Source: a virus
Virus record (IMG/VR): IMGVR_UViG_3300033145_000471
Location: 1 to 61,273 of that record
Length of the DNA: 61,273 bases
Direction: 5' to 3' (one strand)
Under the pieces are notes generated by a model. That model was not told the origin of the DNA. It searched no databases and saw only the letters and a program-made list of their open reading frames with translations. Below are positions 1 to 61,273 of the stretch, one piece after another (position 1 is the first letter of the stretch; every line of letters begins with the position of its first letter). A program made the translations under genes and the position numbers.

Positions 1-123
1 CTCCTTCCCGCTCATCTTACATTTCAACACCGATACCCCCTATACCAGATCTGTTAAACAGGGGCGTTTCCAGATCTGGTATAGGGGGTATCGGTGTTGA
101 AATGTAAGATGTGCGGGAAGGAG
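1..123. repeat. 53-nt terminal inverted repeat with 17-nt loop
   Basis: Bases 1-53 are the reverse complement of 71-123 with a single mismatch; bases 54-70 form the loop. The right arm covers the ribosome-binding region and first codons of the HNH gene, so the left arm is an inverted copy of that gene start. It reaches the first base of the window exactly. A fold-back chimera at a contig end would look like this, and so would a hairpin or terminal structure; the sequence alone cannot decide. Confidence 0.9.
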
Positions 124-894
124 TTTCAGGGAAAGACCCGGGGCCGTCCGCCCCTATATTGCTCAAAGCATTGCCGTAACGGATACCGTGCCGCAAAGTA
201 CCGGAGAATGCACATCAGAAGTTGTAAATGGTGCAACAGTGAGTTTCATGCAAGCCCCAGACAGAGATTTTGTTCCCCCGCATGTGCCGGCAGATCGCGG
301 GCGCAAAAAAAGAAAGAGGAATCAAGGGCTGAAATTGAGGGCGGTTATAAAAAATGCCGCAGATGCAATATTCAAAAACCACTGAGCGAATTTTATCGCA
401 ACCAAACAAACAGTGCCGGCTATGACAGTTATTGTAAATCGTGCAAAAGAGAAATGTGGGCAAAAAAATATGGCGGGGGGCGGATAAAGCGCAACAATGA
501 GCGCCGGAATATATTAGAGAAAAGAAGAACAGCCGCCGACCCGCGCTACAAATTAAATAAAAACATAGGTCGCGCCATATGCGATTCACTGAGAGATAAC
601 CACGGTATTAGCAATAAGCGTGGGCGGAAATGGGAATCGCTTGTCGGCTTCACGCTGGATGAATTAAGGGCACACCTTGAAAAACAATTTGCCGACGGTA
701 TGTCATGGGATAATTACGGCGAATGGCACATTGACCACATTATCCCTATTGCGGCTCACAATTTCAGGTTACCCGAACACAGGGACTTTAAGCGTTGTTG
801 GTCTTTGTCAAATCTGCAACCGCTATGGGCCAAAGAAAATCACAGAAAACACGCCAAGATAAACGAACCATTCCAACCGAGCCTGATAATATAA
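94..894 (+). CDS. HNH endonuclease with zinc-finger N-terminus
   Basis: 266 aa. The first 110 residues carry several CxxC pairs (CKMC, CKWC, CRRC, CKSC) that suggest tandem zinc knuckles. The C-terminal third has an HNH core: WHIDHIIPI, then CWSLSNLQPL and a KENH motif, which would bind metal and cut DNA. The start is GTG at 94 (TTG at 97 is an alternative), behind a G-rich stretch at 83-87. It overlaps the small terminase by one base. HNH proteins beside terminase genes often support packaging or cos cutting in HK97-like phages; a free-standing homing nuclease is the alternative. Its 5' end lies in the inverted repeat, so the true upstream sequence may be missing. Confidence 0.85.
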   Translation: MLKCKMCGKEFQGKTRGRPPLYCSKHCRNGYRAAKYRRMHIRSCKWCNSEFHASPRQRFCSPACAGRSRAQKKKEESRAEIEGGYKKCRRCNIQKPLSEFYRNQTNSAGYDSYCKSCKREMWAKKYGGGRIKRNNERRNILEKRRTAADPRYKLNKNIGRAICDSLRDNHGISNKRGRKWESLVGFTLDELRAHLEKQFADGMSWDNYGEWHIDHIIPIAAHNFRLPEHRDFKRCWSLSNLQPLWAKENHRKHAKINEPFQPSLII

Positions 895-1355
895 TGCGCG
901 GACGCAAACCAAAGCCGACAAAGTTAAAAAAACTGGAAGGCGATATACACAAGGAGCGGTTCAACCCAAACGAGCCGGAACCCGATGTGTGTATTCCCGA
1001 CATACCCGATTGGATGAGCGCCGAGGCGAAACGAGAGTTCATGCGCATCGCACCGGAGCTAAAGGCACTCGGCATTCTCAGTAAAATCGACCGGGCGGCG
1101 CTTGTCGGTTATTGCCAGGCATGGGCGCGCTTCAAGGATGCCGAAGTGTTAATTCAGAAGAGCGGCTACATTATCACCACGGAAAAGGGCAACGAGATTC
1201 AGCATCCGGCGGTCGGCATCGCAAACAAGGCAATGGATGAAATGCGCAAGTTCCTTGTCGAGTTTGGCATGTCGCCGGCGAGCCGGCCAAAGGTATCGGC
1301 AAAGCCCAAAGAGAAAAAAGTAAACCCCATGGAAAAACTTTTGAAACTCGGCTGA
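894..1355 (+). CDS. terS: Terminase small subunit (P27-like)
   Basis: 153 aa from ATG 894, which overlaps the preceding stop as TAATG. The opening MRGRKPKPTKLKKLEGD is the usual start of P27-family small terminases. The protein should bind the packaging site and recruit the large subunit. A longer reading from 795 exists, but its extra 33 residues run inside the HNH gene and do not look like the family. The C-terminus is Lys/Pro rich. The large terminase starts one base after the stop. Confidence 0.85.
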   Translation: MRGRKPKPTKLKKLEGDIHKERFNPNEPEPDVCIPDIPDWMSAEAKREFMRIAPELKALGILSKIDRAALVGYCQAWARFKDAEVLIQKSGYIITTEKGNEIQHPAVGIANKAMDEMRKFLVEFGMSPASRPKVSAKPKEKKVNPMEKLLKLG

Positions 1356-1356
1356 T

Positions 1357-2973
1357 ATGATTAATGCGAAAGAATACAAAATCGAATGCGAGTCGAAAGG
1401 ACTTGTTTACAGCGAGGAGCGGGCGCAGCGCGTTGTTGATTTTATTAGCAATTTAACGCACACAAAAGGTAAATGGGCTGGCAGGCGGTTCCACCTGTTT
1501 GATTGGCAAGAAGAACTAATCAGAAAGCTGTTCGGGACATTAAAGCCGAACGGGAAGCGCACATATACAAAATGCTATGTCGAGATACCAAAGAAAAACG
1601 GGAAATCCGAACTGGCGGCGGCTATTGCATTGTATCTGCTGTTCGCCGACGACGAAATAGGAGCGGAAGTATACAGTGCGGCGGCAGATCGAGAGCAGGC
1701 GGCGATTGTATTCAATGTAGCCGCCCAAATGGTGCGAAACAACGAAACGCTGAACGGCATATGTAAAATTCTTGATTCGGTAAAAAGGATTGTATTCCAC
1801 CATACAGGCTCGTTTTATCACGTGCTTTCCGCCGACGTTAATACCAAGCACGGGTTCAATATACACGGCTGTATTTTTGATGAACTGCACGCGCAGCCAA
1901 AACGCGACTTATGGGACGTGCTGACGGAAGGAGCGGGTGACGCGAGAGAACAACCGCTGACGTTTGCGATCACTACGGCCGGTTACGACAGAAACTCAAT
2001 ATGTTGGGAAGTTCACGAATATGCCAAAAAGGTCAAAGAGGGAACGATAGAAGACAATAACTTTCTGCCCATAATCTATTCGCTCGACGAAAAAGAGGAT
2101 TGGGAGAAAGAGGAGAACTGGTACAGGGTTAATCCAAGCCTCGACAAAACGGTTGATGTCGAAAAAGTGAGAATCGCCCACAAAGAGGCAAGGGAAATAC
2201 CGGCAAAGCAAAACACGTTTCGCAGACTGAGGCTTAATCAATGGACACAACAGGAAAACCGGTATGTTGACATTGGAAAATGGAACGAACAGGCGGGCAA
2301 GGTCAATGAATTTGATTTGCGGGGAAGATCGTGTTGCGGCGGCCTTGACCTTTCGTCGGTAAGCGATATAACGGCGTGGGTGATGGTGTTCCCGTATAGC
2401 GACGATCCCGAAGAAGTTGACATACTGTGCCGGTTCTGGTGTCCCGAGTCGCGGCTTTATGACAAGCGTAACAAGTATGCGGATCAATACCAGGCGTGGG
2501 AAAAACAAGGGCACATGATGGCAACGCCCGGCGATGCGGTTGATTATCAATTTGTGAAAAAACAAGTAATGGACGATTGCGACAAATTCAATGTGCTTGG
2601 TCTAAACATCGATCGTTTGTTTCAGGGCTATCAAATAGCAATGGAAATCGAGAATGAAATTTTGGCAACACGATCAAGCAATGCGGAAGTCGCCGGTTTT
2701 GCAATGGGTCATAAATCATTTTCAATACCGATGAAGGAATTTGAGCGCCGATTTAAAGAGGGAAAGTTACATCATGGCGGCAACCCCGTATTACGGTGGA
2801 TGATTGATAATGTGGCAGTGAAACCAGATGTAAATGATAACCTGATGCCGGACAAGGCGCAATCGCAGGGGAAAATAGACGGTTTTGTGGCACTGGTTTT
2901 GGCTCTCGACATGGCATTGAGACACAAGGACACCGTGAGCATTTATGAGACCGAAGATATTGCGTTTATTTAG
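1357..2973 (+). CDS. terL: Terminase large subunit
   Basis: 538 aa packaging motor with ATPase and nuclease halves. The Walker A-like motif IPKKNGKS is at residues 77-84 and the Walker B-like FDELH at 174-178. The nuclease half begins around GGLDLS (Asp331), and KIDGF near the C-terminus (Asp508) fits another metal-binding acid. Length and motifs match the HK97/YmfN-type terminase family. It follows terS directly, and its 3' end overlaps a small membrane-protein gene. Confidence 0.95.
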   Translation: MINAKEYKIECESKGLVYSEERAQRVVDFISNLTHTKGKWAGRRFHLFDWQEELIRKLFGTLKPNGKRTYTKCYVEIPKKNGKSELAAAIALYLLFADDEIGAEVYSAAADREQAAIVFNVAAQMVRNNETLNGICKILDSVKRIVFHHTGSFYHVLSADVNTKHGFNIHGCIFDELHAQPKRDLWDVLTEGAGDAREQPLTFAITTAGYDRNSICWEVHEYAKKVKEGTIEDNNFLPIIYSLDEKEDWEKEENWYRVNPSLDKTVDVEKVRIAHKEAREIPAKQNTFRRLRLNQWTQQENRYVDIGKWNEQAGKVNEFDLRGRSCCGGLDLSSVSDITAWVMVFPYSDDPEEVDILCRFWCPESRLYDKRNKYADQYQAWEKQGHMMATPGDAVDYQFVKKQVMDDCDKFNVLGLNIDRLFQGYQIAMEIENEILATRSSNAEVAGFAMGHKSFSIPMKEFERRFKEGKLHHGGNPVLRWMIDNVAVKPDVNDNLMPDKAQSQGKIDGFVALVLALDMALRHKDTVSIYETEDIAFI

Positions 2974-3121
2974 GAAAATATTTGAGCCGAGTGTCGGTAA
3001 AGAGCTTGTTGTCATATTCGGCCTGCTCCTGATATTCGTCGGCCTGTCGCTGGAAGCGCTATGGATCGGCATATCGGTAACCGGGTTTTTGATAATATTG
3101 CTTGTAAGAACTTCCACATAG
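2945..3121 (+). CDS. Small membrane protein between terminase and portal
   Basis: 58 aa (MRPKILRLFR...). A basic, amphipathic start is followed by two hydrophobic stretches (about residues 21-40 and 42-54). It overlaps the end of terL by 29 bases in another frame and ends 13 bases before the portal start. Small membrane proteins sit at this position in many HK97-type phages, but no role can be assigned. Confidence 0.6.
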   Translation: MRPKILRLFRKIFEPSVGKELVVIFGLLLIFVGLSLEALWIGISVTGFLIILLVRTST

Positions 3122-3134
3122 ATCGAGGCAAACA

Positions 3135-5141
3135 ATGGGGCTTTTTGTTCCAAGTATAGAAAAGCGGGCATGGAGCGAACTTGACGACCGTTGGTATTAC
3201 CCGCTCTGGTCTCATCTCAAAACGGATTCCGGTGTTAAAATCAGCGAACACAGCGCGCTGGCGATAAGTGCGGTATTCGCCTGCATAAACGCCATCTCGC
3301 AGGACGTCGGGAAATTGCCGCTCCATTTCTACAAACGGAAGGCCAGCGACAACCGCGAAAAGGCAACTGAGCATTCGCTCTATAAAGTCCTGATGTACCG
3401 CCCGAATCCCGAGATGTCGGCAATTGAGTTCAAGCAGGTATTGACCGGCCACGTTCTCGGATGGGGCACAGCCTACGCGGAAATCGAATTTAATGGTGCG
3501 GGACAGGTGATCGGGCTTTGGCCGCTGCCGCCCGACAGGACCAAACCGAAGCGCACAGAAGGCGGCACGCTGTACTATGCCTATCGCTCCCCGTCCGGCG
3601 AGGAAATACCCATCAGTGCCGAAAGGATATTCAGGCTGCACGGGCTTGGCTTTAACGGCATATCGGGCTATTCTGTCATCGGCCTCGCGCGCGAAGGAAT
3701 CGGGCTTGCGAAGGCAACAGAGACGTTCGCCGCAAAATACTTCGGCAACGGCGCGATATCACCTTTACTTTTGACGCACCCGGGTAAATTAGGCGAAGAT
3801 GCCGTCGAGCGCATGAGAAGCAGTTGGGAGAAGGCGCACGGCGGACTCAACAACGCGCACCGGGTGGCGATACTGCAGGAAGGCGTCACGGTTGAGAAAA
3901 TCGGCATACCGCCGAATGATTCGCAGTTTCTTGAATCCCGCGAATTCAGCGTACCGGAGATCGCCCGGTTTTTCCGTATGCCGCTTCACAAGATTCAACA
4001 CCTGAAGGAAGCGACGTTCAATAACATCGAGCACCTGGCGCAAGAATATCTGTCCGATACGCTTGAATTTTGGCTGAAGAGCTGGGAGCAACAGGTATAC
4101 AACTCGCTCTTGACCGAAAAAGAACAGAAAAAGTATTATGCGGAGTTTTTAACCGACAGTATCCTTCGCGGCGACACCGAAACGCGGTACGAGGCGTATG
4201 CGAAGGCAATACAGAACGGATTTATGTCACCTGACGACGTGAGGCGCAAGGAAAACATGAATCCGCTGCCTGACGGCTCGGGCAAGCAATATTTCATCCC
4301 GATGAACCTCATTCCCGTAGACCAGGTGGATGCGTTCGCGGAAAGCGTGAAAAACAAGGCGAAAACGGCGAATAATGAGGATAAAACGGTAAAAACGCCG
4401 GGAATCATCGAAAAAAGGGCAAAAGGCATCATCATTGTTCGCAACCGTCTCAGAAACCGCTATTATGACCTGTTCCGCGACATTGCCGACCAGATAGTGA
4501 CCCGTGAGCATAACCAGATAACGAGATACGCCCAAAAATACCTCGGCGGGAACGATGTATCGTCGTTCGACGCATGGATTAATGATTACTACCAAAACAC
4601 TTTCCCGGATTTCATCAGCCGCAAGATGAAACCGATTATACGGACATACACCTCGGCCGTCGGGGATGTTGCGGCGCAGGAAATCGACCTTGACGTGGAC
4701 GACCTCGCCGACATGGACGAGTTCGTAAGTGGCTATGTCGATGTTTACGCTACTCGGCACATCGAATCATCCGTCGGGCAACTGCGGTCGCTGATTAAAG
4801 AGGATGTCGAGGACAAGCTGGATGAGATTTCGACCCGTGCCGATGAATGGCTTGAAAGGCGCCCCGACAAGATTGCGCTGAACGAGACGGTGCGGGCCGA
4901 GAGTGCGGCGGCAGCGACGATATTTCTTGCGAGCGGCTATAGGCTCCGGTGGCAGATTCAGGGCGCGACGACCTGCCCATACTGCAAGAGCCTGAACGGG
5001 ATGATTGTCGGCGGCAATGAGTTTTTCGTGAACGGCGGCAATGAAGTACAGCCGGAAGGACAGGAACCGATGATGGTAAGATACAACACCCGACATGCTC
5101 CACTACACGCCTCATGCGATTGTATCATAGTGGCGGCTTAA
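3135..5141 (+). CDS. Portal protein fused to MuF-like head morphogenesis domain
   Basis: 668 aa. Residues 1 to about 400 read as an HK97-family portal (SALAISAVFACINAISQDVGK, then PNPEMSAIEF and a conserved PEIARFFRMP segment); this forms the dodecameric DNA gate. A charged linker (KTANNEDKTVKTPG) leads to a second domain to the end, with CPYCKSLNG and a final HASCDC motif as in Mu F-like minor head proteins. The two functions are usually separate genes, so this is a natural fusion. Start ATG 3135 follows an AGGCAA stretch. Confidence 0.9.
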   Translation: MGLFVPSIEKRAWSELDDRWYYPLWSHLKTDSGVKISEHSALAISAVFACINAISQDVGKLPLHFYKRKASDNREKATEHSLYKVLMYRPNPEMSAIEFKQVLTGHVLGWGTAYAEIEFNGAGQVIGLWPLPPDRTKPKRTEGGTLYYAYRSPSGEEIPISAERIFRLHGLGFNGISGYSVIGLAREGIGLAKATETFAAKYFGNGAISPLLLTHPGKLGEDAVERMRSSWEKAHGGLNNAHRVAILQEGVTVEKIGIPPNDSQFLESREFSVPEIARFFRMPLHKIQHLKEATFNNIEHLAQEYLSDTLEFWLKSWEQQVYNSLLTEKEQKKYYAEFLTDSILRGDTETRYEAYAKAIQNGFMSPDDVRRKENMNPLPDGSGKQYFIPMNLIPVDQVDAFAESVKNKAKTANNEDKTVKTPGIIEKRAKGIIIVRNRLRNRYYDLFRDIADQIVTREHNQITRYAQKYLGGNDVSSFDAWINDYYQNTFPDFISRKMKPIIRTYTSAVGDVAAQEIDLDVDDLADMDEFVSGYVDVYATRHIESSVGQLRSLIKEDVEDKLDEISTRADEWLERRPDKIALNETVRAESAAAATIFLASGYRLRWQIQGATTCPYCKSLNGMIVGGNEFFVNGGNEVQPEGQEPMMVRYNTRHAPLHASCDCIIVAA

Positions 5142-5150
5142 AGGATAGCA

Positions 5151-5267
5151 ATGCCAGAAATCCGCTGTAAAAAATGTAACCGGTTACTAATGAAGGGCTG
5201 GATCGTGAAGGTCGAGATCAAGTGCCCGAAATGCCACAACATCATGATGTTCGAGGAAGAAAAATAA
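5151..5267 (+). CDS. com: Com-like zinc finger regulator
   Basis: 38 aa with two CxxC pairs (IRCKKC and IKCPKC) spaced as in the Mu Com family. Mu Com is an RNA-binding protein that activates translation of the adjacent mom gene. No mom-like gene is seen in the window. The next gene downstream is the prohead protease, reached through a structured leader at 5279-5358, so an RNA target close by is plausible but unproven. Confidence 0.75.
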   Translation: MPEIRCKKCNRLLMKGWIVKVEIKCPKCHNIMMFEEEK

Positions 5268-5278
5268 CACTGTAAGCT

Positions 5279-5358
5279 GAGCGGCGCGACCGCCCACGAC
5301 ATAGAGAGCTTTTCGAGAGCCGAGCGAGATAGGTTAATCCCTGTCCGCTCGGCTTTTC
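5279..5358 (+). terminator. Structured leader with terminator hairpin, copy A
   Basis: A first hairpin (GCGG-cgcga-CCGC, 5281-5293) is followed by an ATAGAGAGCT segment and a terminator-like stem, AGCCGAGCG (5318-5326) with CGCTCGGCT (5346-5354), then TTTT. The protease ribosome site and start come 10-20 bases later. The same order of elements recurs at 12692-12765. It may act as a partial terminator or an RNA-processing or translational control site. Confidence 0.75.
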
Positions 5359-5377
5359 GCATTTAAGGAGCGAGAAA

Positions 5378-6184
5378 ATGTCAGAAGAAATCGTGAAGGA
5401 TATACCCGTTGAAAATCTGGAACGCCGGTTTGTGCCGCTTGCTGAAATCGAACTCCGCGCCGGGGAAGGTGATACGCCGGTCATCGAAGGCTATGCGGCC
5501 GTGTTCAACAAATGGGGATCGGAAGCCTATGGTTTCCGCGAGAAGATCGCCCCCGGCGCTTTCAAGAAAACAATCAAGGGCGGCGATGTTCGGGCGCTTT
5601 TTAATCATGACCCTAATCACGTCCTCGGCCGCCAGAGCAACGGCACGCTCACGCTGAAGGAGGATGACAGGGGACTGTCGATGCATACGGATATCAACGC
5701 CGATGACCCCGACGCCATGAGCGTATACGCCAAAGTGAGGCGCGGCGACGTCAACGGGCAGTCGTTCGGATTCGTGGTGAGAGAAGAAGAATGGAAGTAT
5801 TTCGACGACGACACAAAACTGCCCGAACGCATCATCCGTGAAGTTGATCTGTTTGATGTCGGGCCGGTAACGTTCCCGTTCTATGAGCAGACCGACGTTA
5901 CGGTTGCCCTGCGGTCGCTCGAAAGAAACAGGCCGCAGAATGACGACGACGACAAAACGGATACCCGCGAATTACTGAACGCAATAGGATCATTGCCGGC
6001 AGAAAACCTCGCAGAGCTTCGAGACGCAATTAATACAAGACTCGAATCAATAAATCCCGGGACCGTGCCCACGCCGGCCCAGGACGATAACCCCGACGAC
6101 GAACCCACGCCCACGCTGGACGCCAGACGGATAGCGCAATTACGGCGCATATGGAACCGCAAACGCAAAACCGAAAAAGCATAA
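5378..6184 (+). CDS. Prohead protease (HK97 U35-type)
   Basis: 268 aa. The N-terminal 170 residues match the serine prohead protease: IEGYAAVFN, the LFNHDPNH segment with likely catalytic His77, and GDVNGQSFGF with Ser129. The enzyme cleaves scaffold and capsid delta domains during maturation. The last 90 residues are acidic and low complexity (DDDDKTDTRE, PTPAQDDNPDDEP) and may serve as scaffold. AAGGAGCGAG precedes the ATG. It lies just upstream of the capsid gene. Confidence 0.93.
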   Translation: MSEEIVKDIPVENLERRFVPLAEIELRAGEGDTPVIEGYAAVFNKWGSEAYGFREKIAPGAFKKTIKGGDVRALFNHDPNHVLGRQSNGTLTLKEDDRGLSMHTDINADDPDAMSVYAKVRRGDVNGQSFGFVVREEEWKYFDDDTKLPERIIREVDLFDVGPVTFPFYEQTDVTVALRSLERNRPQNDDDDKTDTRELLNAIGSLPAENLAELRDAINTRLESINPGTVPTPAQDDNPDDEPTPTLDARRIAQLRRIWNRKRKTEKA

Positions 6185-6195
6185 GGAATTTCAAA

Positions 6196-7560
6196 ATGAC
6201 TATAAGAGAAATTCGCGCAAAACGCGCCGAAATCAGCAAGGAACTCGACGAGCTTCTGGGGGAAGATACCCTGACGGAAGATCAGGAGGCTCGTTATAAA
6301 GAGCTTGACGAGGAATATGACAAGCTCACCAAGGACATCGAGCGGCGTGAAAAGCAGGAATCCCGCAAGACAGACCTCGCCGCGTCCACAGACGACCCGA
6401 ACAAGATCGACGTCGACGACGGATTCCGCAATGTCAATGTTGGCGCGGACAGGGAAGAGCAGAAACCGTTTACCGAGCTTCGCGAACAGTTGCAGGCGAT
6501 AGTCGATTTTGCCGTTCACGGGCGCTTTGATAAACGGCTTGGCAGGCTCGCCGCGTATAATGACGACAATTTCAACCCGATTCGCAGCAACGCCGAAATC
6601 AGGGCTGCAGGCTCCGGCTCCATCGAGGCTACGGGCGCTTATGGCGGCTTTCTTCTCGAAACCGAGGTCGCGGATGGCCTCCTGGGGCGCACGTATGATA
6701 ACAACCAGGTTATCAGCCGATGTACCCGCCGGACGCTCACATCCAACGCCACATCCATTGAACTGAAGGGTGTGGATGAGTCCAGCCGCGCAACAGGCTC
6801 GCGTTTTGGCGGTGTCAGGGCTTATTGGGCTGGCGAGCTTGACCAGATGACCAGTTCGCGACCGAAATTCTACAAGGTGAAATTGACGCCGGAGAAACTT
6901 ACCGGTTTGTATTTCGCCTCTGATGAAATTCTGCAGGACTCCGGTATTCTTGCCGCCGAGGTCAATGACATGTTCGAGGAGGAGTTCGCCTTCACCATTC
7001 AGGACGCCGTTGTCGAAGGCGACGGTTCCGGTAAGCCCCTCGGGGCGGTGAACTCCGGTTGCAAGGTCGAAGTCTCCGCCGTGTCCGGGCAGGGATCCAC
7101 GACCTTCATTTACGAGAACGTGACTAACATGTGGGCACGCATGTGGGCGCCCAGCCGGAAGAACGCCGTGTGGTTCATTAACCAGGACACCGAACCCCAG
7201 TTATATACCATGAGTCTGCCGGTCGGTACCGGCGGTGCCCCGGTATATCTCCCGCCGAATGGTGCTGCTGACGCGCCTTTCGGTCGTCTGTTCGGCCGTC
7301 CGGTTATTCCCATCGAGCAGTGCTCCACGCTCGGTACGGCTGGCGACATACTGCTCGCCGATTTCTCGCAGTATTACATCGTGGACAAGGGCGGCATCAA
7401 CGGCGCGTCCTCGATCCACCTGAAGTTCGATTTCAACCAGACGACAATTCGCTGGATTTATCGCGTTGACGGCCGTCCGAAATGGAAAGATGCGCTCACG
7501 CCATTCAAGGGATCGAACACTCTTTCCCCGATCGTGACGCTCAGCTCGACGCGTACCTGA
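6196..7560 (+). CDS. Major capsid protein (HK97 fold)
   Basis: 454 aa from ATG 6196 after AAGGA; an upstream ATG at 6151 lies inside the protease gene and has no good ribosome site. Residues 1-100 are a charged coiled coil (EISKELDELLGED...) typical of the delta/scaffold domain that the protease removes. The shell domain follows, with TGAYGGFLLETEVADGLL as a familiar opening and GDGSGKPLG in the A-domain region. Position directly after the protease supports the call. Confidence 0.95.
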   Translation: MTIREIRAKRAEISKELDELLGEDTLTEDQEARYKELDEEYDKLTKDIERREKQESRKTDLAASTDDPNKIDVDDGFRNVNVGADREEQKPFTELREQLQAIVDFAVHGRFDKRLGRLAAYNDDNFNPIRSNAEIRAAGSGSIEATGAYGGFLLETEVADGLLGRTYDNNQVISRCTRRTLTSNATSIELKGVDESSRATGSRFGGVRAYWAGELDQMTSSRPKFYKVKLTPEKLTGLYFASDEILQDSGILAAEVNDMFEEEFAFTIQDAVVEGDGSGKPLGAVNSGCKVEVSAVSGQGSTTFIYENVTNMWARMWAPSRKNAVWFINQDTEPQLYTMSLPVGTGGAPVYLPPNGAADAPFGRLFGRPVIPIEQCSTLGTAGDILLADFSQYYIVDKGGINGASSIHLKFDFNQTTIRWIYRVDGRPKWKDALTPFKGSNTLSPIVTLSSTRT

Positions 7561-7593
7561 TGAAGTTTAACGGAAAATTCGGAGGTATAGAAA

Positions 7594-8076
7594 ATGGGTA
7601 AGGTCTGTATTCCTGAACAGTATAAACTTGTTCACGCGATAGCTCCGCAGTCTACAACGGTTGCGATTACGGGCGACTATATCAGCCTCAAAGACGCCGA
7701 GAGAGTAACCATTATCGCGGATTTCAACAACACCGGCACCGGCAAGGCGACGTATGTCACGGTCTACGAGGCGACGTCCACGACCGGGGCAGGCGCGGCG
7801 GCTACGACCGGTAACACCTATAAGGGCTGGCGTAATGCCGGGACAACCAGCACGGACACGCTCAGTGCCCAGACGGATGCGTATCGGTTCGCCACCACCA
7901 CCGACGCGACGTATCAGCAGATTGTCATTCAGGTCGATCCGAGTGACTTGACGGTCGGCTATGACTGTCTGAATGTCAGGACGACCACGGGCGAAACCAG
8001 TAATAGCGTGTCGATCGATTACGTCGTGCACACGAAGTACCCGGCCGCGACGCCCCCGGCTGTAATCAGCAGCTAA
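7594..8076 (+). CDS. Putative capsid decoration or minor head protein
   Basis: 160 aa, Thr/Ala rich and predicted mostly beta by eye (TVAITGDYISL, VTVYEATSTTGAG). There is no recognisable enzymatic motif. GGAGG lies upstream of the start. Its place right after the capsid gene is typical of decoration or accessory head proteins; this is inferred from context only. Confidence 0.5.
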   Translation: MGKVCIPEQYKLVHAIAPQSTTVAITGDYISLKDAERVTIIADFNNTGTGKATYVTVYEATSTTGAGAAATTGNTYKGWRNAGTTSTDTLSAQTDAYRFATTTDATYQQIVIQVDPSDLTVGYDCLNVRTTTGETSNSVSIDYVVHTKYPAATPPAVISS

Positions 8077-8084
8077 GGAGTGAC

Positions 8085-8336
8085 ATGAACGTACAATTGA
8101 CAAAACCGCGTCTCGGGTACAGCAAAGGCGCCGAACTCGATCTTCACCCCGTATGGGCGCGGCGCATGTATCGTGCGAAAGAATGTAAGCCTGTCAATGA
8201 GCGGGATTTACCGTTTTTGACCGGCGAAACAGACCGCATCGAAACAGCGTCCGTCGAACCACGCGAGGAAAAGGCCGTCAAGGCGCAGAACACACCGCGA
8301 AAACCGAGAAGGCGGCGTAGAAAAACAACGAAGTAA
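8085..8336 (+). CDS. Small basic head-region protein
   Basis: 83 aa preceded by AAGGAG. The N-terminal half (YSKGAELDLHPVWARRMY) resembles short phage head-region proteins; the C-terminus is strongly basic (KPRRRRRKTTK) and could contact DNA. No family is recognised. Confidence 0.5.
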   Translation: MNVQLTKPRLGYSKGAELDLHPVWARRMYRAKECKPVNERDLPFLTGETDRIETASVEPREEKAVKAQNTPRKPRRRRRKTTK

Positions 8337-8340
8337 TTCC

Positions 8341-8417
8341 TGCGGGGCGGGACAGCCTGTAATATGGCGGTGCCGCCCCTGAAAAAAGCGTAACGGGACG
8401 CTTCAGCGCATGAAGCG
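8341..8417 (+). other. Intergenic hairpins upstream of the 8441 gene
   Basis: GGGGCGG (8344-8350) can pair with CCGCCCC (8373-8379), and CGCTTCA (8399-8405) with TGAAGCG (8411-8417). No U tract follows, so these look like RNA structural or processing elements rather than terminators. Confidence 0.5.
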
Positions 8418-8440
8418 CATCCGGTGAAAGGATAAACAAT

Positions 8441-9115
8441 ATGCCTGCTACTAAGATTAAATCCACATGGAGTTCCGGCAACCTGATTTTCAAGGAAAGC
8501 GTTGCCGCGAATGGCGGACAGATCATTTTCGGCACCACCGGCAGCGGCGGTCTTGACATGAAGCTGTACGGAACGACCGGCAGCGTGTATGCGCTGTGGG
8601 ACGAGTCGGCCAATACGCTGATATTCGAAGGCGCCGATATCCGCCTGAATGACAGCGATTTTCTGAAACTCGGCGATTCCACTGACGCGTCATTGGCGTG
8701 GGACGGCTCGAAAATCGCCCTCACCGCAGCCGCCGCATCGACGTTCCAGATCGGCAGCACCGGAACGAATATCAATCCCAGCATCAAGGGCACGTTGGCT
8801 GTGCTTAAAGCCGTGACCGCATCAAGCAACGTCAGTATCAGCGGTGACGTAAGCGTGGCGAACGGCAAGGCGATACAGGGGTCGTCCACGGCAAGCGAGT
8901 CATTTTCGCTGAAAGCCTATACCACGGGCCAGACGGATATTCTCGAAGTTCAGAACTCGACCGGCAACGGCAACTATAAACTCGGTTTCTTCGCCGCCAC
9001 GCCTACGTCGAAGGCCGGCTCGATCGCCGATGCCACAACCCTGACCAATGTGATAACGGCGTGTAATTCGATCAAAAGCGCATTGGTTTCACTCGGTTTC
9101 ATCGCGTCAACGTAA
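8441..9115 (+). CDS. Putative head fibre-like structural protein
   Basis: 224 aa rich in Gly, Ser, Thr and Ala with short beta-type repeats (GTTGSGGLDMKLYG, SNVSISGDVSVANGK). The C-terminus (ATTLTNVITACNSIKSALVSLG) looks like a short helical tail. This composition fits a fibrous decoration or head fibre protein. No catalytic motif is seen. GAAAGGA precedes the start. Confidence 0.5.
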   Translation: MPATKIKSTWSSGNLIFKESVAANGGQIIFGTTGSGGLDMKLYGTTGSVYALWDESANTLIFEGADIRLNDSDFLKLGDSTDASLAWDGSKIALTAAAASTFQIGSTGTNINPSIKGTLAVLKAVTASSNVSISGDVSVANGKAIQGSSTASESFSLKAYTTGQTDILEVQNSTGNGNYKLGFFAATPTSKAGSIADATTLTNVITACNSIKSALVSLGFIAST

Positions 9116-9124
9116 CGCAATAAA

Positions 9125-9149
9125 GGCGGGGCGTTAACAGCGTCCCGCC
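9125..9149 (+). other. Hairpin between 8441 and 9168 genes
   Basis: GGCGGGGCG pairs with CGTCCCGCC (one G-U) around a 7-base loop. An A-rich stretch and then the next start codon follow; there is no U tract on the plus strand. Likely an mRNA structural element. Confidence 0.55.
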
Positions 9150-9167
9150 ACAAAAACACGAGGTAGT

Positions 9168-10214
9168 ATGTTGAAAAAAAAGCGCGTTATTCTTATCGGT
9201 AAATCGGATTCATGGGAGAATGCGCCGAAATGCGGAAACTTCGACGTATGGGGCGTAAACGACCTGGTGACACATCGGGACGTGGACATGATTTTCGATA
9301 TGCATCAAATCGAAAAGCGATGGGACGCCACTATCGAAAATGATTTCATGAATAAACTTGTTGCGGTTCAGGGCGATGCAAAAGCGACAGAAATACTTCA
9401 TATCAAAATGGCGCTGCTGAAAACGGTAAGACGCGCGGAAGAACTTGGCATACAGCTTGTATCATTACAGGAACACCCGGATATCAGCAAAAACATCGTT
9501 GCGTATCCGTATAAGGAAATCGTTGACACATTCAGGACGGACTACTTCAGCAACACAATAGACTACATGCTCGCGTATGCGATTTGGGAAGGCTACACGC
9601 ATATCGACCTGTACGGCATTAACATGGCAATCGGCTCCGAAATGGAGTGGGAGAAGCCGGGGTGTGATTTCTGGACGGGCATGGCGCTCGGCCGCGGAAT
9701 CCGGGTGAACATCAAAAGTCACGTCAGTACCCTGATGAAGCCCGGACGCGGCGTGATATATGGATATGAAACAAAACCGTCTTTCGCGGAGGAAAGCAAC
9801 GTGGATGTCCAAGCGTTGAAGTTCAGTGTTATGGAGAGAGTTGTACTTACCAATATTATCCCGCCGCAGAAGGGCGATTACGAGAAAGTCAAATCAGTCA
9901 AAAAGCTGCGGGAAGAACTGGTATTTACGACCGAAGAGCGCGAAAAGCTCAATCTGCGACAGGGCGAAAGAGGAATGGTGTTGTGGGATGACGGCACGGA
10001 GTTTGAGAAGGAGATAGAGGTTAACGATTTCTCGCTTGGTGCCATCATCGAATCGCTCAAATGGGCATCCGACAAGGGCAATTTCGGCGAAGACCACATA
10101 CCCATCTACGAGCGGTTCGTCCATGACATCGGAGGAAGGCTCAAATACAACATCATCATATCCGAAAAAGACATACGGGCTTTCGACAAAAAGGAACGAA
10201 AATTTTTGAAATAG
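9168..10214 (+). CDS. Sialyltransferase-like (Maf/GT42-like) Rossmann protein with extra C-domain
   Basis: 348 aa. Residues 1-200 look Rossmann-like: a beta strand with a short loop at 5-13 (KRVILIGKS), FDVWGVNDL at 25-33, then YMLAYAIWEGYTHIDLYGINM (133-153). This layout resembles GT42 sialyltransferases and Maf/MptE-like proteins, and a related family is common in phage genomes. Residues from about 210 form a separate alpha/beta domain (IPPQKGDYEKVKSV..., ending IYERFVHD) that I recall as a stand-alone small phage protein; this is unverified. Its place among head genes, with a nonulosonic-acid pathway at 52-60 kb, suggests glycosylation of virion protein. Function is inferred; no catalytic residue is assigned. 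Confidence 0.45.
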   Translation: MLKKKRVILIGKSDSWENAPKCGNFDVWGVNDLVTHRDVDMIFDMHQIEKRWDATIENDFMNKLVAVQGDAKATEILHIKMALLKTVRRAEELGIQLVSLQEHPDISKNIVAYPYKEIVDTFRTDYFSNTIDYMLAYAIWEGYTHIDLYGINMAIGSEMEWEKPGCDFWTGMALGRGIRVNIKSHVSTLMKPGRGVIYGYETKPSFAEESNVDVQALKFSVMERVVLTNIIPPQKGDYEKVKSVKKLREELVFTTEEREKLNLRQGERGMVLWDDGTEFEKEIEVNDFSLGAIIESLKWASDKGNFGEDHIPIYERFVHDIGGRLKYNIIISEKDIRAFDKKERKFLK

Positions 10215-10232
10215 AGAACAGCGAGGTGAAAC

Positions 10233-10610
10233 ATGGCTGGAACGGTTGTACAGACACACCAGAAGTTTTCAACGGTGAAAAAGCTGACGTTTGATTGGGC
10301 ATCAAGCACAAGCGGCGCGGCAACTGCCAATACCACGGGTCTCATCACCGGCCTGATTAACAGGTATTTGTTTATACCTGATAGCGGCGGCACAGCGCCG
10401 ACGAGCAATTACGATGTTGTCGTGAATGATTCCGATAGCCAGGACGTTCTACAGGGCAAGGGTGCGAATCTATCAGCTTTGACCGCATCGGATATTGTCT
10501 GCGGAACGACAGGCAACCCCGCGCCAATTGCTGTGAGCGGGATATTGAGCCTGTCCGTCACGAACGCCGGAAACGCCAAGGGCGGCAAGGTCATACTCTA
10601 TTACAGGTAG
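10233..10610 (+). CDS. Hypothetical beta-rich structural protein
   Basis: 125 aa, Thr/Ser/Gly rich, starting at ATG after GCGAGGTG. Composition (ASSTSGAATANTTG, SGILSLSVTNAG) is like other virion accessory proteins and its position between head genes agrees. No family is recognised. Confidence 0.5.
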   Translation: MAGTVVQTHQKFSTVKKLTFDWASSTSGAATANTTGLITGLINRYLFIPDSGGTAPTSNYDVVVNDSDSQDVLQGKGANLSALTASDIVCGTTGNPAPIAVSGILSLSVTNAGNAKGGKVILYYR

Positions 10611-11576
10611 ATGCCGATGAAAATAAAACAGAATACAGCCGCGACAATCGAGCCGGTAACGCTTGCCGAAGTCAAGACGCACCTGCGGCTCGACTCGACG
10701 AGTTTTGCGGATAATATTACAACATATCAGTCGATTGTGCCCGGCGATCATGCGATTGCGGCATCCTACAGCCTGACGGGGTCATCTGTCGATGTGTCGG
10801 GCAACAAGGCAGTCGTGATATTCGACGCCGGAGCGTGCGGCTCCAGCGGCACCGTCGATGTCAAGATACAAGAGTCCGAAGACGACAGCACATGGTCTGA
10901 CTGGGCGGGCGGTGCGTTTACCCAGGTGACGGAATCGAATGACAACGCCGTGCAGGAAAAGGAATACACCGGTACCTATCAGTATATTCGCGTCGTCGCC
11001 ACAGTCGCCACTGCAACATGCGACTTCGGGGTAAGCGTCAACCGTTACGAGTTTACCGCCATCGAGGACACGTACCTGAACAGCCTGATCCCGGCGGTGA
11101 CGAAGCACATCGAACTGAACGTCCTTGGCGGCGTGTCCCTGCTACAGCAGACATGGGAACTGTATCTGGACAAATGGCCCGACGAGGATTATATCGAACT
11201 TCCGCGACCGCCGCTGCAGAGCGTGACGAGCATCACATATACAGAGAGCGGGGACAGCTCGACATACGGCAACACGTTCAGCTCCAGCTACTATACAGTG
11301 GATACGGTATCATGGCCGGGACGCATCGTCCTGAACGACGGCGATTCATGGCCGACGGGAACGCTGGAAACGAATAACCCCATTAAGGTCATATTCCCCG
11401 CGGGATACGGTGACGCTCGTGCGGATGTGCCAGGCCCCATCAAGCAATGCCACCTGATGTACTGCGATGATTATTACAATAATCGCGGCGTCCACGAGGA
11501 AGTGAAGTTCGGCGACATAAAACGGCTTCCCGCCGCCGATCACCTGGTCGCGTCATATTGCATGTTTGGATTTTAA
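10611..11576 (+). CDS. gp6-like head-tail connector with inserted beta domain
   Basis: 321 aa. The frame of an HK97 gp6-like connector is split. PVTLAEVKTHLRLD (about 15-28) normally leads directly to the helix seen here at EDTYLNSLIPAVTKHIE (152-168), followed by the WELYLDKWP and IELPRPPLQSV segments. Between them sits about 115 residues of Gly/Ser-rich beta sequence, ending TGTYQYIRVV..., which resembles a phage beta-sandwich module. The connector should form the ring under the portal; the insertion would project outward. Start 10611 or 10617. Confidence 0.75.
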   Translation: MPMKIKQNTAATIEPVTLAEVKTHLRLDSTSFADNITTYQSIVPGDHAIAASYSLTGSSVDVSGNKAVVIFDAGACGSSGTVDVKIQESEDDSTWSDWAGGAFTQVTESNDNAVQEKEYTGTYQYIRVVATVATATCDFGVSVNRYEFTAIEDTYLNSLIPAVTKHIELNVLGGVSLLQQTWELYLDKWPDEDYIELPRPPLQSVTSITYTESGDSSTYGNTFSSSYYTVDTVSWPGRIVLNDGDSWPTGTLETNNPIKVIFPAGYGDARADVPGPIKQCHLMYCDDYYNNRGVHEEVKFGDIKRLPAADHLVASYCMFGF

Positions 11577-11579
11577 CGG

Positions 11580-11906
11580 ATGAGAACGGGCAGACTCAAT
11601 AAGCAGGTAACGATACAATACAAAACCGTCACGCGGGCGGCCCCCGGTGACGAAAGCATCACGTGGAATGACGAGGATACCGTTTGGGGCAACTACCGGC
11701 CTCTGCGCGGGAAGGAATATTTCGCGGCGATGCAGACGCAGTCGGAAGTGACGGGTACTTGGACAATCCGCTACCGGCGCGGATTGACAGCGGCCAAGCA
11801 ACTGAAATACGACAACCGCATTTTCGAGATCGTCGCGGTCATTGACATTGACGAACAGCACCGGTTTCTGGAAATCGTCACGAAAGAGAAGTCATCCGAT
11901 GAATGA
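11580..11906 (+). CDS. Head-tail adaptor / stopper (SPP1 gp16-like)
   Basis: 108 aa. The sequence (TGRLNKQVTIQY, VWGNYRPLRGKEYF, FEIVAVIDIDE) follows the head-tail joining family. The protein is expected to close the connector after packaging. It starts 4 bases after the gp6-like gene and overlaps the next gene by 8 bases. Confidence 0.85.
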   Translation: MRTGRLNKQVTIQYKTVTRAAPGDESITWNDEDTVWGNYRPLRGKEYFAAMQTQSEVTGTWTIRYRRGLTAAKQLKYDNRIFEIVAVIDIDEQHRFLEIVTKEKSSDE

Positions 11907-12288
11907 AGTGCATGGGCTTGACGAACTGAACAGGAAATTTGAAATGCTTGCCAAAGTCGGTGAGGACAAGGGCGTCAGGGAGGGCGTACAGGGAATTGCC
12001 GAGGAAATGCGCGACGACATGCGGTCGAGAGTGCGGGTAAAGACCGGTCACCTGCGCGACGGTATTGTAGCGAAACCATTTCGCAAAACCGGCGAAAGCC
12101 TTTCGTTTGTTGCTATTCATTACGGCGTTGCACCGCACGCCCATCTTGTCGAATACGGCCACGGCGGCAATCATCCCGCGCCGCCACACCCGTTTTTTCG
12201 ACCGGTTGTAGACCAATTTCAGGGAATTTATCCAGAGCGAATGAATGTATTGCTGAACAGGCAAATACAAAGATGGTGGAATAAATAA
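11899..12288 (+). CDS. HK97 gp10-like tail component
   Basis: 129 aa from ATG 11899. The RVKTGHLRDGIVAK motif and the later HAHLVEYG and HPFFRPVVDQ segments are typical of the HK97 gp10 family, thought to act at the head-tail interface or in tail completion. The stop overlaps the next start (ATAATGG). A longer reading from 11842 lies inside the adaptor gene and is not favoured. Confidence 0.85.
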   Translation: MNEVHGLDELNRKFEMLAKVGEDKGVREGVQGIAEEMRDDMRSRVRVKTGHLRDGIVAKPFRKTGESLSFVAIHYGVAPHAHLVEYGHGGNHPAPPHPFFRPVVDQFQGIYPERMNVLLNRQIQRWWNK

Positions 12289-12677
12289 TGGCTAATATTG
12301 ACGACGCGATCTACTCACTGTTGACGGACAATGCCAGCTTGGCGGCACACGTACAGGAGCGCATTTATCCGAACATCATACCCGACAAGAGGCGGATGCC
12401 CGCCGTAGCGATTTACATGATAAGCCAGCCGAAGATCAGAACGATGGGCGCGTGTTCCGGCAATCCTCAGCACCCAAGATTTCAGATTTCGTGCTGGGGG
12501 AAGACGAAAAACGACGTGTTGGCCGTGGCCGGGGACGTGATTGCCGCGCTTGAAGACTATTCGGGCACTGTCGCGTCGGTGGCGGTCAAGCGCATCTATT
12601 ACGACGACGCAACGGACGATTACGATCACGAAACCAAAAGATTTGTGAGGCACTTGGACTTCATAGTCTGGTATTAA
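12288..12677 (+). CDS. Tail terminator / completion protein (DUF3168-like)
   Basis: 129 aa. It opens DDAIYSLLTDNASLAAHVQERIYP, continues with RMPAVAIYMIS and FQISCWG, and ends RHLDFIVWY, the usual pattern of DUF3168-like proteins that cap the tail tube. Order after the gp10-like gene supports it. Confidence 0.8.
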   Translation: MANIDDAIYSLLTDNASLAAHVQERIYPNIIPDKRRMPAVAIYMISQPKIRTMGACSGNPQHPRFQISCWGKTKNDVLAVAGDVIAALEDYSGTVASVAVKRIYYDDATDDYDHETKRFVRHLDFIVWY

Positions 12678-12691
12678 CCGCAACAGCCTTT

Positions 12692-12765
12692 GAGCGGTTC
12701 GACCGCCATATAGATAGAGCTATTCAATAGCCGACTTTACCGCATTACGCGGGGGTCGGCTTTTT
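12692..12765 (+). terminator. Structured leader with terminator hairpin, copy B
   Basis: GAGCGG-tt-CGACCGCC (12692-12707) forms a first hairpin, ATAGATAGAGCT follows, then the stem AGCCGAC (12729-12735) with GTCGGCT (12755-12761) and five T. It mirrors copy A at 5279-5358, including the shared strings GAGCGG, CGACCGCC, ATAGA and AGCCGA. The tail-tube gene starts 17 bases later. Confidence 0.8.
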
Positions 12766-12782
12766 GCTTACGGGGTGACGAC

Positions 12783-13514
12783 ATGGCAAAAGAAGTTTTA
12801 ACCAGTGTAAAGATTCTATACCAGCAATACGACCTGACAGGCGATCTGAACCAGGCGACGCTTCGGCTGCTGAAAGACGCGAAGGACTCCACGGTATTCA
12901 ACAGTTCGTCGATAGCCCGGCTTTCGGGTATGCGGGCGGTGGAGGCCACATTCGCGGGCTTTGCCGAGCATGACACCGGAAAGGTGAGCAAGGTCATTTA
13001 CGATGATCTCGGCACGGCGGACAGAATATTCACGTTTTGCCCGACCGGTTACGCGACAGGGGACTACGTGTACAGCACCAAAGCGGCGCATTTCCGCTAC
13101 GAGGAGGGCATGGAGGTCGGCGAGATGTATACGTTCGGCGGCGCGATGCTTTCCGGCGGTACGGCCATCGTTCGCGGGCGTGTAGCCGCAACCGGCGCGA
13201 AAACAGCATCGGGCGACGGCACAGCTTATGAACTCGGCGCCCTGACCTCAGGCAAAACGCTTTACGCCGCGGTGCACTGCACGGCGGTAAGCGGTTCAGG
13301 CCCGCCGACCTGCGACATCAAAATCCAGTCCGACGACGCCAGCGGTTTCGCAACGCCGACAGACCGCATCACGTTTTCAACTATTACGAATTCGGCGACC
13401 GCCGAATGGAGCACGTACACCACAACAACGGCAGAAACCTGGTGGCGCGCGACGTGGACGATTGCGGGCACCGTCCCAAGCTACACAATCTATGTCATCA
13501 TGGCAATACAATGA
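12783..13514 (+). CDS. Tail tube-like protein 1 with C-terminal extension
   Basis: 243 aa. The first 130 residues parallel the neighbouring tail-tube protein: a SIARLSGMRAVEATF segment matches its SVARLSGLKDASVTI, followed by an HDTGKVSKVIYDDL segment. Residues 140-243 add a Thr/Ser-rich beta domain (TSGKTLYAAVHCTAV, ETWWRATWTIAG). The likely role is tail tube or tube-associated virion protein. The two genes look like an old duplication. Confidence 0.6.
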   Translation: MAKEVLTSVKILYQQYDLTGDLNQATLRLLKDAKDSTVFNSSSIARLSGMRAVEATFAGFAEHDTGKVSKVIYDDLGTADRIFTFCPTGYATGDYVYSTKAAHFRYEEGMEVGEMYTFGGAMLSGGTAIVRGRVAATGAKTASGDGTAYELGALTSGKTLYAAVHCTAVSGSGPPTCDIKIQSDDASGFATPTDRITFSTITNSATAEWSTYTTTTAETWWRATWTIAGTVPSYTIYVIMAIQ

Positions 13515-13548
13515 TGGCCGAAAAAACGAATAAACGGAGGTAATGATA

Positions 13549-13965
13549 ATGGCTAAAGACGTTCTTGACAACTGTTACGTTTCGGTCGATTCGGTCGATT
13601 TGAGCGATCATGTGCGGAGCATAACGCTCCCGCTCACCCGCGCCGAAATAGACAAGACCTGTATGACGGATGATTCCGTTGCCCGTCTCTCGGGCCTGAA
13701 GGACGCATCCGTCACGATCACGTGGACGCAGGATTTTGCAGCAAGCAAGGTCGATGCGACGATGTGGGACGTGTACGACACCGACGGCGGCGCAACCACC
13801 ATCGTTGTCCGCCCTACAACGGCGGCTGTCGGCTCGACAAACCCGTCTTATACACTCACAGCCGTACTCACGGAATACACGGCATTAAACGGTAGCGCCG
13901 GTGATTTGTCAGAAGCCACTACGACGTTTTTGGGCAACGGCGACATCGCACGCGCTACAACATAA
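13549..13965 (+). CDS. Major tail (tube) protein
   Basis: 138 aa. ATG 13549 is chosen over 13543 because GGAGG then has normal spacing. VSVDSVDLSDHVRSITL, then ARLSGLKDASVTITW and a TIVVRPTTAAVGSTNPSY stretch are characteristic of siphovirus tail-tube subunits. It lies just before the frameshifting chaperone genes, as expected. Confidence 0.85.
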   Translation: MAKDVLDNCYVSVDSVDLSDHVRSITLPLTRAEIDKTCMTDDSVARLSGLKDASVTITWTQDFAASKVDATMWDVYDTDGGATTIVVRPTTAAVGSTNPSYTLTAVLTEYTALNGSAGDLSEATTTFLGNGDIARATT

Positions 13966-13991
13966 CAAAAACCCCTGACACGAGGTAACGC

Positions 13992-14348
13992 ATGGGCGAT
14001 CTCAGAGAACAAATTCTTTCCGCGAAAGACATCGACGAAAAGACCATCCGGATACCGCAATGGAAGGCGAAGGTGCTCGTTAAGGGCATGAGCGCAAAAC
14101 AGCGGTACAGGCTGTTTCAGGTGTGCACCAAGTCGGACGACGACGAAGTGGACGTGGAGAAGATGGCGATCTACACGGTCATCTACTGTGCCCACGATCC
14201 CGCCAGCGGCAAGCCGATCTTCATTGAGGACGACTACGACGCACTTTCCGCCAAGTCCGGCGGTGCGATCGACACCATTACGGCACTTGCCAACGAATTG
14301 AGCGGTGTCACCGAAGCGGCGGTCAAGGCAGCGGAAAAAAACTCCTAA
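13992..14348 (+). CDS. Tail assembly chaperone, short form (gpG-like)
   Basis: 118 aa. Gene order (tail tube, this gene, tape measure), acidic helical composition and a C-terminal frameshift signal identify it as the lambda G-type tail chaperone. GACACGAGGTAAC precedes the ATG. Confidence 0.8.
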   Translation: MGDLREQILSAKDIDEKTIRIPQWKAKVLVKGMSAKQRYRLFQVCTKSDDDEVDVEKMAIYTVIYCAHDPASGKPIFIEDDYDALSAKSGGAIDTITALANELSGVTEAAVKAAEKNS

Positions 14349-14542
14349 AGGGGCACCCCGAGCTGTACTTCGTTATGAATCTTGCGGAGCACTTCCACGA
14401 GGTGTCCATTGATTCGATGCTCGATAAATTGTCGAGCAGGGATTTGACCTACTGGCGGGCGTATTTCAAGGTCAAGGAAGTTTTGCGGAAGCAGGAAACA
14501 GAGCCACAAAAGATGTTGAACGACATGAAAGGCAGTAGATGA
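13992..14542 (+). CDS. Tail assembly chaperone, -1 frameshift product (gpGT-like)
   Basis: At A AAA AAC (14336-14342) a -1 slip moves ribosomes into an open frame of 66 codons (LLKGHPELYFV..., LTYWRAYFKVKEVL...) that ends at TGA 14540-14542, overlapping the tape-measure start as ATGA. This is the lambda G/GT arrangement; the fusion should coat and load the tape measure during tail assembly. The extension has no start codon suited to independent translation. Confidence 0.85.
14336..14342 (+). promoter_or_regulatory. Slippery heptamer A AAA AAC
   Basis: The heptamer is in the correct frame for tandem -1 slippage, 4 bases upstream of the zero-frame stop TAA (14346-14348). It links the two tail chaperone frames. 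Confidence 0.85.
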
Positions 14543-16695
14543 AACCGCTACTTGTAAGGCTTGGGCTTGACAATATGCAGTATATGCGCAAGCTCAAACG
14601 AACGCAACGAGAAACAAACCGGGCGTTACGAAATGTCCAGCGTAGGGCCGACGCGATCAATTTCAAAAAAGCGGCGATCACCTTGGCGGCTTTCGGTACT
14701 GCTGTGACCTATACGTCCCTGAAGCTGGTAAAAATTGCGTCCGATGCCGAAGAGACGAACTCCAAGTTTAACACGGTTTTTCGCGACCTTTCTAAAACAG
14801 CCAATACTTGGGCCACCGACTTCGGTGATAGCGTGGGTCGTGCGCACCAAGATGTCAAAAAGTGGATGGCGGGGCTTCAGGACACGTTCGTACCCCTCGG
14901 CTTTGCGCGTGATAGATCGTTAGAACTGGCCCAATCATTGACTAAACTGGCGGTGGACGTGGCGTCATTCAATAACGCCGCCGACGCCGATGTCATACGT
15001 GATTTTACGAGTGCGCTTGTCGGCAATCATGAGACGGTGCGAAAGTACGGTATTATAATCTCTGAAAACACCATTAAACAGGAGGCGTTACAGCAGGGGA
15101 TACGAAAGAGCTATCAAAACCTGACAGACCTTGAAAAAGTCCAGATGCGCTACAACATCATACTGAATGGCACAAGTGACGCCCAGGGCGACGCCTTACG
15201 CACGGCGGACTCTTACGCGAATCAGGTTAAACGCATGAAGGCCAACATGACAAACCTTGCCAAATCTATCGGCAACGAATTGCTCCCGACATTTACGGAC
15301 ATAGTTAAACAGACAAACGAGTGGATAAAAGCCAACAAAGACCTTGTTCAAACCAAGTCGGCGGAGTGGATAGAAACGGTGCGGGCGTCCCTCGTTTCGC
15401 TTATCAATTTCACCAAAGAGAACCAGTCTTCCATTATTGAGACGATGAAATGGGTGGCTGGGATATATGTTGCCGCCAAAGTGATTTCCTTTACCGTGAA
15501 AATCGCTGCTCTTGTCAAGGCGTTGGCCGCGCTTGTGGCGGTAGCCGCAAGTCCGATCGGGCTTGGTATATTTACTGCCTTGGCGGTTGGCGGCGGTGTT
15601 GTCGCCGGTGTTGCAAAACTACGAGAACACCTTGAACGAATTGAAAGCCTGAAATTTGACAATGTCAGGGAATTAAAAGAAAATACCGAACTTAACATAC
15701 AACAGAAAAATCTCAACGACTTTCGGGATAGACTTGTTGAGCTTCAGGGCGAAGGCAAAACTCTTGCCGAAGTAGTTGCAAATCTCAATGAGAATTTCGG
15801 CGACGCAACCGCAATAAAGAATTACGGCGTATCGCTTGCCGAGCTAAACAGAATAGCCCACAGAATATACCGGAACATTGAGTTGAAAACCCCGCTGGAG
15901 CCAGCAACAAAAGCCGCTATTCAACAGGAAAGAAGTTCATATACAACCGGCCTGACACTCGGCGGTCGCATGTCAGATGCGCAGAAAATGCTCCACGGCC
16001 CGGCATATGACCCCCGCGCGCCGCTCGAAATGAAAACATCTATTTTTGCCGCAAAGTCATCGGAGCTATTGTCCGAATCACGCAAAAACTTGCAAAGCGC
16101 GAAAGACTATTTGGAGAAGGCGGTTGATAATAGCTTTGACCATATGACCCGCCGCGCCCAAGAGTTTGGCGCTTTCTGGGGGTCATGGCTATTCAATATC
16201 GCGTCCGACGCCGATGTGTCCTTTGACTCCATCCTCAATTCGTTCTACCGCATGATGGCGAACATGGCTACCCAGGCGGCGGCCACATCCCTGTTCAGCA
16301 TGATTATTCCGGGCGGGCAGACTATCGGCTTCTTCGATGCGCTCAAATCCATTCTGCCCGGCTTTGCGGAAGGTGGCATGGTCAACAGGCCGACTCTCGC
16401 GATGGTGGGTGAAAAGGGGCCGGAGCGCATTTTGAGTCCCGAAGAGACGAAGCGGTACAACCTCATCCCGGCCTTTGCTAGTCCCTTATCGCTCGCCAAA
16501 CCGTCACTTGCGATGGTGGGCGAAACACGGCAGTATAACAGCACAAGCAATGACGATCATTCATCCATCTCCGTCACTTTCGGCGGCGACACGGGCAGGG
16601 GTCTGTTCAGCAACCGGTATGCGTTTGCAAAGGCACTGAAAGAGATGATCCGCACAGACCAATATGGCATCAAAACCGCATTAAAGAGCGCGTAA
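14539..16695 (+). CDS. Tape measure protein
   Basis: 718 aa. The N-terminal third is helical and charged (YMRKLKRTQRETNRALRNVQ). Around residues 305-355 is a long hydrophobic stretch (KALAALVAVAASPIGLGIFT), usual in tape measures that enter the host membrane. Near the end, two RPTLAMVGE/KPSLAMVGE copies match the common C-terminal tape-measure motif. At 718 residues it implies a moderately short siphovirus tail, of the order of 100 nm by the usual rule. Confidence 0.92.
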   Translation: MKPLLVRLGLDNMQYMRKLKRTQRETNRALRNVQRRADAINFKKAAITLAAFGTAVTYTSLKLVKIASDAEETNSKFNTVFRDLSKTANTWATDFGDSVGRAHQDVKKWMAGLQDTFVPLGFARDRSLELAQSLTKLAVDVASFNNAADADVIRDFTSALVGNHETVRKYGIIISENTIKQEALQQGIRKSYQNLTDLEKVQMRYNIILNGTSDAQGDALRTADSYANQVKRMKANMTNLAKSIGNELLPTFTDIVKQTNEWIKANKDLVQTKSAEWIETVRASLVSLINFTKENQSSIIETMKWVAGIYVAAKVISFTVKIAALVKALAALVAVAASPIGLGIFTALAVGGGVVAGVAKLREHLERIESLKFDNVRELKENTELNIQQKNLNDFRDRLVELQGEGKTLAEVVANLNENFGDATAIKNYGVSLAELNRIAHRIYRNIELKTPLEPATKAAIQQERSSYTTGLTLGGRMSDAQKMLHGPAYDPRAPLEMKTSIFAAKSSELLSESRKNLQSAKDYLEKAVDNSFDHMTRRAQEFGAFWGSWLFNIASDADVSFDSILNSFYRMMANMATQAAATSLFSMIIPGGQTIGFFDALKSILPGFAEGGMVNRPTLAMVGEKGPERILSPEETKRYNLIPAFASPLSLAKPSLAMVGETRQYNSTSNDDHSSISVTFGGDTGRGLFSNRYAFAKALKEMIRTDQYGIKTALKSA

Positions 16696-16696
16696 A

Positions 16697-17110
16697 ATGG
16701 CCGAATACTTTTACTATCCGAACACGACGGGCGCGACGAAAACGCTGACTTTTGAATCGGGCGCCGGTACGAACGGTCATCTACAGACCGACGGTGAGAC
16801 GATCATCAAAAACCAGATACAGGACGTGACTATCGGCGGCGTGCGTATGGCAAAGAACCTCGGCGACGACTTGCACCAATGGGAGTACACGGTCATCGTA
16901 CCGGCGTCAAGCACTTCGTATACCGATCAGGCCGACATCGAGAGCTTCATCGGGTCGTCGTATGCAAACGGAGCCGTGAGCGCGTTTCACTGGGTGGATT
17001 CCGGGGGCACGACGCGAACGGTGAGCATGATAAATAATTCGTTCAGCTTTCAGAGAATCAGCGGCGATAAAGTCAAAGTGACATTTCTCCTTGAACAAGA
17101 AAATACCTGA
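16697..17110 (+). CDS. Minor tail protein (distal-tail-like position)
   Basis: 137 aa, beta-rich (LTFESGAGTNGH, VTIGGVRMAKNLGDDLHQWEY). It sits between the tape measure and the tail-tip protein, where distal tail proteins are found. No specific family is recognised. Its last base is the first base of the next ATG. Confidence 0.55.
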   Translation: MAEYFYYPNTTGATKTLTFESGAGTNGHLQTDGETIIKNQIQDVTIGGVRMAKNLGDDLHQWEYTVIVPASSTSYTDQADIESFIGSSYANGAVSAFHWVDSGGTTRTVSMINNSFSFQRISGDKVKVTFLLEQENT

Positions 17111-20025
17111 TGTCCAAGACCCTAACGACAAACGCATCATCGTACTACCTCAAAACCGGCGTGGCCGTGCGCCTGTTCGTGCACATCCCGACCGCCAATC
17201 TGTTTCTCGGCACGCAGGCGGTGACAATCGGCAGTACGACCTACGCGGACAGCCTGAAAAACAACGGCACGATCACGCGGTCGATCAAACCGTTCGGCGG
17301 CATGGCGGAGGTCTCTGGCGTCGATATATCGAATCTGGAACTTGGCGAGGATATATCATTCTGCACCGAGGCAACGGGCGACAACGGCATAAACCCTACC
17401 GGCACAAAGATACATCCGGCAGGGGCAGGGCGCTTAATGTCAGGGGGTGAATCGGGCGACGACACCTATGCAACTGTAAGAGGTGAGGAGACAGCGGAAT
17501 TTTCGGAACACGCCATAACCGTCGGACAACGGTATTATGCGCATCCGTCGTTAGGGGACATCTATTACACCTACCGCGGTTGTATCCAGTACAAAATCCC
17601 GGATACCCTGACATCGTGCGAGGATGCGGCGTTATCGCTCTACGGTCTGAATGACAATTCCACGACGGACAGCGAGCTATACGTGATCGAAGGCAATTGG
17701 AGCAGTTGGGATGATGATAGTAAGTTCTCGGATTTCGACGGGCACGAAAGCGGCGCGACAGCCTATGACAGCGCCGAAGCGACCGGTTCGCCGGCAATGA
17801 ATGAGACCTGGCGGACAAATTCTTTCTCCACAAGCACGACGACGCCGAATTACATCCGGTTCAATCAGTACGGGCGCGAGCGAATCGTAGCGAACGCAGG
17901 CTCGACAATTAAACTGCTCATACTGTCGAAGCGCGATTTCGACGGCACGGAGCCGAGCGGCGATGAGTTTGTCAAATTCAGTGCCGACGCCCCGACGCTC
18001 GACCTCAGGTACAACACGTACACTCTGTATAATCAGGAAGCTATTATCTACCTTGCGTTCGCGGCGGCGGGGAATGATCTGTCGGGGCTGACGGCGGTAA
18101 CAGACATGCAGCGGCTCTGGACGGGGGTGATCGACGATTACAGCATTACCACGCGGACTCTGAATCTGAAATTGAAGCAAAATGATTTCAAGGAAAACCT
18201 TACTATCCCTCAAACAATATTTGATGATGGAGACTACCCGTATATACATGACAGCAGCATAGGGAAGCCTATACCCATAATTTACGGCGATTTCATGGGG
18301 ACGTTGCGCCACAAATCCGGCATCGGATATGCCTGTAAAGAGGGGACGAGCAATTATTTCGGTCTCGGGGATTACGTTAAGGTGTATGTGACCCGGAACA
18401 GCATTACGAGCGGCAGCGGCGACAAAATATCAGGTGTTATTGCCAATCATCTATTAAAAGAAATGGATCACGCCGGGTATCTGTGGGAATCGGCCATAAA
18501 CAGCTTTGTCGTTTTGACCGCTGATCTTACGGATGACTCCAGCGCAACGATAGCGGCGGCATATTTATCAAAGGGCAGTGATACATCGAAGTTTCCGTAT
18601 AGCATGACGGTTATCGACGGCCTCGCGTCGATTAATCCAGTTATATGTAAAATACCCGGCGATGTCACAAATGCCTATATGACCAATCCGCTCTATGTAA
18701 TTGATAGCAACGCGAGCAATGAAACGACATTACAGAAAACCGGTTCATGGCTCAGCCAGGGCGATTTCTATTTCGGCCAAGATTGGGGCGTTTCTAGTTT
18801 AATCACCGGATATTGGGTCGTTTGTCAATGCCGAGCGGATAGCTATGATGCGAGTGCCAGCGGCTTTTCAACAACAGTGGACGCCGAAGTAAAAACATAT
18901 TTCACCATTGATGGGCAAGTGTATTATGAGGGCGCGGCCGCAATTGATGTAAAAGAAATTTTAGTTTATTTTGCATCGACAAACACCGACACAGTCTACA
19001 TCAAAAACCTCGGCTTGTGGCGCGGCTATAAGCGCGAAATTGCCGATGCTTACTATATTCGATGCAAAGGTCGCCCTGACGACGCATCGGGCACTATCAC
19101 CGGTTCCGCGTCATCCCTCATTGAGAATCCTTCCCATGTCATTGAATCCATCGCCCGCGATGAAATGAGCATGACGGATTCGGAGATCGACACGGCGGCA
19201 TTCGACACGCTGGCAACCGATCTGTCGGGCTGGAAATATGCGTTCCAGCTTTTGGAGCGCAAGGGAACGCGGGAAATTATCGGCGGTCTGGCGGAACAGG
19301 GCAGGACAAAAGCCTATTGGGACGAATCGAATCTGTTGACCGCGCAGGCGTTCGACAAGAACGACGCTTTCCCTAATGCCGCATCGGCTACCCCTGACGT
19401 ACCCGGCAACCTCGACATATTCGACGAGGACGCCTCACCCACCAGCGGCGCATTCACGACGCATCCGATCCTGTCGCCGGAATTCTCGGACGGTGGTGTC
19501 GAAGATTTTGAGATGCACAAAATGGGGATGGACGAGGTCAAGAATGATTTCGTACTCCACTACAAGAAAAACTATGCGACCGGCGAATTTGAGGAAACGC
19601 TGTATATCACCAACGGCAGCGGTGCGGAAGCCAGTGTCGAGACGAACATCAACGCCTCGTATCTTGAAAACAACCAGGACTTGACCAAAACGGGTAACCT
19701 GAAACAACTGTGTGCCGACAGCTATAACGAGATCGGTACGACGAATACGTGGGAGTACGACGCATGGGCGATCCGCGACGAAGCCACGGCGACGAAGCTC
19801 TTACAGCATTACGTCGAACGGCTGACAAAGAATCGCTGGATATGCCGGTTTACATCCGGCCTGAACGCTCTTGCCGTCGAACTCGGCGATTTCGTCAACG
19901 TCCGCCATGACCGCATACAGGACATATTCGGCACGCCGACGATGAACGTCAAGGCCTGGGAAGTGATACGAGTTGAACATGACCTGAATTCGCACAACAT
20001 AACCTTTGAAGTCATAGAGGTATAA
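17110..20025 (+). CDS. Tail tip / baseplate hub protein with inserted adhesion-like module
   Basis: 971 aa. The N-terminus (VRLFVHIPTANLFLGTQAV...) and the C-terminal half (residues 340-971, with a late KNRWICRFTSGLNALAVELGDFVNV stretch) look like a tail-tip hub. Residues about 120-305 form a separate beta module (YYTYRGCIQYKIPDTL, YVIEGNWSSWDDDSKFSDF, then IKLLILSKRDFDGTEP) like the DNRLRE-type module that also occurs twice in the fibre protein at 22117-25845. The middle KNNGTITRSIKPFGG segment reads as a domain boundary. Confidence 0.65.
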   Translation: MSKTLTTNASSYYLKTGVAVRLFVHIPTANLFLGTQAVTIGSTTYADSLKNNGTITRSIKPFGGMAEVSGVDISNLELGEDISFCTEATGDNGINPTGTKIHPAGAGRLMSGGESGDDTYATVRGEETAEFSEHAITVGQRYYAHPSLGDIYYTYRGCIQYKIPDTLTSCEDAALSLYGLNDNSTTDSELYVIEGNWSSWDDDSKFSDFDGHESGATAYDSAEATGSPAMNETWRTNSFSTSTTTPNYIRFNQYGRERIVANAGSTIKLLILSKRDFDGTEPSGDEFVKFSADAPTLDLRYNTYTLYNQEAIIYLAFAAAGNDLSGLTAVTDMQRLWTGVIDDYSITTRTLNLKLKQNDFKENLTIPQTIFDDGDYPYIHDSSIGKPIPIIYGDFMGTLRHKSGIGYACKEGTSNYFGLGDYVKVYVTRNSITSGSGDKISGVIANHLLKEMDHAGYLWESAINSFVVLTADLTDDSSATIAAAYLSKGSDTSKFPYSMTVIDGLASINPVICKIPGDVTNAYMTNPLYVIDSNASNETTLQKTGSWLSQGDFYFGQDWGVSSLITGYWVVCQCRADSYDASASGFSTTVDAEVKTYFTIDGQVYYEGAAAIDVKEILVYFASTNTDTVYIKNLGLWRGYKREIADAYYIRCKGRPDDASGTITGSASSLIENPSHVIESIARDEMSMTDSEIDTAAFDTLATDLSGWKYAFQLLERKGTREIIGGLAEQGRTKAYWDESNLLTAQAFDKNDAFPNAASATPDVPGNLDIFDEDASPTSGAFTTHPILSPEFSDGGVEDFEMHKMGMDEVKNDFVLHYKKNYATGEFEETLYITNGSGAEASVETNINASYLENNQDLTKTGNLKQLCADSYNEIGTTNTWEYDAWAIRDEATATKLLQHYVERLTKNRWICRFTSGLNALAVELGDFVNVRHDRIQDIFGTPTMNVKAWEVIRVEHDLNSHNITFEVIEV

Positions 20026-20028
20026 CTT

Positions 20029-21882
20029 ATGCCACCGATCACCCGCGAAGACACGTCTTTCGGCCCTGGTGGTTACGGAGCCGGCTTGGCGGCAGTGCCA
20101 GGTGTGCCGACGCATTCGACAAGCGAGCAATTTAACATAGTTACCGGCACGAACGACGTGTTGAAACTCTCGTATGACGGCGGCGCGGTTACCGACGTGA
20201 CTCTTTCGCAGAATGTCTATACCTACACCGCCCTGGCGACGGAAATACAGACGCAGTGCGATTCGGCCTTGGGTTGCACCAGTACGGTAACCCATTCGAG
20301 CACGACCGGACTAAATGACGCGAAGTTCACGATTGACGTTGGTTCCGGGCATACCGTAGCACTGACATACACCGGCAGCACGGCGGCGGTAACGCTCGGT
20401 TTCGAGGGTGACAAGTCGGCGGCACAGTCGATAACGAGCGACCGCTACGTCCACGGTGCGGGCACAATTACCTTCACCATCGCGGCGAACGGCAATGACG
20501 ACACGACCGAGATGGCGATCTACTGTATCACGAACAGCAAATACGTGAGCGCTGATGGTGACGCCGATGAAGCGAGCGAGATATGGCAGGACTTTGCCGA
20601 CTGGGACAACGGCGGCGCGAACGGAACGGTGACGATAATCAGCGCGAGCGGCAGCGCGCTTGTGGACTTCACCGGCTACACTTTCAAGGTCAAGGCTCGG
20701 AACGCGGATAATACCGAGACGGCTTTCTCGGCGGACTCCGCGAGCATGACCACCATGCCGTACATTGATTACGGCTCTATTTCGGCGCCACTGGATCGCG
20801 AGGTCACAACCGGCAACACAAAGGTCATGAGCGGCACTGACCTGCCGGCCGTCGCTGATTCCACCGACTCCTACGGTGCGGTGAAAATCACGCTGAAGCT
20901 GCAGAACAATACGAGCACCACAAGCCGCGTGGCATTGGAATTTTCCGAGGACGGCGGAACAAGTTACAGTTCGGCGACGGACATGTTCACGATTACCAGC
21001 GCGAACGACGTATTGAACTTTGAGAGCGACCAGGGCGGCCCGGTTGACATAGATGTGGTGGATGGGACGTATGATGACGGTGACGCAATGGCGACCGCCC
21101 TCCAAACAGCCTTGAATGCCAACACTACCTTGACGGGATCAGGTACAATCACGTTCGCGGTCACCTGGAGTTCATCGACAACGAAATACACTATCGACGC
21201 TGGTGCGGGCCATTGGGTCAATTACAATCACTTCGCGACGAATGTTGACGGCGGCTACACGTTCGGTTTCACGGCGTCGCATACCGGTAACGACCGCACG
21301 ATCACGACAGACGAGGCCCGCGGCGACTCCCCGAGGGTGCTGTCTACAAGCGCGGCGGGAACGTCACACGACGTGTACTGGAACTCCTATATCGACGCCG
21401 GTGAATCGGAATTAAAAGAAAGTCTTGCCCGGGTCCAATTCACGCCATACGACGCCAGCCCATCAGGCGGCGATGCGGGCACGGCGGTTGCGACGGCGGT
21501 ATTCACGCTCGATAACCGCCCGCAGCAGATAACACTGTCGGCGACGGACAACTATTCGTGGGACAAGGACGACACGCCGACGATAGAGGGCGTCATGAGG
21601 TCGTTGCGCGGCGGCAGCCGGGGATTTTTCCGTATCAAATTCTACGATTCCACCGACGATTCGCTGGTGCTGTTGCGGCTGAGTGCCACGGTTCAGGCCG
21701 GATGGGAGTATGAGCAGACGAGCGGCGGCGGGTATACGGCTGTACCGGCGGGCGGCGTCGATCCGCAGTATATCGGCAACAGCCAAAAGGTTCGATACAC
21801 CGTACAGGCAAGCGACGCCCTGACGCAGGGCAAAACTTACAACATCTATATCGAGCAGGGCGAGTACCGGGATAGGGAATAA
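20029..21882 (+). CDS. Tail fibre-like protein with internal repeat
   Basis: 617 aa of Thr/Ser/Gly-rich beta sequence. Two homologous segments occur: FNIVTGTNDVLKLSYDGG (about 35 on) with FTIDVGSGHTVALTYTG, and MFTITSANDVLNFESDQGG (about 320 on) with YTIDAGAGHWVNYNH. Each repeat continues through an ALATEIQTQC or MATALQTALNAN helix-like piece. FN3-like stretches surround them. The likely role is a side fibre or tip-associated receptor-binding protein. Confidence 0.6.
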   Translation: MPPITREDTSFGPGGYGAGLAAVPGVPTHSTSEQFNIVTGTNDVLKLSYDGGAVTDVTLSQNVYTYTALATEIQTQCDSALGCTSTVTHSSTTGLNDAKFTIDVGSGHTVALTYTGSTAAVTLGFEGDKSAAQSITSDRYVHGAGTITFTIAANGNDDTTEMAIYCITNSKYVSADGDADEASEIWQDFADWDNGGANGTVTIISASGSALVDFTGYTFKVKARNADNTETAFSADSASMTTMPYIDYGSISAPLDREVTTGNTKVMSGTDLPAVADSTDSYGAVKITLKLQNNTSTTSRVALEFSEDGGTSYSSATDMFTITSANDVLNFESDQGGPVDIDVVDGTYDDGDAMATALQTALNANTTLTGSGTITFAVTWSSSTTKYTIDAGAGHWVNYNHFATNVDGGYTFGFTASHTGNDRTITTDEARGDSPRVLSTSAAGTSHDVYWNSYIDAGESELKESLARVQFTPYDASPSGGDAGTAVATAVFTLDNRPQQITLSATDNYSWDKDDTPTIEGVMRSLRGGSRGFFRIKFYDSTDDSLVLLRLSATVQAGWEYEQTSGGGYTAVPAGGVDPQYIGNSQKVRYTVQASDALTQGKTYNIYIEQGEYRDRE

Positions 21883-21931
21883 TAGTATTTTGACAACATA
21901 ACCGTACGGGCTGATCACTCGGACGGATTAC

Positions 21932-21980
21932 AGCGGACGGCTGGTAGGGGCCTACCCCCTTACTATGTCGTCCGCTTTTT
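21932..21980 (+). terminator. Rho-independent terminator
   Basis: AGCGGAC (21932-21938) pairs with GTCCGCT (21970-21976), followed by TTTTT. The loop holds a second hairpin (GGTAGG-ggcc-CCTACC type). The next gene starts 16 bases later behind GGAGG, so it lies inside the late operon like the hairpins at 5318 and 12729. Confidence 0.8.
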
Positions 21981-21995
21981 GTTTGGAGGCTCACG

Positions 21996-22115
21996 ATGGG
22001 GAATTGGGTTTGTCGGCATTGGAAACAGATAATCGCTTTTGAAATCGCCCTCATGGTCATCGCCGTCATTTACGGCATCGTGACGGGCGGATTCGCGGAA
22101 ACGGGGTATTACTGA
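21996..22115 (+). CDS. Small membrane protein
   Basis: 39 aa (MGNWVCRHWK...) with one hydrophobic helix (IIAFEIALMVIAVIYGIV). A strong GGAGG ribosome site precedes it, and it ends just before the large fibre gene. Unknown role. Confidence 0.55.
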   Translation: MGNWVCRHWKQIIAFEIALMVIAVIYGIVTGGFAETGYY

Positions 22116-22116
22116 G

Positions 22117-25100
22117 ATGGCTGAAAACTGGAAAAAACTGCTGGCGGCGGGCGGGATCGTTGCGATAGTAGGGTCAATGACGCTGATTGATACCGAGAAG
22201 GATATGCCGACATTAAACCAGCCTGTCAAGACTGTGTATCTGTCGAAGAAGGCAAGAGAGCAGCTCATTAAAGAGCAAGCGAAAATCGTCGCTGTCGGGC
22301 AGGAGTTGACAGCAGGGCGGACGGCGGATACGAAGGTGCGGAAAGGTGCGAATGGGCAATTTATTGCCGAAGTTTATGCTGGGCGGGTTCACTGGTTCGA
22401 CAAGGAAGATTCTATTTATCGTGACTTTGATTTGTCAGAACATGAAGTATTGACATTGGCGAAGCTGAACCCGTTTCGCGAGTTCGACAAATATGTCGAG
22501 ATTGGCGATGCCGCAATGACGTGGAAAGAGGGTAAACGTCACGATTACAGTTTCCGCACGTCTGATGACCATTACGTAACGTGGAAGGCACTATTCGACC
22601 CGGCGAAAGCGAATGTGACAATCAAAACGCGGGCGCGGAAAAGCGGCGTCAAGCAGGATGTGATACTTGCTGACTCGACATCTGCGACAGAATTCCGCTG
22701 GCTGGTAGAATCCGATTGTGATATGAATTTCGATGGCGGTGAATTGATTTTCCGCGCTGATGGGAAGTTTATTGCACGGTCTCCGCCGATGACCGCATGG
22801 GATGCTAACAGGGCTGATGTGCCGGTTAAGATGACTATGCAGGGCGATACGCTGACTACGAAATTGACGATACCAGATCGAGCATTATGGCCAGTAACGC
22901 TTGATCCAAGCACTACTATTGACGCTGGTCTTCAGGGTGCTGTCAGAGAAAATGATGCTACATATGCTAACGCAAGAACAGCGACATCTGGTGACGGTAC
23001 AATACATACATATCCGAGAGTTGAACATGTATTAGATGAGAATTACTATATTTATCGCGGTTTTCTAACTTTTGATTTAAGCGGAATAGACAATAACGCA
23101 ATAGCAATTGCATGTAGTCTTATAATGGATGGCAACATTGATTTAACAACATCTGATTATAATATATTTATCCTTCAAGCAACACATTCGGTTATTGATG
23201 TTAATACGTTTAATGATTTTACGGGATGGGATGCTGGCGGTAATTTTTCTAATGTAATAAAATATAATGATGGATGGAATACGGTTAATTATTCAAACAA
23301 TAATAATTATCTTCCATTTAACAGCACTGGTATTGCCAATTTGGAATCAGAGTTTGGTTCAAGTGATTTTGATATTGCGTTGCTGAGTGAAAATGATATT
23401 GACGGGAATGTTCCATCTGGCGCACATGAAAACGCAACTCAATTTAGTAGTAGCCCTGCTCCCTATTTAACTGTTTGGTATACTGTTCCTGATGTCAATG
23501 ACCCCTCTCTAATGGTAATGCGAGCACCATCTGATCCCGATTCGACCGGTTACCTTTACGGCTCATGGGAAAACAATCATTCTGCAGGCATAGATTCATT
23601 AACCATATGGGATACAGCAGATAATTGGGTCAAGAAACTTGGCGCGGTAACGGATACTACGACTATATTAACAGGATTAGGATTGAATGAGCGCATCGGA
23701 TATTATGTCAGAGCGGATTCAGCAGCCTACAGTGGTCAATCCGGTCCAGATTCAGTATATACTCTTGCTGCATCTCCTGCTGCATTCGCTTTTGCAGCTA
23801 CTGATACAAACAAAGTTAGTATCAGCTTCAGCGCGAATGGTAATCCCGATTCAGTCCTCTACGCAATTCGTGACAGCACTCGACAGGCATGGGTGACTAT
23901 CGACGGTGACACAACGACAGTTGCCGCTGACTGGCGTACAAGAGCGGCATGGCTTCCTGTAGAGATAACAGACCTCTCTCCTGAAACCGAGTATGAGTTT
24001 GGCGTGGTTGGCAAAAATGATGATGGAGTACAAACCGACTACTTGTGGGGGGTGATCACAACTGATTTTGCAATTCGTGATTTCAATTTAACAGTGGTAT
24101 CCGCCACGTCCATCAACGCAACGTGGGATTTCGACGCCACGCCGGATAGCATCATCATTCGGCAATATGTCGATGATGTGCCGGTCGGGTCGTATATCAG
24201 TCCTGCTACATCTGAGTCCACGACTGTCAACGATCTCACGCCAAACACTCTCTACTCATGGTACCTTTATGGCAAGGCTGGTGATGCTGAAGGTACATCT
24301 GATGCGGATTCGACGTATACTCTTGCCATTGTACCTATAGCTGATAGTATTGCTATACCATCATCCGGCGATACGTCATTCGATTTTCATTTCAACACAG
24401 GTGATAATTCTGCATCGACTGACCTTGCAATAGCCGTTTACAAACAGGATGTGGACAGCTTGTATTACTGGGACGGGGCAGCGCTCAAGACCACGGAGAC
24501 CTGGCAGGATTCGGCGACCTGGGGCAACCCGATCACCATCGACGATCAAATCGCGGTTGACAAGACCTATGCGGTCGGCATCAAGGCGCGGAACGGTGAC
24601 AATGTTGAAACGGCTTTCGACTGGGCGTGGGTGAGGACGTTCGAGTTGACAATAACGAATGTGCTCGGCGCAAGAAATGTAAAGAGCTTTAATGGGAGGC
24701 CAAATACTAATATACGAACATCATATTCACTTATGCGCGACGAAACAAATCCAGATAGCATTCGTATTGATTCTGATAATTCAATTGGGCAGACATATAA
24801 TGCTGGCGGGCCGACGTATGAGGTATGGCGCTTATACCATGAGTTTATAATACCGTCTACACCTAATAATGATACTGCCGTTCTTAATCTATACGGTAAT
24901 AACGATCAATCAGATGCATATGATTTTAATATACAGATATTTGAATCAACTTGGACACCTGCAAATAATGCAAAGGATAAATATTGGCGGTTTGATGGAC
25001 GACAAGCTGCCGCCGCGCACAATGGTACGAGTCTGGGCGAGGTATTCAATACATCAGGTTTCAATGCTGCTGGTGATAATCTTATTCCATTTAATTCTGA

Positions 25101-25845
25101 CGGATTGACAACCGTGAATGCAGCCATAGGAGATACATTAAGGCTTATTGCAATTAGCTCTAAGGATTCTACTAATACGGCCCCGGATTCCGATGGCGGG
25201 GATGAAGATGAATATGTAGACATTGATGATGCAAAAGTGAATTTGACCCTCACTTACGAAGAGTCGGAGGCCTTGCCATCATCATTCGCCATGATGGCCT
25301 TATCCTCGACGGAAATAGCAATCACGTGGGACGACTCCCTCGAATCCAACTGGGGATACCGTGCCGTCGATGCGTCCAGCGGAACGATTGTCGCCGGGTC
25401 GGACACACTGACGGCGAATGCGGAAGCGGATACAATCACCGGACTTGCCGTGAACACGAAATACGACTGGAAAATCGAGGTTCTCGGGGGTACTCTTGAC
25501 GGCCAATATTCAGCCGCCGATTCGGCCTATACTCTCGCTGCCGCACCGTCCACAGTGCCGGTACTGGTGTTCTCAGCCCTGGGTGATACAGCGAAAATTG
25601 CGGCCGCGGCAGGCAGCCTGGGAACCGGCAACCCATCCTATACGGAGATAGCCCTGCAGGACAGCATCACGGGCTATTACGTCGATTTCTCCGCCGATCC
25701 AGATACCCTGTTTGCAGTTGCCGATTCGCTCGCGGCATGGGGTTGGCGTGACCTTGCGGAATTAGCAGACACGATAAGAGTTTACATATACAATCAAATG
25801 GGCAGACAATTTGCCTTGCGGTTCAAGGCGAGAAGCGGAGAATAA
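22117..25845 (+). CDS. Large modular tail fibre / adhesin
   Basis: 1242 aa. An N-terminal hydrophobic helix (LLAAGGIVAIVGSMTLI) is followed by a charged domain to about residue 265. Two DNRLRE-type beta modules lie near residues 275-460 (YIYRGFLTFDLSG, NYLPFNSTG, IALLSENDIDG) and 850-1050 (WRLYHEFIIPS, NLIPFNSDG, LRLIAISSKDS). FN3-like domains with NxxT and YTLAA linkers surround them. The two modules are AT rich (about 30% GC at 23041-23100 by hand count) while the linkers are GC rich (65% at 24481-24540), so modules have been exchanged. Likely receptor binding. Confidence 0.65.
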   Translation: MAENWKKLLAAGGIVAIVGSMTLIDTEKDMPTLNQPVKTVYLSKKAREQLIKEQAKIVAVGQELTAGRTADTKVRKGANGQFIAEVYAGRVHWFDKEDSIYRDFDLSEHEVLTLAKLNPFREFDKYVEIGDAAMTWKEGKRHDYSFRTSDDHYVTWKALFDPAKANVTIKTRARKSGVKQDVILADSTSATEFRWLVESDCDMNFDGGELIFRADGKFIARSPPMTAWDANRADVPVKMTMQGDTLTTKLTIPDRALWPVTLDPSTTIDAGLQGAVRENDATYANARTATSGDGTIHTYPRVEHVLDENYYIYRGFLTFDLSGIDNNAIAIACSLIMDGNIDLTTSDYNIFILQATHSVIDVNTFNDFTGWDAGGNFSNVIKYNDGWNTVNYSNNNNYLPFNSTGIANLESEFGSSDFDIALLSENDIDGNVPSGAHENATQFSSSPAPYLTVWYTVPDVNDPSLMVMRAPSDPDSTGYLYGSWENNHSAGIDSLTIWDTADNWVKKLGAVTDTTTILTGLGLNERIGYYVRADSAAYSGQSGPDSVYTLAASPAAFAFAATDTNKVSISFSANGNPDSVLYAIRDSTRQAWVTIDGDTTTVAADWRTRAAWLPVEITDLSPETEYEFGVVGKNDDGVQTDYLWGVITTDFAIRDFNLTVVSATSINATWDFDATPDSIIIRQYVDDVPVGSYISPATSESTTVNDLTPNTLYSWYLYGKAGDAEGTSDADSTYTLAIVPIADSIAIPSSGDTSFDFHFNTGDNSASTDLAIAVYKQDVDSLYYWDGAALKTTETWQDSATWGNPITIDDQIAVDKTYAVGIKARNGDNVETAFDWAWVRTFELTITNVLGARNVKSFNGRPNTNIRTSYSLMRDETNPDSIRIDSDNSIGQTYNAGGPTYEVWRLYHEFIIPSTPNNDTAVLNLYGNNDQSDAYDFNIQIFESTWTPANNAKDKYWRFDGRQAAAAHNGTSLGEVFNTSGFNAAGDNLIPFNSDGLTTVNAAIGDTLRLIAISSKDSTNTAPDSDGGDEDEYVDIDDAKVNLTLTYEESEALPSSFAMMALSSTEIAITWDDSLESNWGYRAVDASSGTIVAGSDTLTANAEADTITGLAVNTKYDWKIEVLGGTLDGQYSAADSAYTLAAAPSTVPVLVFSALGDTAKIAAAAGSLGTGNPSYTEIALQDSITGYYVDFSADPDTLFAVADSLAAWGWRDLAELADTIRVYIYNQMGRQFALRFKARSGE

Positions 25846-25888
25846 ACATAATGAAAAAACATACATATGACGCTGGCGGGGGTATAAC

Positions 25889-26101
25889 GTGAGCGGTGAC
25901 AATTACACCAAACGGGAACTTGACATGTGCTTCGAGAAAATCTATGAAAAGCTCGACGCAATCCATGAGCAGACCGTCACGACGAACGGGCGCGTGACGT
26001 CGCTGGAGAAATGGCGCTGGATCACCACCGGCGGGCTGTCTGTACTTTCGATGATAGTGCTGCCGATTGCGCTTTGGGTGATTACTCATTGGCCGTACTA
26101 A
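25889..26101 (+). CDS. Small holin-associated (XhlA-like) membrane protein
   Basis: 70 aa. A charged helix (LDMCFEKIYEKLDAIHEQTV) precedes a C-terminal transmembrane segment (LSVLSMIVLPIALWVITHW). This plan matches XhlA/holin-accessory proteins placed before endolysins. The start is GTG. A 13-codon reading at 25851-25892 (MKKHTYDAGG...) precedes and overlaps it and may be a leader. Confidence 0.6.
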   Translation: MSGDNYTKRELDMCFEKIYEKLDAIHEQTVTTNGRVTSLEKWRWITTGGLSVLSMIVLPIALWVITHWPY

Positions 26102-26119
26102 AGGGCTGAACGGATCGTC

Positions 26120-26773
26120 ATGAGACAACCGGTTGATATGTGGAATATTCTGCCGATGCGCACTGACCGGCAGCCGAATACACGGCGGCTGGCGGCTGTT
26201 CGGACAATCGTGGTGCATGCCATCAATGCCGAGGGATGGTCTCCGGAGCGGTTGAACGAACTCTGCACCGGCATCGGCGATGAGCTGGCGGAGAAACGTA
26301 GCGAGCCGACCTGCTCCTACCATGACTACATCCGGGGTGACGGCGCATGGTATCACATGGTGGATTATCATATCGCCGCATGGCATGCCGGGGCATGGAA
26401 CCGGCAGTCGATAGGCGTGGCGCTCGAATACCGGCCGTCGAGCGGAGCACCTCCCGCGCCTGCGATGATGGACAGCCTGCTCGATTACCTGGCGGTGGCC
26501 TGCCTGACGCTCGCCATATCGCCGCGAAACATCAGGGGGCACCGTGAGCTTAACGGAACCGGCTGGTATGTCACCCAGGCGGGTAAGCGTGTGCAACGTA
26601 AAACATGCCCCGGCATGCTGATCGACCTTGAACGGCTCCGCCATGATGTCATGGGGAGAATAGGGGAGCGGGCGGATGAAATACTTGCTCATAATAGCGG
26701 GCCTTTCCTTCGGGCTGATGCGCGGTCTGCGCGAGGGCATGGTGATGATACAGATGGGCGACCCGTTGTTTGA
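26120..26773 (+). CDS. N-acetylmuramoyl-L-alanine amidase (endolysin)
   Basis: 217 aa amidase_2/PGRP-like domain. Likely zinc ligands are His33 (VVHAI), His141 (GHREL) and Cys163 (KTCPG). SYHDYIRGDG and DYHIAAWHAG give the family signature. It cuts the amide between muramic acid and peptide at lysis. There is no signal peptide, so a holin is needed. The last 40 residues are basic and overlap the next gene in another frame. Confidence 0.9.
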   Translation: MRQPVDMWNILPMRTDRQPNTRRLAAVRTIVVHAINAEGWSPERLNELCTGIGDELAEKRSEPTCSYHDYIRGDGAWYHMVDYHIAAWHAGAWNRQSIGVALEYRPSSGAPPAPAMMDSLLDYLAVACLTLAISPRNIRGHRELNGTGWYVTQAGKRVQRKTCPGMLIDLERLRHDVMGRIGERADEILAHNSGPFLRADARSARGHGDDTDGRPVV

Positions 26774-27116
26774 CGGGTTTGATCACCTGAAGGATGTGGG
26801 CGTCCGGTGTCACATGTGGTTCCGCTGGTATCACGCGCTTGACGTGGCGGTGTTCACCGCGTTTGCGGGGGCTGTGTGGCTACTGGCGACAGCATGGCCG
26901 GGCTGGCTGTGGTTTCTCGGTTGCTGCATCGCGGCATGGGAGACGACGGAGATCGGGTACACGGTCGGCAGGTACGGCCGGCCGGTGGACGACCATGAAC
27001 GAATCATAATGATTGACCTGTACGTCATCAATATCGACGGCGGCTGGATATGGGCGCTGCATGGATTCCGTGTCTTGCTCGCCACACTCTTACTCTATTA
27101 TGGAGGCGCAACATGA
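26676..27116 (+). CDS. Multi-pass membrane protein in lysis cassette
   Basis: 146 aa with hydrophobic stretches at about 2-16, 55-75, 77-90 and a final VLLATLLLYYGG. It overlaps the endolysin gene by 98 bases and ends 4 bases into the next start. It may be a holin or related lysis membrane protein, from context only. Confidence 0.55.
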   Translation: MKYLLIIAGLSFGLMRGLREGMVMIQMGDPLFDGFDHLKDVGVRCHMWFRWYHALDVAVFTAFAGAVWLLATAWPGWLWFLGCCIAAWETTEIGYTVGRYGRPVDDHERIIMIDLYVINIDGGWIWALHGFRVLLATLLLYYGGAT

Positions 27117-27436
27117 AACGCAACTGGATTTTCGCTGTAGTCTTTCTGTCACTCCTGATCGTGACTGTCCCGGCCTACGCGGGTGTATTGGAAGCCGTCA
27201 AGGGCTGGTTCGGCTGGCAGGCGGCGGCGTACATTCTCACCGGCATCGTCGCCATCGGCGCTATCGGGAAATACACTGACGTCGGCTCGGTGGTATGTCT
27301 GAACATCGGCACTTTCTTCACGAACGTCGGCCTTGCTCTTGCGGACAGGAAAGTCACGAAGGAGGAACTTCTGCGGGCAAAGGCGGACTTCACGGCGATA
27401 ATCGCCACGGTCAAGGCGGCAAAGAAAAATGGCTGA
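27113..27436 (+). CDS. Signal-peptide membrane protein
   Basis: 107 aa. A cleavable signal (NWIFAVVFLSLLIVTVPAYA) leads to a short GW-rich piece and a second hydrophobic helix (AAAYILTGIVAIGAIG). ATG 27113 is chosen for its GGAGG site. A shortened relative is encoded at 61058-61255. It may assist lysis or alter the envelope; unproven. Confidence 0.6.
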   Translation: MKRNWIFAVVFLSLLIVTVPAYAGVLEAVKGWFGWQAAAYILTGIVAIGAIGKYTDVGSVVCLNIGTFFTNVGLALADRKVTKEELLRAKADFTAIIATVKAAKKNG

Positions 27437-27671
27437 CGACGAGGAGAAAGAACAGGATACCCGCTCTTGGTGGCGCAAGAAAACAAACTGGGGTTTCGCG
27501 GCTCTGGCGGTCGCCGGTACTCTCGCCGCCATACCCGGTGCGCCTGTAATTGTCACTGTCGGCGCGGTATCGGTGACAACCGCTGTGGTCTCGACGGCAT
27601 TACAGTACATCGGCACGGCGCTCATGGGGTATGGGCTTGCCGACCGTGTAAAGAAAAGGACGGGACAATGA
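27429..27671 (+). CDS. Small membrane protein (holin-like)
   Basis: 80 aa with an acidic start (DDEEKEQD) and two adjacent hydrophobic helices (GFAALAVAGTLAAIPGAPVIV and TTAVVSTALQYIGTALMGYG), then a basic tail. This charge pattern fits a class II holin. Overlaps its neighbours by 8 and 4 bases. Confidence 0.55.
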   Translation: MADDEEKEQDTRSWWRKKTNWGFAALAVAGTLAAIPGAPVIVTVGAVSVTTAVVSTALQYIGTALMGYGLADRVKKRTGQ

Positions 27672-28024
27672 GCGACGAGAACGATATGGGTGTAGTATTC
27701 GAGCCTGATCCGGAATTCACCAAACGGGCGATGTCGGAAGACAGCCACATGACACCCCCGGATGTTATCGCCTTTGAGAAAGTGCTGTCCGAGAAAATGG
27801 CGGTGTTCCTCGAACGTCGTGAGCAGTACGGGTCGCATCTTGAAAATGCAGAGCGGTTTCCATTGGAGGACTTTTGCGGCCTGTATCTCAAATGTACCCG
27901 CTTTATACGCATGTTTGAAAAAGCTACAAGCGGCGGCGGACTGAAAAATATCGATCCCGACACCGTGATTGATTGCAGCAACTACGCTGACATGATATAC
28001 CCGCGATTGGAGGGTGATGGATGA
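27668..28024 (+). CDS. DUF1599-like nucleotide-modification-associated protein
   Basis: 118 aa. FERREQYG-type segment (FLERREQYGSHLEN), then LYLKCTRFIRM, and a closing DPDTVIDCSNYADMIYPRL fit the DUF1599 family found in phages near nucleotide enzymes. Its biochemical role is unknown. ATG 27668 overlaps the previous stop. Confidence 0.6.
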   Translation: MSDENDMGVVFEPDPEFTKRAMSEDSHMTPPDVIAFEKVLSEKMAVFLERREQYGSHLENAERFPLEDFCGLYLKCTRFIRMFEKATSGGGLKNIDPDTVIDCSNYADMIYPRLEGDG

Positions 28025-28335
28025 AGGTCGTATACATAGCAGGCCCCTATCGAAGCAAGGACGGCCCCAATGGAATCTATGAGAACATCCAGCGCGCCCG
28101 CACCGAAGCAATCAAGTGGTGGCGGCAGGGTTACGCCGTAATCTGCCCTCACATGAACACGGCGCTAATGGACGGGGCGTGTGCCGACGAGGTTTGGCTT
28201 GACGGCGATCTTGAACTGATCCGCCGTTGCGATATTGTGGTCATGCTGCCGAGATGGAAAGAATCCGAGGGTGCGACCGCGGAACATAACGAAGCGAGGC
28301 TACATGCCAAAGAAATCATCTACGCAACGCATTAA
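28021..28335 (+). CDS. DUF4406-like nucleoside deoxyribosyltransferase-related protein
   Basis: 104 aa. It opens VVYIAGPYRS and continues NIQRARTEAIKWW, GYAVICPHMNT, then RCDIVVMLPRWKESEGA, the pattern of DUF4406/nucleoside 2-deoxyribosyltransferase-like folds. It may handle modified nucleotides. ATGA overlap with the previous gene; the next gene starts inside its 3' end. Confidence 0.75.
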   Translation: MKVVYIAGPYRSKDGPNGIYENIQRARTEAIKWWRQGYAVICPHMNTALMDGACADEVWLDGDLELIRRCDIVVMLPRWKESEGATAEHNEARLHAKEIIYATH

Positions 28336-29179
28336 CCAAGTTGTCGTAATATCCGACCTCCATGCAGGCTGTCAATTCGGCCTCTGTCCGCCAGACGGCA
28401 TAACGCTTGACGGCGGCGGGCATTATGAGCCGTCAGACCTGCAGAAAAAAGTCTGGCAATGGTGGCTCCTTTTCTGGAACGAATGGGTTCCGAATATGAC
28501 GCGGGGCGAACCGTTCGGGCTGGAGATTAACGGCGATATGATTGACGGCCGTCATCACAACGCCACAACGCAGGTATCGCAGAACATCGCCGATCAAAAG
28601 AACATCGCCCAGGAAATACTCGAGCCGATAGTTGACCGTGTCGCTGATAATGGGGGCGGCAAGGCGCTCTTTGTCGTTCGAGGCACGGAAGCGCACGTCG
28701 GGCAGGCAGGCGAGAACGAGGAAATGCTTGCCGAATCACTCGGAGCGCAACCGGATGCTACAGGCAATTACTCACGGCATGATATGTTTCTCCGGCTCAA
28801 ATCTGATGACGGTTGTCTGATACATTTTAACCATCATATCGGTACGACCGGGCGGACGCATTACGAGACATCGGCGCTCATGGCGGAACTTGGTGAAGCT
28901 CTTGCGGAAGCCGGGCGCTGGGGCGAGCAAGCACCGGATGTGATTGTCCGCTCACACCGTCACCGGCATATCAAGATTGAGGCTCCGGCACAACGGGGGA
29001 TGTGTATCGGAGAGGTCACGCCCGGCTGGCAGTTGAAAACGCCGCTTGTCTATCGCATTCCCGGCGGACGTAATTCCACGCCGCAGTTCGGCGGTATACT
29101 TATACGGCATGGAGACAGGGAATTCTATACCGTGCATTTCGTACGAAACGTACGGCGCACGGCGGAGGTGGCTATCTGA
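28304..29179 (+). CDS. Calcineurin-like metallophosphoesterase
   Basis: 291 aa from ATG 28304. Metal-binding motifs in order: ISDLHAG, INGDMIDG, GTEAH, then HFNHHIG and RSHRHRH. These define the two-metal phosphoesterase family. The substrate is not predictable. It overlaps the DUF4406-like gene by 32 bases and the next gene by one base, as in a co-transcribed cassette. Confidence 0.85.
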   Translation: MPKKSSTQRINQVVVISDLHAGCQFGLCPPDGITLDGGGHYEPSDLQKKVWQWWLLFWNEWVPNMTRGEPFGLEINGDMIDGRHHNATTQVSQNIADQKNIAQEILEPIVDRVADNGGGKALFVVRGTEAHVGQAGENEEMLAESLGAQPDATGNYSRHDMFLRLKSDDGCLIHFNHHIGTTGRTHYETSALMAELGEALAEAGRWGEQAPDVIVRSHRHRHIKIEAPAQRGMCIGEVTPGWQLKTPLVYRIPGGRNSTPQFGGILIRHGDREFYTVHFVRNVRRTAEVAI

Positions 29180-29424
29180 TGGACGATCCAGTTATCACCG
29201 AATCGGAACTGTTCGCTGAAATCGATAAAATCTACAACAAGAACACTACACCGAAACCGTTGTTGACGGACAGGCAGTTTGCCGCGATTGAGTACGCCCG
29301 TTCAAAAAAGCCGCCGATGTCGTGGAGCCAAATTAAGAAAATGATGGAAGAACTTGGGCTTGGCGATCTCCCGGAAACAACGCTTATCGGGAAGTATAAA
29401 CGGGAAAAGGAACGACGGGCATGA
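29179..29424 (+). CDS. Small hypothetical protein, HTH-like
   Basis: 81 aa. LLTDRQFAAIEYARSKKPPMSWSQIKKMMEELGL could form helix-turn-helix-like packing, and the C-terminus is basic (KYKREKERRA). It may bind DNA. Ends just before a non-coding region. Confidence 0.5.
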   Translation: MDDPVITESELFAEIDKIYNKNTTPKPLLTDRQFAAIEYARSKKPPMSWSQIKKMMEELGLGDLPETTLIGKYKREKERRA

Positions 29425-29426
29425 AT

Positions 29427-29760
29427 GGGGGCGACATGGTTTCGACTGCGGCAATGCCCCGGTAAGCGCCTCTGGCTGACTTCGCCGTATCGACTGGTGC
29501 GGAACATGCGGTCGCGCGATAGTGGCCGTGCCGGTCATGCGTAATTCTTACCGGTTCCGCGTTACCGCAGGACGCGCGTTCGAGCCAAACGCCCTCTACA
29601 ATAAAATGAGGTGTCTACCCAGTGTAGGCGCTCTATCGAGGGTTTGGTGGTTGTCCCGGCTTGGCAAAACAACCGCCGCTATTAACTTTCAGATGTCAAG
29701 CAATCCTTGACAGCTCAGGTGTTGCAGAAATTGCACCAACTGAAAAGCCAGACATTTTTA
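29427..29760 (+). ncRNA. Structured RNA candidate with tmRNA-like 5' end
   Basis: The region begins GGGGGCGACATGGTTTCGAC, which is close to the conserved 5' end of tmRNA. GGGGGCG (29427-29433) can pair with CGCCCTC (29590-29596, one G-U). A GTTCGAG T-loop-like string lies at 29579-29585. No convincing tag-peptide frame, T stem or CCA end was found, and an alternative stem (CCAAACGCCCTC with GAGGGTTTGG at 29638-29647) competes. It may be a reduced phage tmRNA-like RNA or a remnant. From 29760 to 29845 I see nothing clear. Confidence 0.3.
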
Positions 29761-29855
29761 ATTGCCATTAATTTGTAACTTCATACCACAACACAACTAC
29801 TGTGTGACATTTTCAGAGACATTCTCAGGGACATTAACGGTTCGTAAGAGAGGTG

Positions 29856-30038
29856 ATGCGATTGCCGATAAGCTTCATTGGTGCGGACGGGAAAACTCAC
29901 ATACTCGAAGACGAAGAACGACAGCAATGCGAAATATTTGATCGCGTGATGGGATACTTCAGGCCGGTATCCGATTGGAACATCGGGAAACGACAGGAGC
30001 ATCGAGATAGAAAGAGGTTCAACAGCAGACAGTTTTAG
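29856..30038 (+). CDS. Small NrdD-C-terminus-like (glycyl-radical-type) protein
   Basis: 60 aa. The second half (CEIFDRVMGYFRPVSDWN, then IGKRQEHRDRKRF) resembles the extreme C-terminus of class III ribonucleotide reductase, where the Gly of R-x-x-GY carries the radical. The usual zinc-binding cysteines are missing apart from one Cys. It could be a GrcA-like spare radical domain or simply a truncated relic. Preceded by AAGAGAGG. Confidence 0.45.
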   Translation: MRLPISFIGADGKTHILEDEERQQCEIFDRVMGYFRPVSDWNIGKRQEHRDRKRFNSRQF

Positions 30039-30057
30039 CGGGTTTGAGCTCAAAACC

Positions 30058-30124
30058 AATAGCGCCCCTGACAGTAAGCGTTGCCGACAATCCGGGTAAC
30101 GACGAACTCAGGGGCTATTTTTTT
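30058..30124 (+). terminator. Rho-independent terminator
   Basis: AATAGCGCCCCTGA (30058-30071) pairs with TCAGGGGCTATT (30108-30119) with a two-base bulge, followed by seven T. An inner CGTTgCCg/CGGgtAACG stem fills the loop. A short palindrome (TTTGAGCTCAAA) lies just upstream. It ends the late/accessory transcript. Confidence 0.85.
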
Positions 30125-30145
30125 GATAAAAAGTGAAAAAAAGAC

Positions 30146-30174
30146 TTGACAAAGCACGTGCGTATGCATATATT
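30146..30174 (+). promoter_or_regulatory. Sigma70-type promoter
   Basis: TTGACA (30146-30151), 17-base spacer, TATATT (30169-30174), immediately after the terminator at 30058-30124. It should drive the 30217 gene independently. Confidence 0.8.
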
Positions 30175-30216
30175 GACTTTCAGCAAGGAGAGAAAACCAA
30201 AAACAAGGAGAAGAAA

Positions 30217-30486
30217 ATGAGGTCGATCAACTTAACCGAATATCGGGAAACTGCGCCAGACGGCGAATGGTATATCGGCACAGCACGTGGAGTGTTTCTT
30301 GTCGCTTGGGTTGATGCCCAATACTGGGTTGGTACGAAAGAAGGAAACGGTGGATTCGGCCAGTCGTTTTGTTGCCACGGAAATGACACGCTGTATTCGA
30401 CTCGCAACGCGGCGCAACAAGCCCACGATGATTACACAAAAAAACTGAACGATTATATGAAATCTTTTGAAACGGCACAATCCTGA
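30217..30486 (+). CDS. Hypothetical protein with own promoter
   Basis: 89 aa from ATG 30217 behind AAGGAG; a longer reading from 30133 would start in the promoter. Aromatic-rich (GEWYIGTARGVFLVAWVDAQYW) with a helical C-terminus. It has its own promoter and a terminator upstream, so it may be expressed in the lysogen. Not recognised. Confidence 0.6.
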   Translation: MRSINLTEYRETAPDGEWYIGTARGVFLVAWVDAQYWVGTKEGNGGFGQSFCCHGNDTLYSTRNAAQQAHDDYTKKLNDYMKSFETAQS

Positions 30487-30644
30487 GGGGCGGGGCGAAA
30501 GCCCTGTTAAAGGACACGGCGAGTCCCAAGTCTCGCCAATCTTTGAAAATCAAATAACGCGCCCCGTGCAAACGAAATCGAAAGTGACGGGACAACAGGA
30601 CGCGCACCCCGGCGGATGTTGTAGAAGTACAGCAAGGAGAAAGA
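30487..30644 (+). other. Structured intergenic stretch with boxA-like string
   Basis: 158 bases without a gene. GGCGAG (30528-30533 area) can pair with CTCGCC shortly after, and a boxA-like CTTTGAAAAT is at 30541-30550. GGGGCGGGGCG at the start can pair with CGCGCCCC near 30558-30566. It may be a leader for 30645-31349. Confidence 0.35.
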
Positions 30645-30860
30645 ATGAAAATATTAAAAGAATTTACTACCATTTATCGCAAAACGGGGAAACACAGAAA
30701 AAAGTGTTCGGTCTGCGGGAGGTTAATAAACGACGGAGACCGGATAGTGGCGCGGTTAATCCAACAAGAAAAGTATTACCCGGTTAAAGGTATTATGAAA
30801 TTCAGCACTTGGAAGTTTATGCATGAGAACGAAGAAGAACCGAAAGGGGAGGGGCAATGA
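30645..30860 (+). CDS. Small zinc-finger-like protein
   Basis: 71 aa. KKCSVCGRLINDGDRIVAR gives a single CxxC; the rest is basic. GCAAGGAGAAAG precedes the ATG. It overlaps the following HTH gene by 4 bases. Unknown role, possibly regulatory. Confidence 0.55.
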   Translation: MKILKEFTTIYRKTGKHRKKCSVCGRLINDGDRIVARLIQQEKYYPVKGIMKFSTWKFMHENEEEPKGEGQ

Positions 30861-31048
30861 AACAACGTGACTGGCCGACGTACATACGGGGCCTGATTGA
30901 AAAGGCGGGTCTCACCCAAGCGCAGTTCGCCCGTGAGATCGGCGTCGATCAGGCAACGGTCACGCGCTGGCTGAACGGATCGACGAAGCCGCGGGCGGGG
31001 CTGACGCAGAGGGCCGTGGTAAATTTTGCCAAAAAGATTGGGGGGTGA
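30857..31048 (+). CDS. XRE-family helix-turn-helix regulator (Cro-like)
   Basis: 63 aa. GLTQAQFAREIGVDQATVTRW is a standard XRE helix-turn-helix with little else. Such minimal proteins act as Cro-like repressors or excision/lysogeny regulators. It lies next to attP and the integrase, on the opposite strand. Confidence 0.75.
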   Translation: MKQRDWPTYIRGLIEKAGLTQAQFAREIGVDQATVTRWLNGSTKPRAGLTQRAVVNFAKKIGG

Positions 31049-31049
31049 C

Positions 31050-31349
31050 ATGAAAAAAGAGAATATCCACATTGTTCATGTTCGGGTAATTAACGGCGAC
31101 GTATATGTATCCTCATTATCCGAGCACCCCAGCCTCAAAGAAGCAAAAGTGGGGAAAATTATCGACCACACCCTTGACTGGCAGGTATGGAGCAAGGTCA
31201 CGGTGCTTGACCTTGCGAAGGTGAAAGACGCCGATGTATACCCGCCGGAGCAGACGGGCTACCTTGTCCCATCGTTCAATCTTTTCCCATCCATCGGCGA
31301 TGGAAAATGTCGATTATCTCCAATGCTCATGGGAATGGTGAATGTTTAA
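31050..31349 (+). CDS. Hypothetical protein next to attP
   Basis: 99 aa from ATG 31050 behind GGGGGTGAC. No recognisable motif (HIVHVRVINGDVYVSS at the start). Its stop codon overlaps the first arm-type repeat. Confidence 0.5.
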   Translation: MKKENIHIVHVRVINGDVYVSSLSEHPSLKEAKVGKIIDHTLDWQVWSKVTVLDLAKVKDADVYPPEQTGYLVPSFNLFPSIGDGKCRLSPMLMGMVNV

Positions 31350-31425
31350 AACGTGACTAAAAACGTGACTAATCCGCTTTGTTCACTAAGTATGTTCAGA
31401 TGAAAACCAGCGCAAAACGTGACTA
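31348..31425 (+). repeat. Direct repeats AAAACGTGACTA, likely integrase arm sites
   Basis: AAAACGTGACTAA occurs at 31348-31360 and 31360-31372, and AAAACGTGACTA at 31414-31425. An inverted TAGTCACG is at 31595-31602 across the end of the integrase gene. Repeats flanking the att core are the usual layout of arm-type integrase sites. Confidence 0.7.
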
Positions 31426-31437
31426 CGGGCACAAAAG

Positions 31438-31458
31438 AGGGGCCGCTGATTGGCCCCT
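31438..31458. terminator. Palindromic hairpin between attP repeats and core
   Basis: AGGGGCC and GGCCCCT form a 7-bp stem with a 7-base loop. A T-rich stretch occurs about 18 bases later on the plus strand. It may separate convergent transcripts. Confidence 0.5.
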
Positions 31459-31485
31459 TGCTGCTTGTAAGTCCTTGTTTTTTAA

Positions 31486-31546
31486 TGGTACCGGGAACGG
31501 GAATCGAACCCGTACAGGCTTTCACCCCCGAGATTTTAAGTCTCAT
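31486..31546 (-). other. attP: attP core: 3' part of tRNA-Leu(UAA)
   Basis: On the minus strand this reads from the anticodon stem (GAGA-CTTAAAA-TCTC, anticodon UAA) through variable arm and T arm (ACGGG-TTCGATT-CCCGT) to the CCA end. The 5' half of the tRNA is absent. A tRNA 3' end beside a tyrosine integrase is the standard attP; integration would restore the host tRNA-Leu gene. Confidence 0.85.
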
Positions 31547-31593
31547 AGAAAGAGTAACAATAACAACGTGATACAGACAGCACGGTCACGCTG

Positions 31594-32643
31594 TTAGTCA
31601 CGAATTGCCCTTTTCCGTGGTAATTTGTGTACCTTTTCTGGGTGGTAATACCCTTCTGTGACGCGAAATGTCGAATGGTCAAGGTAGTTCATCACCTCAA
31701 TAGGGTCGGCGCCTTCGTTCAGGCTGTCGGTCGCGAACGCATGGCGAAGCGTTTTCATCGGCAGGCTGTCGGGCAGACCCGCTTTTCGTCTCCAGCGGAG
31801 AAACGTTTTCGACAGCGTGTCGCGGCGGCAGATGTTGAACGGCTGGTTGCCGCGTTTCGTTTCAATGAAGTAACGAAATTCCTCCTTCACCTCTTCCGGT
31901 ATCTCCTTCCAGCGTTTTCTCTGATCGCTCATTTTTACATTCATTGGGCGAAATAACCCTTTCTCCAAATCCACATCCTTGCGCTCCAGTTCGAGTATTT
32001 CCCGTGCCCGCCGGCCGGTGTATGCCAGAATCTTGAATATCCGGACGGCATCCTGGCTGCGGGCCTCTTTCATCGTCTGCCAGAGGATATCCGCCTGTTC
32101 CCGCGTGATGTTCTCGGTCAGGTAATCCGTTTCCCGCACCCGCTTGAACCGCACGAACGGATTGCGCCCGATGATTTCCTCGTCCACAAGGCGGGAAAAG
32201 ATTGCCTGGAGCATCCGCAACCGGCTGTTGATCGTCGCCGGGCGGACGTTACGGGAAGTGAGATAGGTCTTGTACCCCGGGATGTGGGGGCGCGCTGAAA
32301 TATCGGCAAGGGGGAAGTCGGGGCCGAGATAGCCCGTCAGGTCTTTCAGCGCCTCACAGTACTTCTCGATTGTGGTGCCGTGGAGATGGTCGCGTTCAAG
32401 CCGCAAAGGAATCCACTCGGTAAGCCACGTGAGCGTTTCTCGACCTGGGGCGGGTGTCGGGTCAGGTGCAAGGTTTAAGTGGCTTAAAACGGCTCTTTCG
32501 GCTTCTTCTTTCGTGTAATCCGCGACAGTCAGGCCGATGTATTTACCGGAGCGGCGTATTCGTCCATCCTTGGCATACCATGAGAACCACCAGTAGGGGC
32601 TGTCCTTGCGGCGGTAGACTGTGGGCTTTTTGTTCATAGCCAA
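31594..32643 (-). CDS. int: Tyrosine integrase
   Basis: 349 aa. An N-terminal arm-binding-like segment (VYRRKDSPYWWFSWYAKDG) is followed by a core-binding domain. Catalytic region: YTGRRAREI (Arg212), TLRHAFATD with Arg300 and a Lys in place of the first His, LDHSTF (His323) and GYYHP (Tyr332 likely nucleophile). It should integrate the phage at tRNA-Leu via the adjacent attP. Transcribed leftward from about 32860 together with a tRNA. Confidence 0.95.
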   Translation of the reverse strand: MAMNKKPTVYRRKDSPYWWFSWYAKDGRIRRSGKYIGLTVADYTKEEAERAVLSHLNLAPDPTPAPGRETLTWLTEWIPLRLERDHLHGTTIEKYCEALKDLTGYLGPDFPLADISARPHIPGYKTYLTSRNVRPATINSRLRMLQAIFSRLVDEEIIGRNPFVRFKRVRETDYLTENITREQADILWQTMKEARSQDAVRIFKILAYTGRRAREILELERKDVDLEKGLFRPMNVKMSDQRKRWKEIPEEVKEEFRYFIETKRGNQPFNICRRDTLSKTFLRWRRKAGLPDSLPMKTLRHAFATDSLNEGADPIEVMNYLDHSTFRVTEGYYHPEKVHKLPRKRAIRD

Positions 32644-32671
32644 TCAAGCTCGTGCCAATTCCCCGGCTGTG

Positions 32672-32747
32672 TGGTGCCCCCGACCGGATTCGAACCGATA
32701 GTACAGGCTTAGCGGGCCCATGTTCTATCCAGTTGAACTACGAGGGC
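32672..32747 (-). tRNA. tRNA with unusual anticodon loop (GCT, C33)
   Basis: A full 76-nt cloverleaf with encoded CCA: acceptor GCCCTCG/CGGGGGC, D stem GTTC/GAAC, anticodon stem TGGGC/GCCTG, T arm ATCGG-TTCGAAT-CCGGT. Acceptor and D arm look like tRNA-Arg. The anticodon loop reads CCGCTAA, giving GCT (Ser codons) with C instead of U at position 33, and the variable arm is short. Either a derived tRNA or a decoy. It lies upstream of the integrase in the same transcript. Confidence 0.75.
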
Positions 32748-32848
32748 ACCGAAATAAAAATAGGGGCATGGTTATAAGAACCACACCCCTACGTCTTATA
32801 ATACTGATAAGTCCGAACCCAACAACTGGACTCAGGCCCGCTTTTGAT

Positions 32849-32877
32849 AATATCGGCATAATAATATAAAATGTCAA
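32849..32877 (-). promoter_or_regulatory. Promoter for tRNA and integrase
   Basis: On the minus strand: TTGACA (32877-32872), 17-base spacer, GATATT (32854-32849). AT-rich surroundings (32850-32890). The remaining 32890-32994 shows no gene. Confidence 0.65.
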
Positions 32878-32994
32878 GTAATTATTTGACACCATTCTTT
32901 CTTTCAAGCCAAAGAGAGTATGCCGCAATGCGACGGTTGACTGTCGGTGGGGTGGGGACACGGGCTTATTTCCCTGTCGGCGTGACCGATATAA

Positions 32995-33303
32995 TCATCT
33001 CAATTTATTATGGCAGTGTGGGCAAATAATAGCTTCTCGCCGGATATATTCGGCGCAATAGGGGCACTTGACCATACCACGGCGAAACATGCGGTGCTCG
33101 TATCCTGTTTCATCTCGATCAAGAAGGAGTGAATGCGGCAAAGCGATAATGAACAATAGTGCGCCGTATAACCACCATGTAAGAAAATCGTGCCCCTTGT
33201 TATAGGCGATGCGCGCAGGCAGTAAACCGATAATCACAGCGGAAAACAGTGTGATAAATATATAAACGACAACAACCCATTGAGCAATATTTTGTGCAGC
33301 CAT
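32995..33303 (-). CDS. Membrane protein with zinc ribbon (moron)
   Basis: 102 aa. Two membrane helices (VVVVYIFITLFSAVIIGLLPA and FLTWWLYGALLFIIALPHSLL) and a C-terminal zinc ribbon (CPYCAEYIRREAIICPHC). It lies between integrase and repressor, a typical place for lysogenic conversion or exclusion genes. It starts directly after the lipoprotein gene. Confidence 0.6.
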   Translation of the reverse strand: MAAQNIAQWVVVVYIFITLFSAVIIGLLPARIAYNKGHDFLTWWLYGALLFIIALPHSLLLDRDETGYEHRMFRRGMVKCPYCAEYIRREAIICPHCHNKLR

Positions 33304-33879
33304 TTATTCATCCATTATGATGCGAGCCGTGAAATTGCACTCGACGGTGATTTTTTTACCTTCATCAAAATCAATCCCGTGGAACTCACCCTTTATTGAT
33401 CCGCTTAATGTTTCATCCGTTATTTCATCAATACGGGCTACACCAGAATATATTGTAAACCAAGCCGAGTTTTCGTCACGTTCCGTCGCCTCGCGTGTTG
33501 TTGACGGCCCCCAACTTAATTTAATGTGCGCATCCTCATGACGATTCGTTCTATATTTTGTTTCGTATTGATATTCACCCGGTTCGGTTATTGGCAAATA
33601 TACTATCTGCAAGTATGCGTAGTGTTTGGGGTCGTCGTCAATGATATGAAAGAAATAGTAATCCGGCTTCTTGTCCAGGCGCGCTAATTTTGTCAGCGAT
33701 TCTTTTATGCCCCAATTCCCTATCACGTCCCCGCGCACCTCTATTGTCCCATATGTCGGCGGCGTCGGTGAATCACCAATTAATATTGTGGCGTCGTTTT
33801 TCGAGTTGGTGATTGTTGGCAAATTACAAGACAATGCAGCAAGTACCGCAATTATCAGAAACAGAGATGTTAGCCGCAT
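33304..33879 (-). CDS. Putative lipoprotein (moron)
   Basis: 191 aa. A signal sequence with SLFLIIAVLAALSC is compatible with a lipobox, although the -3 residue is not ideal. The mature part is beta-rich and ends TVECNFTARIIMDE. AT-rich compared with the phage core. Possible superinfection exclusion or host-surface change in lysogens; inferred from position. Confidence 0.6.
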   Translation of the reverse strand: MRLTSLFLIIAVLAALSCNLPTITNSKNDATILIGDSPTPPTYGTIEVRGDVIGNWGIKESLTKLARLDKKPDYYFFHIIDDDPKHYAYLQIVYLPITEPGEYQYETKYRTNRHEDAHIKLSWGPSTTREATERDENSAWFTIYSGVARIDEITDETLSGSIKGEFHGIDFDEGKKITVECNFTARIIMDE

Positions 33880-33984
33880 GGTATTCTAAGCCCCTATGAT
33901 GAATAGTTCATTCGTGCTTGCGAGATTCTTTTCTCCAGTTTACACTAATTCATATGTTATTCAAAATATAATATATTGTTTTTG
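33880..33984. other. AT-rich spacer between repressor and lipoprotein genes
   Basis: 105 bases, strongly AT rich around 33950-33985. A minus-strand promoter for the lipoprotein gene is likely here, but no clear pair of -35 and -10 boxes was found. Confidence 0.3.
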
Positions 33985-34437
33985 TCACCCAGTTCGTATA
34001 TTTTTTTTCGCGTCCCCCGATTCCTCTGCGCAGACGCGGACCAACTCCCGTATAGCTCGCAACTTCTCGCCCCGCACATTTATTAATAGCCCCGCTATTT
34101 CATGCCGTATTTTCTCATCGGAGCGAGCATGTTCCCCGGGCGTACCTGCCGAGATAGTGCCCTGTAACGGTAGATCGCGCGTAGGGTCAAGCTCGTGATC
34201 GCGGACGGATTCAGGTTCAGAAGGAGGCCCCTTATAGAAATCAGATACCGACACGCCCAGCGCACGGGCTATCCTCTTGACCGTCAAGTTCCCCGCATTT
34301 CTATTCCCGGTCATGATTTTAGACATGTATGAAGGGGATATGCCTGCATCACGAGCAAGATCAACTTGTTTATAAGACTTTCCCATATGAGAAGTTTTAT
34401 AGCCAAGCCATTTACTTATTAGTCCTATAATATCCAT
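33985..34437 (-). CDS. Phage repressor (XRE helix-turn-helix)
   Basis: 150 aa. SYKQVDLARDAGISPSYMSKIM is an XRE helix-turn-helix, followed by NLTVKRIARALGVSVSDF. A linker with TISAGTPGE follows, but no S24 peptidase domain or Ser/Lys dyad is evident, so induction may not use RecA-type self-cleavage. It is divergent from the early promoter with operator-like sites between, as for a CI-type lysogeny repressor. Confidence 0.8.
   Translation of the reverse strand: MDIIGLISKWLGYKTSHMGKSYKQVDLARDAGISPSYMSKIMTGNRNAGNLTVKRIARALGVSVSDFYKGPPSEPESVRDHELDPTRDLPLQGTISAGTPGEHARSDEKIRHEIAGLLINVRGEKLRAIRELVRVCAEESGDAKKNIRTG
34385..34401. promoter_or_regulatory. Operator-like site O1
   Basis: ATATGAGAAGTTTTATA, inside the repressor 5' coding region. 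It shares the ATATGAGA-n2-TTTATA layout with 34502-34518. Confidence 0.5.
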
Positions 34438-34440
34438 AGC

Positions 34441-34460
34441 TTATCTCTCTTATGAGAAAT
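34441..34460. promoter_or_regulatory. Operator-like site O2
   Basis: TTATCTCTCTTATGAGAAAT, just upstream of the repressor start. It contains inverted TCTCT/AGAGA-like halves and a TATGAGA match to the other sites. Confidence 0.45.
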
Positions 34461-34486
34461 ATTTTGTATAAATATCAAAATAATTG

Positions 34487-34515
34487 TTGACAAGATAGCG
34501 CATATGAGATATCTT
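34487..34515 (+). promoter_or_regulatory. Rightward early promoter with operator over -10
   Basis: TTGACA (34487-34492), 17-base spacer, TATCTT (34510-34515). The near-palindrome ATATGAGATATCTTATA (34502-34518) covers the -10 box, so the repressor would block this promoter. A leftward promoter overlaps it: TTGTCA, 17 bases, TATACA on the minus strand. Confidence 0.75.
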
Positions 34516-34534
34516 ATACCCCAGATGAACAACA

Positions 34535-34551
34535 GCTCTTTGAAAACTGAA
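34535..34551 (+). promoter_or_regulatory. boxA-like antitermination element
   Basis: GCTCTTTGAAAACTGAA closely resembles boxA of rRNA leaders and phage nut sites, where NusB and S10 bind the nascent RNA. It lies about 15-20 bases after the expected early transcript start and directly before the structured units. Confidence 0.6.
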
Positions 34552-34664
34552 AAGGCGGGTTTTCCTTCCCGGTGGCGGTCGTGCCGCTCTTCCCTCCGCA
34601 ACATGCTGGCATGGAGGACCAACACCAACACGCAACAGACCGGAGAGATCACACCCGCCTTTTC
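34549..34664 (+). ncRNA. Tandem structured RNA unit 1
   Basis: Closed by a perfect 12-bp stem, GAAAAGGCGGGT with ACCCGCCTTTTC. Inside: hairpin GCGG-tcgtg-CCGC, then hairpin CCTCC...GGAGG with a GCAACATGCTGGCAT loop, then a single-stranded AC-rich piece (ACCAACACCAACACG). T residues after the right arm give it terminator character. Confidence 0.8.
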
Positions 34665-34680
34665 AATAACGACGAAGAAA

Positions 34681-34789
34681 GGGGCGGGTTTTTCCTGCCG
34701 ATGGCGCTCGAAGCGCTCGTTCGCCCTCGTGTGCAAGCACGGGCGACCAATGCCGACACACTACTGATCGACAGGGTCACACCCGCCCC
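34681..34789 (+). ncRNA. Tandem structured RNA unit 2
   Basis: Closed by GGGGCGGGT with ACCCGCCCC (9 bp). Inside: GCGCTCGAAGCGC hairpin, a TCGCCC...GGGCGA hairpin with a CGTG/CACG inner stem, and the AC-rich ACCAATGCCGACACAC piece aligned to the same part of units 1 and 3. Confidence 0.8.
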
Positions 34790-34802
34790 GCTCAACGCGG
34801 TT

Positions 34803-34924
34803 TTATAAGAGGCGGTGATCACCGTCAACGGCGCTCGAAGCGCTCTAGCCCCCGCAATGTGCCAGTATGGGGGGGCCACTACCGACACGCTGCAGGTCGG
34901 CGGCGAAACAACCGCCTCTTATAA
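34803..34924 (+). ncRNA. Tandem structured RNA unit 3
   Basis: Closed by a perfect 14-bp stem, TTATAAGAGGCGGT with ACCGCCTCTTATAA. Inside: the same GCGCTCGAAGCGC hairpin as unit 2, a GCCCCC...GGGGGC hairpin with a GCAATGTGCCAGTAT loop related to unit 1, and the ACTACCGACACG piece. The early regulator gene starts 54 bases later. Confidence 0.8.
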
Positions 34925-34978
34925 TCAATATAACCGCACAACACACATCAGTCAATATAATTGACAAAGGTTGTAAAA

Positions 34979-35209
34979 ATGGAAACACATACCAACAGAG
35001 TACTCAAGGGCAGAATCGTTACCATGTTTGGCTCTCAGGATGCGTTCGCCCTTGCTGTCGGCGTCAACAATTCTTTCGTCTCTCGCGTGGTCAACGGGTA
35101 TCGAACGCTGACGGACGAGAAGAAGAAGGAATGGGCTGCGAAGCTCGACTGTGAAGTGGGGGAGATATTCCCTGATTCTCTGGTGGCGGACGTGTCACAG
35201 GCACGGTAG
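34979..35209 (+). CDS. Early HTH regulator (Cro-like)
   Basis: 76 aa from ATG 34979 behind AAAGG (TTG 34961 is an alternative). IVTMFGSQDAFALAVGVNNSFVSRVVNG is an XRE-type helix-turn-helix. First gene of the rightward early operon, so likely the Cro counterpart of the repressor at 33985-34437. Confidence 0.75.
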   Translation: METHTNRVLKGRIVTMFGSQDAFALAVGVNNSFVSRVVNGYRTLTDEKKKEWAAKLDCEVGEIFPDSLVADVSQAR

Positions 35210-35234
35210 TACCCCCTTTTCATTTACATAGATC

Positions 35235-35298
35235 GTGCGGGGGCCGGGTTTTCTCTTTCGCGGAACCACCCGAATCTCCTTTCCCCGGCCTCCTGCAC
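35235..35298 (+). other. Long imperfect hairpin before the 35318 gene
   Basis: GTGCGGGGGCCGGG (35235-35248) can pair with CCCCGGCCTCCTGCAC (35283-35298) with small bulges. It is the leader of the next regulator gene; attenuator or processing site are possible. Confidence 0.5.
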
Positions 35299-35317
35299 AA
35301 TTAATCTGGGTGATGTG

Positions 35318-35581
35318 ATGAAAATACGGCGGCAGTATTACTCGACAAGTGAAGTCGCAACGATTCTTGGTTGTTCTGCGCAGACCGTCCGCATCTGGTG
35401 TCAGGACGGCACTATCCCCGACGCGATCAAGCCGGGTAAACGCTGGCGCATCCCGGTCACTTCCGAAATATTCGATTCCTCTCCGAAGCATCATGATATC
35501 CCCGATAGTCCGTTCACCCCCGACATGACCGTCGCTGAGTTTAATGCGGCGTATGATCGGTTGAAAGGAGTGACCGCATGA
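35318..35581 (+). CDS. Excisionase/MerR-like HTH protein
   Basis: 87 aa. YYSTSEVATILGCSAQTVRIWCQDGTI is a winged HTH_17-type motif, followed by GKRWRIP. Family members act as excisionases or DNA-binding adaptors. ATG 35318 preferred over GTG 35315. The 3' end overlaps the next gene as ATGA. Confidence 0.7.
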   Translation: MKIRRQYYSTSEVATILGCSAQTVRIWCQDGTIPDAIKPGKRWRIPVTSEIFDSSPKHHDIPDSPFTPDMTVAEFNAAYDRLKGVTA

Positions 35582-35850
35582 CCATGCAAAAACAGCATCA
35601 TCACCGGCACAATCCGAACCACGGGCGCACGTACATCGTCAGATACGCGCCTGCCCTCGGTGTTATCTGTACGTTCACTATGACATACAACGGGCACAAG
35701 TTCAACACTCCTTATTCCCATGCATTCCATGAAGCCTCCTTGCGGTGTCGCAAAATCGGTATTGAGAAGCCCGTCGCGCTGCTGGCGTATCGGGCGGACA
35801 AGGCGTTTATCCCCATCGCACAAGTAAACATGCACAGATCGGCGAACTGA
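35578..35850 (+). CDS. Hypothetical early protein
   Basis: 90 aa, His rich at the start (QKQHHHRHNPNHG), then IVRYAPALGVICTF. No known family. Translationally coupled to the upstream HTH gene. Confidence 0.5.
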   Translation: MTMQKQHHHRHNPNHGRTYIVRYAPALGVICTFTMTYNGHKFNTPYSHAFHEASLRCRKIGIEKPVALLAYRADKAFIPIAQVNMHRSAN

Positions 35851-35881
35851 CACAATCTAATAAAACAAGGGGGTTTGCACA

Positions 35882-36346
35882 GTGTCGCACTCGACGTGGG
35901 AAGACAGTGATTGCCGGGTGATGCTCTACGGCCTGTTTCATCTGGCTGAGGACGGCCCAACGGTCAGGGACACCGCCCGCGCACTTGGAATGTCCGAAAG
36001 CCTGCTTTACAAAATCCTCACCGGCGAGAGACCGCCTGCCCCTGAACTGTTCCCCGCGCTTTTCAACATTACCGGCAAACTCGACATCATCAACTGGTTC
36101 GTAGCGCGGTGCAAAGGTCTCGCGCTGATAGACACCGCCGCTGCCGAGACGAACGGCGATATACGCGATGAAATCGAGGCGCTTGTCGTCGAAGTCGGCA
36201 GGGTAGCCGAACGCCGCAAGGCCGCATATGCAGATGGGCGCATCACCGGCTTGGAGCGCAAGGGTATGCTCGACGCCGCACAAGAGCTGTTCACGACGGC
36301 GAAGCAGCTCATTGAGGAAATCAAGGAGATCGGCTGTGAAGACTGA
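35882..36346 (+). CDS. CII/CP76-like phage regulatory protein
   Basis: 154 aa, GTG start behind AAGGGGG. The first 70 residues hold a helix-turn-helix (TVRDTARALGMSESLLYKIL) with the layout of phage CII-type (CP76-like) regulators, followed by a long helical C-terminus (IRDEIEALVVEVGRVAERR). Probably controls early gene or lysogeny choice; subtype uncertain. Confidence 0.55.
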   Translation: MSHSTWEDSDCRVMLYGLFHLAEDGPTVRDTARALGMSESLLYKILTGERPPAPELFPALFNITGKLDIINWFVARCKGLALIDTAAAETNGDIRDEIEALVVEVGRVAERRKAAYADGRITGLERKGMLDAAQELFTTAKQLIEEIKEIGCED

Positions 36347-36674
36347 CTGGAAAGCAGATGCGGACAGGGGCGTTGTAACCGGCGTTGACAATGGCGGCTG
36401 CCGTGTCCGCGTGGCGATGGTGTGGGGTAACAGCGAAGACGAGCTCATAGACCATATCGCCCTCATCGCCGACGCACCAAAAACAGCAGCAGAGCGGGAT
36501 CGGTTACGGGAAGTTAACGCGAAACTGGTGGCGGCCCTGGAAGAAGCCAAATCTGTCCTTGAACACTGCAGCAAACGACTGAACAAAAACGACAGGGAGA
36601 GCGCAACGGTGACGCTGATTATACAGAAACATACTATCATCTGTGCCGCCCTCGAAGCCGCGAAGGGGGAGTGA
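36336..36674 (+). CDS. Ead/Ea22-like hypothetical protein
   Basis: 112 aa from GTG 36336, supported by AAGGAG. TGVDNGGCRVRVAMVWG start, then a coiled-coil stretch (RDRLREVNAKLVAALEEAK). It resembles lambda Ea22/Ead-type accessory proteins, function unknown. Overlaps the previous gene by 11 bases. Confidence 0.55.
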   Translation: MKTDWKADADRGVVTGVDNGGCRVRVAMVWGNSEDELIDHIALIADAPKTAAERDRLREVNAKLVAALEEAKSVLEHCSKRLNKNDRESATVTLIIQKHTIICAALEAAKGE

Positions 36675-36675
36675 T

Positions 36676-37143
36676 ATGGCCGGGTTCTACAGCCCCGAGA
36701 TATGTAAATCATGCGGCGGCTCATGTTGCAAAGCAATGCCGGGTATTGTCTACCCAAGTGATCTCGAAACATGTGATGTCGAAACAATCGCCGCCATGCT
36801 CTTAACGGGCCAATATGCCCTTGATTGTTGGGAAGGCGACCCGCGATCCGGTAAAGATGAGCTTTATCAATGCCATTATCTGCGCCCAGCTACGATATGC
36901 GGTGATGGCATATATGATTATTCATGGGGCGGTGCCTGCGTATTCTTGGGCGATGGCGGCTGTAGGTTATCACCCGAACAACGTCCGCGCGGATGCCGTA
37001 TGCTTGAGCCGGTACAAGGTGATTCTCAGTGCAATCTTCATGGTCATACCAAACAACATGGTGCGCTCGCATGGTTGCCGTATCAGGATATACTCGAAAG
37101 AGCCGCAGAACTTGCACGTGTGAAAGGAGACAACACCGAATGA
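36676..37143 (+). CDS. YkgJ-like cysteine cluster protein
   Basis: 155 aa from ATG 36676. CKSCGGSCCK near the start and GGCRLSPEQRPRGCRML later give the CxxCxGxCC...C pattern of YkgJ/UPF0153-type metal-binding proteins. The function of the family is not established. ATGA overlap with the next gene. Confidence 0.65.
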   Translation: MAGFYSPEICKSCGGSCCKAMPGIVYPSDLETCDVETIAAMLLTGQYALDCWEGDPRSGKDELYQCHYLRPATICGDGIYDYSWGGACVFLGDGGCRLSPEQRPRGCRMLEPVQGDSQCNLHGHTKQHGALAWLPYQDILERAAELARVKGDNTE

Positions 37144-37337
37144 CAGCCGATAATCAGTTCGTGCGCGACAGAGTTACCGTACACACAGACGCCATCATGA
37201 AACTGCTCGACAACACGCTGGAAGAGCTTGAAGAAGAAAAAATGGAGTGCGCTTGCCTGCGCGGTGAGATCAACAAGCTCTTGCGGGAGGCCGCACGGTT
37301 ACGCCGTGCACTTAACCGAGAGGCGGTAGAGGCATGA
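37140..37337 (+). CDS. Small coiled-coil protein
   Basis: 65 aa, mostly one helix (LLDNTLEELEEEKMECACLRGEINKLL). Overlaps both neighbours by 4 bases. Unknown. Confidence 0.55.
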   Translation: MTADNQFVRDRVTVHTDAIMKLLDNTLEELEEEKMECACLRGEINKLLREAARLRRALNREAVEA

Positions 37338-37513
37338 AAAGGCTTATTGAACCAATCAGGATGTGGTTCGCCCGGCGTATGCTCCAACGCGGCACGAGGG
37401 TTATTGAAAGCCTTGACGACACAATGGTCGCTGCCGGGTACAATCGCACACAGCGACGGCAGTTCTGGCGGGATTTCATCAAGAAGCAGACGACGCGGAG
37501 GCCCCCAACATGA
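37334..37513 (+). CDS. Small basic protein
   Basis: 59 aa, Arg rich (MKRLIEPIRMWFARRMLQRG...). Overlaps neighbours by 4 bases on each side. No family recognised; its basic nature suggests nucleic acid contact. Confidence 0.5.
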   Translation: MKRLIEPIRMWFARRMLQRGTRVIESLDDTMVAAGYNRTQRRQFWRDFIKKQTTRRPPT

Positions 37514-37917
37514 CAGACACCAAATCAAAGCCGACCATCAAACAGCCGAATCACATTATCATCGGGCACTTTCTCTGGAGTGACCTCGTCTGCCCCTGCT
37601 GTGACATGCTGAAAATCGTGCCGGCGCTGTACCGTCACATGGTCTTGCTCGAACAGCTACAGGCCGACGTTGGCTTTCCGCTGCGCATCATGTTGGGCCA
37701 CTGCTGTGCGCGCTACAACAAGCGGATTGGCGGCCCGGCGAAGTCCTGGCATCTGCTCTTTGCAACCGACGTATGCCCGGACGCAAACATCATCACCGCA
37801 GAGATGATGAGGGAAATTTACATGGCCGCGCTGGAATCAGAGTTCGGCGGCATCGGGCGGTATGACAATCATATCCACCTTGACCTCAGGCCTGAACGGT
37901 TGATCTGGAGAGGGTAA
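37510..37917 (+). CDS. M15-type peptidase-like protein
   Basis: 135 aa. FLWSDLVCPCC near the start, then NKRIGGPAKSWHLLFATDV and NHIHLDL match the M15 D-Ala-D-Ala carboxypeptidase fold, with SxHxxxxAxD and HxHxD as likely zinc ligands. The usual SGYR loop reads LGHCCARYN, so activity is uncertain. It is an early gene, not part of the lysis cassette, so it may act on cell-wall precursors or be repurposed. Confidence 0.65.
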   Translation: MTDTKSKPTIKQPNHIIIGHFLWSDLVCPCCDMLKIVPALYRHMVLLEQLQADVGFPLRIMLGHCCARYNKRIGGPAKSWHLLFATDVCPDANIITAEMMREIYMAALESEFGGIGRYDNHIHLDLRPERLIWRG

Positions 37918-37931
37918 AAAGGAGAACCACA

Positions 37932-38714
37932 GTGGAGCCGACAAGAGAGCAGATAATCGAAGCAGCAGAGAAGTATATCAAATACATCAAGGGCTTGCCG
38001 GACGAGAAGGAGCCGGAAGTGTTTGAGGCGGAGCTTGTCGGGTGGCCAGATGGAGCGTATACAAAATACGGCAAGTACAAGTTTATTAAAGGGAGAATTG
38101 AGATTGATCCGGATTGTACGCTCAATCGCCCATACGTTGACTTCGCCACCGATTTTGACCGCGACCGCTTCGAGCAGGTGAAGCTGGCGATGAGCAGGAA
38201 GGGGCAACGGTTTGAGGGACGCAGATCATCAATACACAGTAACTCAGCACCAGAAGATGCTGTTTTTGAATACACCGGAGAGTTTAGGCCATGCCCAACT
38301 GTCGAATGGCATAAGTATTGTGGTGAAGCCTATTGTTGCTGCTGTTCTTCTCCCGTCCATATCCTCCGCCTTGTCGAACCGAAGCTGGAGCTAAAGAAGG
38401 ACTGGCTGTATTGGGATAAAAAGCTCGACAGGCCGTTTCGCTATATCGGCGAGGAAGGCCCGAAGCTCTATGCAGAAAAGCATCCTGACGAACGCCTCCG
38501 CCCTGCCACACTGGACGATCTTGCCGTGGAACTGGAGGGGTGTGGTGATGTGTGGGCATGGGTAGACTCGGGTGGCGATATACGGTTGGGCGCACGGGGA
38601 AATTGTTGGTACACTGTAAATCGCATCGAGAATGATGTTGCCAAAGCGGTCGCCTCTGCTCTCAACATTCCGCTCATCTGCAAAGAGCAGGCGGATGCAC
38701 TTGGGTTGAACTGA
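37932..38714 (+). CDS. Hypothetical early protein
   Basis: 260 aa, GTG start behind AAAAGGAGAACC. A YCCCCSS cysteine cluster lies near residue 130, and the C-terminal 60 residues (VWAWVDSGGDIRLGARGNCWY) look like a separate small beta domain. No family recognised. Confidence 0.5.
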   Translation: MEPTREQIIEAAEKYIKYIKGLPDEKEPEVFEAELVGWPDGAYTKYGKYKFIKGRIEIDPDCTLNRPYVDFATDFDRDRFEQVKLAMSRKGQRFEGRRSSIHSNSAPEDAVFEYTGEFRPCPTVEWHKYCGEAYCCCCSSPVHILRLVEPKLELKKDWLYWDKKLDRPFRYIGEEGPKLYAEKHPDERLRPATLDDLAVELEGCGDVWAWVDSGGDIRLGARGNCWYTVNRIENDVAKAVASALNIPLICKEQADALGLN

Positions 38715-38720
38715 TAAATG

Positions 38721-38879
38721 GCGCGGGATGGCGCAATGGTAGACGCACGCCAGATAGGCGATTAGATAGGCGACGACATGCCATAGCCATCTATAGGGAA
38801 GAAACAGGCTGGCATTCCACAACTGCTGATGGGCTAAAAAGGTCGAAAATGCAGGGTTCGAATCCCTGTCCCGCGCCGA
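38721..38879 (+). tRNA. tRNA-Leu-like RNA with expanded anticodon and variable arms
   Basis: Acceptor CGCGGGA (38722-38728) pairs with TCCCGCG (38869-38875). The D arm (TGGCGCAATGGTAGACGC) is tRNA-Leu-like and the T arm is perfect (CAGGG-TTCGAAT-CCCTG). The anticodon stem GCCAG/CTGGC closes a 55-nt loop (38754-38808) instead of 7, and the variable region is about 38 nt. No CCA is encoded. It may be a tRNA with an insertion, or a tRNA mimic. Confidence 0.5.
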
Positions 38880-38895
38880 ATGAAAGGAGTGAACC

Positions 38896-39081
38896 ATGAA
38901 CAAGCGAGCAAGAGCGCTAAAGCGCAAGGGGTTCAGAAGATACACGGGGGGCGGAGCTCCTGCAGAGACAATCTCAATCGGCACCGACACTGACCCTTCC
39001 ATACACATGCTTGTTTCATACCGTATCCATGCAGCAAAAGAGAAGTACCACATGGTAAAGGTGGGAAGGCGAATAAATTGA
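38896..39081 (+). CDS. Small basic protein
   Basis: 61 aa behind GAAAGGAGTG. Lys/Arg-rich start (KRARALKRKGFRRY). Located just after the tRNA-like RNA. Unknown. Confidence 0.5.
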   Translation: MNKRARALKRKGFRRYTGGGAPAETISIGTDTDPSIHMLVSYRIHAAKEKYHMVKVGRRIN

Positions 39082-39196
39082 TTAGTATGGCGCGGGCATC
39101 GTGAGGCAGCGTAAGTTCTGCGGCGCGAATGTGCGTAGGCAGACACAGCGCCCGGCGCTGAAACCGACAACACCGCGAGCCGACAGGGGGGACAAT

Positions 39197-39481
39197 ATGA
39201 GACTATTCATCGAAGCGGATGACGGAACGCTGACACCGACCGACAGGACAATCGAATCCGTCGAAGCACTCGACCGCGACATGGACGCGCACCCGGAGAA
39301 TTATGGTAACAAAAGATGGCGGCCAGTCACCAGCAAGATCAAGACCCGCCAAATCATTCAGACCACCATGTTCAAGCGCAAAATCCTCACGGATGTAAAA
39401 TACAAAAACGCTGATACCACAACTGTAGTGGACACTGACAAATCCAGCGCGGTAAAACCCGACAGCAAGTCCGGGAAATAG
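39197..39481 (+). CDS. Hypothetical protein
   Basis: 94 aa from ATG 39197 behind AGGGGGG. Acidic N-terminal half (FIEADDGTLTPTDRTIESVEALDRDMD), basic C-terminal half. A longer reading from 39101 lacks a ribosome site. No family recognised. Confidence 0.5.
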   Translation: MRLFIEADDGTLTPTDRTIESVEALDRDMDAHPENYGNKRWRPVTSKIKTRQIIQTTMFKRKILTDVKYKNADTTTVVDTDKSSAVKPDSKSGK

Positions 39482-39507
39482 CGCGACGGCTGAGAAGGTA
39501 AAACAGG

Positions 39508-40341
39508 GTGATAACTGAACTCACGCAGTCAAGCATCGGCATGTTTTTCAGGTGCGCGGCGCAATTCGAGAAACGTTACGTCAATGGGATAATCATACCG
39601 CCCGGTGTAGCGGCAAGAACCGGCAGCGGTGTACACGCGGGCGCGGAACACAACTACCGATCCGTTGTCGATAATGGCGAACCTGCGCCGCTTGACGAAG
39701 TCCAGGACGTGACACATGACAGATTCGTCAAACTCGTTGTCGATGAAGGTTGCTGGTTCAGTGGTGACGAGGTGTCAGAGAAAAAGCGCATACTCGGCGA
39801 AGGTCTCGACAGCGCAATCGCTATGTCAACTTTCTATCATCAGCAATTCGCCCCGCTGGACAGGGAAATCGCACTGGTGGAAGAACGGCTGTACGCCGAT
39901 CTTGGCTTCGGTATCCCGGTGAGCGGCAAGCCGGACTTGATTGCGGACGGTGTGCTGCGCGACATCAAGACGAGCGGCAAGCGATGGGCTGCCGGGCGTG
40001 AAGATGAAGAGATACAGCCGACGCTCTACAGGATGCTTCTCCGCGATAATGGTTTCGGCAACCTGCCCGCCGAGTACCGGATAATCACCAAATCGAAGAA
40101 AGCCCCGAAAGACAATGCGGCGATATGGGACGAGAAAACGGGCGTGTGCGGAGAGATACGCCGGGCGGAACGGACACCGGAGCATGAAAAGGCATTGAAA
40201 GCGCGGGTCAAAACGATGGTGGACATGCTCAGTGCCGGTACGTTCCCGCCGTCATCACCCGGAACGTGGTGGTGCTCGCCGAAGTGGTGCGGGTATCACA
40301 GTATTTGCCCGTATGTCAAAGGCAAGATAATAGATGTGTAA
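39508..40341 (+). CDS. PD-(D/E)XK exonuclease (Cas4/RecB-like)
   Basis: 277 aa, GTG start. SSIGMFFRCAAQFEKRYV at the N-terminus, then GSGVHAGAEHNY, SGKPDLIADGVLRDIKTS (catalytic Asp and DIKT) and a QPTLYRML motif II-III region. C-terminal cysteines (WCSPKWCGYHSICPY) could bind iron-sulphur or zinc as in Cas4-like nucleases. It probably resects DNA ends for recombination with the 40827 protein. Confidence 0.85.
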   Translation: MITELTQSSIGMFFRCAAQFEKRYVNGIIIPPGVAARTGSGVHAGAEHNYRSVVDNGEPAPLDEVQDVTHDRFVKLVVDEGCWFSGDEVSEKKRILGEGLDSAIAMSTFYHQQFAPLDREIALVEERLYADLGFGIPVSGKPDLIADGVLRDIKTSGKRWAAGREDEEIQPTLYRMLLRDNGFGNLPAEYRIITKSKKAPKDNAAIWDEKTGVCGEIRRAERTPEHEKALKARVKTMVDMLSAGTFPPSSPGTWWCSPKWCGYHSICPYVKGKIIDV

Positions 40342-40355
40342 AAAAGGAAAGCGAA

Positions 40356-40820
40356 ATGAGCAATTATACGGTTGAATTCGACGAAACCCACGGCAGGTAT
40401 CGCATAGTAGGGGCAGTAATGCCACTAGGCCATCGCTGCGGATACATCGGCGTTGACGAGAAACACCCGCTTTTCGGGAAGGACTATGGCGTTGAACTCC
40501 CGGCCGATAAGTTCGGGCACCTGTTGGACAGAAACGTCGAGGATGAGCGCGCTCCGTGGGCTGAAATGCTTGTTGCATCGGGCGCCGAAGGTCATTACAG
40601 GCTTTCTATCCTTATTGATGTTCATGGGGGGCTTACGTTTTCAAGCGGCAAAAAACAATCAACATATCCGGTCAAAAAGAGAAACAAAAGGTGGTGGTTC
40701 GGATTCGACTGCAATCATCTGCATGACAGTGAGAATCCAAAATCGCAAGAGTATGTCTACGCCGAATGCCAGAAGATGATTGAACAGTTCAAGATGTTTG
40801 AGAACGTGGATAAGGAGTGA
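40356..40820 (+). CDS. Hypothetical protein
   Basis: 154 aa from ATG 40356 behind AAAAAGGAAAG. VGAVMPLGHRCGYIGVDEKHPLFG and RWWFGFDCNHLHDSE are distinctive aromatic/His-rich segments. No family recognised. It lies between nuclease and recombination-like genes, so may act with them. Confidence 0.5.
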   Translation: MSNYTVEFDETHGRYRIVGAVMPLGHRCGYIGVDEKHPLFGKDYGVELPADKFGHLLDRNVEDERAPWAEMLVASGAEGHYRLSILIDVHGGLTFSSGKKQSTYPVKKRNKRWWFGFDCNHLHDSENPKSQEYVYAECQKMIEQFKMFENVDKE

Positions 40821-40826
40821 GAAATC

Positions 40827-41996
40827 ATGAATGATTTCGATGACGCAAAAGTGGTAACGCCTGAAGCGGTGCAAATGGACTATGGGGACGGCGTGGACGA
40901 CAGAAACCAAATAATAGAGGCTTCGGCGATCAATTCCATCACACGAGCGGAAATCGACGTACAGATCGCAACAGCCCACAAGTTCCGCCGTTCCGTCGCG
41001 GCATTCAAAGAACAGGCCCTTGCAATGGCAACGCTCGACGAAGAAACGGCGGCCTCGTGTTTCTATAAAATTCCCCGTGGCGGCAAAGTGATCGAAGGCC
41101 CCAGCGTTCGGCTTGCCGAGATCATCGGTTCATGCTGGGGGAACATGCGCTACGGCTCCAGAATCGTTGATGAAGAACGGGATTACGTGACCGCGCAGGG
41201 CGTGGCGCACGATCTCGAAAAGAACGTGTCCGTAACAATTGAAGTCAGGCGGCGGATTACAGATAAAAGGGGCAAAAGATATAATGCCGACATGATACAG
41301 GTGACGGCAAACGCCGCATGTTCTATCTCGCTCAGGAATGCAATTTTCAAAGTGATCCCGAAAGCATTCGCAAACAGTATTTACGACGCGGCGAAACTCG
41401 TTGCTATTGGCGACGCCACGACCCTTGTCGAGCGGCGAACGAAAGCGATTGATTATTTCACAAAAATGGGAGTGATGCCAGAACGTGTGTTCGCCGTGCT
41501 TGGCAAGGACGGTATCGAGGACGTGAATCTGGAAGACCTCGAACTGCTTACCGGCCTGAAAACGGCAATCAAGGACGGGGACACAACCGTCGATCAAGCA
41601 TTCCCGCCGCTCGAAGTGAAAAAGAATTACAAGGGCAGTGACAAGGCAGTGGAGCCGAAGGCCGCTCCCGTCAACACCGACACCGGCGAAGTCAAGGAGT
41701 CGGAGCCGAAGCCCGCCAAGAAAGCCAAGTCCAAGCCGGAGCCGAAAACGCCGGGACAGTTCATTGGGGCGATTCAGGATCGCGCCGTAGTCTACGGCTG
41801 GAGTGACGGGTTGCTCCTGAACATTGCGCGGCATATCACAAAACAGACGGACATTGAAGGTCTGGACGAGCTTGCCAGACCCGAACTGGAGATGTTGTAC
41901 GACACGCTGTCTGACGAGGATGCGACGCTCAAAGCAATCGAGGACTACGAGGCGTCGCTGGAAAAGGGCGATGACTTGTTCAAGGACAAGCAATGA
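40827..41996 (+). CDS. Putative recombination / ssDNA-associated protein
   Basis: 389 aa. The core (residues 40-260) has FYKIPRGGKVIEGPSVRLAEI, then AHDLEKNVSVTIEVRRRI and SLRNAIFKVIPKAF, a pattern seen in phage proteins encoded beside Cas4-like nucleases. A Lys/Pro-rich linker (PKPAKKAKSKPEPK) leads to a small helical C-domain. Architecture recalls annealing proteins such as Erf or RecT, but homology is not established by eye. Confidence 0.5.
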   Translation: MNDFDDAKVVTPEAVQMDYGDGVDDRNQIIEASAINSITRAEIDVQIATAHKFRRSVAAFKEQALAMATLDEETAASCFYKIPRGGKVIEGPSVRLAEIIGSCWGNMRYGSRIVDEERDYVTAQGVAHDLEKNVSVTIEVRRRITDKRGKRYNADMIQVTANAACSISLRNAIFKVIPKAFANSIYDAAKLVAIGDATTLVERRTKAIDYFTKMGVMPERVFAVLGKDGIEDVNLEDLELLTGLKTAIKDGDTTVDQAFPPLEVKKNYKGSDKAVEPKAAPVNTDTGEVKESEPKPAKKAKSKPEPKTPGQFIGAIQDRAVVYGWSDGLLLNIARHITKQTDIEGLDELARPELEMLYDTLSDEDATLKAIEDYEASLEKGDDLFKDKQ

Positions 41997-42076
41997 GCCA
42001 TGAATACGAAAATACGCGGCGCATACGGTATAGCGGCGGAGCAACGTTCGTGCCTGTCTGCGAGAAGTGCGGATAG
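41993..42076 (+). pseudogene. Truncated zinc-finger microprotein
   Basis: 27 aa (MSHEYENTRRIRY...), starting in the stop of the previous gene and ending right after VPVCEKCG. Longer phage relatives continue with a second half; here TAG follows the CxxC, so it looks cut short. A second small frame (GTG 42067 to 42198, 43 aa, DLITDILDDVSMDIEI) overlaps it. Confidence 0.35.
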
Positions 42077-42198
42077 TATCAAGAGACAGACAGGAAATAC
42101 AGGATTTGATCACGGACATACTCGACGATGTGTCAATGGATATTGAAATACCATCAAGCAGAGACGTCGAACGCCGCTTGGATTCACTATTCAGATAG
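42067..42198 (+). CDS. Possible small acidic protein
   Basis: 43 aa from GTG 42067 to TAG. Helical, acidic (QEIQDLITDILDDVSMD, then SRDVERRLDSLF). Ribosome site weak. Could be a real microprotein coupled to the preceding frame. Confidence 0.35.
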   Translation: MRIVSRDRQEIQDLITDILDDVSMDIEIPSSRDVERRLDSLFR

Positions 42199-42214
42199 CC
42201 GGAGACACCGGCAG

Positions 42215-42248
42215 GGGCGGGCAGAGTTCTCGATTTGCTCACCCGCCC
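42215..42248 (+). terminator. Hairpin before tRNA-Leu fragment
   Basis: GGGCGGG (42215-42221) pairs with CCCGCCC (42242-42248). No U tract, so it may be an RNA processing or stability element. Confidence 0.5.
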
Positions 42249-42260
42249 GATAGATTGCAG

Positions 42261-42285
42261 GCGCGGGTGGCGGAATGGGAGACGC
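42261..42285 (+). other. 5' fragment of a tRNA-Leu gene
   Basis: The 25 bases from 42261 to 42285 read as acceptor 5' strand and D arm of a tRNA-Leu (GCGCGGGTGGCGG...). The remainder of the tRNA is absent; the RNA ligase gene starts 20 bases later. It is probably a relic of a tRNA gene. Confidence 0.45.
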
Positions 42286-42304
42286 TATGAGGGGAGAAGG
42301 TTAC

Positions 42305-42937
42305 ATGGAAGAATATCATAAGATTCAAACTGTATTCAAACGCGATCCTGATACAAAGTACAAAACACTGTTGTTGGGCGTTTATTCCACACCTGAAATT
42401 GAATATTTATCGGGGTGTGACTGGGTATTTACAGAAAAGGTGGATGGTACAAATATTCGTATCATGTATCGGAATGGCAAAATAACATTCGGTGGTAAAA
42501 CCGAACAAGCACAAATTTCCGCACAACTCATCTCTGTTCTGGAGGAAAAGTTTTTTCCAAGAAAAGAGCAGTTTATAAACCAGTTCCCCGATGGTGTATG
42601 CTTCTACGGAGAAGGATATGGTGCGAAAATAAAAAAAGGCGGGGGAAACTACAGATCGGATCAATCGTTTGTGCTGTTTGATGTAAAGATCGGCGGCTGG
42701 TGGTTGCGGCGTCAAGCAGTCGAGAGCATCGCAGAGGATTATGACTGTGATGTTGTACCGATTATCGGGAGCGGTACAATAGATGACATGGTGTTAAAAG
42801 TGCAGGACGGTTTTGATTCGAGATGGGGTAATTTTACTGCCGAAGGAATTGTTGCTCGTCCGAGAGTTGAATTGTTTGGGCGGGATGGGAGTAGGATTAT
42901 AACAAAACTCAAATATAAGGATTTTGCGCATGTGTGA
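42305..42937 (+). CDS. RNA ligase (Rnl2-like nucleotidyltransferase)
   Basis: 210 aa from ATG 42305 behind GGGGAGAAGG. Motif I EKVDGTNIR carries the AMP-accepting Lys45; FYGEGYGAKIKKGGG fits motif III; AEGIVARP is motif IV and LKYKDF motif V. The enzyme seals RNA nicks and would repair tRNAs cut by anticodon nucleases, which fits the tRNA genes and fragments nearby. AT richer than its neighbours. Confidence 0.88.
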   Translation: MEEYHKIQTVFKRDPDTKYKTLLLGVYSTPEIEYLSGCDWVFTEKVDGTNIRIMYRNGKITFGGKTEQAQISAQLISVLEEKFFPRKEQFINQFPDGVCFYGEGYGAKIKKGGGNYRSDQSFVLFDVKIGGWWLRRQAVESIAEDYDCDVVPIIGSGTIDDMVLKVQDGFDSRWGNFTAEGIVARPRVELFGRDGSRIITKLKYKDFAHV

Positions 42938-43109
42938 CATATGCGACATAAAAAGGGACGCCCCGTTCGGCTTCCACGGGGAGAAGCGCAAGGTTCTTAA
43001 TCTTTGCTCCCTCCACGAGGTGTTACTGCTGGACTTCCTGCTCCGGCGCATACCGGTGAAGTTGACGGAGGAAGCATTTAAACACATGACAGCAATGAAG
43101 GAGAAATGA
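42930..43109 (+). CDS. Small cysteine protein
   Basis: 59 aa from ATG 42930 behind AAGGATTT. CDICDIKRD gives a CxxC, and LCSLHE adds Cys/His, so one zinc could be bound. Overlaps the ligase gene by 8 bases. Unknown. Confidence 0.5.
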   Translation: MCDICDIKRDAPFGFHGEKRKVLNLCSLHEVLLLDFLLRRIPVKLTEEAFKHMTAMKEK

Positions 43110-43110
43110 C

Positions 43111-43287
43111 ATGGGACTTCCTCAGATTTTAGTAGCTATGTATCTGTTTGTGCTTGGCCTGCTCTTTGCAGCTATTGGAGCTTTTATTAGTACGAAGACT
43201 TCGGAACTCATAACATCCATACTTTTCGTTTTCGTACTAATTAATACCCTTGTTTTGCTTCTTTGGTGGGGAGGGTTTTGGGGATGA
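43111..43287 (+). CDS. Two-helix membrane protein
   Basis: 58 aa behind GAAGGAGAAATGAC. Two hydrophobic segments (LVAMYLFVLGLLFAAIGAFI and ITSILFVFVLINTLVLLLWW) and almost no soluble part. Unknown; early membrane proteins may serve exclusion or counter-defence. Confidence 0.6.
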   Translation: MGLPQILVAMYLFVLGLLFAAIGAFISTKTSELITSILFVFVLINTLVLLLWWGGFWG

Positions 43288-43670
43288 TGATACGCGAAAA
43301 TGATATAGCTGTGACTCGGGATATGACCATTAAAAGCCTGAATCAGTTGCTTAGTGAGAAGAGAAAAGAAGTTATCGGCCTCCATGAACAGCTTTCCAGC
43401 AAGTCAGCATTGCTGATGAAAGTAGAGGCGGAAATCGCCCGTCTCAAGGCTCTGCTGAAGCCATTCCGGTGGACGAGTGAGAAACCGACGGAGCCGGGGC
43501 TGTACAGCGTGCGCGTCAAGGGTAAATACAAAAGAACTGTAGTTGAAGTTTTTGAAGATGAATACGGGGCACTTGTTGTGTATATTTTAGGCGTGGATGA
43601 GGCTATCCCAATGGCTGACATGGATTGCCAATGGTCTGACAGGCCGATACAGATGCCAGAAGAGGAATAA
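43284..43670 (+). CDS. Coiled-coil protein with C-terminal beta domain
   Basis: 128 aa. Residues 15-60 form a coiled coil (LNQLLSEKRKEVIGLHEQL), then KPTEPGLYSVRVKGKYKRTVVEV, a motif common in phage accessory proteins of the PGWY/ PGLY type. ATGA overlap with the membrane protein. Confidence 0.55.
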   Translation: MMIRENDIAVTRDMTIKSLNQLLSEKRKEVIGLHEQLSSKSALLMKVEAEIARLKALLKPFRWTSEKPTEPGLYSVRVKGKYKRTVVEVFEDEYGALVVYILGVDEAIPMADMDCQWSDRPIQMPEEE

Positions 43671-43671
43671 G

Positions 43672-43854
43672 ATGAGTGGATACGATGATATTAACCATCC
43701 CGGTAATAGCAAGAAATATCATACCGGGAAAGAGTGTATTACAGAGGGCTGTCATAACCCTGCTGGTACAGCATGGGGGCCGTATTGGTGTTTTGAATGT
43801 AATGTGAAAAGGATAAACAAAATAGATAAACAGTTTGAAAAACTTCTTAAATAG
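43672..43854 (+). CDS. Small zinc-binding protein
   Basis: 60 aa from ATG 43672 behind AGAGGAATAAG. CITEGCHNPAG and YWCFECN give two cysteine pairs for one zinc. Unknown role. Confidence 0.55.
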   Translation: MSGYDDINHPGNSKKYHTGKECITEGCHNPAGTAWGPYWCFECNVKRINKIDKQFEKLLK

Positions 43855-43862
43855 GACTTGCC

Positions 43863-43955
43863 ATGAGAATCTACACCGCAACGCCATCCGAAGTAGAGCA
43901 TTTTCGCAATGCCGAGACAGCAATAATAGTTGTGCCGACAATGCGGCCTTCATGA
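43863..43955 (+). pseudogene. Truncated ASCH-like N-terminal fragment
   Basis: 30 aa (MRIYTATPSEVEHFR...) ending TMRPS then TGA. The start resembles longer phage proteins whose next segment would be proline-rich and ASCH-like; here the frame stops. A second frame begins in the stop (43952-44110, 52 aa, FRVIGNDVKRVQETMPED), so the pair may be a broken gene. Confidence 0.35.
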
Positions 43956-44110
43956 TGAAGTTCCGCGTCATAGGTAACGATGTCAAGCGGGTGCAGGAAA
44001 CTATGCCCGAAGACTTTCCCTTTTGGACGCGCTGGCGGCATTCGCATCATTCCGTGGGCGGTAACGCAGTTGGAGGCTGGCGGCGAAATGGAGGCACCGG
44101 ATGGAGATAA
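43952..44110 (+). CDS. Short frame after the 43863 fragment
   Basis: 52 aa, starts ATGATG in the stop of the preceding frame. VIGNDVKRVQETMPEDFPFW is protein-like; the tail is Trp/Gly/Arg rich and may be out of frame. A 45-codon frame (+1) from 43984 region gives RIIPWAVTQLEAGGEME and looks more natural after about 44030, suggesting a frameshift. Confidence 0.3.
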   Translation: MMKFRVIGNDVKRVQETMPEDFPFWTRWRHSHHSVGGNAVGGWRRNGGTGWR

Positions 44111-44274
44111 GAGATAGTATTGAAGTTGGCGTTGATATAGATGAAGAGAACGCAAAGAAATGCGGGGGTTCATGCGAATTCGTGGATTCCGATGGCTATT
44201 GCTGGCTTTATGGAGAATGGACAGAGGGGCATACTCGTATTGAAAGATGCACAAGAGATTTTGAGGCTGAATAA
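44101..44274 (+). CDS. Small cysteine protein
   Basis: 57 aa behind GGAGGCACCGG. CGGSCEFVDSDGYCWLYGEW with a later ERCTRD gives four Cys, compatible with one zinc site. Unknown. Stop and next start overlap as TAATG. Confidence 0.5.
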   Translation: MEIRDSIEVGVDIDEENAKKCGGSCEFVDSDGYCWLYGEWTEGHTRIERCTRDFEAE

Positions 44275-44537
44275 TGGAGATCAGGATTAGCAAAACTGCG
44301 GCACAGGACATGGGTGACGCGTATTTCGCAAAGGGTGCCCACGATGAAGTTGTCGTATCAGCATATGGCAACGCGACTATAATGCTCAAATGGAGTGAAG
44401 AAAAAATGCCGCCGTTCGCAACGGTGCATCTTGACCGTGCTACCGTATGGGAGATTGTGACAGGGATGATTCGGCGCAACTGCGGCAAGGTGCTGAGGGC
44501 GGCCATGAAAGAATTTATGGGCAAGGAGGACGATTGA
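44274..44537 (+). CDS. Hypothetical protein
   Basis: 87 aa (MEIRISKTAAQDMGD...), mixed alpha/beta. Its stop overlaps the ATG of the Gp37/Gp68-like gene. No family recognised. Confidence 0.5.
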   Translation: MEIRISKTAAQDMGDAYFAKGAHDEVVVSAYGNATIMLKWSEEKMPPFATVHLDRATVWEIVTGMIRRNCGKVLRAAMKEFMGKEDD

Positions 44538-45406
44538 TGCCGACTGATATACCATACACCGATGAAACATGGAACCCGTGGCAGGGCTGCCACAAGGTCA
44601 GCCCGGGCTGCGACAACTGCTACATGCACCGGGACAAGAAACGCTTCGGACAGGACCCGACGAAGGTCATCCGCTCTGCCGACCGCACGTTCTACGCTCC
44701 GATGAAATGGGCAGATGGCAAGTTCATCATGGTCCCGTCATGGAGCGATTTTTTCATCGAGGAGGCTGATCCCTGGCACATTGATGCAATGGAAATCATG
44801 GCTGAATGCCCACAACACACATTTCTGGTGTTTACAAAACGCCCCGAACGAGCCATCGAGTGTATCTATGGGAAGACTGGCGGATGGTATCTCGGTGGTG
44901 GCGATTATCTGCCGAATGTCTGGTGGATTGTTACGTGTGAGAATCAAGAGATGGCCGATAAGCGTATTCCAGAATTGTTCAAACTCCGAGAAAAGTCTTC
45001 GGGCTGGCCCGTACTCGGTGTGAGCTACGAACCGGCGCTGGGGCCTGTGGATTTCGCGTATGTGTCGGCAACAGAAATGATGCTGAAAGGCATACAAGAG
45101 CCACGGGGTATTGACTGGCTCATCATGGGCGGCGAGAGTGGCCCGAACGCAAGGCCGATGAATCCGAACTGGGCGCGGGCGGTGCGTGACCAGTGCATCG
45201 CAGCGGGTGTGCCTTACTGGTTCAAGCAGTGGGGGGAGTGGGCGCCAATTCACGAAATGCGGGCTAATGAGCCAGGCATCAAGGGAAAATTATGGCACAA
45301 TTTCGACCCAGACACTACTGTCTGTAGAATCGGGAAAAAAGCCGCAGGTAATCTCCTTGACGGCCAGCGATGGGAGCAGAGGCCAGAGGTGACCGATGCG
45401 GAATAA
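44537..45406 (+). CDS. Phage Gp37/Gp68 family protein (DUF5131-like)
   Basis: 289 aa from ATG 44537. ETWNPWQGCHKVSPGCDNCY is the family hallmark, with C-x5-C-x2-C cysteines reminiscent of metal or radical-SAM-type clusters. TFLVFTKRPERA, then GVSYEPALGPV, a WLIMGGESGPNARP segment and VPYWFKQWGEW follow the family. Widespread in phages; the reaction is not established. Confidence 0.85.
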   Translation: MPTDIPYTDETWNPWQGCHKVSPGCDNCYMHRDKKRFGQDPTKVIRSADRTFYAPMKWADGKFIMVPSWSDFFIEEADPWHIDAMEIMAECPQHTFLVFTKRPERAIECIYGKTGGWYLGGGDYLPNVWWIVTCENQEMADKRIPELFKLREKSSGWPVLGVSYEPALGPVDFAYVSATEMMLKGIQEPRGIDWLIMGGESGPNARPMNPNWARAVRDQCIAAGVPYWFKQWGEWAPIHEMRANEPGIKGKLWHNFDPDTTVCRIGKKAAGNLLDGQRWEQRPEVTDAE

Positions 45407-45551
45407 ACCTGAATGCAAACCAAGCGAGCATGAATTTGAAGAGCATGGTGACGAGGATACTAAAGTCTGTGTCGTTTGTGGCTTGTTAATGGAGCGACGC
45501 TGTGAATATAAATGGGTCAAGGCAGGATTTGTTGAATTGGAGGATGACTGA
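45396..45551 (+). CDS. Small zinc-finger protein
   Basis: 51 aa. SEHEFEEHGDEDTKVCVVCGLL reads like a one-knuckle zinc protein with His and CxxC ligands. Overlaps the previous gene by 11 bases and the next by one. Confidence 0.5.
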   Translation: MRNKPECKPSEHEFEEHGDEDTKVCVVCGLLMERRCEYKWVKAGFVELEDD

Positions 45552-45832
45552 TGCAGAATAGACTATACGCCCGCGCTATAAGCCCCCTCCATTTGTTTGG
45601 TTTTGATAAATGTATTCGGCAAATGGGATATGATGAAGCAGTAGAGCGTCTACGACGAATGCTCCCAAACGGGCACGAAGCAGACGAGCCTATTATGACA
45701 ACCGAACAGGCAAAACGTATGATAGAAACAAGGGAATATCCCGCTGAACTTTATAACAAAGAGGTATTCAATGCAGACAGAAATGATGTTACGATTGCTG
45801 GCGAAAGACAGCAAGAGTCCGAGTGGATATAA
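45551..45832 (+). CDS. Hypothetical protein
   Basis: 93 aa. LHLFGFDKCIRQMGYDEAVERL then a TTEQAKRMIETREYP segment. No family recognised. The YopX-like gene starts inside its 3' end. Confidence 0.45.
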   Translation: MQNRLYARAISPLHLFGFDKCIRQMGYDEAVERLRRMLPNGHEADEPIMTTEQAKRMIETREYPAELYNKEVFNADRNDVTIAGERQQESEWI

Positions 45833-46262
45833 GGTCGTTGGATATATGAAAACATACCTGCCAAGCGGCCAAAATGGTATGGTTATAAAAGTATCAGTAA
45901 AACCTACCGACGAAGATGTGGAATGGTGGGAAGTTGCTCCTTATATGGCGGATGATTACCAAGATTGGATCAGGCACAATGCCTCCGAGCTTGGCATCAA
46001 AGTCGGCGACGAGTGGTTTTTCGAGGGTGATTTATTCCGGGACAGCTTTACTGGTATAGTCTGGGAGCTTGTTTACAAGGGCGATAGCGGCTGGTGGATG
46101 CATGAGTACAGCGACGAGCGAATCTTCGAGCCGGAGCCGTTTTATGACACCTTTATTGATAGAGACGGTTCACTTAATGATAATCTTGACCTCATAGGCA
46201 ATATCCACGAACAGCCATCTATTCGGAAATCCCAGGATATTCAGAATGGAGACGAGACATGA
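45771..46262 (+). CDS. YopX-like protein
   Basis: 163 aa. VGDEWFFEGDLFRD, then an ELVYKGDSGWWM piece and a closing NLDLIGNIHEQPS follow the YopX family of phage proteins, whose role is unknown. Start chosen for AAAGAGGT upstream; ATG 45783 is an alternative. Confidence 0.7.
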   Translation: MQTEMMLRLLAKDSKSPSGYKVVGYMKTYLPSGQNGMVIKVSVKPTDEDVEWWEVAPYMADDYQDWIRHNASELGIKVGDEWFFEGDLFRDSFTGIVWELVYKGDSGWWMHEYSDERIFEPEPFYDTFIDRDGSLNDNLDLIGNIHEQPSIRKSQDIQNGDET

Positions 46263-46513
46263 GTGAAAAATTAAAAGAAATCACGCTGGAAACCGACCGG
46301 CTTACTGTCACATTCACGCCCCAATGTCATATAAGTTACAGAACGATGAGGATAGTAGAAGACGCATTTTCCTCTTTAGCCCATATTATATTAATGATTG
46401 AGGAAATCGCTTCTATGCGCAACCATATCAGGGAATTGGAAACGAAATTATTTGATTACATGGAAGAAATATCGGAGCTAAATCGGCGGCTTGAAGAAAA
46501 GCGGGAAAAGTGA
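46259..46513 (+). CDS. Coiled-coil protein
   Basis: 84 aa. The C-terminal 45 residues form a heptad-like helix (IEEIASMRNHIRELETKLFDY). AT rich. Overlaps both neighbours by 4 bases. Confidence 0.5.
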   Translation: MSEKLKEITLETDRLTVTFTPQCHISYRTMRIVEDAFSSLAHIILMIEEIASMRNHIRELETKLFDYMEEISELNRRLEEKREK

Positions 46514-46770
46514 AATACTACATAATTCGTAAACTCGACAAGCACGACCACGATCTTCTATTTATTGAAGATACTGAACGTGACCGCTGTATCGGCTTTA
46601 TCGGCAAGAAAGAGCGCAATGGCAAGCGTACGATTGGCCTTGAACGTTGCCCGGTATGTGGACACGAAAATTGGGCGATGGCTGTAACAAGTGGTATATG
46701 TGCATGGTGTAACTGGGAAATCGACAGAAATGCAGTGTTGAAACTGGAGGAAAGCGATGCGAAAGGTTAA
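46510..46770 (+). CDS. Zinc ribbon protein
   Basis: 86 aa, GTG start. LERCPVCGHENWAM and GICAWCNWEI form a two-knuckle zinc ribbon. Unknown. Confidence 0.55.
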   Translation: MKYYIIRKLDKHDHDLLFIEDTERDRCIGFIGKKERNGKRTIGLERCPVCGHENWAMAVTSGICAWCNWEIDRNAVLKLEESDAKG

Positions 46771-46855
46771 GTGTGGAAACTGCCCGTTAAAGAATAATAA
46801 TAGCCCGTACGCTGATAAAAAATAATTATACTGCACCGGGATGGACATCAAATGA
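46757..46855 (+). pseudogene. Microgene with in-frame stop
   Basis: MRKVKCGNCPLKNNNSPYA then TAA (46823-46825), after which the same frame continues LYCTGMDIK to TGA. The pieces together look like one small CxxC...C protein interrupted by a nonsense codon. Confidence 0.4.
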
Positions 46856-46865
46856 ACTATCACGC

Positions 46866-46970
46866 ATGATGCGATACTACTCTCGGCTAAACTGGCTAGA
46901 ACACATACCATATGATGAATATAACTTTAACGAATTGCCATTATTTGAGGTGGATAATGGCCGTCGGTAA
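46866..46970 (+). CDS. Possible small protein
   Basis: 34 aa (MMRYYSRLNWLEHIPYDEYN...), AT rich. Weak ribosome site. Kept because it fills the gap between two small genes without overlap. Confidence 0.35.
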   Translation: MMRYYSRLNWLEHIPYDEYNFNELPLFEVDNGRR

Positions 46971-47008
46971 ACCTGTCGAAAACATCTATAAGGAAAGGGA
47001 ATTAAAAA

Positions 47009-47167
47009 ATGGATAGACTTACATCTCGTTTTTATTGCCCGCGATGCGAACAGGTGCAGGAATTTGATGTTTGGGGGAACAGTGAATTTGAATGTACTAA
47101 ATGTGGGCAAACCGGATATATAGTATTTGATGAGATGGATGATGAAGAAGAACCGAGAGATGACTAA
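47009..47167 (+). CDS. Zinc ribbon protein
   Basis: 52 aa behind AAGGAAAGGG. FYCPRCEQVQEFDV and ECTKCGQTG give a clean zinc ribbon; the tail is acidic. Unknown. Confidence 0.6.
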   Translation: MDRLTSRFYCPRCEQVQEFDVWGNSEFECTKCGQTGYIVFDEMDDEEEPRDD

Positions 47168-47190
47168 TTTGGAAAAGGGAGAATAATGTT

Positions 47191-47424
47191 ATGGATAAGA
47201 TAATCTCTTATCCTGGCGAAGGTGTCAGCGAAGAAGAGTGGGCGCGTATCTTCCCGGCGGCGGAACCGGAGTTCTTCTGCGAGAACTGCGGGTGGCAGGG
47301 CAATAAGGCGCTTACAGAGAGAGCGGGCTTACTGCCCTGGCATGAGTGCCCGAAGTGCAGATGGAGCGTGAAACAGAAGATAACAGTGGGGGAACAGCGT
47401 GAACCGGGGGGAAACACAACGTGA
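47191..47424 (+). CDS. Zinc ribbon protein
   Basis: 77 aa. FFCENCGWQGN and HECPKCRWSV form a zinc ribbon after an acidic helical start (GVSEEEWARIFP). Overlaps the lipoprotein gene by 4 bases. Confidence 0.55.
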   Translation: MDKIISYPGEGVSEEEWARIFPAAEPEFFCENCGWQGNKALTERAGLLPWHECPKCRWSVKQKITVGEQREPGGNTT

Positions 47425-48023
47425 AACAGCTAATACTGCTTCTATTACTGATATTCGCAGCGGGGTGCGACGAACAGCAAGACCTAACACCATTCCGCTC
47501 ATTTATGCGATTCACGCTCCCCGAAACGTCAACAATAGAAAGTGCAAAACTCATCATCACCACCCGCCCTGACATGGTGGAAATGATACCTACGGGGATC
47601 GAGCGGGAAATCTATGGGGCGACAGAAGGGCGGTGGGTGCCGGTCGGTGATGATAGCATGGCAAAGCACTACCGGTGGGATGTTTATTTATTCAGCTATG
47701 CTTTCGCGCTCTACGGCATATCGTCACAGGACGTAACAGAAACTATGACTATTAACGCCTATGCCATGCCGATTTATCGCAACTATCCGAATGACGCCTT
47801 AGTGCTCAATAGGGGTGTCACCGGTTATGAACACCACGGTGACAAAATAAGAGCTGATATAAAGCTGGACCTGGTATTAAAGCTTGTGGAGCAGTCCATC
47901 GCCGATTCCGTTTTTAGGCGGCTAGACGATGCTATAAAAGCCCAAACATACATCACCGTGGAATATAATGACAACGGCGAACTTATGGCATTGATACCCG
48001 GAGCACACAATGACCCGCGATAG
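47421..48023 (+). CDS. Early lipoprotein
   Basis: 200 aa, GTG start. LILLLLLIFAAGC is a clear signal peptide with lipobox, so Cys is lipidated after cleavage. The mature part is mixed alpha/beta with no recognised domain. An early-expressed lipoprotein could block superinfection or adjust the envelope. Confidence 0.7.
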   Translation: MKQLILLLLLIFAAGCDEQQDLTPFRSFMRFTLPETSTIESAKLIITTRPDMVEMIPTGIEREIYGATEGRWVPVGDDSMAKHYRWDVYLFSYAFALYGISSQDVTETMTINAYAMPIYRNYPNDALVLNRGVTGYEHHGDKIRADIKLDLVLKLVEQSIADSVFRRLDDAIKAQTYITVEYNDNGELMALIPGAHNDPR

Positions 48024-48213
48024 AACCTGCAGTGCCGGTGAGTACAACGGCTATCGTCCGCCGGTGGAGCAATTCAGCATCGATTTCGACATGCCGCTTG
48101 ACCTGGCACGCTGTCTCATCGGGCGCACCGAAGCGGAGACGGAGCGGAATATCGAAGCGATGAAGGAATATCTTGGGATGGTGGTCAATGAAAGCCAAAA
48201 AAGAAGGGTATAA
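48010..48213 (+). CDS. Hypothetical protein
   Basis: 67 aa. PVEQFSIDFDMPLDLARCLIG and a helical C-terminus. Overlaps the lipoprotein gene by 14 bases. Confidence 0.5.
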   Translation: MTRDRTCSAGEYNGYRPPVEQFSIDFDMPLDLARCLIGRTEAETERNIEAMKEYLGMVVNESQKRRV

Positions 48214-48214
48214 C

Positions 48215-48352
48215 ATGGAATCCAATATCACCCTGCCGCAGGTACTTTGGGCGCTGGTGAGCGACCCGATATTCGTACTGTGTGCGGCCGGTGTATCTGT
48301 CGCCGTAGCCGCCCTGATAGTTGCGGCAATATTCATTCGATGGGAGTGGTGA
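48215..48352 (+). CDS. Small membrane protein
   Basis: 45 aa behind AGAAGGG. One long hydrophobic helix (FVLCAAGVSVAVAALIVAAIF). Unknown. Confidence 0.55.
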   Translation: MESNITLPQVLWALVSDPIFVLCAAGVSVAVAALIVAAIFIRWEW

Positions 48353-48354
48353 CG

Positions 48355-49632
48355 ATGGGGAAATCACCAGCGTTTCAGTTTTATCCAGAGGACTGGTTGA
48401 GCAACATCAAATTACAACTCTGTTCCATCACCGCACACGGCCTTTTGATTAACCTAATGTGCTATATGCACCAGTCAGAACGATACGGTTTTTTACTCAT
48501 AAACGGGTCAAGACCCGATCATAAAACGATCATGAACCTGTTAAGGATGCATCATAAAACGTTTATGCACTCTCTATCTGAACTCCTTTCTTGCGGCGTA
48601 TTGAAAGAGGATGAAAACGGGGTGCTGTATTGCAAGCGAATGGTTGAAGATAATGAAAAACGCGAACAAAGGTGCATATCTGGAGCAAAAGGAGGAAGTC
48701 CCAAGCTCGGCGTTAATTATAATAAACCCGGTTTTGTTTATATGATTAAAGATAGAAATGGGCTTATTAAAGTTGGTATAAGTGTTAATCCGGAAAAAAG
48801 GTTATACCGTATTAAGAAACAACTGAATGTGAAATTAGAGCTTATTGATAAGCAATGGGTGGAAGATATGGGGGAGATAGAGTCATATCTACACACTAAA
48901 TTATCAGATTACCAGAATTATGGAGAGTGGTATGAACTTCCCGATGAATTATGCACCTTAAGCGTTCTCCTTAAGGGGAAGACAAAGGTGACCCCAACCC
49001 CTTCTTCTTCATCTTCTTCTTCTACTTCAAGTAAAGAAAAGAATACTCTATCGAGTATTCCAAAAGAAAGCGCGCGCCCGAAGTCGAAACCTGAACCGAA
49101 AAAGCATTACGGCGAATACGTACTTATGACGCCGGCACAGCATCAAAAGTTGATTGACGATTACGGCGAATCAACAGTGCAGGAATACATCGACAGGATG
49201 AATGAGCATGTCGGCAGCAAGGGAACGAGATATAAGTCCCACTATCACACGGCGAAAGTGTGGATGCGCAAGGACGGCATCACGCCACGTGAGAAAAAAC
49301 CACAGCCGCAACCGCCGAAAGAGAATCCTTCCCTGAAAGCCTACGAATCCCTGAAAGCGAAGTGCTCCACCAAGACCCTTGAATGGTTCCGAACGAAAAT
49401 CATTGACCCGTGTGCAGATATAAAGCCGTCGAGCAGATTCTATATCGAGCCGCTAATTCCGGTCAAATCGACGGGAACAGAAAAACTACTTGTCCTTGCC
49501 GCGCCCGACGGAGAACACGCGTCCTGGGTGCGGGAGTATTATCAGGACATCATTGAGGAAGCGCTGAAAGAAGTAAATACGAAAGGCTACCGTGTGGAAA
49601 TCAAGGATGCTGAAAAGGTGAAGGCGCAATGA
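48355..49632 (+). CDS. Replication initiator with inserted GIY-YIG domain and DnaA-N-like C-terminus
   Basis: 425 aa from ATG 48355. Residues 1-120 are a winged-helix region typical of phage initiators (FQFYPEDWLSNIKL...). Residues 121-200 are a GIY-YIG-like (T5orf172/MUG113) domain: GFVYMIKDRNG, IKVGISVNP, a LYRIKKQ basic piece, GEIESYLH and GEWYEL. A Ser-rich linker follows, then YVLMTPAQHQKLIDDYGE and a KYKSHYHTAKVWMRKDG region. The last 80 residues (TLEWFRTKIIDP, PLIPVKS, VLAAPDGEHASWV) resemble DnaA domain I and may recruit host helicase. The inserted domain is 27% GC at 48721-48780. Confidence 0.75.
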   Translation: MGKSPAFQFYPEDWLSNIKLQLCSITAHGLLINLMCYMHQSERYGFLLINGSRPDHKTIMNLLRMHHKTFMHSLSELLSCGVLKEDENGVLYCKRMVEDNEKREQRCISGAKGGSPKLGVNYNKPGFVYMIKDRNGLIKVGISVNPEKRLYRIKKQLNVKLELIDKQWVEDMGEIESYLHTKLSDYQNYGEWYELPDELCTLSVLLKGKTKVTPTPSSSSSSSTSSKEKNTLSSIPKESARPKSKPEPKKHYGEYVLMTPAQHQKLIDDYGESTVQEYIDRMNEHVGSKGTRYKSHYHTAKVWMRKDGITPREKKPQPQPPKENPSLKAYESLKAKCSTKTLEWFRTKIIDPCADIKPSSRFYIEPLIPVKSTGTEKLLVLAAPDGEHASWVREYYQDIIEEALKEVNTKGYRVEIKDAEKVKAQ

Positions 49633-50672
49633 CCCTCGGCAGCCTGTTCTCAGGGATCGGCGGATTCGAGCTCGGCTTGCTCCAATCTGGTCTCATAACC
49701 GAAGTGAAATGGCAGGTGGAAATTGACGGATATTGTAGAAAAGTCCTTGAATGGCACTTCCCGGAAACCAAACGATACGTTGACATCCGGGACTGTGGGG
49801 AACATAACCTCGAACCAGTTGACGTTATTTGCGGCGGATTCCCATGCCAGCCTTTTTCCGTCGCCGGGAAGCGAAAAGGCAAGGGGGATGACCGTCACCT
49901 CTGGCCGGAAATGTTACGAATATGCCGATCCCTCCAACCCGCTCTCATCCTTGTTGAGAATGTTCCTGGTCTCCTCAGTATGGCGGAGTCCCGAAGCGAT
50001 GTTAGAGTGGAAGGTAGTACCGTATTACGAACGCCGGAGGCTGACTATTACGACGGTGTACACTCATTTCAGGAGCGAATGCTATTCGGAGCGATCCTCG
50101 ACGATCTCGAAGAAGCAGGATATTGGACGCTGCCGCTTGTTATACCGGCTTGCGCCGTCGGTGCGAACCACAGGCGGGACAGGGTGTTCGTTATTGCCTA
50201 CAATCCGAAGTCACGAAGTCGGGGATTATCAGTACAGCCGGGGCGACCACGACAGGCCAGTGATGACGTTGACGGGAACGGTAAAGGCACTCATGCCGAC
50301 TCCAACAACCCCGAGACCGCACGACAGCGAAAATACAGTGGGGAAATATTACCCATCACAGAAGCAGAAAGATTTGATTTACGCATTGGCACTTCTGCCG
50401 ACGCCTCATGCGAACTGCTCGACGGGAGCGGGAGAGAAAGGCGAGGGTGGGCCGAATTTACAGACAGCGGTTACTATGTTGAATGCACCGACGGGAAACT
50501 CCGCCGGCTGCCCTCTGGATTTTATTGGTCTGGTCGAATGGATGATGGGCGTGGAGATAGAATACACAAACTCCGTGCCCTCGGCAACGCCGTCCACGTC
50601 GGTGTCGCCTATGAAATCGGCACGATAATCAAGGAGTGGATGGAAGAAAAAGGAAAGGTAGAAATGATATGA
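49629..50672 (+). CDS. dcm: DNA (cytosine-5)-methyltransferase
   Basis: 347 aa. Motif I LFSGIGGFE (6-14), motif IV GGFPCQPFS with Cys73, ENV (110-112), motif VIII RRDRVFVIA and motif X LRALGNAV. It would methylate phage DNA and protect it from host restriction. The target-recognition part is short. A 301-codon open frame runs through most of it in another phase (49723-50628). Confidence 0.92.
   Translation: MTLGSLFSGIGGFELGLLQSGLITEVKWQVEIDGYCRKVLEWHFPETKRYVDIRDCGEHNLEPVDVICGGFPCQPFSVAGKRKGKGDDRHLWPEMLRICRSLQPALILVENVPGLLSMAESRSDVRVEGSTVLRTPEADYYDGVHSFQERMLFGAILDDLEEAGYWTLPLVIPACAVGANHRRDRVFVIAYNPKSRSRGLSVQPGRPRQASDDVDGNGKGTHADSNNPETARQRKYSGEILPITEAERFDLRIGTSADASCELLDGSGRERRGWAEFTDSGYYVECTDGKLRRLPSGFYWSGRMDDGRGDRIHKLRALGNAVHVGVAYEIGTIIKEWMEEKGKVEMI
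49723..50628 (+). CDS. Overprinted open frame inside the methyltransferase gene
   Basis: 301 codons, +1 phase relative to dcm, no stop. It reads SLFPSPGSEKARGMTVTSGRK, later LLYRLAPSVRTTGGTG, LLPTIRSHE, LLPTPHANC and GLVEWMMGVEIEYT. I recall the same motif order as annotated phage methyltransferase-associated proteins, which would mean the overlap is conserved. Start codon and ribosome site are weak. Either dual coding or an old fusion read in a second frame. Confidence 0.45.
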   Translation: MTDIVEKSLNGTSRKPNDTLTSGTVGNITSNQLTLFAADSHASLFPSPGSEKARGMTVTSGRKCYEYADPSNPLSSLLRMFLVSSVWRSPEAMLEWKVVPYYERRRLTITTVYTHFRSECYSERSSTISKKQDIGRCRLLYRLAPSVRTTGGTGCSLLPTIRSHEVGDYQYSRGDHDRPVMTLTGTVKALMPTPTTPRPHDSENTVGKYYPSQKQKDLIYALALLPTPHANCSTGAGEKGEGGPNLQTAVTMLNAPTGNSAGCPLDFIGLVEWMMGVEIEYTNSVPSATPSTSVSPMKSAR

Positions 50673-50728
50673 CCATACTTGCGATTGTACTTGCGATAGT
50701 GATAGCGGGCTGCGGGGCATCGCTATGA
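50669..50728 (+). CDS. Lipobox micropeptide
   Basis: 19 aa, MTILAIVLAIVIAGCGASL. A hydrophobic stretch ending in IAGC would be processed as a tiny lipoprotein. Overlaps neighbours by 4 bases each. Confidence 0.4.
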   Translation: MTILAIVLAIVIAGCGASL

Positions 50729-51099
50729 GTAAAGGACTGTCCCCTGTCCAGCGCACTATGCGGGCGCTCCGTGATCAGGGTGTCATCTGTGGAATCGTGG
50801 AACGCTGGAATCAGCACGTCGGCCCCTTTGGTATTAGGCAAGACCTGTTCGGCATTGTCGACATCCTTGCCCTGGACCCCGAACGCGGCTTCATCGGGAT
50901 ACAGGCATGTGGGCAGGATTTCGCGGCTCACGTTAGGAAACTTACAGAGGAACGCGCCCAAGAGTGTATCGACTGGCTGGAGACGCCTGGCGGGGTGCTC
51001 GAACTATGGGGTTGGCGAAAAATATTAAAAAACAGAGGAGGAAAACAAAAATTATGGACGCCAAGAATAAAGGAGATAACCCTTGAAGATTTTAGATAA
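50725..51099 (+). CDS. PD-(D/E)XK-like nuclease (resolvase-type)
   Basis: 124 aa. FGIRQDLFGIVDILALD (acid cluster), GFIGIQACG (Q in place of the usual catalytic pair), then LELWGWRKI fit a small phage nuclease family related to Holliday-junction or VRR-type folds. The last 20 residues (WTPRIKEITLEDF) lie in AT-rich DNA of the following HNH element and replace the native end. Confidence 0.6.
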   Translation: MSKGLSPVQRTMRALRDQGVICGIVERWNQHVGPFGIRQDLFGIVDILALDPERGFIGIQACGQDFAAHVRKLTEERAQECIDWLETPGGVLELWGWRKILKNRGGKQKLWTPRIKEITLEDFR

Positions 51100-51697
51100 A
51101 AATGTTCCATATGGTTATTGTCATTGTGGTTGTGGGGGAAAAACAAAAATAATCAAATGGTCTGATAAAACAAAAGGTCTTATTAGGGGCGAACCTCATA
51201 GATATATAATGGGGCATTCAAGCAGATGTTTAAATTGGGGAAGAAAGATTATTAATAAAGACGGCCGCTTAATGATTTACAACCCTAAACACCATAGAGC
51301 AACAAGTAATGGCTATGTATTTAATCACATACTTGTGGTTGAAAAAGCAACGGGAATTAAAATTACTAAAATATATCACATACACCATATAAACCAAGAT
51401 AAAACAGACGATAAACCCTCTAATTTGGTTCTTTGCCCTTCTGCTAAATATCATCATTTGCTACACCAGAGACAACGAGCAAAAAATAAATGTGGAAATC
51501 CAAACTGGAGAAAATGCCAATATTGCCAGCAATATGATAAACCAGCAAACCTATTTATTGCAAAAAAATCTATTTATCACAATCAATGTAAAGCAAAACA
51601 CAAAAGAGAAACAAGGCAAAGCAAGGCCATGAGGTGGAAGCCGAGGGTTAGAGAATTTACACTTGCGGATTTTGGATGTAGCGGTGAAGGAGAATGA
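51083..51697 (+). CDS. HNH homing endonuclease
   Basis: 204 aa, TTG start with AAAGGAG upstream. N-terminal CHCGCGGKT and a GHSSRCLNWG region bind zinc or DNA; IHHINQDKTDDKPSNLVLC is the HNH core, with CQYCQQYD later. The gene is 35% GC (51241-51300) against 58% upstream. Its last residues (MRWKPRVREFTLADFG) match the end of the upstream nuclease (WTPRIKEITLEDF), so the native 3' end is now fused to the HNH gene. Confidence 0.8.
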   Translation: MKILDKNVPYGYCHCGCGGKTKIIKWSDKTKGLIRGEPHRYIMGHSSRCLNWGRKIINKDGRLMIYNPKHHRATSNGYVFNHILVVEKATGIKITKIYHIHHINQDKTDDKPSNLVLCPSAKYHHLLHQRQRAKNKCGNPNWRKCQYCQQYDKPANLFIAKKSIYHNQCKAKHKRETRQSKAMRWKPRVREFTLADFGCSGEGE

Positions 51698-51700
51698 GTG

Positions 51701-51874
51701 ATGTATAAAAATATTGATGTAAAAGATTGTGATCATTCCACAACAGAGACCGAAGAACCCATTATTAAAATTCTAATGAGGATCGAGAACAATCTTGGGG
51801 GCATTCTCGGAGCCTGCCTTTTCGCCGCGTTTTTGCTTGCAGTAATACTCATAAAATTGTCTTTAGCATTGTAG
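51701..51874 (+). CDS. Small membrane protein
   Basis: 57 aa behind GAAGGAG. One C-terminal helix (LGACLFAAFLLAVILIKLSLAL) after an acidic N-terminus. Unknown. Confidence 0.55.
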   Translation: MYKNIDVKDCDHSTTETEEPIIKILMRIENNLGGILGACLFAAFLLAVILIKLSLAL

Positions 51875-51886
51875 GGAGATCAGGCG

Positions 51887-52111
51887 ATGGAGAAAAATGA
51901 ATTGCTTTTTGCCCTCACGCAACTTGAAAGAAGCGCGGCGGCATTGAGAACAAAGGTTGCTAAAATGAACGAAATAGACCCCAAGAGGTTTATGCCCCAG
52001 GAGAGATTAATTATATGGACTGGAATTATGATTGAGCCTTTTGATGACGCGACAGGGCTATTGGACGTGGAAAAGATGATGAAAATAAACGCAAAAGAAT
52101 GGGAGTTATGA
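51887..52111 (+). CDS. Hypothetical helical protein
   Basis: 74 aa. LLFALTQLERSAAALRTKVAKM then PQERLIIWTGIMIEP. No family recognised. Confidence 0.5.
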   Translation: MEKNELLFALTQLERSAAALRTKVAKMNEIDPKRFMPQERLIIWTGIMIEPFDDATGLLDVEKMMKINAKEWEL

Positions 52112-52344
52112 AAATGAAAATCCGGGAACGAATATTTAAAAAAAGCGCCCCTCCTTTCAATGTGAACCCGCTGCCACCGAACGTCAAGCCGCCGAAACCG
52201 CCGCCGGCACCGCCAGAACCAAACAGGGGAAGTATAGTTTTTCGGATAACCAAACAGTCGCCGGGCACGGTAATAGTAAATGGCGAGGACGTGATAATAA
52301 TTCGCGGGATTTCTTTAAAAAGCTTGGAGGCAAACACTAAATGA
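52108..52344 (+). CDS. Proline-rich small protein
   Basis: 78 aa (start 52108 or 52114). A KPPKPPPAPPEPNRGS stretch separates a basic start from a small beta C-terminus (TVIVNGEDVIIIRG). Its stop overlaps the pseB start. Unknown. Confidence 0.5.
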   Translation: MKMKIRERIFKKSAPPFNVNPLPPNVKPPKPPPAPPEPNRGSIVFRITKQSPGTVIVNGEDVIIIRGISLKSLEANTK

Positions 52345-53297
52345 ACTGGCGCGACAAGACAATCCTTATCACCGGCGGCACGGGATCGTTCGGCAGGAAA
52401 TTCACCGAGGTCATGCTGAACGATTACCACCCCCGCAAGCTCATCATCCTGAGCCGCGACGAAGAAAAACAGCGAGCCATGAAAGACACGTACGATCATC
52501 CGACGCTGCGGTTTTTCATCGGCGACATTCGTGAGCGGCGGCGTATGTTCCGCGCTTTTGAAGGTGTTGACATCGTCGTACATGCCGCCGCTCTCAAACA
52601 AGTGCCGTCATGCGAGTACAACCCACTCGAAGCCGTCCGCACGAACATCGACGGCGCGGCAAACATCATTGAGGCCGCACTTGACCAGAAGGTAGAGCGT
52701 CTTATCGCCATCAGCACCGACAAGGCCGTGAACCCGGTCAATCTCTATGGCGGGACCAAGCTGGTCATGGAAAAGCTATTCGTTCAGGCCAACTCATACA
52801 AGGGCAGACGCGACATTGCATTCTCATGCACCCGCTACGGTAACGTTATCGGCAGCAGGGGCAGTATCGTCCCGGTCTTTCAGAAACAACGCGAGACAGG
52901 GCGGCTCACAATCACCGACAAGCGCATGACGCGGTTCTGGCTGACGCTCGATGAGGGCGTGCGGTTCGTTATTCACTGTCTCGAAATCATGCGCGGCGGC
53001 GAAATATTCGTGCCGAAAATTCCGAGTATGCGGATTATCGACCTTGCCGATTCAATCGCGCCGGAATGCGAGCAAATAGTTACCGGCATACGGCCGGGCG
53101 AGAAATTGCACGAGGTGCTTATTTCACGCGATGAGGCACGGCACACGCTCGAATTTGATGATATGTTTGTTGTCAAGCCGCTGTTTCGCTGGTGGGGTGG
53201 GAACGACAGTCAGGCCGGCGAGCCGGTGCCGGAAGGATTCGAGTATCGGAGCGACACAAATCCTCAAAAGGTGATGGGAGAAATGTTAAATGTCTGA
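52341..53297 (+). CDS. pseB: UDP-GlcNAc 4,6-dehydratase (PseB-like)
   Basis: 318 aa short-chain dehydrogenase. NADP motif TGGTGSFG (11-18), HAAALKQVP (81-89), STDKA with Lys128 and YGGTK with Tyr136/Lys140 follow PseB/FlaA1. PseB makes the 4-keto-6-deoxy sugar from UDP-GlcNAc, the first step to pseudaminic acid. It is the first gene of the sugar block, coupled to the aminotransferase by overlap. Confidence 0.9.
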   Translation: MNWRDKTILITGGTGSFGRKFTEVMLNDYHPRKLIILSRDEEKQRAMKDTYDHPTLRFFIGDIRERRRMFRAFEGVDIVVHAAALKQVPSCEYNPLEAVRTNIDGAANIIEAALDQKVERLIAISTDKAVNPVNLYGGTKLVMEKLFVQANSYKGRRDIAFSCTRYGNVIGSRGSIVPVFQKQRETGRLTITDKRMTRFWLTLDEGVRFVIHCLEIMRGGEIFVPKIPSMRIIDLADSIAPECEQIVTGIRPGEKLHEVLISRDEARHTLEFDDMFVVKPLFRWWGGNDSQAGEPVPEGFEYRSDTNPQKVMGEMLNV

Positions 53298-54369
53298 AAA
53301 GCTCGCAATAAACGGTGGTAAACCAGTCCGCAGTGAATTCTTACCATACGCCCGTCAGCAGATTGACAATGCGGATGTTGTGTATATGAATCAGGCGGTG
53401 CGGTCTGACAGGATTACTACCGGCGAATGGGTGGAGAAGTATGAAAACGCTTTTGCCGAATACCACGGTGCGAAATATGGTATAGCGGTGAGTTCGGGGA
53501 CGGCGGCGCTGATGATAGTATACAAGCTGTTATTTTGGGGCCATTTCAGGCATTTAATCATATCACCCTTGACTTTCACGGCATCAGTGAACGTGGCATG
53601 GGGTTTATGCAGTATAGAATTCAGGGACATCAACAGGAATACGCTGTTTATAGAAAACGATTCATGTCCGAACGAACACGCTGTAACCGTTTTGATTGAT
53701 TACGCCGGTCACAAAGATGAGCGCTTTTGTACCGTTCGCGACGCCTGCCACTCAATAGGGATGCCGTTTGGTAATTCCACAATCTCCTGCTACAGCACCC
53801 ATGCCGTCAAAAACATCACTACCGGCGAGGGCGGAATGATATTAACAAACGATGAAATCATCGCCGGGCAATGCCGCCGCTTCCGCGACCACGGGCGTGA
53901 TGCTACAGGCGACATGGTGGAATTCGGCTATAACTTCCGCCTGCCGGACATCAATTGCGCTCTCGGCTGGTCACAACTACAGAAACTTGGCGGCTGGATT
54001 CAGAGGCGCCGCGAGATCGCACAGACGTACAAGGACGCTTTCGCCGATGTGGACGGGATAACGCTTCCGGCGATACCACTCGACGAATCGTCCTGGCACC
54101 TGTTCCCGATACTGGTAGAGAACCGCGACAGGGTCAGGGTGGCATTAGAGGCGGAGAACATCGGCACGCAGATACATTACAGGCCGGTGTATTACCACAC
54201 GTACTATCAAAATCTTGGGTATAAGCGGGGGCTGTGCCCGAACGCGGAGTGGATATACGAACGGATTCTGTCGATACCGCTGTTCCCGGCGATGGCTGAC
54301 GATGACGTGCAGGACGTGATAACGGCGGTGAAGAAGGTTGTTCAATTTTACAGGGAGACAATCAGGTGA
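53290..54369 (+). CDS. pseC: PLP aminotransferase (PseC/DegT-like)
   Basis: 359 aa. VSSGTAALMI binds the cofactor phosphate, DACHS (151-155) the ring, and HAVKNITTG places Lys174 as the Schiff base. PseC adds the 4-amino group to the PseB product. It overlaps pseB by 8 bases. A small gene and a regulator separate it from the rest of the block. Confidence 0.88.
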   Translation: MSEKLAINGGKPVRSEFLPYARQQIDNADVVYMNQAVRSDRITTGEWVEKYENAFAEYHGAKYGIAVSSGTAALMIVYKLLFWGHFRHLIISPLTFTASVNVAWGLCSIEFRDINRNTLFIENDSCPNEHAVTVLIDYAGHKDERFCTVRDACHSIGMPFGNSTISCYSTHAVKNITTGEGGMILTNDEIIAGQCRRFRDHGRDATGDMVEFGYNFRLPDINCALGWSQLQKLGGWIQRRREIAQTYKDAFADVDGITLPAIPLDESSWHLFPILVENRDRVRVALEAENIGTQIHYRPVYYHTYYQNLGYKRGLCPNAEWIYERILSIPLFPAMADDDVQDVITAVKKVVQFYRETIR

Positions 54370-54617
54370 AAGTTACAGTAGAGGTTAAGGTTTATGCTGC
54401 GAATAAAAATATTTTAAGACCAGTGGCCAAACCCATGATACTTGAATCATGGGGTAACACAAATCTTACAAGAGTTGTTAGAATTAGCCTGCCAGACGGT
54501 ATAAGTTTGTGTGCGGACATTGATGAATTGTATAACGCACTTTATGCAATAGATAAGGCGGTCAATGAAGGGGGAAATGATGATGCAAGGCTGGCTCCGG
54601 CCCAAGAATGCGGCTGA
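54366..54617 (+). CDS. Hypothetical small protein
   Basis: 83 aa, GTG start, AT rich. TVEVKVYAANKNILRPVAKPM then LPDGISLCADIDELYNAL. No family recognised; not an obvious sugar enzyme. Confidence 0.45.
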   Translation: MKVTVEVKVYAANKNILRPVAKPMILESWGNTNLTRVVRISLPDGISLCADIDELYNALYAIDKAVNEGGNDDARLAPAQECG

Positions 54618-54804
54618 GTACTGCAACGTGTCAACCCGCACGATACACGAGTGGATGAAACTCGGACTTCGACATTCAAAAATGCGGGGCGCCGTGCTTA
54701 TCAAGGTCGAATGGATTGATGAATTTCTGGAACAGCGCGAACAGAAATCAGATGCCGACACGATTGTCGATGAAGTCGTGAAGGATATCAGAAAGCGAGG
54801 GTAG
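54577..54804 (+). CDS. HTH_17 excisionase-like protein
   Basis: 75 aa (start at one of three ATGs 54577-54583). LRPKNAAEYCNVSTRTIHEWMKLGLRH is a winged HT-H motif of the excisionase/AlpA type. Typical phage early gene interleaved in the sugar block. Confidence 0.65.
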   Translation: MMMQGWLRPKNAAEYCNVSTRTIHEWMKLGLRHSKMRGAVLIKVEWIDEFLEQREQKSDADTIVDEVVKDIRKRG

Positions 54805-54807
54805 TCT

Positions 54808-55342
54808 ATGACGGAAATTCCTGAAAACAAATATCTCGGCAAGCTATGTAAGCGCGGGCACGACTGGAACGGGACGGGGAAGAGTTTACGGTATAAAAGT
54901 GGGGCGTGTGTTAAATGCACGGCAGAAACGTACAGGAAATGGCGCAAAAACAATCCAGAGAAAGTGAAAGAAAACGATAGGAGGTGGTACAGAAACAATC
55001 CAGAGAAAGTGAAAGAAAGGAGCAAAAGGTGGAAAAGAAACAATCCAGAGAAAGTGAAAGAAAGTGAAAGAAAACGATAGGAGGTGGTACAGAAACAATC
55101 CAGAGAAAGTGAGGGAAAAAGCAATAAAATGGCGCAAAAACAATCCAGAGAAAATGAAAGAAAACAATAGGAGGCGGTGCAAGGGAAACCGAGAAAGACT
55201 AAAAGATTGTTATATTAAGCGGCTTCTGTGTGGCGGCGAACACTCATTACGCGCCAAAGACATCCCGCCAGAACTCATTGAAATAAAGCGCGCCCAACTC
55301 AAACTACACCGTTACTTAAGGGAGGATTCAAATGTCTCATAA
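54808..55342 (+). pseudogene. Repeat-rich phage protein split by 10-bp duplication
   Basis: The two halves (54808-55080 and 55064-55342) form one protein: KLCKRGHDWNGTGKSLRYKSG start, five NNPEKVKE repeats, and a DIPPELIEIKRAQLKLHR end that is common in phage proteins. In the third repeat GTGAAAGAAA is present twice (55049-55068), so the frame shifts and stops at TAG 55078. Slippage could restore it, so this may be phase variable. Confidence 0.7.
54949..55160 (+). repeat. Five tandem coding repeats
   Basis: ACAATCCAGAGAAA recurs five times at about 41-49 base spacing, each coding NNPEK. Such repeats recombine and slip easily, which explains the 10-bp duplication. Confidence 0.85.
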
Positions 55343-55565
55343 GCTCATTACACCCGAAGGCAAGGAAATCACCTGCATTGAAAACATCAATGATTTAAGG
55401 ATATCGCTCTGTGAAACCTACGACCAAGTGCGCGCCGGTGTCATTGAAAGGGCGCAAGCGGAAGCCCTGTCAAATGTGGCGGGCAAAATCATATCGACCC
55501 TCAAGGTTGAACTGGTGAACGCCAAACTCAAAAACGAAACACCCCAAATCGGATTTATTGAATAA
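55332..55565 (+). CDS. Small phage accessory protein
   Basis: 77 aa. ISLCETYDQVRAGVIERAQAEALSN is typical of a short phage helical protein; no function known. Overlaps the next start by one base. Confidence 0.55.
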   Translation: MSHKLITPEGKEITCIENINDLRISLCETYDQVRAGVIERAQAEALSNVAGKIISTLKVELVNAKLKNETPQIGFIE

Positions 55566-56323
55566 TGACCGGTGCAATCATACAGGCATCCATGCTGTCA
55601 AAGCGGCTGCCCGGCAAGTCGCTCATGGACATCGGCGGCAAGTCCATGCTTACCCGCATTGTAGAGCGAGTCAGGCGGGCGAAAAGCGTGGGCAAGATCG
55701 TTGTGGCAACGACGAAACACAAGAAAGACGATGCGATAGCCGAAGAATGCGGACGGCTGAACATTGGATTTATCAGAGGTGTTCGCAAACAGGTGTTGCA
55801 TGACTACTATGCGGCGGCTCACGTGTTCAGCATCGACCCGGCCATCCGCATCACCGGCGACTGTCCGCTTATCGACCCGTATGTGATCGACGCCATTGTC
55901 AAGGTGTTCATGTCCGACGAGTACGACTACGTGTCGAATATCCCGAACCTGTTTGGCCGCACCCTGCCGCGCGGTCTTGACGTGGAGGTCATATCGTTCA
56001 CGACGCTGAAATGGCTGCATGAGAACATCACGCCCGAAAAGCTCGGTGACGAGTTCCACAAGGATTACGTCGAGCACGTCACGTTTTATATCCGCGAGAA
56101 TCCCGACAAATTCAAGGCGGCAATGGTCAAGAACAGCTTTGCGATGTACCGGTGGACGGTCGACCGACAGAATGAACTCGACTTTGTGAGGAAGATATAT
56201 GACGAGATGGGCGACAGTGAATTCACGTGGATTGATGTGATAAGATTTCTGAACGATCACCCGGAGTTGATTATAACCGAAACCGCCGAAAGCCAGGCGA
56301 CCGTGAAAGGAGGCGTGTGGTGA
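55565..56323 (+). CDS. SpsF/PseF-like nucleotidyltransferase
   Basis: 252 aa. AIIQASMLSKRLPGKSL carries the nucleotide-binding signature, followed by RITGDCPLIDP (metal site) and a PRGLDVEVIS segment. SpsF-type enzymes activate acidic sugars; in this block the likely job is CMP activation of the nonulosonic acid. Classical PseF/NeuA share the fold but not all motifs. Confidence 0.75.
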   Translation: MTGAIIQASMLSKRLPGKSLMDIGGKSMLTRIVERVRRAKSVGKIVVATTKHKKDDAIAEECGRLNIGFIRGVRKQVLHDYYAAAHVFSIDPAIRITGDCPLIDPYVIDAIVKVFMSDEYDYVSNIPNLFGRTLPRGLDVEVISFTTLKWLHENITPEKLGDEFHKDYVEHVTFYIRENPDKFKAAMVKNSFAMYRWTVDRQNELDFVRKIYDEMGDSEFTWIDVIRFLNDHPELIITETAESQATVKGGVW

Positions 56324-56991
56324 AAATAGCAGTTTTCATGTCTCTCGACACCGAAAGCAAAGCATACGCTATCAAAATATCCCGGTATTTATGCGATTGC
56401 CCGGGCATAGAAATCATAGGGCAACATACTTACGCACCCTACACTGCCGAACTGCAATCATACCATTACGACATCGGCGTCTCGGTCGGTTATAACCACA
56501 TTTTCAAGCCCGAGCACATTGCCCTGTTCCCGCACGGCATTATCAACCTGCACCCGTCACTTTTGCCGTATAACCGGGGTGCAATGCCGAACGTATGGAG
56601 CATCGTAGATGGCACACCGGCGGGCGCGACGCTGCATTACATTGACGAGGGAATCGATACTGGCGACATCATCGCACAACGGCACGTGCCTGTCGAGAGT
56701 ACCGATACAGGCGAAACGCTCTATCACAAATGCATGGCGGCGGGCGTGGAGTTGTTCAAGGAAACATGGCCGAAAATCATGGCGGGGAAGAACAGGAGGG
56801 TGAAGCAACCTGTTAGCCAACCCGCGCACAGAGCCAAAGACATCAATGATCTTGATGAAATTTCAAAGGGGCTGTTAATGAATATTCTCCGCGCCCGCAC
56901 ATTCCCGCCGCATGAATCGGCCTATTTTATCGACGACAACGGGCAAAAGGTGTTTGTCGAAGTCAAGCTGAGGAACGCCGATGAAAGATAA
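56317..56991 (+). CDS. Formyltransferase 1 (Fmt/ArnA-type)
   Basis: 225 aa at most (start GTG 56317 or 56320 behind GGAGG). LHPSLLPYNRGAMPNVWSI and HYIDEGIDTGDII contain the Asn-His-Asp catalytic set of 10-formyl-THF-dependent formyltransferases. It should formylate an amino group of a sugar. Overlaps the previous stop. Confidence 0.85.
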   Translation: MVKIAVFMSLDTESKAYAIKISRYLCDCPGIEIIGQHTYAPYTAELQSYHYDIGVSVGYNHIFKPEHIALFPHGIINLHPSLLPYNRGAMPNVWSIVDGTPAGATLHYIDEGIDTGDIIAQRHVPVESTDTGETLYHKCMAAGVELFKETWPKIMAGKNRRVKQPVSQPAHRAKDINDLDEISKGLLMNILRARTFPPHESAYFIDDNGQKVFVEVKLRNADER

Positions 56992-57661
56992 CACGTACAT
57001 CGTCTGCGGGTGTAAGCCGTGGTGCAGGAAAGTATTCCGGGATATGATAAGCGGCTTTTCAGGTAAGTGGTGGTATTGCGCCGATAAAACGAGCCTGGAA
57101 ATAGTATTAACCGACACGAAACCCCGCTATATCTTCTTCCTGCACTGGAACTGGAAAGTACCGCCCGAGATCACCGACAACTACGAATGCATCAATTTCC
57201 ACATGACCAGCCTACCATACGGTCGCGGCGGGTCACCGTTGCAGAACCTGATAGTGGGGATGGTGTATGCAACAGAGGTCACAGCCCATCGCATGACGCA
57301 GGAGATTGACGGCGGGCACATACTGTCTCAGCGCCCAATGCTCTTGCATGGAACCGCCGAGGAAATGTATCTCCAAGCCAACTATTTGATGGCGGCCATG
57401 ATTGACGAAATTATTCACGGGAAGTTCATCGAAAGGCCGCAAGCCGGTAAACCGGTCTATTTCAATCGCCGCACGCCCGAACAGTCTGAACTGCCCGAAA
57501 ATATGACGCTCCCCAGGGCATACGATTACATCCGCATGTTGGATGCCGAGACGTACCCGAAAGCGTTCATCCAGCTTGGCAACCTGCGGCTGGAGTTCAG
57601 CCACGCCTGCCGGTACACGGACAGGGTCGAGGCGCATGTGACAATTACGGAGAAACCATGA
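56981..57661 (+). CDS. Formyltransferase-like protein 2
   Basis: 226 aa. NFHMTSLPYGRGGSPLQNLI and TQEIDGGHIL match the formyltransferase core (His in FHMT; the final Asp is in EIDGG). The C-terminal 70 residues resemble the second domain of Fmt-like enzymes. Two copies suggest formylation at two positions or a split activity. Confidence 0.75.
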   Translation: MKDNTYIVCGCKPWCRKVFRDMISGFSGKWWYCADKTSLEIVLTDTKPRYIFFLHWNWKVPPEITDNYECINFHMTSLPYGRGGSPLQNLIVGMVYATEVTAHRMTQEIDGGHILSQRPMLLHGTAEEMYLQANYLMAAMIDEIIHGKFIERPQAGKPVYFNRRTPEQSELPENMTLPRAYDYIRMLDAETYPKAFIQLGNLRLEFSHACRYTDRVEAHVTITEKP

Positions 57662-58248
57662 CACGCCAAGAGAAAATCAACAGGATGCTCATGCTGAAAT
57701 TCGAGCACTCATACCGCGTCGCGCAGAACTGCAGGGCCATTGCGGAGAGCATCGGTCTGTCGCAAGAGGATATTATGCGGCTGATGTGTGCCGGGTACTT
57801 TCACGACATCGGGTATTATGACCTGATAAGACACGGCAATTACAGGAACCCAAGACACGCAGAACACGGGGCATGGATAATATACTCAGGGGGAATAGGG
57901 GGCGTAATAAACAGAGGCGAATATGGGACATTACACGCTGTCAGATACCACAATGTCAGTAAGCAGAAATTCGAGAGGTGCCGCACAGAATACCTCGCCA
58001 TTCTCCGCGACGCCGACAAACTCGACGTATTCCGTATCACAAAGCAGCTTATCGACGACGGGCGGATAGAGGAACACTGCCGGGAAATGTTTGACACGAC
58101 CCCGGAAGACTACTGCCGCGATCTGCTGTCATGGCTCGATGATATAAACTACGATTACACGAGGCGGGAAATCGAAGAAATGAATGTCATATCGAAACTG
58201 GAGGGGGTAGCGAATGAAGGTCTTGGTAGTAGCGGCACACCCCGATGA
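57658..58248 (+). CDS. HD-domain phosphohydrolase
   Basis: 196 aa. FEHSYRVAQNC, FHDIGYY, VRYHN and LRDADKLDVF give the H...HD...H...D metal ligands of HD/HDIG hydrolases. The substrate is unknown; in this block it might remove phosphate or UDP from an intermediate. Overlaps the PIG-L gene by 35 bases. Confidence 0.8.
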   Translation: MTRQEKINRMLMLKFEHSYRVAQNCRAIAESIGLSQEDIMRLMCAGYFHDIGYYDLIRHGNYRNPRHAEHGAWIIYSGGIGGVINRGEYGTLHAVRYHNVSKQKFERCRTEYLAILRDADKLDVFRITKQLIDDGRIEEHCREMFDTTPEDYCRDLLSWLDDINYDYTRREIEEMNVISKLEGVANEGLGSSGTPR

Positions 58249-58891
58249 CGAAGTTCTCGGCTGCGGCGGCACAATGGCAAAACACGCCGCCCAGGGCGAT
58301 GAAGTCTACGTGGTGCTCATGAGCGAAGCCCTTACCGCCCGGAACGTGCCGGACAATCCCGAATATCTGCACAATCTTCGCCGCAACATGCAACGGGCGC
58401 GGGATGGTGCGCACAAAGCGCTTGGCGTCACTTCGACGAAACAGCACGTATTCCGCGGCAACAGATTTGACGGCGAGAACCTGCTGGACATCGTGAAAAC
58501 AATTGAATCGGATATTGAAAATATACAGCCGGAGGTTGTCTACATGCATCATCGCGACGACCTGAATATCGACCACAGAATAACGTTTCAGGCGGTGCTG
58601 ACGGCTACCCGGCCGATGCAGGGAACATCGGTAAAACGGTTGCTGTCTTTCTATGTGCCGTCATCGACCGAATGGGCATTCAACGGGACGTTCAAGCCGA
58701 ACGTATTTGAGGACATCACATCGGTATGGAACAGTTATTGGGGCAGCCTGCAATACTATGCCGCGGAAATGAGGCAGTCGCCACATCCACGATCTTACAA
58801 AGGGGTATCGGCGCTGAAAACACTGTGGGGCGAAACGATAGGTTGCGAGAAAGCCGAAGCGTTTGAGCTGGTATGGGAACGACGGCTCTGA
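58214..58891 (+). CDS. PIG-L/LmbE deacetylase
   Basis: 225 aa. VVAAHPDDEVLGCGGTMAKH is the zinc-binding start of the family; HHRDDLNIDHRITFQAV provides the second ligand region. It removes acetyl groups from sugars, which would expose an amine for the formyltransferases. 19 bases of overlap lead into the pseI region. Confidence 0.88.
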   Translation: MKVLVVAAHPDDEVLGCGGTMAKHAAQGDEVYVVLMSEALTARNVPDNPEYLHNLRRNMQRARDGAHKALGVTSTKQHVFRGNRFDGENLLDIVKTIESDIENIQPEVVYMHHRDDLNIDHRITFQAVLTATRPMQGTSVKRLLSFYVPSSTEWAFNGTFKPNVFEDITSVWNSYWGSLQYYAAEMRQSPHPRSYKGVSALKTLWGETIGCEKAEAFELVWERRL

Positions 58892-58926
58892 ATCAAAACG
58901 AAAAACTCACTTACGGAGACATAACA

Positions 58927-59934
58927 ATGCTTAAAGAAATCACCATAGATGGCCGCAAGATCGGCGACGGACACCCGATATACGTCATAGCCGAAATGTC
59001 GGCGAATCACAACCGGGAATTCAACACCGCCGCCCAGATAATAAAAGAGGCGAAAAAAGCCGGTGCGGATGCGGTCAAGCTCCAGACCTACACGCCGGAT
59101 ACCATGACCCTGAACTGCAACCGCGACGAATACCGTATCAAGAGCGGATTGTGGGCTGGACAGACATTGTACGAGCTGTACAAGAGCGCCTACATGCACT
59201 GGGAATGGCAGCCGGAACTGAAACGGATCGCCGACGATGAAGGTATCACCCTGTTCTCCACGCCATTTGACGTGACCGCCGTGGACTTCCTCGAAGAAAT
59301 GGACGTGCCCGCATACAAGGTGGCGTCATTCGAAGCCGCCGACATGGTGCTGATAAAGCGCATTATCGAGACGGGCAAGCCCGTGATTATATCGACTGGC
59401 ATGGTGAGTTTTGAAGAGCTGAGCGGCATCATATTGCCGGAATTTCCATATGATTATCCCGTGGCACTGCTCCACTGCGTCAGCGAATATCCGGCGAAAG
59501 ACGACTTTTTCTATTTGCCGATGGTGCTGAAAAAACTATATGGCCTGCCGACGGGCGTTTCGGATCACACGATAGCCGGGTGCAATATGTACGGCCTCTG
59601 CGAAATGGACATGCATATTTGGGAGCGCCACGTTTGTCTGGAAAAGGACAAGGCACATGTGCCGGACGGGGCATTCTCGTCTGATATGGGACAGCTTAAA
59701 AAGCGTATTCAAGAACTTCGAGGCCACGAAACACCCCGATCCTCAATCCAATTTGCCCGCTCGATCATCGCCACTGCCGACATCAAAAAGGGCGAACCGT
59801 TCACGACAGAGAACGTGAGGGCGCTTCGTCCCGGCTACGGACTGGAGCCATATAGAATGCCCGGTGTGCTGAGAAGCGTGGCGGCGACAGACATTGAACG
59901 GGGAACGCCGATAACATGGGGGGTGCTGGAATGA
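58927..59934 (+). CDS. pseI: Pseudaminic acid synthase-like (PseI/NeuB family)
   Basis: 335 aa from ATG 58927 behind CGGAGAC. IAEMSANHN (21-29), KLQTYTPDT (51-59), FSTPFD (110-115) and VPAYKVASFE are the NeuB-family signature; KLQTYTPDT is typical of PseI. The C-terminal 60 residues (IKKGEPFTTENVRALRPGYG) form the SAF antifreeze-like domain. It condenses the six-carbon sugar with PEP to a nonulosonic acid. Confidence 0.92.
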   Translation: MLKEITIDGRKIGDGHPIYVIAEMSANHNREFNTAAQIIKEAKKAGADAVKLQTYTPDTMTLNCNRDEYRIKSGLWAGQTLYELYKSAYMHWEWQPELKRIADDEGITLFSTPFDVTAVDFLEEMDVPAYKVASFEAADMVLIKRIIETGKPVIISTGMVSFEELSGIILPEFPYDYPVALLHCVSEYPAKDDFFYLPMVLKKLYGLPTGVSDHTIAGCNMYGLCEMDMHIWERHVCLEKDKAHVPDGAFSSDMGQLKKRIQELRGHETPRSSIQFARSIIATADIKKGEPFTTENVRALRPGYGLEPYRMPGVLRSVAATDIERGTPITWGVLE

Positions 59935-60050
59935 ATATACTCTGTCTTTTTGGATTCCATGATTGGGAGACAACCGAAGCAAAAACATTAGTCGATCTAA
60001 TATTAGAAAAGGTGGCCAATAATGCCAAAGGGAACTACGGCCGCATTTGA
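59931..60050 (+). CDS. Small phage protein
   Basis: 39 aa (MNILCLFGFHDWETTEAK...), starting in the pseI stop. Short proteins with this CLFGFHDW start occur in phages; function unknown. Confidence 0.5.
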   Translation: MNILCLFGFHDWETTEAKTLVDLILEKVANNAKGNYGRI

Positions 60051-60321
60051 GTTCGACTTCGGCAAAGCCGCTGATATGCTGATCTATTTGCGCCTCAAAA
60101 AGGTGGTGTCGGACGCCCTTGTTTCCTGCGGCATCGATCCCGACAGCTACGATCTGAACAAACTGCTTTCCTTCACCCAGGCCCGGAACATCGCTATTCG
60201 GGAAGAATACAACCGCTCCCGCCAGAAAGGCATTAAAGCCGAACGCCTCCATGTTGACCTTGCCGTGAAATATGACCTTGATTACACCTACATAAAGCGC
60301 ATTATTTACGAAAATCTGTAA
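60022..60321 (+). CDS. Mor-like transcription activator
   Basis: 99 aa. The C-terminal 50 residues (RNIAIREEYNRSRQKG, then VKYDLDYTYIKRIIYE) resemble the helix-turn-helix of Mor/C middle-operon activators. It is the last early gene before packaging, so it may switch on late genes. Confidence 0.7.
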   Translation: MPKGTTAAFEFDFGKAADMLIYLRLKKVVSDALVSCGIDPDSYDLNKLLSFTQARNIAIREEYNRSRQKGIKAERLHVDLAVKYDLDYTYIKRIIYENL

Positions 60322-60351
60322 ATTCACACAATATTGGGTAAGTAAAAACAG

Positions 60352-60388
60352 CTATCCCCCATGTTATATTATAGTGAAGTGGGGATAG
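60352..60388. promoter_or_regulatory. Dyad downstream of Mor-like gene
   Basis: CTATCCCC (60352-60359) with GGGGATAG (60381-60388) around an AT-rich centre containing TATATTATAG. A possible activator or repressor site and promoter for the late genes; could also be a weak terminator. Confidence 0.5.
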
Positions 60389-60394
60389 TTTGTT

Positions 60395-60571
60395 ATGTTT
60401 ATCAATACAACCGAAATAGATAACGAACCCGCAGAGGGAGAAGCATTTGAACAGCCTAAGCCAAGTGGAACAGCCATCACCGAAAGATACTACTCCACAT
60501 ATTCACGTGGCGGCGATTGGACATCGCTTGGCAACGGGAACTACATGCGGGCCTGTCATAGAACGGACTGA
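60395..60571 (+). CDS. Small hypothetical protein
   Basis: 58 aa (MFINTTEIDNEPAEGEAFE...). Acidic, proline containing start, then YYSTYSRGGDWTSLG. Weak ribosome site. It follows the dyad directly. Confidence 0.4.
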   Translation: MFINTTEIDNEPAEGEAFEQPKPSGTAITERYYSTYSRGGDWTSLGNGNYMRACHRTD

Positions 60572-60620
60572 ATAAGGGGCGGTCACTGCGGCACCATCGC
60601 ACACCGCTTAAACTGTATAT

Positions 60621-60968
60621 ATGCCCACACTGCCAAAGCACATGTGTAAGACACCCGGCTGCCCCAAGCTCGTAGAGGCCGGGAAGTCATGTTGTGAGGA
60701 GCACACAAGGCAGCAAACACGGCAGTACGACAGGCAGCGCGGCACGGCGAACCAGCGGGGCTACAACGCGAATTGGCGCAAGGTGCGGAAGATGAAGCTG
60801 GCAAGCGATCCGCTCTGCGAACGATGCAAGGCGGACGGCAGGCTTATACCAGCGACGCTCGTACACCACAAGGACAGGGATCCACGGAACAATAGCGACG
60901 AGAACCTGATGAGCCTGTGTAATGAGTGCCACGAGACAATCCACAGAGACGAAGGAGAGCGGTGGTGA
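60621..60968 (+). CDS. HNH endonuclease (HK97-type, packaging associated)
   Basis: 115 aa. MCKTPGCPKLVEAGKSCCEEH zinc region, RGYNANWRKVRKMKLASDPLCERC, then TLVHHKDRDPRNNSDENLMSLC and a CNECHETIH end are the compact HNH of HK97 gp74-type phages, which works with terminase in cos cleavage. Position just before the terminase genes (across the window join) agrees. Confidence 0.88.
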   Translation: MPTLPKHMCKTPGCPKLVEAGKSCCEEHTRQQTRQYDRQRGTANQRGYNANWRKVRKMKLASDPLCERCKADGRLIPATLVHHKDRDPRNNSDENLMSLCNECHETIHRDEGERW

Positions 60969-60982
60969 AGCCCCATATAGTA

Positions 60983-61006
60983 TATACTAGTAATACAGGT
61001 AGTATA
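60983..61006 (+). promoter_or_regulatory. AT-rich dyad before the last gene
   Basis: TATACTA (60983-60989) and TAGTATA (61000-61006) flank 10 bases; further TATA-rich repeats run to 61045. Probably a promoter or regulator site, or the start of a packaging region. Confidence 0.4.
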
Positions 61007-61057
61007 AAAAGAATAGTTATAACTACGGAGTATGTACTATCTGCAAAGGGGAGCATT

Positions 61058-61255
61058 GTGAAACGCTATGTCACCGCAATACTGCTTACCGTGACATTGC
61101 TGTCCTTCCTAGTTGTGACATTTCCGGTCTATGCGGACTGTGTCGGCTGGCAGGCGCCGCCGCACATCCTCGATATCGTCATTGCTATTGGTGCCATGCG
61201 TGTCTTATTTGCTATACTCTTACCTTGCAAAGGGGAAGGGGATCAAAATCCCTAG
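61058..61255 (+). CDS. Signal-peptide membrane protein (shortened relative of 27113 gene)
   Basis: 65 aa, GTG start behind AAAGGGGAGC. The signal peptide (LLTVTLLSFLVVTFPVYA) is followed by GWQAPPHILDIVIAIGA, which aligns with GWQAAAYILTGIVAIGA of the 27113-27436 protein; the rest is shorter. Close to the window end; a duplication product. Confidence 0.55.
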   Translation: MKRYVTAILLTVTLLSFLVVTFPVYADCVGWQAPPHILDIVIAIGAMRVLFAILLPCKGEGDQNP

Positions 61256-61273
61256 AAGCCTTTGTTTGTAAAC

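Follow-up and report, generated by a model that had tools for sequence, protein, structure and literature searches.

The untranslated leader between the early rightward promoter and the cro gene of a temperate phage carries a boxA-like site followed by three tandem structured modules, an observation that is confirmed here and is better supported than it was in the first reading. The sequence analyzed, referred to below as the window, is the whole of IMG/VR virus record IMGVR_UViG_3300033145_000471, 61,273 nt in length. Under the favored explanation, to which we give a probability of about 40%, the element acts in cis as the leader of the transcript that runs rightward from the early promoter PR, and in it boxA would recruit the Nus complex and the modules would assist antitermination or folding. 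The boxA half of this explanation appears well founded, resting on a known mechanism; for the modules, we infer their role in the leader. Better folding of each unit on the minus strand, the lack of a terminator excess, the lack of a recognizable N-like gene and the lack of a homologous leader in the searched sets count against it.

Genome setting

As judged from its sequence, the phage is temperate and isolated. Structural genes lie at the left end of the window, and an integrase gene adjoins a tRNA gene. Close relatives of Cro were not found in IMG/VR, nor were those of CII, for which the phage collection also held none, and close relatives of the integrase were not found in the genome collection. 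A recombinase-like early gene has a single distant relative, and relatives of the terminase do exist. Serine tRNAs have a long variable arm; the tRNA gene directly before the integrase gene (32672-32747, minus strand; anticodon GCT, serine) lacks one, is just 76 nt long and is perhaps an altered attachment-site tRNA. Elsewhere in the phage, a nonulosonic acid cluster of the pseudaminic-acid type (52341-59934, plus strand) encodes PseB (equivalog level), a PseC-like aminotransferase, a cytidylyltransferase, a formyltransferase, a deacetylase-like protein and a PseI-like synthase, and perhaps leads to an altered surface sugar of the lysogen. The protein encoded at 44447-45403 (plus strand) is near the PADLOC candidate models PDC-M41B/PDC-M30B (E 2e-46) and shows a weak likeness to a radical SAM mobile pair protein.

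The leader sits in a CI/Cro/CII immunity region. Between the CI-like repressor gene (33985-34437, minus strand; HTH_3, phrog_4/phrog_8) and the start of cro at 34979 there is a non-coding gap of about 540 bp, which holds PR, boxA and the three tandem units. PR, a sigma-70-like promoter (TTGACA-17-TATCTT, 34487-34515, plus strand), agrees with the consensus at 10 of 12 positions, and its transcript is expected to start near 34522. The first gene behind the leader encodes a Cro-like HTH protein (34979-35209, plus strand; the open reading frame opens with TTG at 34961, and AAAGG lies upstream of the ATG at 34979), followed in the rightward early operon by an HTH_17 protein and a CII-like activator (35882-36346, plus strand; PF06892, phrog_101). 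Intrinsic terminators in the downstream early operon occur at the number expected by chance, with no excess. Between cro and the next gene there is a long-stem RNA-like element (35234-35298, plus strand; GUGCGGGGGCCGGG...CCCCGGCCUCCUGCAC; fold z = -3.1), which is unmatched by the covariance model of the modules.

A boxA of probable rRNA type

The original prediction placed a boxA-like string directly after the early promoter, and it is found there: boxA (GCTCTTTGAAAA, 34535-34546, plus strand) begins about 13 nt into the PR transcript, and the exact string CTCTTTGAAAA within it occurs only once in the window. The consensus GYTCTTTAANA is that of gamma-proteobacteria (PMC5725501), and GCTCTTTGAAAA differs from it at one position. 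Near-matches of CTCTTTGAAAACTGAA number eight in 28 genomes; two of them, both from Phycisphaerae, precede a 16S rRNA gene by about 320-340 nt and share its strand. Given these near-matches before 16S genes and the fit to the gamma-proteobacterial consensus, it is reasonable to identify the phage boxA as the rrn-leader form found in bacteria.

Architecture of the modules

The three units, which had been put at about 110-120 nt, measure 118, 109 and 122 nt, and are described here on the plus strand as the putative acting strand. Module 1 (34548-34665) consists of an outer stem P1 (34548-34560 with 34653-34665), an inner stem P2 (34565-34573 with 34639-34647), hairpins P3 (34575-34587) and P4 (34593-34617), and an AC-rich return strand (34618-34638). 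The same parts recur in module 2 (34681-34789; P1 34681-34689 with 34781-34789, P2 34694-34702 with 34767-34775, P3 34704-34716, P4 34722-34745, AC-rich strand 34746-34766) and in module 3 (34803-34924; P1 34803-34816 with 34911-34924, P2 34821-34829 with 34896-34904, P3 34831-34843, P4 34849-34874, AC-rich strand 34875-34895), with linkers of 13-15 nt between modules. Unsupervised RNAalifold folding recovers the P1-P2-P3-P4 order and leaves the AC-rich strand unpaired, in agreement with the constant order of inner hairpins and AC-rich piece noticed earlier.

The closing stems, predicted at 9-14 bp, are perfect over 13, 9 and 14 bp in modules 1, 2 and 3; the arms of 14 and 13 bp are the longest inverted repeats with a gap of 60-130 nt in the window, a fold-back at the contig end aside, and the maxima in 20 shuffles were 10-13. 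That fold-back, an inverted repeat of about 53 bp with a 17-nt loop at the contig start (1-53 versus 71-123), is probably a product of assembly or amplification, a real hairpin end being less likely. P2 has about nine positions, of which one or two are mismatched. P3 is a hairpin of 4-5 bp with a UCGNR loop (GCGG-UCGUG-CCGC or GCGC-UCGAA-GCGC), and the compensatory change reported in it, GCGG/CCGC in unit 1 versus GCGC/GCGC in units 2 and 3, is real (alignment pair 22-28). P4 is a two-part hairpin with a CNRG tetraloop, and its inner helix reads CAUG/CAUG in unit 1, UGUG/CACG in unit 2 and UGUG/UAUG, with three G-U pairs, in unit 3; the exchange of C-A..T-G for T-G..C-A around a TGC loop, as first described, is thus to be corrected to these inner-helix changes around the tetraloop. 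The AC-rich strand is 21 nt long with the common core CCRACAC. Fold z for the whole leader ranges from -4.9 to -6.8. No protein frame had been found to fit, and a coding explanation is indeed rejected because the unit cores begin at intervals of 129 and 127 nt, which are not both divisible by three, so that a reading frame could not recur from unit to unit.

Structural selection on the modules

In the three-copy alignment, 92% of cells pair, compared with 41-49% when partners are slid by 1-3 columns, and 8 of the 26 pairs are changed on both sides; none of 500 shuffles matched the observed pairing, double changes or covariation score. With P1 left out, the pair columns diverge by 39% between copies and 94% of cells still pair. 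In a neutral simulation, also excluding P1, of divergence from a fully paired ancestor, 67% pairing is expected at this divergence, and the observed 94% was reached in none of 20,000 runs. Among the individual helices, support is good for P2 and P4; P3 shows too little variation to be judged. The structure was chosen on the same three sequences used for testing, all of them paralogues in one genome, and all covariation comes from these paralogues since no relatives were found. The pattern of changes indicates that the modules are under structural selection, their pairs being kept by compensating mutations.

Search for related RNAs

The covariance model built from the units (R1) recovers them at 96-112 bits and finds nothing else in the window. 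Matches above chance were absent from pattern-selected IMG/VR contigs and from 13 terminase-related virus records plus 28 genomes, and the HK022 genome gave no match up to E=10. In seven phylum samples (247, 345, 345, 285, 294, 209 and 201 genomes, about 1,930 altogether), single matches of 25-30 bits occurred in about the number expected by chance; those inspected were rejected as GC-rich, inside an open reading frame or poorly aligned. These large runs used strict pre-filters, which distant relatives could escape. Matches to a DNA pattern in IMG/VR were, among the matches listed, within genes or due to chance, as judged from five that were read, from 20 more that were checked and from scoring with R1. 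In the leader, no family of Rfam release 15 reached its gathering score, and between 34400 and 35000, at E up to 10, only unrelated families appeared, whose scores fell far short of gathering (E about 1 at best). Elsewhere in the window, Rfam detects only tRNA and a type-P5 twister ribozyme (30482-30535, plus strand; 50.3 bits, above the gathering score), the latter near the end of the late region.

A covariance-model search for further homologues with covariation, as had been proposed, thus found none; the claim of a family is weakened by this and not refuted, since the searches were broad and far from exhaustive. As originally suggested, the modules appear to form an RNA family not yet described, which is supported by the lack of an Rfam match, the covariation among the three copies and the CI/Cro context.

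Which strand acts

The original prediction considered the plus strand alone, a reading that has to be qualified: the other strand folds at least as well, and a promoter-like site lies at the edge of unit 3. That site (TTGACT-17-TATATT, 34927-34955, minus strand) would place a start at about 34920, where module 3 has its outer end. A 15-bp palindrome (GTCAATATAATTGAC, 34950-34965), a possible operator, covers its -35 element just before the cro start. It could be hypothesized that the functional RNA runs leftward from this start through modules 3, 2 and 1, either as an antisense RNA of about 375 nt ending at a U-rich tract behind module 1 (CCCGCC-UUUUCAGUUUUC) or as the leader of an establishment-type repressor transcript that continues into cI, and that it counteracts the PR transcript or affects how cI is expressed. 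The minus strand folds better in all three units, by MFE (-55.6/-62.2/-64.2 versus -42.8/-54.4/-58.4 on plus), by per-unit z (-4.1/-3.8/-5.6 versus -2.7/-2.3/-5.0) and in the consensus fold (43 pairs and -52 kcal/mol versus 33 pairs and -43 kcal/mol). The extra pairs arise where the P4 segment folds with the GU-rich complement of the AC strand into a long hairpin, which takes up a segment that is otherwise unpaired and has 49 of 53 cells paired, more than a neutral expectation that allows for composition (P about 0.01). However, folds of equal stability arise in all three units once the GU-rich segment is shuffled; composition alone thus explains the gain, and the hairpin is discounted as strong evidence for the leftward strand.

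Other observations also speak against a leftward RNA. PR and boxA read rightward, and the position of the modules between PR and cro means that they must be transcribed rightward whenever PR fires. P4 pairs in 24 of 24 cells on plus versus 20 of 24 on minus, and P4b is intact on plus only. Helices shared by the two strands are uninformative on this point, their signals being almost strand-symmetric. The plus transcript up to the cro start folds with z = -6.8, compared with -5.8 for the leftward transcript. When the AC segment is shuffled on the plus strand, the fold is no less stable in 579 of 600 cases for unit 1 and in 548 of 600 for unit 2, as if the segment were kept open in these two units; the effect is absent in unit 3. 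Altogether, the plus strand is favored at odds of roughly two to one, and a functional leftward RNA, the foremost rival, is less likely. If the leftward strand were active, the lysis-lysogeny switch would include a structured RNA of antisense type.

Proposed function and alternatives

Loading of the antitermination complex in the rRNA operons of E. coli requires boxA, which is also sufficient for it (PMC10250234). If the phage element is a PR leader, host NusB-S10 with NusA, NusG and SuhB would load on boxA as in those operons, and the loaded complex would make RNA polymerase resistant to Rho along the long early operon. The three modules would fold while emerging from the polymerase; they may stabilize or extend the modified complex, through a put-like contact with polymerase or the docking of a protein on the AC-rich strand, or may keep the untranslated leader compact and beyond the reach of Rho and RNases. 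Since intrinsic terminators are not in excess, only Rho resistance would be needed and boxA alone might suffice. That the leader constitutes a third early antiterminator of phages beside nut and put, in which an rRNA-type boxA and three tandem four-helix modules of an undescribed RNA family together make the polymerase processive, is an unlikely extension. As a less certain addition, the boxA region might pair with the cro Shine-Dalgarno sequence and couple boxA occupancy to cro translation. In the full transcript, 34532-34541 is predicted to pair with 34966-34974, a strength reached by 5.7% of shuffles (p about 0.06), which is only suggestive.

It has also to be considered that the modules could be excised by RNase III cuts in their closing stems as three stable small RNAs, acting in trans on a host protein or RNA, for example as decoys, with the leader position serving early expression only. 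Each module is self-contained, with its own closing stem and short linkers, and rRNA operons have a similar arrangement, with boxA ahead of RNAs enclosed by stems (PMC10250234). However, the modules have no known target, no homologues were found in the searched sets, and at 9-14 bp the closing stems are on the short side for RNase III to cut efficiently, making this quite unlikely. A 5' UTR switch, in which the boxA segment pairs with the cro Shine-Dalgarno sequence and Nus binding or a module ligand governs how cro is translated and, through it, the choice between lysis and lysogeny, would draw on the predicted pairing above; it is very improbable, given the frequency of equally strong pairings in shuffles and a single sequence that provides no covariation. 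An element acting as DNA (replication start, cruciform or recombination site) or a neutral duplication remnant could account for the perfectly palindromic closing stems and the near strand symmetry of the common helices but is barely credible, as a remnant would not retain 94% of pairs at 39% divergence, and the internal multi-helix order, the unpaired AC strand and the location directly behind a promoter and boxA suit RNA.

To our knowledge, HK022 and a few relatives are the only phages in which antitermination by RNA alone, or led by RNA, is known in detail. If the PR-leader explanation is true, an rRNA-type boxA with conserved tandem RNA modules would show phages borrowing the machinery of ribosomal transcription in a further way, and the leader would offer a ready reporter system.

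Comparison with known systems

The suggestion of a put- or nut-like antitermination leader stands in part: boxA and the position fit, and the antitermination reading is plausible, but the architecture is not that of put, no N-like gene is recognized and terminators are not in excess. HK022 put works via the zinc-binding domain of beta' and needs no protein factors. Like HK022 putL and putR, the phage element is a structured RNA located in cis in an early-operon leader of lambdoid type, and it may act without protein. However, put consists of about 70 nt with two stem-loops (PMC9378689), whereas the phage modules have 109-122 nt and four helices and come in three tandem copies with a boxA, and R1 has no match in the HK022 genome; by architecture, the leader is not a put site.

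The lambda nut site combines boxA and boxB with the arginine-rich N protein, boxB being a 15-nt hairpin of 5 bp with a purine (GNRA-like) pentaloop. The phage leader shares with it a boxA in the early leader and hairpins downstream, but there is no boxB-type hairpin by boxA, the next element being the 13-bp P1 stem. The short P3 hairpin, with its UCGNR loop, lies deep inside a multi-helix module, and P4 has a CNRG loop. A search for an N-like gene found one weak Arg-rich start of a reading frame and none that was convincing. The leader is not a classical nut site.

A boxA is also present in a known leader of protein-coding mRNA, but there it helps to repress its own gene, and tandem modules are absent. 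There is also a resemblance to rRNA-operon leaders (NusB/NusE/NusA/NusG/SuhB, e.g. E. coli rrn), in which boxA likewise follows shortly after the promoter from which a long transcript starts and precedes structured RNA within leader-trailer type stems; in the phage, the operon is an early one, three small paralogous modules take the place of rRNA, and Nus binding is putative. Altogether, the phage leader is likely a variant of the boxA-type leader that carries an unclassified RNA.
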